Of a stretch of DNA of 32,856 nucleotides, positions 1 to 32,856 are shown piece by piece; position 1 is the first letter of the stretch; every line of letters starts with the position of its first letter. The stretch is from NCBI GenBank assembly GCA_028066985.1, contig JALCBB010000008.1, forward strand, positions 1-32,856. Direction: 5' to 3'. Made by a program: the position numbers and the translations under genes. The notes beneath the pieces were generated by a model, which was not told where the DNA came from, did not search any database, and was given only the letters and a program-made list of their open reading frames with translations. Origin of the DNA: Alphaproteobacteria bacterium. GTDB lineage: Bacteria > Pseudomonadota > Alphaproteobacteria > JALCBB01.

Positions 1-60
1 GCTTGGTTTGGGGGCTGTATTGACGGCGCCTGAATTTCCGTAATTTCCGGCATTAATCAG

Positions 61-176
61 GAGACAGACGAAGGACAGCCCCTAGCATTAGTGGGCGAGA
101 ATTTCAGACTCTTACAGTAGCCGCTCAAGCGAACCGCGCCCACTGATGCCTGCGGGCGCCGCCCGCAAAAAATTAA
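61..176 (+). repeat. Single arm (type 1) of the dispersed inverted-repeat element family
   Basis: gagacagacgaaggacagcccctagcattagtgggcg...agccgctcaagcgaaccgcgcccactgatgcctgcgggcgccgcccgcaaaaaa matches the arms at 17521, 24177 and others. Confidence 0.85.
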
Positions 177-194
177 TGTTTCGCGCGAAACATT
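175..194. promoter_or_regulatory. 20-nt perfect palindrome, parS-like (contains TGTTTCGCGCGAAACA)
   Basis: aatgtttcgcgcgaaacatt equals its reverse complement; the inner 16-mer differs from the canonical parS TGTTTCACGTGAAACA at two symmetric positions. Confidence 0.5.
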
Positions 195-363
195 TTGAGA
201 ATCGTTCCAAATAAGAAACTGGAAGACGCAGGGAGGGGGCGCCTCCGACTCCGCTTTTTTCAGAAGTTATATAGGGACGGGCGTCCGAGTTTTCAAGTCG
301 GGGGCGGGGATGGACGCAAGCGAGAGAGGAAGATGATCAGCAGCAGCCGCCAAAGCGCCACTC

Positions 364-1803
364 CTAATCAGAGGATGAATCCTTGCTGTCCTCATACCTT
401 CCAAACGGCGGGGTCCACGGCTCCGGATCGGGTGCCGGCTCGATTCTGCTGGCCAGCTCGATTTTAGGCCCTTCAGCCTTTGGCACGGACAGGCCATATG
501 CAATGGCGAAACGATAAAACACCCCGCGCCCCTTCATTTCGCGCATGTCGAGACCCTTGCGCGGCTCCGGCACCGCGGCCTCCTGAAATCGCGGAATGTC
601 ACAAGCGCCAAAGCAATGCTCCTCATAAGCGGAGTGAACGGACTCCCGATACCATTTCGAGTTTCCGCCGCCGCCGCCCAGGAAAATGCGAATGTCTTCC
701 TGCCTCTGAATCCACTTGCCTTTTCCGATTTTCTTGTTCGCGGCGAGAATGACATCGCTCACGAATTGCTGAACTTCCTCCCCGACGGGCTCCAGACTCT
801 CGCAAACCTCCGGCGCAAGGTCGTCATTAAACAAATCAGCGCCCTCCCGGCCGATTCGTTTCGCCACTTCAGAGATCCCGAGCGCCGCAACCTTCGCGGA
901 GTAAACATCCACCCTTTGCGTACCCCCCGGGTTCTGATAGTTAAACACAACGCCGTCGACCGTCCCTCCCCCGACGTCAAAGTAGACATATGTTTCAGGC
1001 TTCGCCTCTCCCGACAGCAGGAAGGATCGCGCGCCCGCCACCACCTCGGCAGCAGGCTGACACTTGTAGTGCTCGCAACGATCAGGATCAAAAGACCGGA
1101 CGGTTTCCTCATAGAGACTTATCGCGCTCTCGAGAGTGCCGGGGATTTCGTCGTTTTCCGCCCATGTCCAGGCGACGAAAAGCGCTTCCCTGAAGGTGTC
1201 AATGGCGGGGGAGTCGCAATACTCAACCGGCACCCCGACATTGGCCGACCACGCCGCTTCGTGTCCGCGAAGCCGCTCCTCCTCGTTTTGACGAATCCAT
1301 TCCTGAGCGCGCAAGACGACGGTCGCCAGAAACCAGCTCGACAGAGCCCGGGTCTTCTTTTCGTTGTCGGTGAGAAGACCGCTTTTTTCAATTTCCGCCA
1401 GCCGGATTTTCAAATAGCGCTCCTGAACTCCGGAAAATTCCGCGGACGCCGGCGCCATGGAAAGCGTCCCGTCGTCCCCCACCGAGACAATAGAAGGAAT
1501 CATCGCTTCTTCGGGGGAGAAAATTTCCTCGTCCTTGCCACACGCTTCGAATGTGACAATTATCGTTTCCTCGTTAGAATCCCAAAAGCCGACTTTCGTG
1601 AAACTGGTTCCGAAGTCAATGCCGAGATTGATGTAAATTTTTTCGGCGGCGGAAGCCGATTCCCGCGCAGAGTCGTCGACCGGCGCCGGAGGGCCGTCGT
1701 TTTCATCGGCGAAATCCCGCGCATCGGGCGTTTTCTCCTCCGCCCTTCGCGCGTTTTTCACGAAGTTTCGCATCCTGCGATACCAGTTCCAGGTCATCGT
1801 CAC
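364..1803 (-). CDS. Hsp70/actin-fold ATPase-domain protein
   Basis: GIDFGTSFTKVGF (phosphate-1), YFDVGGGTVDGVVF (phosphate-2), IFLGGGGGNSKW (adenosine-type motif); start overlaps the upstream helicase stop (GTG at 1803, or ATG at 1797). Confidence 0.8.
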   Translation of the reverse strand: MTMTWNWYRRMRNFVKNARRAEEKTPDARDFADENDGPPAPVDDSARESASAAEKIYINLGIDFGTSFTKVGFWDSNEETIIVTFEACGKDEEIFSPEEAMIPSIVSVGDDGTLSMAPASAEFSGVQERYLKIRLAEIEKSGLLTDNEKKTRALSSWFLATVVLRAQEWIRQNEEERLRGHEAAWSANVGVPVEYCDSPAIDTFREALFVAWTWAENDEIPGTLESAISLYEETVRSFDPDRCEHYKCQPAAEVVAGARSFLLSGEAKPETYVYFDVGGGTVDGVVFNYQNPGGTQRVDVYSAKVAALGISEVAKRIGREGADLFNDDLAPEVCESLEPVGEEVQQFVSDVILAANKKIGKGKWIQRQEDIRIFLGGGGGNSKWYRESVHSAYEEHCFGACDIPRFQEAAVPEPRKGLDMREMKGRGVFYRFAIAYGLSVPKAEGPKIELASRIEPAPDPEPWTPPFGRYEDSKDSSSD

Positions 1804-4800
1804 TTCTCCACCCTGATTACGCCCATGGCCAGAGGCTGAACCGTCTCGTCGGTTTCTCTGCGCTCGCTGACGCGATTGAGCTTGATCTGCAGATCTTCCC
1901 GCTCTTTTCTGACGCTCCCCTCCCTCATCCGAATCTGCTGCGTGTTCCCCCGGGCGCGAAATTTTTCCATCTGCTCCTGGAAGCCGTCAATGCGGCGATC
2001 CGCGAATTTTCTCGCGCTGGTTTCCTGCTGGCTGCAGCGAAGCCTGTTTTCATCTCGAAATTCAAGCTTGCGGTCGTTGAATGCGGCGTCCATCGCCTTC
2101 TCGCACAGAAGCGCCTTCTTCGTGATTCCCCCGGCGTCGTCTATGACGGCGCTCGCATTGGGAAACGCTCTTCCTTCCCTCGCGGCGAGGGTGACCAGGG
2201 CTTCGGATAAAATTCCCGGCAGCGGCGCGTCTCCGTCAATTCTCACGGCCCTGTACGAAAGCAGCTGCTCGACCCGAATTCCCTCGAACGACCACAGATG
2301 CACGACGAAAACATAGTCGCCGGGCGAAACCTGTTTCAGATTCTCCGTGACTTTCAGCCGTATGGCCGAAACGGGGTGAAGCTGTTTCTCTTCGCAGTCC
2401 TCGCGAATCCACTGAATCAGAGGGTGAATGGGGTCGATCAGTTCGACATCCCGCCTGAAAGCGCCCGTCTGACGAGGGTCGAATATGCAGGGAAGAGGCT
2501 TCGACCGCGCATGCAGCCGCGTCTGTATCGCCGGCTTCGTCTTTTCAATAAAGGAGCGCAGATCCATCCTCGCGTTGTCCGACAGCTGGATCTGCGCGGA
2601 CGCCCCCTTCTTCGCGGGGATTTCAATTCTGGAGCCGAAGTATTTTCGTCTGAAGAAGTCATCAACGAAGTCGATCAGCTCCTCGCCGCTGATCCAGCGC
2701 TTTTTCTCGCGGCTCTCCGCGACCTGATCCAGGATGAAGTCCGAAAATCCGAACAGGTTGACCGCCGCGCCCTCCAGCTCGTTCTGAGTTTTCCGCTGGT
2801 TGATGATCACGTCTGTCGCCTCGTCGGCGCGGCGCCGGCGATCTTCTTCGGTCAGACCCGGGTCCAGCAGCTCTTCCATGAGCTTCCCCGTCAGTCTGCC
2901 GAGGATGTCCTCGAGGTCGCCGATGCTCTCGCGGAACAGCTCGATGCGCTCGTAAAGCCTGAGCAGTATCCTGTCCGCGATCGTGCTTCTGACCGCAAGA
3001 TTGACGATGGATATCCGCGGCGCCTTCTGGCCGAGTCTGTCGAGTCTGCCGATGCGCTGCTCGATGCGCATGGGGTTCCACGGCAGATCGTAATTCACGA
3101 GAAGACGACAGAACTGAAGATCGATGCCTTCGCTCCCGACCTCTGACGACAGCAGAACGGACGGCCCGTCTTCGCTTCTGAACTCGTTCAGAATTCTGTC
3201 TTTCTCGTCCCCCATGCCCCCCATGATCAGGCAGGCGCGCACGCCGTCCTGCTCGAGGCGGCGCCCGAGATACTGAAGCGTGCCGCGAAAGAAAGCGAAG
3301 ACGACACACTTCTCATGTCCATGCTCGTCCAGAGTCTTCTTTAACTCCTCGTACTTCGTGTCGTTGTCCTCGAGCGCCTTGATATCGATGTCGATCGCTC
3401 CGTTCATCCACTCTTCGGATTCGTCGAGAATGTCCTTCGCCGGCCCGCCGTCCGCATCGGCCCCGCCGGAGAGTTTTTCGGAATACCCCAGATCTTCCCA
3501 GAGCAGATCCTTCAGGAAATCCTTTTCCCGCCAGCTTTCCAGAGCCGCGACCAGCGAACTCTCCATCTGACGCTGGCGTCCGATAAGAGCGAGCTGCTTG
3601 CCGAAGGACGCTCCGCCGATGCGCCGCCCGATGCGGTTGATGAATCCGTCATACGCATCCTGCTCCGCCGCGGAGAAATCCAGCTTGATCATCTGGGCGT
3701 CGCGCTCGACTCTTTTTTCCAGAACCTCCCGCTTGCGGCTTCTGACCATGTACTGGCCGAGCAGGGACCTCGACTCCAGCACCCTGGCGATCTCGATGCG
3801 TTTTTCCGGATCCGATCCGTCGCCGAGAACCCGTTCGCCCGCCCGCCTCAAAGTTTCGTCATCGGCGAAATAGGGGCTTGAAGTCGCCCTGTCTATCTCC
3901 TCCCTGGCCGTCGCGAGGTCGTACGGCTTCCGCCAGAGGCTTCTCATCGCGCTGATGACGGGTTTGTTCGCCTCAAGCCTCTGGTGAAACAGATCCAGGT
4001 TGTAAAACTCTTCCGGATCGATGAGATGCATCAGCTGATAAAGATTTTCGTTGTCGATCTGAACGGGCGTCGCCGTGAGGAGTATCATGTGACGGGCGAC
4101 ATCTCTCATCAGCTGTCCCAGCCGGTTGTTCGCCGTGTTGCGGTTGCGGAGATAGTGCGCCTCGTCAAAAATGACGAGGTCCAGCAGGGCGAAGTCGTCC
4201 GAAGCGGGGTGCGCGTCCAGCAGCCGCGCCAGCCGCGCCCGTGTTCCCTTGTTTTTCGGGTCTTCGTACTTGTATTTCGGAGGAGTGCGCACCCCCTCGA
4301 GACTGACGATGTACACAAAGTTGCTTCTGTGAGACGCTTCCTGCAGCGTCTCAAGAAGATGATCCGCCCTGACGATCTCCGCGGAGATGTTGAAGCGTTT
4401 TTTCATGTCGTCGCGCCACTTCTCCCGAAGCATGGCCGGGCAGATCACGAGGAGTCTGCGCGCGTCGCGCCGCGCCTGGAGTTCTTTCCAGATGTAGATG
4501 GACTCGATGGTTTTTCCCAGACCGACCTCGTCGGCTATAAGCAGTCTGCCGGTGGGAGACTCGATGAACTTGAGGACGGGCCTGAACTGATGCGGGTAGA
4601 AATCGGTGTTGCTCGATTCCATGGAGTAATAGACGTTCGTGAGTTTCCCCCGGATTTTCTGCAGCGTGAGCACGCGCATGAGGTCCGCCGGTTTCCCGAA
4701 ACGGCCTTTTCGCAGAAGGTCGATGGCCGGCTCGTCTTTTATGAGTTCGAGCGACCCGTAGTTCTTGAACTTTTTTTCGCTGGGTCCGAATCTGACCTCG

Positions 4801-4931
4801 ACCATCAGGTCGTCGCCCGACACCCGGGTTTCGCCGGTGGTTATCCCCTGCCGACCGGGGTTCCTGCGCAAACGGACGGCCTGTCCGGAGACGGCGGGAT
4901 CCCAGTCTTCGCTGTTTGCCTTCTCTTTCAT
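1800..4931 (-). CDS. SNF2/RapA-like SF2 helicase (DEAH box)
   Basis: LLIADEVGLGKTIES (motif I), VIFDEAHYLRN (II), ILLTATPVQ (III), SSEVGSEGIDLQFCRLLVNYDLPWNPMRIEQRIGRLDRLGQ (V/VI); start taken at MKEKANSEDW behind GGAGGAAAC rather than the longer ORF start at 4964. Confidence 0.88.
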   Translation of the reverse strand: MKEKANSEDWDPAVSGQAVRLRRNPGRQGITTGETRVSGDDLMVEVRFGPSEKKFKNYGSLELIKDEPAIDLLRKGRFGKPADLMRVLTLQKIRGKLTNVYYSMESSNTDFYPHQFRPVLKFIESPTGRLLIADEVGLGKTIESIYIWKELQARRDARRLLVICPAMLREKWRDDMKKRFNISAEIVRADHLLETLQEASHRSNFVYIVSLEGVRTPPKYKYEDPKNKGTRARLARLLDAHPASDDFALLDLVIFDEAHYLRNRNTANNRLGQLMRDVARHMILLTATPVQIDNENLYQLMHLIDPEEFYNLDLFHQRLEANKPVISAMRSLWRKPYDLATAREEIDRATSSPYFADDETLRRAGERVLGDGSDPEKRIEIARVLESRSLLGQYMVRSRKREVLEKRVERDAQMIKLDFSAAEQDAYDGFINRIGRRIGGASFGKQLALIGRQRQMESSLVAALESWREKDFLKDLLWEDLGYSEKLSGGADADGGPAKDILDESEEWMNGAIDIDIKALEDNDTKYEELKKTLDEHGHEKCVVFAFFRGTLQYLGRRLEQDGVRACLIMGGMGDEKDRILNEFRSEDGPSVLLSSEVGSEGIDLQFCRLLVNYDLPWNPMRIEQRIGRLDRLGQKAPRISIVNLAVRSTIADRILLRLYERIELFRESIGDLEDILGRLTGKLMEELLDPGLTEEDRRRRADEATDVIINQRKTQNELEGAAVNLFGFSDFILDQVAESREKKRWISGEELIDFVDDFFRRKYFGSRIEIPAKKGASAQIQLSDNARMDLRSFIEKTKPAIQTRLHARSKPLPCIFDPRQTGAFRRDVELIDPIHPLIQWIREDCEEKQLHPVSAIRLKVTENLKQVSPGDYVFVVHLWSFEGIRVEQLLSYRAVRIDGDAPLPGILSEALVTLAAREGRAFPNASAVIDDAGGITKKALLCEKAMDAAFNDRKLEFRDENRLRCSQQETSARKFADRRIDGFQEQMEKFRARGNTQQIRMREGSVRKEREDLQIKLNRVSERRETDETVQPLAMGVIRVEK

Positions 4932-5064
4932 GTTTCCTCCGGCAGCGCCTGCGGACGCAGGCAAGGTTCATCCTGTGGAATAAACTATCCTCGCCGTTCT
5001 GTCAACTGCGCGCAAATGTCGCCCATGCGCGGCGAGATCAATGCAGTCCGTGGGCAAGATCGGC

Positions 5065-5161
5065 GCTATCCTCCGCCACCCCCGCCCCTCAAATGTGTCG
5101 CACGGGACTGGCGTCCCGCGCGACGCTTTTTAATTTCCCGCCCGTGGTGGTGGAGGATAGC
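5065..5161. repeat. Nested inverted repeat: outer 16-bp arms plus inner hairpin
   Basis: gctatcctccgccacc (5065-5080) pairs with ggtggtggaggatagc (5146-5161), with one wobble; inner gtcgcacgggac-tggc-gtcccgcgcgac at 5097-5124. Confidence 0.8.
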
Positions 5162-5177
5162 CGGTAATTATTAAACA

Positions 5178-5275
5178 GAAAACGACACGCTTACGCCCGG
5201 CAGACGGCTGGCGCCGTCTGCGGGCTGTCTTCGCCGTCCAAAAGACGGCGGAGACAGCCGAGGCGTGTCGTTTTC
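5178..5275. repeat. Three-way-junction-like inverted repeat (P1 plus two internal hairpins)
   Basis: P1 gaaaacgacacgc/gcgtgtcgttttc (5178-5190/5263-5275); P2 gcagacggc-tggc-gccgtctgc (5200-5221); P3 ggctgtcttcgccgtc-caaaa-gacggcggagacagcc (5223-5259). Confidence 0.85.
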
Positions 5276-5455
5276 TCCCGTTAGCAAACTTTGTCCCTGT
5301 TAATAAAAAACGCGGCGCCGTCAATGAAACCCTTAAAACAAATTTTGTTCTCGCGGACAGCGCTTCGTCGTCCCTCAATTAAAGCGCTAACAAACGCCAA
5401 ATGCTTGCCACACAACAGCCGCGCTGTTATTATCACAACCAACAGAAAATATCCC

Positions 5456-6769
5456 ATGAAAAAAGAAAAAAATAACTCCCCCCCCTCAGGAACCCGCGAC
5501 TTCCTCCCGCGCGAACTCCATCGCCGCCGCCAGGCCGCCGGCATCCTCGCCGACCGCTTCGAAAGACACGGCTTCCTCCCCGTGGAAACCCCCGCCCTGG
5601 AACGCATCCAGACACTCACAGGCGTCTACGGAGACGAAGGCGACAAACTCATCTTCAAAATCCTCCCCAGAGGACAACAAGCCGAACTCAACCCCCAGCC
5701 CGACCTCGCGCTCAGATACGACCTCACCGTGCCGGCCGTGCGCGCCCTCGCCGAACACGACCTGCTCCAGAAAGGCTTCCGCAGATACCAGATCGGGCCG
5801 GTCTGGCGCGCCGAACGCGCCGCGCGCGGAAGATTCCGCGAATTCTGGCAGTGCGACGTAGACCTCTACAACACGCCGACACCCCTCGCCGAAGCCGAGA
5901 CCGTCGCCGCCCTCGAAGGCGGCCTCCGCGACCTCGGCATGCGCGAACTCGTCATCTCGGTCAACACCCGCGGCATCCTCCGCAAACTCTGCGACCTCTT
6001 CAAAATCTCGGAGGCGCAGCGCAAAGCCGTCCTCATCGCCCTGGATAAACTTGACAAGTTCCCCATCCCCTCGGTGCGCCGCGAGATCGCCGCGATTCCC
6101 TGCTCCGGCGCGCGCCTTCTCGCCGACGCCCTCCACCCCGAATTCGCCGCCGAACTCCTGGACAAAGACACCCTCGACGGTCCCGAGCGCGACGAACTCG
6201 CCGAAATCACCGAGGCCGTCGCCGCCGCCGCCTCGCGCGACCTGGAAATCAGCGTCAATCCCCTCCTCGCGCGCGGGCTGGACTACTACACCGGCTTCAT
6301 CTTTGAATTTCACACCCTCGGCGGCAGCACGCGCGCCATCGCCGCCGGCGGCAGGTACGACAACCTCGCCGCCGAGGTCGCGGGCAGCGACTGCAGAATC
6401 TGCGGCGGCTCCATCGGACTGGAGCGCGTCCTGGACGAACTTGAAGTCCAGGACAGCATCTCGGCCCTTGACCCTCCCGCCGATGATGTCGTGCATCTCA
6501 CGCTTTTCTCGCCGGAGATGCTTGTCGCCACCGAGCAACTTGCGCGCGAGTTGCGCGACCTCGGGCTCAAGGTTTATGTCGGCCGCGGCGGCAAGATCGG
6601 CGATCAGTTCAAAGCCGCCGAGCGCGCCGGACACCGCCGTTGTCTCATCTACGGTCCCGACGAGGAGGAGAAGGCTGTCGTCACGCTCAAGGATCTGGAG
6701 ACCGGCGCGCAGAGCGAGGTCAGCATCTCCGATCTCGCCGGCCTCGTTGAAATTCTGAAGGGAATTTAG
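5456..6769 (+). CDS. hisS: Histidyl-tRNA synthetase
   Basis: GTRDFLPRE, QIGPVWRAERAARGRFREFWQCDVD (motif 2), LARGLDYYTGFIFE (HisA motif), C-terminal anticodon-binding-like domain; ATG at 5456. Confidence 0.9.
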   Translation: MKKEKNNSPPSGTRDFLPRELHRRRQAAGILADRFERHGFLPVETPALERIQTLTGVYGDEGDKLIFKILPRGQQAELNPQPDLALRYDLTVPAVRALAEHDLLQKGFRRYQIGPVWRAERAARGRFREFWQCDVDLYNTPTPLAEAETVAALEGGLRDLGMRELVISVNTRGILRKLCDLFKISEAQRKAVLIALDKLDKFPIPSVRREIAAIPCSGARLLADALHPEFAAELLDKDTLDGPERDELAEITEAVAAAASRDLEISVNPLLARGLDYYTGFIFEFHTLGGSTRAIAAGGRYDNLAAEVAGSDCRICGGSIGLERVLDELEVQDSISALDPPADDVVHLTLFSPEMLVATEQLARELRDLGLKVYVGRGGKIGDQFKAAERAGHRRCLIYGPDEEEKAVVTLKDLETGAQSEVSISDLAGLVEILKGI

Positions 6770-6990
6770 ACCCTCAAAGGTCTTACCCTCATCAAGTCCC
6801 GCAGTCCCGCAGGATTAAGTCGCGGGGACAGCGACCCTGCCGAAATTCTGAAGGGAATTTAGACCCTTAAAGGTCTCACCCTCATCAAGTTCCGCAGGTT
6901 TAAAGTCCCGCAGACTCCGACCTCGCCGAAATGCCGAAGGGAATTTAGACCCTCACAGGTCTCACCCTTGTTAAGTCCCGCAGACCGCGG
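6746..6990 (+). repeat. Three tandem imperfect ~86-93-bp repeats including the 3' end of hisS
   Basis: GAAAttctGAAGGGAATTTAGACCct(c/t)a(a/c)AGGTCT..ACCCT..T.AAGT.CCGCAG units starting near 6749, 6842 and 6928; each contains a short agacc...ggtct hairpin. Confidence 0.85.
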
Positions 6991-6994
6991 CGCC

Positions 6995-7552
6995 TTACTC
7001 GCGCCATTTAATAGAACAGCCGCGCGAAGGCTGCTGTTCGCTCGGCCCCTTGCCTCCTTTCGCGACGCCGAGCATCGCCTCAAGCAGATCCTGACGCGCG
7101 TCGCCCGCCGCAGGCTGCGAAGGCGTGGTCGCGTCAAGGCGTCCGCGGTACTGAAGTCCGCCGCCGGCGTCGTAGCCGAAAAAGTCGGGCGTGCAGACGG
7201 CGCCGTAGGCGCGCGCGATGTCCTGCGTCTCGTCAATCATGTACGGAAAGCCGAAGCCGTGACGCTCCGCGAAAAGACGCATGTGCGCGAACGAGTCGTC
7301 AGGATACGCCTCGGTGTCGTTCGGCATCACCGCGCCGACGCCCACTCCCGCCTCGAGCAGCCGCGCCGCCGTCGGAGCGAGACGAGACGCGATCGCCTTC
7401 ACATACGGACAGTGATTGCAGATAAACATGATCAGCGTGCCGTTCTCTCCGCGAATGTCGGCGAGAGAATAGCGTTTGCCGTCGGTGGCGGCGAGGGTGA
7501 AGTCCGGCGCCTTCGCGCCGAAGTCGCAGATTGGAGTCTGTTCTAACGCCAT
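6995..7552 (-). CDS. Thioredoxin-fold / peroxiredoxin-like (AhpC/TSA redoxin) protein
   Basis: GAKAPDFTLAATDGKRYSLADIRGENGTLIMFICNHCPYVKAI; FGYDAGGGLQYRGRLD. Confidence 0.85.
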   Translation of the reverse strand: MALEQTPICDFGAKAPDFTLAATDGKRYSLADIRGENGTLIMFICNHCPYVKAIASRLAPTAARLLEAGVGVGAVMPNDTEAYPDDSFAHMRLFAERHGFGFPYMIDETQDIARAYGAVCTPDFFGYDAGGGLQYRGRLDATTPSQPAAGDARQDLLEAMLGVAKGGKGPSEQQPSRGCSIKWRE

Positions 7553-7683
7553 TTGTCTGTCCTTTCTTCTGTCCTGCTGTCCGTCTCCGCTCCGGCTTCA
7601 CAGGGGCTGAATTCTGTGGCAGTATAGCACGGGTTTCTGTCCGGAAACTTTTACTCCACAGCACGAAAGCAGGGAAAGAAAAA

Positions 7684-8724
7684 ATGGAATATCGCGCGCT
7701 CGGAACCACCGAGATCAAGGTCAGCCGCTGCTGCCTCGGCACAATGACCTGGGGCAGTCAGAACTCGCGGGACGAAGCCTTTGAACAGATGGACTACGCC
7801 GTGGAACGCGGCGTCAACTTCTTTGACACCGCCGAAATCTATCCCGTGCCGCCGCGCGAGGAATGGGCGAACGCCACCGAGACCATCATCGGCGAGTGGC
7901 TGCGCGCGCGTCCGGGAATGCGCGAGAAAATTATTATCGCGACAAAAATCGGCGGGCCGCATGTGGCGTGGCTGCGCGGCGACCGTCCGCCGTTCAACAA
8001 AAAGGACATCCGCGACGCCCTGGACGCGAGTTGCAAACGGCTCGGCGTGGAAACAATTGATCTCTACCAGTTGCACTGGCCCGAGCGCCATGTCAACATT
8101 TTCGGACGGCTCGCCTGGACCGTTCCGGCGGGCGAAGAGCGCACCACGCCCTTTGAAGAGACCCTCTCCGCCTTCGCCGAACTGCAGAAAGAGGGACGCG
8201 TCCGCGCCGTCGGCGTGTCCAACGAGACGCCGTGGGGCGTGATGCGCTTTCTGGAGCACGCCGAGAAGGCGGGACTGCCGCGCATGGCGAGCATTCAGAA
8301 TCCGTACAGTCTGCTGAATCGCTCGTTTGAGGTCGGACTCGCCGAGGTCGCCTTCCGCGAGCGCTGCGGACTTCTCGCCTACGCGCCCTTCGCGGCGGGC
8401 GTTCTGAGCGGCAAGTATCTTGACGGCGCGAAGCCGAAGGGCGCGCGGTTTGTGCTGTATCCGCAGGCGTCGCGGTATTTTTCGGCGTCGGGCGAGGCGG
8501 CGGTGCGCGCGTGGATTGACCTCGCCAAGCGTCACGAAATGGACATCGCGACTCTGGCGCATGCGTTTGTGTATTCGCGTCCGTTTCTGACTTCTTCCAT
8601 CATCGGCGCGACGCGGATGGATCAGTTAAAGGCCGCGATTGACGCCGAGGCAGTCACGCTCTCGGACGAGTTGCTCGCCGAGATTGAAGAGGTTCACAAC
8701 GCGCATACTTATCCCTGTCCGTAG
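7684..8724 (+). CDS. Aldo/keto reductase (Tas/YajO-like)
   Basis: MEYRALGTTEIKVSRCCLGTMTWGSQ, GVNFFDTAEIYPVPP, DLYQLHWPER, RMASIQNPYSLLNRS. Confidence 0.9.
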   Translation: MEYRALGTTEIKVSRCCLGTMTWGSQNSRDEAFEQMDYAVERGVNFFDTAEIYPVPPREEWANATETIIGEWLRARPGMREKIIIATKIGGPHVAWLRGDRPPFNKKDIRDALDASCKRLGVETIDLYQLHWPERHVNIFGRLAWTVPAGEERTTPFEETLSAFAELQKEGRVRAVGVSNETPWGVMRFLEHAEKAGLPRMASIQNPYSLLNRSFEVGLAEVAFRERCGLLAYAPFAAGVLSGKYLDGAKPKGARFVLYPQASRYFSASGEAAVRAWIDLAKRHEMDIATLAHAFVYSRPFLTSSIIGATRMDQLKAAIDAEAVTLSDELLAEIEEVHNAHTYPCP

Positions 8725-11700
8725 TTGGTGCAGTGGGCGACGGCGGCGGCGAAGAAATTAAAACCGTCGCCGCGTTCGGGGGCTGGCTTTCCGTCGCGTT
8801 TAAGACCGGCGGCGACCGTCGTCCAGTCGTGTCTTTGACGGAAGAGTGCGGCGCGTTCGGGGTGCGGCATCATCGCCAGGACGCGGCCGGTCGCATCCAG
8901 GAGGGCGGCGGCGTCGCGCGGCGAGCCGTTCGGGTTGTGGGGGTATTCGCCTTCGGCGAGTTTGTCGGCGCGGGGCAGGGCGTACTGGAGGGCGATTTGT
9001 CCGTTGTCGGCGAGGCGGTTCCAGGTTTCGGAGGCGGCGATGAAGCGTCCTTCGCCGTGAGCGACGGGGAGGAGGAGTTTTTTGTCCGCGTTTGTCAGCC
9101 ACGGACTTTGCGCGGCGACGCCTGTCCGCGAGACTTTGACGAACGAGGCGCGCGATTCGTATTTGCGGCTCGCGTTGGGGGCGAGGGAGACGGCGCCGTC
9201 GCCGACGAGGCCGAGTCTGAGAAGGACCTGGCAGCCGTTGCAGACGCCGAGGACGAGGCCGCCGCCGGTGATGAATTCGGCGAGGGGTTTGCCGGCTTGA
9301 TTTCGGAGGAGTGTCGCGAGGGCGTTGCCGGCGCCGGTGTCGTCGGCGAAACTGAAGCCGCCGGGGATGACGAAGATGTGCGTGCTGTTGAGGACGGCTT
9401 CGGGGTTTTGGAGGAAGTCGCTGATCTGGATGAGAGTTGCGCGGGCGCTGGCGAGGCGGAAGGCGTACTGGGTTTCGTCTTCGCAGTTGAGGCCGAGCCC
9501 GGAGAGGATGTTAACCTGGACGGATGAGGGCGATGATGATGTCAAAGCCTTTGACAGAGACTTGGACAGCGACTTGCCGCCGTGGTGGTCGTCTGTTTTT
9601 GTCCCCTTAATTGAAGGGACTAATTTTATTTTTTTGCAGGCAGCGCCTGCGGGCGACAGCGGGTGCTGCTCGCTTGAGCCGCCGTCGTGACCCGTCTTGA
9701 TTTCCCGCCCACTAATGCCAGGAGCCGCGCTTCGGGGGGACGACGGCAATGGCAGTCCCTCCTCGCAAAGGTCTGACAAAGCAATTCGCGCCTCGTCTGT
9801 CTTCATCCGCACACGAATTTCAGCGTCCCCGATCACCTCGCCGAGGCGGGCAAACTCCACGCCATGACGCGACATCACACCCTCAAACTCTCCGCATTTA
9901 ATCTCCTCAACCGTGCAAAGAATCCGTCCGCTCGTCTCGCAGAACAACAAACCCGCGACACTCTCCGCAACAAACGACAGGTCGCACGACACGCCCAGAC
10001 CAGAACCCAGACACCCGCGCGTCAAACCCGCCGCCAAGCCTCCCCCCTCAAGCGCCAGCGCGCTCGCCGCCATTCCCCGCGCCTCGCCGAACGCCGAAAA
10101 CAACACATCGCTCGCCTCCAGATTCACCGCCGCGACTCCGCCCGTCTCGCCGTCCGCAAGCCCCGCCATCGCCGCATACTCGCTCCCGCCAAGTCTGCCC
10201 CCCTCACTCGCGCCAAGCACATAAATCACATCGCCCGCGCGCTTGAACTCCGGCGAAATCAATTCGTCCCGGTGATCCAGCACGCCGAGCGACGAAATCA
10301 GCAAAGTCGGCAAGGAAGCGATCTCGGTCGCGGCGCCGTTCTCGTCAAAACCGTCAAAGCGGTTGTGCATGCTGTCCTTGCCCGAAATGAACGGAACATC
10401 CAGCGCGGTCGCCGCGTCAAAACATCCGCGCGCCGCCGCCAGGAGCGCCGCCAGCGCCGCGCCGCCGTTGTCGGGCCAGCAGAAGTTGTCCAGCAGCGCG
10501 ACGCGTCCGCGCGCGACGCCCGCCGCGACAAGATGCCGCGCCGCCGTCTCCACCGCCGCCGCCGCCATCTCGTATGCCGAGAAGCGTCCGACCTCCGGCA
10601 GCAGCGACTGCGCCAGGACCGCCGCCGCGTCGCGTCCCGCTGTCGGACAGAACGCCGAAATCCCCATCCGCGCCGCGCCGCATAAAGGTCCGTACAAAAA
10701 CCCGCCGCGCACAGTGTGATCGTAACGCCGCGCGATCCAGCCGTGCGCGCGAAGATTCGGACGCCGCATCAGCGCCGCCCATTCGTGCGCGATACTCCGG
10801 CCGTCGCCGACCTTTAACTTCGCCGCGCCTGTCACCGTCGCCGTCGCCTCCTCCCCCGCCTTTAACTTAAGAGACGGAGCGCCGTCGTGCAGAAATTTCA
10901 GGTCTAACTCGCCGACCGTCTCGTCCTCGTATTTCAGACGCAGAACGCCGGAGTCGTTGAAGTGTCCGATAGCCCATGCCTCGGTCTCGTAGCGCGCGAA
11001 GACGGCGAGCGTTTCGGCGAGGCGGTCGGGACGGACGGCGAGCGTCATTCTCTCCTGACTTTCCGAGACCCAGACCGCCCAGGGCGGCAGTCCCGGATAT
11101 TTGCGCGCGACCCGCTCAAGCCGCACCTCGGCGCCGCCGCTCTCGCGCGCCATCTCGCCGACCGATGACGAAAGTCCGCCCGCGCCGTTGTCGGTGACGC
11201 TGCTGTAGACGCCGAGGTCGCGCAGTTCGCGCAGGAGCGCGTCGCCGAGTTTGCGCTGCGTGAAGGGGTCGCCGAGCTGGACGGCGCCGGCGGGCGAGCC
11301 TTCGTCCAGCGAGGCGGACGAAAAAGTCGCGCCGTGGATGCCGTCGGCGCCGACGCGTCCGCCCGCCATGACGATGATGTCGCCGGCGCGCGCGCGCTTC
11401 TCGTGGACAGCGCGTCCGTCGGCGAGGCGGCGCGGCGCGACGCCGAGCGTGCCGCAGAACACAAGCGGCTTGCCGCGCCAGGAGTCGTGGTAGCGCGTGA
11501 AGCCCTGCATTGTCGGGATGCCGCTGCAGTTGCCGCCGCGTTCAATGCCGGCGACGACGCCGCTCCGCATTGCGCGGGGCGCGGGAAGCCGCGAGGTTTT
11601 TTTGTCGTCGCGGAAGAGGCGCGTCTCCTTTTCGCTGTCATTTTCGGCGCAGGGCGGGAGACAGAATCCGTAGCGATTGGCGACGGGCTGCGCGCCGAGT

Positions 11701-12737
11701 CCGAAACCGATGCAGTCGCGGTTGACGCCGAGGATGCCGGTCAGCGCGCCCGCGAACGGATCCAGCGCCGACGGGCTGTTATGCGTTTCAACTTTGTCGG
11801 TGAGGATGTGATCGGCGTCCAGGGCGACGGCGCCGGAGTTGTCGTGAAACGCGGAGACCACGAAGGCGGCGGCGCCGAAGCGGTCGCGGGCGATGATGTC
11901 TTCGGTCGCGCGGCGGATGAAGTGTCTGAGGATGCCGTTTTCGGCTTCGGCGAGGGGCGCGGCGAAGGTGCGGTGCCGGCAGTGTTCCGACCAGGTTTGG
12001 GCGAGGGTTTCCAGTTCGGCGTCGGTGGGGCGGGTGTTTTTCGCGGCGAAGTGGTCGCGGACGGCGCGGAGGTCATCGGGCGAGAGGCCGAGCGGCCCGC
12101 GTCTTTCGTTTGTTTCGTCGTCCAGGATTCCTTCTCTGCCGAGCGCGGCGAGTTCACTGTCGCTGACATTGAGATTGACGCGCTGGACGCGATTGGAGTC
12201 GGCGAGGGTGACGGCGGGAATTTGAAAGCGCGATTTCGGTCCTCCCTCTTGCAGAAAGTCGGCGCGGGTGTGGATGCGGACGGCGTGGAGGAGCGGGTTG
12301 GCGTGATTGTCGGCGATGTCGCGGGCGTTTTGTTCGTCTTTGGCGAGCCAGAGCCGCGAACTGTGGACGGCGACGGACTTTTCAAGCCCTCCTGCCTGAA
12401 GAATCCGCGCCGCGACCGCGCCCGCCGTATCCAGGACGCCCGGAAGAAAAGAAACATCCACGACGAATCGCCAGCCGGGCAGAAGCGAATCGAGCGCACT
12501 GATGAATTTGTCGCCAGCGTCGCCATTCTTCGTCTCGCTGTGAATGAAAACTTGTTCACACAGCGGATCGGCGAGCGCGTATAACGCCGTTTTCTCCTCA
12601 GACGACAGCACTTGTTGTATAGATATAAGAAAAGACGAGAATTTTGCGTCAAAAATCCCCCGCGACACCTCCAATGTCGCCAAATATGAGGGAAAAATGC
12701 TCACTATTAAAGAGTGATTCGGGGTTGCCTCGGCCAT
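8709..12737 (-). CDS. purL: Phosphoribosylformylglycinamidine synthase, large fused form (PurS-like/PurL/PurQ)
   Basis: TLAQTWSEHCRHRTF, KVETHNSPSALDPFAGA, GKDSMHNRF, C-terminal glutaminase IPGGFSFADDTGAGN...VLGVCNGCQVL...MPHPERA; exact start uncertain. Confidence 0.9.
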   Translation of the reverse strand: MAEATPNHSLIVSIFPSYLATLEVSRGIFDAKFSSFLISIQQVLSSEEKTALYALADPLCEQVFIHSETKNGDAGDKFISALDSLLPGWRFVVDVSFLPGVLDTAGAVAARILQAGGLEKSVAVHSSRLWLAKDEQNARDIADNHANPLLHAVRIHTRADFLQEGGPKSRFQIPAVTLADSNRVQRVNLNVSDSELAALGREGILDDETNERRGPLGLSPDDLRAVRDHFAAKNTRPTDAELETLAQTWSEHCRHRTFAAPLAEAENGILRHFIRRATEDIIARDRFGAAAFVVSAFHDNSGAVALDADHILTDKVETHNSPSALDPFAGALTGILGVNRDCIGFGLGAQPVANRYGFCLPPCAENDSEKETRLFRDDKKTSRLPAPRAMRSGVVAGIERGGNCSGIPTMQGFTRYHDSWRGKPLVFCGTLGVAPRRLADGRAVHEKRARAGDIIVMAGGRVGADGIHGATFSSASLDEGSPAGAVQLGDPFTQRKLGDALLRELRDLGVYSSVTDNGAGGLSSSVGEMARESGGAEVRLERVARKYPGLPPWAVWVSESQERMTLAVRPDRLAETLAVFARYETEAWAIGHFNDSGVLRLKYEDETVGELDLKFLHDGAPSLKLKAGEEATATVTGAAKLKVGDGRSIAHEWAALMRRPNLRAHGWIARRYDHTVRGGFLYGPLCGAARMGISAFCPTAGRDAAAVLAQSLLPEVGRFSAYEMAAAAVETAARHLVAAGVARGRVALLDNFCWPDNGGAALAALLAAARGCFDAATALDVPFISGKDSMHNRFDGFDENGAATEIASLPTLLISSLGVLDHRDELISPEFKRAGDVIYVLGASEGGRLGGSEYAAMAGLADGETGGVAAVNLEASDVLFSAFGEARGMAASALALEGGGLAAGLTRGCLGSGLGVSCDLSFVAESVAGLLFCETSGRILCTVEEIKCGEFEGVMSRHGVEFARLGEVIGDAEIRVRMKTDEARIALSDLCEEGLPLPSSPRSAAPGISGREIKTGHDGGSSEQHPLSPAGAACKKIKLVPSIKGTKTDDHHGGKSLSKSLSKALTSSSPSSVQVNILSGLGLNCEDETQYAFRLASARATLIQISDFLQNPEAVLNSTHIFVIPGGFSFADDTGAGNALATLLRNQAGKPLAEFITGGGLVLGVCNGCQVLLRLGLVGDGAVSLAPNASRKYESRASFVKVSRTGVAAQSPWLTNADKKLLLPVAHGEGRFIAASETWNRLADNGQIALQYALPRADKLAEGEYPHNPNGSPRDAAALLDATGRVLAMMPHPERAALFRQRHDWTTVAAGLKRDGKPAPERGDGFNFFAAAVAHCTNYGQG
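9622..9734 (-). repeat. Type 1 arm of the dispersed element, embedded in frame in purL
   Basis: Reverse complement cgaagcgcggctcctggcattagtgggcgg...gtcacgacggcggctcaagcgagcagcacccgctgtcgcccgcaggcgctgcctgcaaaaaaataaaatt aligns along its length with the intergenic arm at 24184-24297. Confidence 0.88.
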
Positions 12738-12842
12738 TTTCCGTCTCTATTGTGTATCCATGGGAGATGGGTGACACCATCCCGTGTATCCTAAACTGTC
12801 CTGCGACACAGGGCAAAACACGACAAGGGGAGACCGCTCCGC

Positions 12843-14381
12843 ATGCTCGAACGATACACCCGGCCAAGGATGGCAGAAATCTGGTCGGAGGAGAACCGAT
12901 TAACCGCCTGGCTTAAGGTGGAACAGGCGGTCGCCGTCGCAAGCGCGCGGCATGGAATCATCCCGCAGTCCGCCGCCGACGCCATTGCGCGCTGCTCCCC
13001 TCCGGATCGTGCGCGTGTTAAAGAACTTGACGCCGTTCTTCATCACGATGTCCTCGCGTTCCTCGACGCGATTCGCGAAACCCTCGGAGACGATGCGCGC
13101 TGGCTCCACTTTGGAATAACATCGTATGACGCTGTTGACACTGCCAACTCGCTGCTGCTGCGCGAGGCGGGTGAACATATACTGGAAGGAATCGAAAAAG
13201 TCGCCGAGACGATTCTCGTCCGCGCGCGCGAACATCGCGACACTCTTACCATCGGTCGCACGCACGGGATGCACGCGGAAATCACAACCTTCGGACTCAA
13301 ACTCCTCGGACACCGCGGCGAATTTCTGCGCGCGCATGACCGTCTGCGAACCGCCGTCTCCGAAATCTCGCGTTGCGCCATTTCGGGAGCGGTCGGCACA
13401 TTTCCGCATCTCCCGCCCGAAGTGGAGTCGGATGTCGCCGAAATTCTCGGACTTTCCGTTGAGCCTGTTTCCACGCAGGTCATTCCCCGCGACCGTCACG
13501 CTTCTTTTATTTTCGCGCTCGCCCTGACGGCATCCGCCGTCGAGCGTCTGGCGGTGGAAATTCGTCACCTCCAGCGCAACGAGATCGGCGAGGTCGCCGA
13601 ACCGTTTACAGATAAGCAGAAGGGATCATCGGCGATGCCTCACAAGCGCAATCCCGTACTCAGCGAGAATCTCACGGGACTTGCGAGACTCATCCGCGCC
13701 CAGGTCGCGCCCGCGCTTGAGAACATTGTTCTCTGGCACGAGCGCGACATCTCTCATTCGTCCGTGGAGCGCGCGATTTTTCCCGACTGCTGCGCTCTGG
13801 CGGACTTCGCCCTTGCGCGTCTTGAGCGGATGATTTCCGGCCTTGAGGTCTATCCCGAAAAGATGGAAAAAAACATCGCGTTGAGCGGCAGACGGGTATA
13901 CAGCCAGTCGTTCCAGCTGGAGCTGAAGCGCGCCGGAATGACATGCGAGGACGCCTATCGTCTCGTTCAGCGTCACGCGTTCACCATTGACAACGGCAGG
14001 GAGTTCCTCGCCTCTCTTGTGGCGGACGACGAGGTTCGGGATAATGCAAATATATCAATGGAGGCGTTCGAGCGTCTGACCGATACGGATGAAATCCGCA
14101 GGCACCTGTATGCTCTTTTTGACGATCGCCTTGCCAGGCAGGTGTCATCAGACGACCATGCGCCCCGCGAGACCGGAACAACCGAAACGACCGATGTGAA
14201 AGTATCTTCGGTCGTTGAAGAAGAGGAGGAGACGAATCCATCATGGGAAACGAGCAACTTGCCTCGGTTGCACCCTCCTACGCCGAGTCGGGCGTCAGTC
14301 TCGTACGCGCAGAGACAGCCGCAGATATCGCCCGCAAAACCGCGGGGAAGCACAGACATCGCGGCGTCATCGAAGAGATAG
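12843..14381 (+). CDS. purB: Adenylosuccinate lyase
   Basis: MLERYTRPRMAEIWSEENR, TIGRTHGMHAEITTFG, GSSAMPHKRNPVLSENLTGLAR signature; C-terminal end overlaps purM. Confidence 0.92.
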   Translation: MLERYTRPRMAEIWSEENRLTAWLKVEQAVAVASARHGIIPQSAADAIARCSPPDRARVKELDAVLHHDVLAFLDAIRETLGDDARWLHFGITSYDAVDTANSLLLREAGEHILEGIEKVAETILVRAREHRDTLTIGRTHGMHAEITTFGLKLLGHRGEFLRAHDRLRTAVSEISRCAISGAVGTFPHLPPEVESDVAEILGLSVEPVSTQVIPRDRHASFIFALALTASAVERLAVEIRHLQRNEIGEVAEPFTDKQKGSSAMPHKRNPVLSENLTGLARLIRAQVAPALENIVLWHERDISHSSVERAIFPDCCALADFALARLERMISGLEVYPEKMEKNIALSGRRVYSQSFQLELKRAGMTCEDAYRLVQRHAFTIDNGREFLASLVADDEVRDNANISMEAFERLTDTDEIRRHLYALFDDRLARQVSSDDHAPRETGTTETTDVKVSSVVEEEEETNPSWETSNLPRLHPPTPSRASVSYAQRQPQISPAKPRGSTDIAASSKR

Positions 14382-15298
14382 GAGGCTTCGCCGCCCTCTT
14401 TGACCTCGCCGCCGCCGGATGGCAAAACCCGCTCCTCGTCGCCGCCTGCGACGGCGTCGGCTCCAAACTTGAACTCGCGCAAAACGCCGACACCGCCGCC
14501 GCCCACGAAGCCGTCGGACGCGACCTCGTCGCGATGTGCGTCAACGACCTCGCCTGCCGCGGCGCCGCCCCGCTCTTCTTCCTGGACTACATCGCCGCCG
14601 CCGTCATTGACGCGCCGCGTCAGAAGGCGCTGCTCGCCGGCGTCGCCTCCGCCTGCGCCGAGGCGGACTGCGCCCTCGTCGGCGGCGAAACCGCCGAACT
14701 GCCCGGACTCTACGCGCCGCGCGGCTACGACCTCGCCGGCTTCGCGGTCGGCGCCGTTGAGCGCGACCGCCTCCTGCCGCGCGCCGCCGAGATCCGCGCC
14801 GGACAGCCGCTCTACGCCCTGCCCGCGACCGGCATCCACGCCAACGGCTTCTCGCTCGTGCGTAAAATCCTGCGCGACAACAACATTGACTTTCACGCCG
14901 CCGCGCCCTTTGACGAGTCGCGCTCTCTTATTAACGCGCTGCTTGAGCCGACGCCGATTCTGGCGCGCGACCTGCGCCGCCTCGCCGCCGCGGAAGTCAT
15001 CCTCGCCGCCGCGCATATCACGGGCGGCGGAGTGATCGGCAATCTGCCGCGCGTCCTGCCCGACGACATCGCCGCCGAGATTGAGACGGAGCGCGTTCCG
15101 CGTCCGGCGGTTTTCTCGTGGCTTCAAAAAGCCGGCGACATCACCGAAGACGAAATGTGGCGCGTCTTCAACTGCGGACTCGCCGCCGTCGTCGTCTGCG
15201 CCGACGAGAAACGCGCGCGCGACCTTCCCGATTCCGCGTTTCGCGTCGGCACTTTGACCGCGCGCGACGGCGACGCTCCGCGCGTCCGCATCACATAG
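14243..15298 (+). CDS. purM: Phosphoribosylformylglycinamidine cyclo-ligase (AIR synthetase)
   Basis: PSYAESGVSL, LVAACDGVGSKLELA, DLVAMCVNDLACRGAAPLFFLDYIA, GGETAELPGLY, ITGGGVIGNLPRVLP. Confidence 0.95.
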   Translation: MGNEQLASVAPSYAESGVSLVRAETAADIARKTAGKHRHRGVIEEIGGFAALFDLAAAGWQNPLLVAACDGVGSKLELAQNADTAAAHEAVGRDLVAMCVNDLACRGAAPLFFLDYIAAAVIDAPRQKALLAGVASACAEADCALVGGETAELPGLYAPRGYDLAGFAVGAVERDRLLPRAAEIRAGQPLYALPATGIHANGFSLVRKILRDNNIDFHAAAPFDESRSLINALLEPTPILARDLRRLAAAEVILAAAHITGGGVIGNLPRVLPDDIAAEIETERVPRPAVFSWLQKAGDITEDEMWRVFNCGLAAVVVCADEKRARDLPDSAFRVGTLTARDGDAPRVRIT

Positions 15299-15310
15299 AC
15301 GGAGACGGCC

Positions 15311-15949
15311 GTGACCTTACAGAAAAAGTGCCGTGTCGCCGTTTTTGTTTCCGGCTACGGAGGCAACATGCGCGCCCTCGCCGCCGCCGCCCGCGCCGAC
15401 GACTACGCCGCCGAAATCGCGCTCGTCGCCTCGGACAACACAGACGCGCCCGCCCTTGACTACGCCCGCGCCGCCGGTCTTCCGGCCTGGGCGCGCGCCG
15501 TCAGCGGAAACAACAACGGCGCCGGCCGCGAGAACTGGGAACAGGAACTTCACGCGGAACTTGTCCGCCGCGACATTGAACTGATCGCGCTCGCCGGATT
15601 TCTGCGGATCCTTTCCGCGCGCTTCTGCGAGGAGTTGTGGCGCGACCGGATCCTGAACATTCATCCGTCATTGCTGCCGGCGTTTCCGGGCAGATACGCG
15701 CCGGTGCGGGCGATAGAGTCGGGCGCGCGCGAGTCGGGCGCGACGATTCACATCGCGACCGCGGAGGTTGACGGCGGTCCGATTCTGGCGCGCGCGCGCG
15801 TGCCGGTCGTTGACGGCGACACGCCCGGGAGTCTGCACGAGCGCATCAAGGAGCGCGAGCATGCGCTGTATCCGGTGGTCCTGGACGCGGCGGCGCGACA
15901 GCCCGACAGAGTGCCGGAACTCGCGCGCGATCCGATCGACTGGACTTGA
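15311..15949 (+). CDS. purN: Phosphoribosylglycinamide formyltransferase (GTG start)
   Basis: VAVFVSGYGGNMRAL, IALAGFLRILS, ILNIHPSLLPAFPG, ATIHIATAEVDGGPIL. Confidence 0.93.
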   Translation: MTLQKKCRVAVFVSGYGGNMRALAAAARADDYAAEIALVASDNTDAPALDYARAAGLPAWARAVSGNNNGAGRENWEQELHAELVRRDIELIALAGFLRILSARFCEELWRDRILNIHPSLLPAFPGRYAPVRAIESGARESGATIHIATAEVDGGPILARARVPVVDGDTPGSLHERIKEREHALYPVVLDAAARQPDRVPELARDPIDWT

Positions 15950-15952
15950 ATC

Positions 15953-17476
15953 ATGCGTGACGAATTTGACGACAACACCGCCGCCGAATCTGGCGGCGCC
16001 GTCGCCGTTTCCGAAGGTGACGACAACAGCGTCGCCGAATTTAATGACGACTCCGACGGCGACACGCTGCGCGAGGAATGCGGCATTTTCGCGATCAACG
16101 AAACCGACGCCGCTCCCGACTTCGCGGTGCTGGGACTCCACGCCCTCCAGCATCGCGGACAGGAAGCCGTCGGACTCGTGTCGCGCCTTGACGGCCGCCT
16201 GCGCGCGCGCCGCGGACTCGGCACGGTGGGACGCGTCTTTTCCAACGACAGCCCGCCGCCGCGCGGACGCGCCGCGCTCGGACACCTGCGCTACTCCACG
16301 GCGGGCGACGCGGAGGCGGCGAACATCCAGCCCCTGCTCGGCGAGACGCGCTTCGGACAGGTCGCGATGGCGCACAACGGCAACATCACCAACGCCGGAC
16401 TGCTGCGGCGGGCGTTATTGGAGCGGGGGATGCGTTTCGCGTCCAGCGGCGACACGGAGGTGGTGTTTCAGCGCGTGGCGGCGAGCCGCGCGGCGTCTCT
16501 TGAGGACGCCCTCGCCGACGCGGCGACGGAATTGCAGGGCGCGTGGTCGCTGGCTTTGCTGACGGAGCGGCGAATGGTGGCGATGCGCGACCCGCATGGT
16601 TTTCGTCCGCTGGTGCTGGGTCGTCTGAACGGCGCGGCGGTGGTGGCGTCGGAGACCTGCGCGCTGGACATCATCGGCGCCGAGCATGAGCGCGACATTC
16701 GTCCGGGCGAAATTCTTTCCATCTCGGACGACGGCGGCGAGGAGTCGCGGATTGTCGCGGCGACGGAGACAACGACAGTGCCGGAGCGCTTTTGCGCGTT
16801 TGAGTTTATTTATTTCATGCGCCCGAACAGCGCGTTCATGGGACTTGAGGTGTCGGCGGTGCGCGAGCGTCTGGGGGCGGAGTTATTTGAGGAGAGTCAT
16901 GTCGCGGCGGATGTTGTGGTGCCGGTGCCGGATTCGGGGGTTCATTCGGCGGTGGGGTATGCGGCGGCGTCGGGCTTGCCGTACAGCCAGGGGATTTTGC
17001 GGAGTCATTACACGGGGCGGACATTCATTGAGCCGACGGAGAAGATTCGTCATCTTGGGGTGAAGTTGAAGTTGTCGGTGAATCCGGCGAGCGTGCGGGG
17101 GCGGCGGGTGATTTTGATTGACGATTCCATTGTGCGCGGTACGACGATGCCGAAGATTGTCGCTTTATTGCGGCGCGCGGGGGCGGTGGAGATTCATGTG
17201 CGTGTGGCGTCGCCGCCGTTTCGGCGTCCGTGTCATTACGGGATTGACACGCCGTCGCGTGACGAGCTGGCGGCGCATCGTTTCGGCGAGGGCGAGTTGA
17301 ACGAGCGGATAGGCGGTGACAGCCTGTCGTTTTTGTCGCTTGAGGGTTTGTATCGTGCTTTGGGCGGGGAGCGTGGAGAGGGTCGGCGTTTTTGCGATGC
17401 TTGTATGAGCGGCGAGTATCCGACGGTTCTGGCGGACCTGGAGGCCGGCCTTCCCGTCGGCCGCATTCATAATTAA
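15953..17476 (+). CDS. purF: Amidophosphoribosyltransferase
   Basis: CGIFAI, ALQHRGQEAVG, AHNGNITNA, VVPVPDSGVHSAVGYA, VILIDDSIVRGTTMPKIV. Confidence 0.95.
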   Translation: MRDEFDDNTAAESGGAVAVSEGDDNSVAEFNDDSDGDTLREECGIFAINETDAAPDFAVLGLHALQHRGQEAVGLVSRLDGRLRARRGLGTVGRVFSNDSPPPRGRAALGHLRYSTAGDAEAANIQPLLGETRFGQVAMAHNGNITNAGLLRRALLERGMRFASSGDTEVVFQRVAASRAASLEDALADAATELQGAWSLALLTERRMVAMRDPHGFRPLVLGRLNGAAVVASETCALDIIGAEHERDIRPGEILSISDDGGEESRIVAATETTTVPERFCAFEFIYFMRPNSAFMGLEVSAVRERLGAELFEESHVAADVVVPVPDSGVHSAVGYAAASGLPYSQGILRSHYTGRTFIEPTEKIRHLGVKLKLSVNPASVRGRRVILIDDSIVRGTTMPKIVALLRRAGAVEIHVRVASPPFRRPCHYGIDTPSRDELAAHRFGEGELNERIGGDSLSFLSLEGLYRALGGERGEGRRFCDACMSGEYPTVLADLEAGLPVGRIHN

Positions 17477-17818
17477 GAGACAAACGAAGCGCGGCCCCTG
17501 GCATTAGTGGGAGTTAAATAAGAGACAGACGAAGTGCGGCCCTTGGCATTAGTGGGAGTCTGACTAAGACATTCACAATGTCGGCTCAAGCGAACCGCAC
17601 CCGCTGATGCCCGCAGGCGCTGCCTGCAAAAAAATAAATTAAAGATTAAATGGACTATTTAAGGGGTCAATTAAATAAATTGCTTTCTTATTAATTTTTA
17701 ATTTTTTTTTGCGGGCTAGCCCGCACCCGTCTGCTGGCATTGTTCGCTTGAGCCGCTGTTGTGAATGTCTTAGTCAAACTCCCACTAATGCCAGGGGCCG
17801 TGCTTCGTTTGTCCCTAT
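17477..17818. repeat. Dispersed inverted-repeat element, near full length (type 1 arm, AT-rich core, type 2 arm), preceded by a short extra arm fragment
   Basis: Arms gacgaagtgcggcccttggcattagtggg...gcaggcgctgcctgcaaaaaaa and ttttttgcgggctagcccgcacccgtctg...cccactaatgccaggggccgtgcttcgtttgtc; core taaggggtcaattaaataaattgc. Confidence 0.92.
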
Positions 17819-17824
17819 AATTAT

Positions 17825-18541
17825 TTAAATGCCGTGCGTCAGGCCGCCGTCAGCCAGAATGTTCTGGCCCGTGATATAGCCAGCGCCATCCGACATCAGA
17901 AACGCGACAGTCTCGCCCAACTCCTCGGCGCGTCCGAGGCGTCCGAGCGCGGAATCCGCGGCAGGGTTGGAGTCGCCGAAGTCCAGAGAATCCACAAACC
18001 CCGGCATAACGCCGTTGACACGGATGCCGTCGCCGCCGAAGCGCGTCGCGTAAAGCCGCACCATCGCGCTCACGCTCGCGCGCACCGCCGACGAAATCGG
18101 ATACACCAGACTCGGCTCCGCCGCGCCATACGCCGTGATCGCCACAACCGAACCGCCGCCGCCCTCGCGCATCACCGGCACGACCTCGCGCATCGCGCGC
18201 ACGAAACCGAGCAGCAGCAGGTCAACGCCGCGCCGCCAGTCGTCGTCGGAGAGCGCGAGGAGATCGCCCTTCGGAGGCCCGCCGCTGTGAATCAGGAGGC
18301 CGTCGATGCGTCCGCAGTGTTCGCGGGACGCGGCGACGACGCGCTTGATGTCGTCGGGGCTGTCCATTGAACCCCTGACGGCGAAGGCGCCGAGTTCGGC
18401 GGCGAGTTTCTCGCACGACTCGCTCGGCGACGACAGCGCCAGGCGCCATCCTGCTTTGTGGAGGGCGCGGGCTGAGGCGGCGCCCATTCCGCGTCCGCCG
18501 CCGAAGAGCAGCGCGACTTTCTGGTCTGGTGTTGCGGTCAT
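17825..18541 (-). CDS. Short-chain dehydrogenase/reductase family oxidoreductase
   Basis: ALLFGGGRGMGAASARALHKAGW, GLLIHSGGPPKGD, SAVRASVSAMVRLYATRFGGDGIRVNGVMPGFVDS; start at MTATPDQK rather than the ORF start. Confidence 0.88.
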   Translation of the reverse strand: MTATPDQKVALLFGGGRGMGAASARALHKAGWRLALSSPSESCEKLAAELGAFAVRGSMDSPDDIKRVVAASREHCGRIDGLLIHSGGPPKGDLLALSDDDWRRGVDLLLLGFVRAMREVVPVMREGGGGSVVAITAYGAAEPSLVYPISSAVRASVSAMVRLYATRFGGDGIRVNGVMPGFVDSLDFGDSNPAADSALGRLGRAEELGETVAFLMSDGAGYITGQNILADGGLTHGI

Positions 18542-18624
18542 TGTTTCTCTGTTTCTGCGGAGTTGCGGGTTTCGGCCGTGGTCTTTATAGTAGGGGAAGG
18601 GGGAGGTTTTGCCAAACATGTTTT

Positions 18625-18698
18625 GCGCCCGTAGCTCAACTGGATAGAGCGTCTGACTACGGATCAGGAGGTTGGGGGTTCGAATCCTCCCGGGCGCG
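18625..18698 (+). tRNA. tRNA-Arg (anticodon ACG)
   Basis: gcgcccgtagctcaactggatagagcgtctgactACGgatcaggaggttgggggttcgaatcctcccgggcgcg folds as a cloverleaf; CCA not encoded. Confidence 0.93.
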
Positions 18699-18716
18699 CA
18701 CCTGTTTTTACGGCTC

Positions 18717-18782
18717 TTGTCCGTGCTTGCGCCACAGGTAGTGGGTGACGGAAACGGCGACACTCCAGCACAGCATCGCCTC
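18717..18782. repeat. ~65-bp direct repeat, copy 1; could encode a C-terminal remnant of the AbiJ-like protein on the minus strand
   Basis: ttgtccgtgcttgcgccacaggtagtgGgtgacggaaacggcgacactccagcacagcatcgcCtc, two mismatches to copy 2; minus-strand reading ...[23 protein letters not shown]. Confidence 0.9.
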
Positions 18783-18966
18783 ACCCACGGCATCTAGTAG
18801 TCAGCGTTTCTCGGGGAGTCTCCCCCGCCCTCCCACTTCCCTGTTTCTCAAGAAACACCCCCTAGCCCATACTTGCCATCTCTGGGCTAGAGGTTTATGC
18901 TCACACTGACAGTGCGCGGTTTTTGCTGCCTGACCACAAAGCCATTCGCAGGAAAGGAGGCTTACA

Positions 18967-19659
18967 ATGAAAATCGATGAGAAGGATGTAACCAGAGTTA
19001 TAATAACAATGGTGCCTATTGACATTTCTATCCTGTTGATAGAAAGGTGGGTTGTGGAGCATAACATTGGCTTCTTTTCATTCAGTGTTATGAATTCCTG
19101 GTTTGGCAGTGCCATCGTGTACTCCACCGGGTGGTACCCCCTCTCCTATCCTTTCCCTATATTTTTTTTAGTAGCGTTAGTCTTTGCTACTGTTGCCTCT
19201 GCATTCGCTGTCACCATTGTCTTCTTGTCCACCCGCGAATGTTTGCGGGTTGTGGATAAATTCCTGATTAAGGACTCTGCAAACGAGCGCACTTTGTTTT
19301 TTACCAAAGCCATATCCATTGGCTTGCTTGCGCTTTTCTCCTACTGCGTCATTCTCGCTATAATTATAGATAACCCGACAAGCCTCGGTGTCTTCTATTG
19401 CGCGGCTAGGGTATCAATTGTGGCTGCAATTTGGGCTGCCTATTGGGCTATACCGATTGCCATCAGCTCCAAAGAGCCAAATTACGCGCGTATCTGGTCA
19501 ACAGTGGCACTGTTGGCGTTTGCGACAGCATTGGCGGGACTGGCAGGGATCTACAACGGGATTGTCGTGCCCGAGGTGGTAGAGGAATTTCAAAAAACGC
19601 TGGAGGGGGCGCGGGAGGCGGTGGAGAATCTTCACAAAGCGTTAGAAGCGTTAGAGTGA
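18967..19659 (+). CDS. Multi-TM membrane protein (paralog A) with C-terminal helical tail
   Basis: RBS aaaggagg, MKIDEKDVT..., several hydrophobic segments, tail VVEEFQKTLEGAREAVENLHKALEALE; lower GC than surroundings. Confidence 0.75.
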   Translation: MKIDEKDVTRVIITMVPIDISILLIERWVVEHNIGFFSFSVMNSWFGSAIVYSTGWYPLSYPFPIFFLVALVFATVASAFAVTIVFLSTRECLRVVDKFLIKDSANERTLFFTKAISIGLLALFSYCVILAIIIDNPTSLGVFYCAARVSIVAAIWAAYWAIPIAISSKEPNYARIWSTVALLAFATALAGLAGIYNGIVVPEVVEEFQKTLEGAREAVENLHKALEALE

Positions 19660-19772
19660 TCGAGTGTAAAAACATGGTCACGGCTTTTATTCATATGCAT
19701 ACTTGAACATAATAACAGAATAAGGTACCATGAGATTTCTCGTGCGAGAAACTGGATGGAGAGGTATGCGCA

Positions 19773-20270
19773 ATGAAAATTGATACAGGGAAAGGCGGCA
19801 GAGTTCTGGTAACTACGCTGCTAATCGTTGCTACTGTGGGCTGGCTGAGCAGCGCAAGCCCCGAGTCTTTCCTGAGACACACATTGCCTTATCTTGTGGG
19901 CCTCGTTATTTCTGGATTCATATTTGTTTTCTTGTCCGTTCGCGGGTTTCGGTGGACTGTGCGCAAAGTATTGGTCAGAAGCACCACAAGCGAAGATGCC
20001 AAATTTCTTATTGAAGCCACAGCCACAGGCTTGCTGGCTCTCTTTTGCTATTCCTTCACCTTTTATCTGATTCTGATCGGTCACGGCGACGCCGCAGTAT
20101 TTGTATCAATAACTTTAGCTACATCTTGGGCCCTCTGGTGGGCTGTGCCCGTCGCATTTAACTCCGAAAACTCAAAATACGAGCGCGTCTGGGCGAAAAT
20201 AGTACTGCTGGTGTTCGCGGCAGGGTTGGTAGTATTTCTGCCTTTGTTGGCAGTCCTCGTGAACAGGTGA
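19773..20270 (+). CDS. Multi-TM membrane protein (paralog B)
   Basis: MKID start and shared pattern with paralog A (GLLALFCYS / GLLALFSYC; WAVPVAFNSENSKYERVWAKIVLLVFAAGL / WAIPIAISSKEPNYARIWSTVALLAFATAL). Confidence 0.75.
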   Translation: MKIDTGKGGRVLVTTLLIVATVGWLSSASPESFLRHTLPYLVGLVISGFIFVFLSVRGFRWTVRKVLVRSTTSEDAKFLIEATATGLLALFCYSFTFYLILIGHGDAAVFVSITLATSWALWWAVPVAFNSENSKYERVWAKIVLLVFAAGLVVFLPLLAVLVNR

Positions 20271-20278
20271 TGACATGT

Positions 20279-21289
20279 TCATGGTTTTTGTCCGTGCTTG
20301 CGCCACAGGTAGTGCGTGACGGAAACGGCGACACTCCAGCACAGCATCGCTTCGGCCTCGGTGATTGGAGGCCGCTTTTTACTGTCGGGTTGCCCATGTC
20401 GTGGACCATCGCTGGCATAGCCATACAGCCTGACAAGTGATGCCTCAAGCGCGCCGTGCAAATGCAGAGACTTAACCGCGTCCTGAAAATTTGACTCCCC
20501 GGTAAGGTCGCGCACCGCGGACTCGACAGCATGAACACTCTCGCGCACGGCTCCGTCAAAGTCTCTATTTTTGAGATTTTGTGAGGCGGCTCCCAGATGT
20601 TTTTTGACCTCTTGCCAGTCCGACTGTTCAACGCCCGCCACATTGGCTTGCATCATATCATCCTCCTCCGCCGAGCCAATTGGCTTTATGCGATATCGCC
20701 CATTGGATTCGGCCAAGTAGTACCCCTCCCTGTGCTTATCCAGGGATTCTTTTATTGTGTCGTTCAGTCCAGCGGATTCGCAGAACTCATCGTTGCACAG
20801 AAATTCGAGAAAATCCATGCATTTGTTAAATCCCGTCCGATCTGGAATCGTGCCGGGGGGAGTATGTTCGTTAGGCGATGAGAAGATGTCTGGCGAGAAG
20901 AAGCCTTCTCTATCAAGCGCCAAAATTTCTTCGGCATGGCCGAGAAATTTTCTTGCGAGACTGTGAACCTCATCCGCATCCCAATTGTGAGAAGATGCGA
21001 TCGAGAACGTCTGATTAGAGACACCTTCAAAGGTATAACGCACCTCGACGGATTCAGATTCTTTTCTGAGATAGTACCGTACATAATTTACCATGAAATC
21101 TCTCATCTGGAAGAAGGACATTGCCACCAACGAGTCCGCCAAACCTATAAACACATCCAATCTGAAGTCTTTGCTCAAAGTGCCCTGCTGATACGGAGTA
21201 GGAACAGGCTCGCCGCCGTGGCGCTGCGAGAACGGCAGGTCCTCGTGGGAATGACCTTTAGGGTCGCGGGGAGGTTTTTTGTCAGTCAT
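20279..21289 (-). CDS. AbiJ-NTD4/HEPN-like protein (candidate abortive-infection type)
   Basis: N-term [34 protein letters not shown]-term [19 protein letters not shown]...[23 protein letters not shown]...[21 protein letters not shown]; start codon overlaps purE stop by 8 nt. Confidence 0.65.
20288..20352. repeat. ~65-bp direct repeat, copy 2 (3' end of the AbiJ-like CDS)
   Basis: ttgtccgtgcttgcgccacaggtagtgCgtgacggaaacggcgacactccagcacagcatcgcTtc. Confidence 0.9.
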
Positions 21290-21860
21290 CCTGGGGATAC
21301 TCCGGGACAGAGGCGGTCTGGCGGGCGCGGAACGAAGACAATCGCTCCGACAAAACTTTATCATTAAGCGCCAGAATTGCAATACACAACAGCGCCGCGT
21401 TTTTCGCTCCATGCTTGCCCACGCCGAATGTCGCCACAGGAATCCCGCCAGGCATCTGCGCCGTCGCCAGCAAAGAATCCAAGCCCAGCAAGCCTCCCTC
21501 AAGCGGAACCCCCAATACAGGCTTCTGCGTCAACGCCGCCGTCACTCCCGCCAGATGCGCCGCCATCCCCGCGCCGCAGATAAACACCTCCACGCCGGAC
21601 GCGCCCGTCACATACGCATGATGCCGCGCAGGAGTGCGATGCGCCGAAATCACCCGCGCGTCATACGGCACCTTGAAGTCGTCCAGAATCTTCGCCGCCG
21701 CCTCCATCACAGGCCAGTCCGAACGACTCCCCATCAGGATCGCCACACGCGCCCCGCGCTTCACCGACACCTTTTTTGTCGGCGCCGTTTTTGTCGCCCG
21801 CTTCGCCGACGCCTTTTTTGCCGCCGTTTTCGCCGGTGCCTTTTTCGTTTTCCGTGCCAT
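21282..21860 (-). CDS. purE: N5-CAIR mutase / AIR carboxylase with Lys/Ala-rich N-terminal extension
   Basis: [86 protein letters not shown]; start [11 protein letters not shown] behind aaaggagt. Confidence 0.92.
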
Positions 21861-21873
21861 CACAAGACTCCTT

Positions 21874-22806
21874 TCATATCTCAATGTCCGCGAAACGCTC
21901 CGTCAACTCCGTGACGATCGCGTAGTTCTCCTCCACCAGCGACAACGGCGAACCCTCGCGGAACGCCTGCTTGTCCAACTGCAGACTCGGATCACCGCCA
22001 GGCCAGATGCGCCACGAGTCGTTGTCAATCACATCCGCCACCACCAAAGAGCCGTCGGCGCGGCGTCCCAGTTCAAACTTGATGTCCGCCAGCGCGACCG
22101 CGCCATGACGCGTCTCAACCGCAGACCACGCGCGCTCCAGAACGCGAAACGCCGGCAGAATAATCTCGTCATACGCGGACGACAACTCCGCCGCCGACAA
22201 CTCCGGCGACACCCGATGCAACGGCGAATCCGCCCGCACCTCCGCCTTCGCGCTGAATAAAAGCCACTCGGCGTCCGTCGCCAGAATGTAGGGGTCGGTG
22301 TGAACGCCGTCAGCCCATTTGCCGTCGCGCAGGAAACGCGCGCGCGCGTCGTTCTCCGACACCATCTCGGCCGTCTCCGTCGCCGGCGGCACCAGCAGCG
22401 TGGACTTGTGAAACAACTCGCGCACAGGTTCGTCAAAACGCAGCGGACCATCATCACGCCGCGCGCCGGGCTCGCGCTTCAGATAACTGCCCCACGCGAA
22501 ACGGCGCACCACGAACTCCAGCGGCAGCATCTCGCACGCATGACAGAGCAGGGCGTCGTCCGCCGACCGCGCGATGAACGCGGTCTTCACGCCGGCGCGC
22601 TCAAGCAGCGAGAAAACGCGCGCCGTCTGCGCCGTCTTGTGAACGCCGATGTCGCGCATCTCGGCGACACGCGCCGCGTCGCCTCCCGTGAGACGGTGGC
22701 GCGCCACGAGAAGCACCGTGCCGGACTCCGCGCCGCGCACAACGCGTTTCGTCTTGCCCTCGGCGATGAGGTCGGCGGCGGGGTCGCTGTCTGTGTTTGT
22801 GTTCAT
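21874..22806 (-). CDS. purC: SAICAR synthetase
   Basis: LIAEGKTKRVVRGAESGTVLLVARHRLTGGDA, LEFVVRRFAWGSYLKREPG, ADIKFELGRRADGSLVVADVIDNDSWRIWPGGD. Confidence 0.92.
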   Translation of the reverse strand: MNTNTDSDPAADLIAEGKTKRVVRGAESGTVLLVARHRLTGGDAARVAEMRDIGVHKTAQTARVFSLLERAGVKTAFIARSADDALLCHACEMLPLEFVVRRFAWGSYLKREPGARRDDGPLRFDEPVRELFHKSTLLVPPATETAEMVSENDARARFLRDGKWADGVHTDPYILATDAEWLLFSAKAEVRADSPLHRVSPELSAAELSSAYDEIILPAFRVLERAWSAVETRHGAVALADIKFELGRRADGSLVVADVIDNDSWRIWPGGDPSLQLDKQAFREGSPLSLVEENYAIVTELTERFADIEI

Positions 22807-22862
22807 GGTCTGCTCCGTGGTTTGCGCGGTGTGATTCTGTCTACAGGTTTAATCCGCCGTCT

Positions 22863-24149
22863 TCAATCGCGGAGGAGATCTTCGCGGTGGAAACCTTCCG
22901 GCCAGTCCAGGCGCGCGAGGGCGCCGCGGATGCGCGTCCGCGCCGTGGCGAGGTCGGGCGCGCGCGCCGAAAGCCCGAGGACGCGTCCGCCCGCCGCGCG
23001 CCACTCGCCGCCGTCCCTGCGCGTCGCGGCGTGCGTGATGCGGACCTCCTCGCCGTCGCCTGTCTGTTCTCTTTCTTTTTCCAGGGCGGCGAGACCCTTG
23101 ATAACGGTGTCGGTCTGATACTCGCGCGGATAGCCACGCGCCGCCAGGACAAGGTGAAAGCAGAGATCGGCGGAAAAGCGCGGCGCCGGCGCTTCGTTGA
23201 GGCTGCCCGCGGCGCAGAGCCGAAGCAGTTCCAGAAGGTCGGACTCAAGACGCGGCAGGATCGCCTGCGTTTCGGGGTCGCCGAAGCGGATGTTGTATTC
23301 CAGGAGACGCAGACCCTCGCGGGTGCGCATGAGTCCGGCGAAGAGGACGCCGCGGAAGGGGCTGCCCTCGCGGCGCAGGGTTTCGTCAATCGGACGGATG
23401 AAGCGCGCGAGGATTTCGTTTTCTTCTTCGCGGGTGATGCCCGGCGCGGGCGAGAGGCTTGCCATGCCGCCGGTGTTGTCGCTGTCGGGGCGGGCGCTGG
23501 CGCGTTTCCAGTCGCGCGCGGAGGCGAAGGGCATGACGCCGCCGTTGCCGTCGAGCAGGGCGAAGCAGCTGAGTTCTTCGCCGTCCAGGGTTTCTTCCAG
23601 GATGATGTGTTCGCCGGCGTTGCCGAAGCGTTTTTCGGTCATCGCGGAGTGAATGGCGTCCTCGGCGGTTTTTCTGTCGCGGGCGACGGTGACGCCTTTG
23701 CCGGCGGCGAGTCCGTCGGTTTTGATGACGACGGGCGCGCCGTATTGATTGAGGATGCTGTGTGCTTCGGCGGGAGTTGAGGCGGCGCGCCATCTGGCGG
23801 TGGGGATGTTTGCCTTGTCGGCGAGTTGTTTCATTGTGATTTTGGAGCCTTCTATCCGGGCGGCGTTTGCGTCGGGACCGAAGACGGGGATATTTGCTTC
23901 GCGGAATTTATCGGCGAGTCCGTCGACGAGGGGCTGTTCGGGACCGATGACGACGAGGCTGATGTTGTTTTTCTGCGCCTGTTGGATGATGTCGTTGTTG
24001 GGGGGGAGGGGTTTGGCGTAGCGGGTGATGGCGTCGTTGTGGGGGTGTATGAAGAGTTCGGCGCAATTTGGGGATGCTGCGATGGCGCGGGCGAGGGCGT
24101 ATTCGCGCCCGCCGCTGCCGATAATGAGGGTGCGAATTTTGTCTTTCAT
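22863..24149 (-). CDS. purD: Phosphoribosylamine-glycine ligase
   Basis: [96 protein letters not shown]. Confidence 0.94.
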
Positions 24150-24170
24150 TTTTATTTAATAGCACAATTT

Positions 24171-24657
24171 TAAAGAGACAACGAAGCGCGGCCCCTGGCA
24201 TTAGTGGGAGTTGGACTAAGACAGTCACGATAGCCGCTCAAGCGAACCGCACCCACTGATGCCTGCAGGCGCTGCCTGCAAAAAAATTAAAATTAAAAGA
24301 AATTAATTTAATTAATTGACACCATTAATTGTCTATTAGTAATTAAGAAAAACAATTTATTTAATTGACCCCTTAAACAGTCAATAAATTATTATTTATT
24401 TTTTGCGGGCTAGCCCGCACCCATCTGCCGGCATCGCTCGCTTGAGCCGACACTGTGAATGTCTTAGTCCAACGCCCACTAATGCCGAGGGCCGCACGCC
24501 GATTTAATTGACCCCTTAAATAGTCCATTTAATTTTTAATTTTTTTTGGCGGCAGTGCCGCCAGCCATCTGTGGGCATCGCTCGCTTGAGCCAGCATTGT
24601 GAATGTCTTAGTCAAACTCCCACTAATGCCAGGGGGCGCGCTTCGTTTGTCTCTTAA
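24171..24657. repeat. Dispersed inverted-repeat element with one type 1 arm and two tandem type 2 arms
   Basis: taaagagacaacgaagcgcggcccctggcattagtggg...gcaggcgctgcctgcaaaaaaa / ttttttgcgggctagcccgc.../ ttttttttggcggcagtgccgcc...cccactaatgccagggggcgcgcttcgtttgtctctta. Confidence 0.92.
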
Positions 24658-24687
24658 TTAGGGCGGCGCCGTCACCTTCGCCATGCG

Positions 24688-24761
24688 CGGTCCCGGGAGG
24701 ACTCGAACCTCCGACCTTCGGATTAGGAATCCGATGTTCTATCCTGCTGAACTACGGGACC
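24688..24761 (-). tRNA. tRNA-Arg (anticodon CCT)
   Basis: Reverse complement ggtcccgtagttcagcaggatagaacatcggattCCTaatccgaaggtcggaggttcgagtcctcccgggaccg, cloverleaf. Confidence 0.93.
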
Positions 24762-24837
24762 TCGCCACTAGTATAAACACAAAATCCAATGTATAAATCT
24801 CCAGCACACACCACCCCCCCGCCGCGAAAACAAACCC

Positions 24838-25467
24838 ATGCCCCGGACGCTCATCATCGTGCGACACGGCGAAAGCGAATGGAACGCAAACAACCGCTTC
24901 ACCGGACGCCAAAACCCCAGGCTCACCCCGCGCGGCGAACAACAGGCGCGCAACACCGCCCGACAACTCGCCAACGCGAAACTGCTCCCGACCCGCGCCT
25001 TCACAAGCGAACTCCGGCGCGCCCGGCAAACCGCCGAAATCATCCTCAACACCCTCAACCATAAACTCAAACCCGTCATCGCCGCCGAACTCAACGAACG
25101 CGACTACGGCGCCCTCACAGGTCTGGACAAAGAAGAGGCTCGCGAACGCTTCGGCGCCGAAACCGTGCGCCGGTGGCGCCGCTCCTGGGACGCCGCGCCC
25201 CCGAACGGCGAAAGCCTCAAAGACACCGCCGCGCGCGTCATCCCCTACTACGAAACATACATCGCGCCCTGCGCCGCGGCGGGCGAAACAACCCTGCTCG
25301 CCGCGCACGGCAATGTCATCCGCGCGCTCGTCATGCACATCGAAGGACTCGGTCCGCGCTCCGTGGAAGAAGTCAACATTGAAACCGGCGAGCCGATCCT
25401 CTACGACTTCGCCGCCGACGGCGCCGCGAAAAGACGCGCGCTCAGTCCCAGCGCGGACCGCGCATGA
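24838..25467 (+). CDS. gpmA: 2,3-bisphosphoglycerate-dependent phosphoglycerate mutase family
   Basis: TLIIVRHGESEWNANNRFTGRQNPRLTPRGEQQA, SELRRARQTAEII, LNERDYGALTG, LLAAHGNVIRALVMH. Confidence 0.85.
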   Translation: MPRTLIIVRHGESEWNANNRFTGRQNPRLTPRGEQQARNTARQLANAKLLPTRAFTSELRRARQTAEIILNTLNHKLKPVIAAELNERDYGALTGLDKEEARERFGAETVRRWRRSWDAAPPNGESLKDTAARVIPYYETYIAPCAAAGETTLLAAHGNVIRALVMHIEGLGPRSVEEVNIETGEPILYDFAADGAAKRRALSPSADRA

Positions 25468-25900
25468 GAACAAAAAACAGAAAAACCGAAAAAATCAGAA
25501 AAACAGGAATGAAAATGAGAACCTGACGGAAAATCTCGCGCGCGCCCGGCTCTTCTCCGTAGAAAGGAGCGGCGGCGGTGAAAAGCGCGATCAGGACGCT
25601 CCACATCAGTCCGGCGACCGCCTGCGGCCAGTAGCACGACCGAAGGCGGCGCTTCTCGTCATACGCGGCGGCGCGTCCGAGGGCGGCGAGGGCGGCGCCG
25701 TATCCGAGCAGAATGAGAACCACGACCGGCAGCGCGAGGATCCAGTCGGTGATGCCGAATTCAAAAAGAGTGAGCCGCGCGAGGCCGGCGATCTGCGCGA
25801 TGAACCAGGCGAAGGCGACCGCGATCGCCGCCTGCAGAACAAAAAGCAGCCAGGCGTCGCGGGGCGGAGACGGCCGATGTTCTTCCGAATGTTCTTCCAT
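25442..25900 (-). CDS. Small multi-TM membrane protein of unknown function
   Basis: 152 aa with several hydrophobic segments; 3' end overlaps the gpmA-like 3' end by 26 bp, convergent. Confidence 0.6.
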   Translation of the reverse strand: MEEHSEEHRPSPPRDAWLLFVLQAAIAVAFAWFIAQIAGLARLTLFEFGITDWILALPVVVLILLGYGAALAALGRAAAYDEKRRLRSCYWPQAVAGLMWSVLIALFTAAAPFYGEEPGAREIFRQVLIFIPVFLIFSVFLFFVLMRGPRWD

Positions 25901-26016
25901 AAGGCTCCTTTATAGCACGGACGGGCGGGGCTGTGTTGTTGCGGCGGCGACGGCGCTCGGCTATCCTGTGACGGACATCGGCGGAGACGGGAGCAAACAG
26001 GACAGACGAGACGAAA

Positions 26017-27537
26017 ATGCGGACGGCAAAAGACACGAAAGATGTCGGACACTACATCGGCGGCGCGCATCTGCTTGAGGCGGACGCGCCGCGTCAGGCG
26101 ATTTACGATCCCGCGACGGGCGAGTCGGCGCGCTCGGTCGTTCTGGGCGGCGCGCGCGAGGTTGATCTGGCGGTGGAGGCGGCGCGTTCGGCGTGGCGCG
26201 GCTGGGCGGCGATGCCGAGTCTGCGCCGCGCGCGCGTCCTGGACGAGTTTCGGCGTCTGATGAACGAGCGCCGCGAGGTGCTGGCGCGGGTGATCAGTTC
26301 GGAGCACGGCAAGACGCATGAAGACGCGCTCGGCGAGGTCACGCGCGGCATTGAAGTGCTGGAGTTCGCGTTCGGCGCGCCGCATCTGCTGAAGGGCGAT
26401 TATTCCGAGGGGGTCGGCGGCGGCGTGGACGCGTATTCGGTTCGCCAGCCGCTTGGAGTTGTGGCGGGGATCACGCCGTTTAATTTTCCGTGCATGGTGC
26501 CGATGTGGATGTATCCGATGGCGCTGGCGTGCGGCAATTGTTTTATCTTGAAGCCGTCGGAGCGCGATCCGTCGGCGTCGTTGCTGATGGCGGAGTGGCT
26601 GAGCGAGGCGGGGGTGCCGCCGGGCGTTTTCGGCGTGGTGCAGGGCGGACGCGATGTGGTCGAGGCGTTGTTGTCGCATGAGGGTGTGTCGGCGATCAGT
26701 TTTGTGGGTTCCACGCCTGTGGCGCGGCATATATATGCGACGGGAGCGCGGCACGGCAAGCGGGTTCAGGCTCTGGGCGGCGCGAAAAATCACATGGTGA
26801 TTCTGCCGGACGCCGACCTGGACATGGTGACGAACGCGTTGATGGGTTCGGCGTTCGGTTCTGCGGGCGAGCGTTGCATGGCGATCTCGGTTGCGGTTCC
26901 TGTGGGCGAGGCTCTGGCGGACGCGCTGGTGGAGCGGCTGGTGTCGCGGATCGGTGATTTGCGTGTGGGTCCTGCGAGTGATGGGGCGAGCGAGATGGGT
27001 CCGCTGGTGACGGCGGAGCATCTGTCGCGGGTGCGCGGTTATATTGAGGCGGGCGTGTCGGAGGGCGCGTCGCTGGTGGTTGACGGCCGCGAGTTTCGCC
27101 AGACCTTGCAGGGGTATGAGGGCGGATATTATCTGGGCGGCAGTTTGTTTGACCGGGTGACGCCGGAGATGTCCATTTATCGTGACGAGATATTTGGTCC
27201 TGTTCTGGGCGTGGTGCGGCGCGACAGTTATGAGGAGGCTTTGTCTTTGATTCGCGGACATCCGCAGGCGAACGGCGTGGCGATTTTCACGCGTGACGGC
27301 GATGCGGCGAGCGCGTTTGCGCGTGATGTTGAGGTCGGGATGGTCGGGGTGAATGTGCCGATTCCGGTGCCGATGGCGTTTCACAGTTTCGGGGGTTGGA
27401 AGGGTTCGTTGTTCGGGGATCATCATGTGTATGGCGAGGAGGGTGTGAGGTTTTACACGCGATTGAAGGCGGTGACGATGCGCTGGCCTCGTGGTCAGCG
27501 TGAGGATCCTGAGTTTGTGATGCCGACGCTGGGCTAG
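26017..27537 (+). CDS. mmsA: Methylmalonate-semialdehyde dehydrogenase family (CoA-acylating ALDH)
   Basis: VGHYIGGAH, GVVAGITPFNFPCMVPMWMYPMALACGNCFILKPSERDPSA, LGGAKNHMVILPDADLD, GSAGERCMAISVAVPVG, MAFHSFGGWKGSLFGDHHVYG. Confidence 0.92.
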   Translation: MRTAKDTKDVGHYIGGAHLLEADAPRQAIYDPATGESARSVVLGGAREVDLAVEAARSAWRGWAAMPSLRRARVLDEFRRLMNERREVLARVISSEHGKTHEDALGEVTRGIEVLEFAFGAPHLLKGDYSEGVGGGVDAYSVRQPLGVVAGITPFNFPCMVPMWMYPMALACGNCFILKPSERDPSASLLMAEWLSEAGVPPGVFGVVQGGRDVVEALLSHEGVSAISFVGSTPVARHIYATGARHGKRVQALGGAKNHMVILPDADLDMVTNALMGSAFGSAGERCMAISVAVPVGEALADALVERLVSRIGDLRVGPASDGASEMGPLVTAEHLSRVRGYIEAGVSEGASLVVDGREFRQTLQGYEGGYYLGGSLFDRVTPEMSIYRDEIFGPVLGVVRRDSYEEALSLIRGHPQANGVAIFTRDGDAASAFARDVEVGMVGVNVPIPVPMAFHSFGGWKGSLFGDHHVYGEEGVRFYTRLKAVTMRWPRGQREDPEFVMPTLG

Positions 27538-27580
27538 GGGCTGTGTTTGTGTCGCGGGCTTCATTGACGGCGCCGATTTT

Positions 27581-28000
27581 TAACAGACGAAGTGCGGCCT
27601 TTGGCATTAGTGGGAGTTTGACTAAGACATTCACAATAGTGGCTCAAGCGAGCGATGCCAGCAGATGGGTGCGGGCTAGCCCGCAAAAAAAATTAAAAAA
27701 ATAATTTGACTATTTAAGGGGTCAATTAAATAAATTGCTTTCTTATTAATTGACTATTAATGGTGTTAATTAAATAAATTATTTTCTTTTTAATTTAATT
27801 TTTTTTGCAGGCAGCGCCTGCGGGCATCAGTGGGTGTGTTTCGCTTGAGCGGCTGTTGTGAATGTCTAAGTCAAACTCCCACTAATGCCAGCGGCGAGCC
27901 GCCGCAGGCATCAGTTGGTGCGGTTCGCTTGAGCCAGCACTGTGACTGTCTTAGTCAAACGCCCGCTAATGCCGAAGGCTGTTCTTCGTCCGTCTCTTAA
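27581..28000. repeat. Dispersed inverted-repeat element in the opposite core orientation (type 2 arm, core, two tandem type 1 arms)
   Basis: taacagacgaagtgcggcctttggcattagtggg...gcgggctagcccgcaaaaaaaa / ttttttttgcaggcagcgcctgc... / gcggcgagccgccgc...ttcttcgtccgtctcttaa. Confidence 0.92.
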
Positions 28001-28735
28001 TCAGGACGGGTCGGATGAGTCCGAAGAATCCTTGAGAGCGCCCGCAGGCTTGCCAGCCACACCGGCAACACCATAACCAGACGCCTTCTCCTCGCGCGTC
28101 TCGCCATACCACCAGAACAACAGCAGGATCGCGCCCACTCCCGTCAGCAGCAGCAACTGCCACCAGCCGCTCCGTCCAGTGTCATGCAAACGCCGCGCCC
28201 CCACCGCCAGCCCCGGCAGCAGCAGCAAAATAAACGCCAGACGACCAAACGGCTCCCTGTCATCATCACCGCCCCAGTCGTCGCCCCAGTCATCTCTCCA
28301 GCCGCCGGCGCTGAAAACTCCGCTCCAGCCGTCCATCCGGCGCAGACGCTTCGCCAGAAACGCCCCGAACGGATGCGCGCGGCTCAAATCTCCGTCAACA
28401 CGCAGATTGAATACATCCGCCTCCGGATCCGCCTCAACACTCAGCGACAGACTGTCGTCGGCATACTCCACCACCAGCGGCCCGCCGCGCGCGCGGCTCG
28501 CGCTGAAATCAAACGGACGCTCATCCTCCAGCCACGACAAACGCGCGCCGCGACGGTCGTCACGGTCGCGGTCGCGCCCGCCGCCGCCGTCAAAAAATAA
28601 TTCGTCCAGCGCCGACGCCGCGAACATCACCAGAAACGCGAAGAGAAACCACCACCAGAATTCCTCGCGTCCCGCGCGGCCGCGAAACTGCGCGTAGTTG
28701 CGGAAACACTTCTTGACCGATTCAAAAAAAGTCAT
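28001..28735 (-). CDS. DUF805 family membrane protein with large inserted domain
   Basis: FFESVKKCFRNYAQFRGRAGREEFWWWFLFAFLV ... LLLLPGLAVGARRLHDTGRSGWWQLLLLTGVGAILLLFWW. Confidence 0.85.
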   Translation of the reverse strand: MTFFESVKKCFRNYAQFRGRAGREEFWWWFLFAFLVMFAASALDELFFDGGGGRDRDRDDRRGARLSWLEDERPFDFSASRARGGPLVVEYADDSLSLSVEADPEADVFNLRVDGDLSRAHPFGAFLAKRLRRMDGWSGVFSAGGWRDDWGDDWGGDDDREPFGRLAFILLLLPGLAVGARRLHDTGRSGWWQLLLLTGVGAILLLFWWYGETREEKASGYGVAGVAGKPAGALKDSSDSSDPS

Positions 28736-28794
28736 CGCCGGACTCGCCTTCGTTCACTCCCCGATGCCGGAAGCATAGCACACAGTCCCGACCC

Positions 28795-29763
28795 TCACAA
28801 CCCCCCGAACCGCGCCAGAAGCGCCTCGCCCCGCGCGCCCAATGCCGCGATGTCACGACGCAACGCCTCGCCGCGCTCCGCCGCGAGCGGCAGCAAAGGC
28901 GCGCGCGGATGCCAGTCGCCCGCAGCGCCGGACTGCCGTCCCGCCAGATGCTTCAACGCCGGAATCGTCCCGTACGGAGCAATCGCCTCGCGCAACTTAA
29001 CCAGAAAATCATGCGACTCCTCGGCGGCGCCGTCGCCGTCGCTGTCGCCGCCGTCCGCGCCCGCCGCGAACATCTCGGACATCACATCTCCCGCGATGCA
29101 CGCGCGCGCCAGTATGCCGCCCGCGCCGCCGTTGCGCGCATGACGAAGCAGAAGCCGCTCGTCGCCGCACATGATTCCGAGATCGGGAAAGTCGCGCGTC
29201 AGAGCGCTCAGATGATCCCACTCGCCGTCGGAGTCTTTGACGCCCACGAGGCGATGCGGAAAACGCTCCAGCACCGACGAGACCAGCGGCAAAGTGATCC
29301 GGCTCCGCGACAATTTCGGAATGTTGTAAAGCAGAACACCGAAGTCGCCGCCGCCGCCGTCCGCGTCAAGAGATTCAAAAACGGCGCCGTACCATTTCGC
29401 CAGCCCCTCGTCGTCGCTCGGATAGAAAAACGGCGGCAGAATCAGCGCGCCGGGAAAACCGAGCGAGCGCACACGACGAGTCAACTCTATCGTCTCGTCC
29501 AATGACGCGCCTCCGGTGCCGGGCCACAGGCGTTGCGTGTCAATGCCGTCCGCAAGCGCCGCCTCCAGCGCCCGCACGCGCTCGGCGCCCGACAGCGAGG
29601 GGCCCTCGCCGGTCGTGCCGAAAGGCACCACGCCCGCGCAACCGCCCGCCTCCAGGAGCCAGCGCCAGTGCCATACCGTTGGCTTCACATCCAGCGCACC
29701 GTTGTCTTCGAGCGCTGTCAGTGCCGCCGCCCATATTCCGCAGGGATGTTTTTTGTCTGTCAT
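28795..29763 (-). CDS. Dihydrodipicolinate synthase / N-acetylneuraminate lyase family protein
   Basis: GIWAAALTALEDNGALD, GVVPFGTTGEGPSLSGAERVRALEA, VLLYNIPKLS, LVGVKDSDGEWDHL. Confidence 0.85.
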   Translation of the reverse strand: MTDKKHPCGIWAAALTALEDNGALDVKPTVWHWRWLLEAGGCAGVVPFGTTGEGPSLSGAERVRALEAALADGIDTQRLWPGTGGASLDETIELTRRVRSLGFPGALILPPFFYPSDDEGLAKWYGAVFESLDADGGGGDFGVLLYNIPKLSRSRITLPLVSSVLERFPHRLVGVKDSDGEWDHLSALTRDFPDLGIMCGDERLLLRHARNGGAGGILARACIAGDVMSEMFAAGADGGDSDGDGAAEESHDFLVKLREAIAPYGTIPALKHLAGRQSGAAGDWHPRAPLLPLAAERGEALRRDIAALGARGEALLARFGGL

Positions 29764-29778
29764 TGCGACACTTTCGGA

Positions 29779-30798
29779 TTAATTGCGGAGATATGCAAGC
29801 GCCTCGGCGCGCACCTCGCCCGTCGCCGCGAGGACGGCGCAGCCGCCGATGCGGACGCGTCCGCCGTCCCGCGACATTCTTATTTGCGACGGGCGTCCCA
29901 TGTCCTTGCCCTGTTCAATGACGAATTCTTTTTTCGCGTCCGCTGTCAGTCCGTGCAGCGAGAGCCATCCGGCGAGGGCGACGGCGGCGGAGCCTGTCGC
30001 GGGGTCTTCGGGGATTCCGACCTCGGGCGCGAACATTCGCGCACAAACACCGGCGGCGGTGTCGGGCAGACTGAAGACATAGACACCCGAGGGTCTTGTC
30101 GCGTCGCTCCAGAGGTTCTTCAGACTTCCGACATCGGGAACGCGCGCCCGCGACAGCGCTTCTGATTTTACGGGCAGAAAATAAAACGCGCCGCCCGCCG
30201 CGAAGACGGCGCCCGCGTGTCGCTGGTCAATGTCTTCCTCGTCCAGACCGACGAGGTTTGCGACCGCTGTTTCCGTCACTCCGTGTTCGGCGTCTTCGTT
30301 TCTTTTCGGCGTGAGCGGCGCGATGAAACTGACACAGACACATTCGTGTTCGCCTTTTCCTTCGCGGTTTGTTGAGACGGTGATATTTCCGGCGCGGGTT
30401 TTGAGCGAGAATTCTTCGCCGGCGCCGTTCAGGGACAGCCATGCCGCCGTTCCGATAACGGGATGTCCCGCGAAGGGCAGTTCAACGCGCGGCGTGAATA
30501 TCCGCATCGCCGTCGTTTTATTTTTACGACCGCGACCGTCACCCGTCTTATTAATGACATCATCGGAGACAATAACGGCGCCGCCGTCACCGTCAATGTT
30601 CCCGTCGCCTTTATCGTTGACAACAACACCGCCGCCATTGTCGTCACCGTCACCGAGAAAGACGCTCTCGCTCAAATTCCACTCGCCCGCGATCCGCTGC
30701 ATCGCCGCCGCCGACAAACCCTCCCCGCCCTCAAAAACCGCGAGCGGATTGCCTCCGAACGCCCGCCGCGTGAAGACATCCAGAATCGCGTAGCGCAT
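29779..30798 (-). CDS. PhzF family isomerase/epimerase-like protein
   Basis: MRYAILDVFTRRAFGGNPLAVFEGGEGLSAAAMQRIAGEWNLSESVFL, RIFTPRVELPFAGHPVIGTAAWL, EDPATGSAAVALAGWL. Confidence 0.9.
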   Translation of the reverse strand: MRYAILDVFTRRAFGGNPLAVFEGGEGLSAAAMQRIAGEWNLSESVFLGDGDDNGGGVVVNDKGDGNIDGDGGAVIVSDDVINKTGDGRGRKNKTTAMRIFTPRVELPFAGHPVIGTAAWLSLNGAGEEFSLKTRAGNITVSTNREGKGEHECVCVSFIAPLTPKRNEDAEHGVTETAVANLVGLDEEDIDQRHAGAVFAAGGAFYFLPVKSEALSRARVPDVGSLKNLWSDATRPSGVYVFSLPDTAAGVCARMFAPEVGIPEDPATGSAAVALAGWLSLHGLTADAKKEFVIEQGKDMGRPSQIRMSRDGGRVRIGGCAVLAATGEVRAEALAYLRN

Positions 30799-30901
30799 CG
30801 CCTGAACTCCCGAATTCGCCCCCAAAAACGCGCTTGGCATATCGCCCGCGCTCCCCTATAATCACACACCGCAAGGCAAAACAAAACCACGAGCAAAGAC
30901 C

Positions 30902-31471
30902 ATGTTCTTCTCACGAAAGAAACACGCCCCGCGCAGCCCCGCCCCCGCCGGCGACACTCCCGCGCCCGCCGCCAACGACAGCGACACCGCCGACACCGGC
31001 TCCGGCGCCGTCGCGCTCGCCACCTTCGCGGCGGGCTGCTTCTGGGGCGTCCAGGAGTCGTTCGACAGCCTCGCGGGCGTCGTCTCCACGGAGGTCGGCT
31101 ACACCGGCGGCACGCTGGATCATCCGACCTACGAAGATGTCTGCGAGGGCGGCACCGGACACGCCGAGGCTGTCCGCGTCTCCTACGACCCCGAGCAGAT
31201 TTCGTATCGCACGCTGCTCAGGCATTTTCTTTCCATTCACGACCCGACGCAGTTCAACCGCCAGGGTCCCGATGTCGGACATCAGTACCGCTCGGCGATC
31301 TTTCATCACTCCGACGAGCAGCGCGAACTCGCGCAGGGCATCCTGGAACTGGAGCAGAAATCCGGACGCCACAAGCGTCCGGTCGTCACCGAGGTCGCCG
31401 CCGCCGGACAGTGGTGGCGCGCCGAAAAATACCACCAGAACTACTTCGCGGCGCGGGGGATGGCGAAATGA
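30902..31471 (+). CDS. msrA: Peptide-methionine (S)-S-oxide reductase
   Basis: ATFAAGCFWGVQESFDSLAGVVSTEVGYTGGTLDHPTYEDVCEGGTGHAEAV; DPTQFNRQGPDVGHQYRSAIF. Confidence 0.94.
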   Translation: MFFSRKKHAPRSPAPAGDTPAPAANDSDTADTGSGAVALATFAAGCFWGVQESFDSLAGVVSTEVGYTGGTLDHPTYEDVCEGGTGHAEAVRVSYDPEQISYRTLLRHFLSIHDPTQFNRQGPDVGHQYRSAIFHHSDEQRELAQGILELEQKSGRHKRPVVTEVAAAGQWWRAEKYHQNYFAARGMAK

Positions 31472-31692
31472 GCAACATTTCTGTCGGCGAGTTGCGGCGT
31501 CTTGAGGCGTATCTGCGGCGGCGTCTTAACAATCCGCAGATTCGGCTTGAGCATCACGCCACGCAGAAGGAGATGGGCGAGGTTTTCCTCGGCGACGAAT
31601 TCTTCGGCACTGTCTACCGCGACACCGAGGACGGCGAAATCACCTTTGACATCAACATCACGATCCTTCAGGACGACCTCGAGACCTCCTGA
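31468..31692 (+). CDS. DUF3126-like small protein
   Basis: MSNISVGELRRLEAYLRRRLNNPQIRLEHHATQKEMGEVFLGDEFFGTVYRDTEDGEITFDINITIL; ATGA overlap with msrA. Confidence 0.75.
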   Translation: MSNISVGELRRLEAYLRRRLNNPQIRLEHHATQKEMGEVFLGDEFFGTVYRDTEDGEITFDINITILQDDLETS

Positions 31693-31701
31693 GCGCGCGT
31701 C

Positions 31702-32619
31702 ATGCGGAGCAGACTCTGGCGCCGCGACTTTCTTGCCGGACTGACCGCTTCTGTGTTCGCGGCGCCGCGTGTCGCGGGGGCGGACGCTGTTGAGGGGAGT
31801 GCCGGCGTATTTCACGAGGCTGAGATTCTGCGTCATCTTGGCGCGCTTCGTTTTCTGGCGCGTTTTGTTTCCGAGGGCGGACGCGCGTTGTCGGCGGCGG
31901 AGTTCGGGATTATTCCGGCGCGCTGTCTTCTGCCCGAGGCGTGGCCGCGTTATGACGACCAGCCCGCGGCGCCGTGGGGCGCTGCGGTGGAGGCGGCGGT
32001 GTCGGCGCGACTTGAGGGGGTTCGTGTTCGTCTGGCGGAGCGCGAATGGCGCGAGGTTTCGGAGGATCGTTTCGGGCATCGCGCCCTGTCTTTTATGGAG
32101 GCGGACGCGGACATTGAGATCAATCGTCTGCTGATAGCGGAGGGACTGGCGGTGGCGTCGGCGCGTGACGCGGGGTTTCGCGGCGCGCGTTCGGGGCGTC
32201 TGCGTGACGAGGAGTCGCGTCTGTTGCGCGAGGATGCCGGAGTGTTCGCCCGTGATTTTGCGGCGGAGGAGGAGGCGCGCGCGATGCGGCGCGGGGTGTG
32301 GGGGAACGGGCTGCGGGTTTTGATGCCGGAGACGGCTTCGGGGTATACGGCGCGGTGGCGCGGTTTTGGAATTATTCGCGGGGTTCCGTTGTCGCACCAG
32401 GAGCGGAGTACTCTGGACTGGCTTAATTTCGGTCATGATCCGCGGACTGATTTCACGCTGGCGATTCCGCGCATTTTGCGGACGCGTGTTGAGGAGTTGC
32501 TTGGCGAGGAGATTTCGGGATTTCCCGGCCGTGGTTTAGAGATGCGCGGCTGGGTGGAGTGGCGCGGCGGACCCTATGTTGTTTTGTCTGCGCCGCATCG
32601 CTTACGCCTCCTGGTTTAA
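31702..32619 (+). CDS. Probable exported SNase/thermonuclease-like protein
   Basis: Tat-like signal RRDFLAGLTASVFAAPRVAGA; RLLIAEGLAVAS...EEEARAMRRGVWG resembles the SNase C-terminal half. Confidence 0.5.
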   Translation: MRSRLWRRDFLAGLTASVFAAPRVAGADAVEGSAGVFHEAEILRHLGALRFLARFVSEGGRALSAAEFGIIPARCLLPEAWPRYDDQPAAPWGAAVEAAVSARLEGVRVRLAEREWREVSEDRFGHRALSFMEADADIEINRLLIAEGLAVASARDAGFRGARSGRLRDEESRLLREDAGVFARDFAAEEEARAMRRGVWGNGLRVLMPETASGYTARWRGFGIIRGVPLSHQERSTLDWLNFGHDPRTDFTLAIPRILRTRVEELLGEEISGFPGRGLEMRGWVEWRGGPYVVLSAPHRLRLLV

Positions 32620-32856
32620 ACAGACGAAGAGCAACCTTTGGCATTAGTGAGAGTTAAATTTAGACATTCACGATAGCCGCTCAAGCAAGCGATGCCAGCA
32701 GACGGGTGCGGGCTAGCCCGCAAAAAATTAAAAAATTAATTTGACTATTAATAGACAGACGACAATAACAGTGTCAATTAAATCGGCGTCAGGCATTTGG
32801 CATTAGTGGGCGTTTGACTAAGACATTCACGGTGTCGGCTCAAGCGAGCGATGCCA
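32620..32856. repeat. Dispersed element, two direct type 2 left arms, truncated by window end
   Basis: acagacgaagagcaacctttggcattagtgagag...gcgggctagcccgcaaaaaatt...catttggcattagtgggcgtttgactaagacattcacggtgtcggctcaagcgagcgatgcca. Confidence 0.88.

Follow-up and report, generated by a model that had tools for sequence, protein, structure and literature searches.

Palindromic repeats that have become part of protein-coding genes are familiar chiefly from Rickettsia and Wolbachia, in which they interrupt single genes. The Rickettsia palindromic elements (RPEs; Ogata et al., 2000, as reviewed in PMC2229807 and PMC10969869) are about 105-150 bp long and occupy in-frame positions in 19 protein genes of Rickettsia, among which guanylate kinase provides an expressed and active RPE-carrying example (PMC2229807; PMC10969869; PMC5896051). 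The protein-coding palindromic repeats of Wolbachia are ascribed to Ogata et al. (2005), as cited in PMC2229807, and in-frame ORFs have also been described in ERIC, YPAL, NEMIS and QMITE elements (PMC2229807; PMC10969869; PMC5896051). Here, we describe a repeat of this general kind in a contig stretch of 32,856 nucleotides from an uncultured alphaproteobacterium of another lineage (the window, the whole stretch of DNA that was analysed), where it is translated between PurL and PurQ.

The repeat copy within the purL::purQ reading frame

The first-pass annotation had taken the reverse strand of 9622-9734 for a repeat arm that is translated in frame within purL, and both parts of this claim have been borne out. 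The arm recurs in at least 57 other places of its own genome (40 of 637 candidates scored; best among the matches listed, 88% identity, E 8e-35), its matches to two of the intergenic copies, those downstream of purF and upstream of purD, span essentially its whole length, and the strength of its matches to other copies is far beyond chance. The ORF of 1342 codons is open throughout, with the translation as quoted. As for the limits of the arm, they hold for the core, but the full element extends further: the purL copy and its sisters on contigs C50, C80 and C45 can be aligned from CCCCGAAG to CACCACGG (about 9737-9580), which takes the match well past the end first reported, across the A7 run and the second palindrome and into the conserved tail ACAGACGACCACCACGG (Table 1).

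The short hairpin of the element covaries across copies: all cells (100%) are paired, both sides have changed in two of the pairs, and 0 of 500 shuffles reach the covariation score. Further paired variants are present across the family. Near the 3' end, the purL copy carries 7 nt more than its sister copies, which bring the downstream sequence into the frame of purQ, and its longest exact match to any other copy examined is 35 nt. Terminal inverted repeats were not recognised in the 158-nt element, nor was a target-site duplication seen in the alignment of copies, in which the edges of the element are fuzzy. Rfam matches in the window are to tRNAs only, and a known RNA family was set aside on this ground.

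The predicted protein comprises PurL (about residues 1-1000), the repeat-derived linker (about 1001-1053; for example, the peptide TGHDGGSSEQHPLSPAGAACK) and PurQ from about residue 1065. NCBIfam profiles match PurL at 220-990 and PurQ at 1072-1305, and Pfam recognises AIRS, AIRS_C, the FGAR-AT linker and a complete GATase_5 domain. Measured against the curated cut-offs of TIGR01735, NF003672 and TIGR01857, the ORF falls far below all three (277 vs 1123, 334 vs 783 and 315 vs 1057 bits, respectively). A search for a second purQ across the own genome, of which the completeness is given as 95%, returned none besides the fused one. An AlphaFold model of the fusion protein, built from 24 sequences, has a mean pLDDT of 66.9 and leaves residues 907-1069 almost wholly without confident structure; the model agrees with a flexible linker, but carries little weight, as about 90 PurL residues ahead of the linker, which should fold, are also of low confidence.

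Comparison with relatives that lack the element, a check proposed in the first-pass annotation, places the repeat precisely. In G001, the sole same-family relative compared (46-47% identical), purL and purQ are separate genes with a GTGA stop/start overlap, its locus giving the same tblastn alignment as OY279575. Further, the two genes are separate in every alphaproteobacterial PurSL-type locus checked, mostly overlapping by a few nucleotides, and the 18 fused loci found, from Gammaproteobacteria and other phyla, are all of the distant large-PurL types. The PurL of relatives terminates where the element begins, and their PurQ starts just beyond it. Judged by this alignment, the element occupies what was once the boundary between purL and purQ, which makes the ORF a secondary PurL::PurQ fusion. 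The placement of the arm between the FGAM-synthase and glutaminase parts was therefore correct, but not its description as an insertion into a long-standing linker between the domains of an ordinary large PurL, the parts being separate genes in relatives. At the place equivalent to the GTGA of G001, the window has TTGA, yielding MTSSSPSSVQVNILSG where the counterpart in G001 yields MSRFHKSSPKVTVLAG; it may be a relic of the ancestral purQ start and purL stop. The linker sequence in relatives free of the repeat family, an observation that had been named beforehand as speaking against insertion, was found in none.

Table 1. Features of the window that belong to the fused reading frame or to the repeat family
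Feature	Position	Strand	Basis
purL::purQ fusion ORF, 1342 aa/codons	8709..12737	-	ORF list, Pfam and NCBIfam
Whole repeat element, 158 nt, codons 1001-1053, edges +/- ~4 nt	9580..9737	-	Homology to sister copies
Core arm common to intergenic copies	9622..9734	-	Own-genome matches and HMM hits
Hairpin GCAGGC-GCT-GCCTGC, in-frame reading AGAAC	9636..9650	-	Compensatory changes across copies
A7 run; 1-base slip in either direction reaches a stop within ~9 codons	9629..9635	-	
Second palindrome GTCCCTTCAATTAAGGGGAC, with 7-nt insertion vs sister copies at 3' end	9601..9620	-	Alignment
TTGA: in-frame TTG overlapping out-of-frame TGA	9542..9545	-	GTGA at equivalent place in G001
Intergenic arm copy	70..176	+	HMM
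Intergenic arm copy, inverted pair with 17700-17806, downstream of purF	17530..17638 (by HMM, 17531..17638)	+	82% to purL arm, E 5.6e-24; HMM
Intergenic arm copy, second arm of inverted pair	17700..17806	-	HMM
Intergenic arm copy upstream of purD	24182..24294 (by HMM, 24183..24290)	+	82% to purL arm, E 3.5e-25; HMM
Intergenic arm copy	24395..24497	-	HMM
Intergenic arm copy, 144 nt from neighbour	24537..24644	-	HMM
Intergenic arm copy	27589..27695	+	HMM
Intergenic arm copy	27796..27895	-	HMM
Intergenic arm copy, truncated	27902..27987	-	HMM
Intergenic arm copy	32626..32732	+	HMM
Arm copy cut by window end	32792..32855	+	HMM

Copy number and coding copies of the repeat family

An HMM census over 702 kb of contigs not picked for the repeat, out of a draft of 2.01 Mb in 199 contigs, recorded 298 arms of near-full length, and hits to the arm, all taken together, make up 4.7% of bases; extrapolated at this density, the genome would hold about 850 arms. 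Some copies are arranged as tandem or inverted pairs. An arm lies within 300 nt of 78 of 116 contig ends (own-genome stretches L159-L198 and L265-L284), and the family is probably what fragments the assembly. The element is absent from plasmid records and from 288 other alphaproteobacterial genomes including that of the nearest relative, G001, the own genome being detected in the same search; viral contigs also gave no match, in a weak scan that required an exact 26-nt pattern. Mobilisation as a RAYT-dependent REP was rejected, since no Y1_Tnp domain (PF01797) is found in the own genome with controls positive, and the element greatly exceeds a REP in length.

Searches by peptide and by ORF brought to light other coding copies. 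LivG and LivF form one ORF of 557 aa joined by the element (L190 4520-6190, minus strand, contig C32), and in G001 livG and livF are split by a single TAA. CobI carries about 125-140 extra residues that include two element copies (L185 2998-4146, minus strand, contig C27), an insert that is absent in G001 and G002, and DctM carries about 160 extra residues (L289 7324-9168, minus strand, contig C189) that are absent in a 55%-identical paralogue of the same genome. The element makes up C-terminal extensions of LivM and CbiX, and an FtsI-like transpeptidase has it in opposite orientation in its C-terminal extension (L176 3020-5413, plus strand, contig C18). Copies near the N-termini of FliI (two copies) and AmiC are less certain, the true start codon being uncertain. 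A second in-frame repeat, KGGVxSRGVVDxDGD, accompanies the element in the CobI and DctM inserts and is also present in CbiX. Other long ORFs with arms (C56, C51, C52, C31, C42, C132 and C164) are without Pfam support, look antisense, UTR or unproven, and were not retained.

All 10 of the 10 forward coding copies use one phase, which reads HDxGSSExHPLxPAGAAxKK, and across the family forward phases 0, 1 and 2 are equally often open (30/359, 30/355 and 33/355). Nine coding copies have the GCGGGCGCTGCCCGC hairpin variant and are not fully independent; the purL copy, with the other common variant, appears to stem from an event of its own. Differences among coding copies at the three codon positions amount to 1.67, 3.09 and 2.84, with no third-position excess, a pattern that gives no sign of a peptide under selection. 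Taken with the covarying hairpin, this absence of excess points to conservation at the level of DNA or RNA, and the repeat peptide is most readily understood as a spacer that is tolerated and not as a selected sequence. The behaviour of the element resembles that of in-frame palindromic elements of Rickettsia, as had been proposed, in that several unrelated genes carry it in one phase; its local hairpins are conserved, and the fold of the whole 158-nt element was no better than those of its shuffles (z -1.04).

Some further observations pertain to the window. A piece resembling the hairpin of the element lies at 4926-4957, just upstream of the ATG and ribosome-binding site of a helicase-like gene. 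At 6724-6983, three copies in tandem, each of about 81-93 nt, begin within the 3' end of a hisS/hisZ-like gene and give the impression of a duplicated gene end, and a stretch of 84 nt occurs twice at 89% identity (18707-18790 and 20278-20361), the second copy being the 3' end of the ORF 21502..20279. At 14243-14381, a purB-like ORF overlaps the start of purM by about 139 nt in another frame, which is unusually long.

Origin of the joined reading frame

In our judgement, it is likely that the repeat landed at the purL/purQ boundary and gave one ORF in which the two halves of one enzyme of purine synthesis are joined by a tolerated spacer. A palindromic repeat of the MITE or RPE kind, specific to the lineage and present in many copies, would have landed between the adjacent genes and displaced the purL stop codon, leaving the frame open through to purQ with the aid of the 7-nt indel at the 3' end of the element. 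The product would be a single predicted chain of FGAM synthetase and glutaminase with about 53 residues of translated repeat between them, tolerated as a flexible spacer. It is established for this enzyme family that PurL and PurQ constitute one complex that channels ammonia, and tethering the two is therefore likely to be neutral or mildly favourable. We infer that the insertion caused the fusion and that the fused PurL::PurQ protein is made and working.

The same arrangement could have arisen if PurL and PurQ had been fused earlier by loss of a stop codon and the element had entered the young linker later. Given the overlapping stop and start in relatives, a small indel would have been enough for this, and the putative relic TTGA at 9545-9542 suggests that the old purQ start region survived. 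This order of events is nevertheless improbable, as two events are needed and not one, the start of the element lies no more than a few codons from where PurL is expected to end, and the livG/livF pair repeats the coincidence of element and fusion. Insertion before fusion is the likelier order, judged from a comparison that covers one distant relative of the family. The ORF might also be open and yet give two proteins, if translation of PurQ began at the internal TTG while some PurL chains ended through slippage within the A7 run or through cleavage of the RNA at the hairpin, a reading that we hold to be very improbable. The in-frame TTG at 9545 is preceded by a purine-rich stretch and could start PurQ separately, but it is without a well-spaced Shine-Dalgarno sequence; stops follow the A7 run (9635-9629) soon in both other frames, but seven bases are short for transcriptional slippage, and the covarying hairpin lies upstream and not downstream of the A-run.

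Assembly error, which the first-pass annotation had itself raised, would require that two places were misjoined through the repeat. The repeat does stand at most contig ends and breaks the assembly, but the adjacency of purL and purQ is ancestral, so that the join is the one expected, and the purL copy shares at most 35 identical nucleotides with any other copy examined. Moreover, the frame is open on both sides, the 7-nt indel does not occur in the sister copies shown, and similar in-frame copies exist on other contigs. The divergence of the purL copy and the ancestral adjacency that it spans make misjoining very unlikely. Insertion at the gene boundary remains the preferred account.

Relation to known elements and to multidomain enzymes

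Among the closest described counterparts is the RPE, which likewise is a repeat of about 110-160 bp with stem-loops, found in intergenic regions and in frame in unrelated conserved genes, in a bacterium that is also an alphaproteobacterium. The present element occurs in frame within PurL::PurQ, LivG::LivF, CobI and DctM and at the C-termini of LivM, CbiX and FtsI. It differs from the RPEs in its far higher copy number by extrapolation, in bridging adjacent partner genes, in having some tandem or inverted pairs and no recognised terminal inverted repeats, and in having no relative in the 288 other genomes, which may or may not include Rickettsia. The element works like the RPEs; since the comparison was one of described features and not of sequence with the ten RPE families, and no terminal inverted repeats were found, it is not filed as one. 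The Wolbachia repeats are similarly coding and palindromic and come from another alphaproteobacterium; the host lineage differs, and the likeness, drawn from their description as cited, is one of description and not of sequence. ERIC, YPAL, Correia/NEMIS and Coxiella QMITE elements (PMC2229807; PMC5896051) are also small and non-autonomous, and some lie in frame or change the ends of proteins, but they are defined by terminal inverted repeats and target-site duplications, and some by a parent IS, neither of which is established for the present element.

On the side of the enzyme, the large single-chain PurL (TIGR01735/NF003672) also has synthetase and glutaminase on one chain, with 1T3T as a solved structure; the window protein, in contrast, is of the alphaproteobacterial PurSL plus PurQ type, with a fusion that would be secondary and repeat-borne. 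No precedent for gene fusions made by a repeat was found in the literature searched, which was mostly without subscription papers and is no proof of priority. The bridging of two adjacent partner genes into one ORF by an element, seen twice here, appears to be new.

Overall, protein-coding palindromic repeats are met here in another alphaproteobacterial lineage, as a family that takes up just under 5% of the genome and resides both inside genes and between two partner pairs, each of which is now one ORF. The family might recurrently fuse genes where it enters the boundaries of overlapping operon genes, making single chains of partner subunits, and the fusions might be kept because tethering helps, a proposal that we regard as unlikely; if true, selfish repeat DNA builds multidomain enzymes. 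Fused multidomain enzymes could arise from repeat DNA by a concrete route of this sort; relatives still display the ancestral, unfused arrangement, and the system is open to biochemical test.
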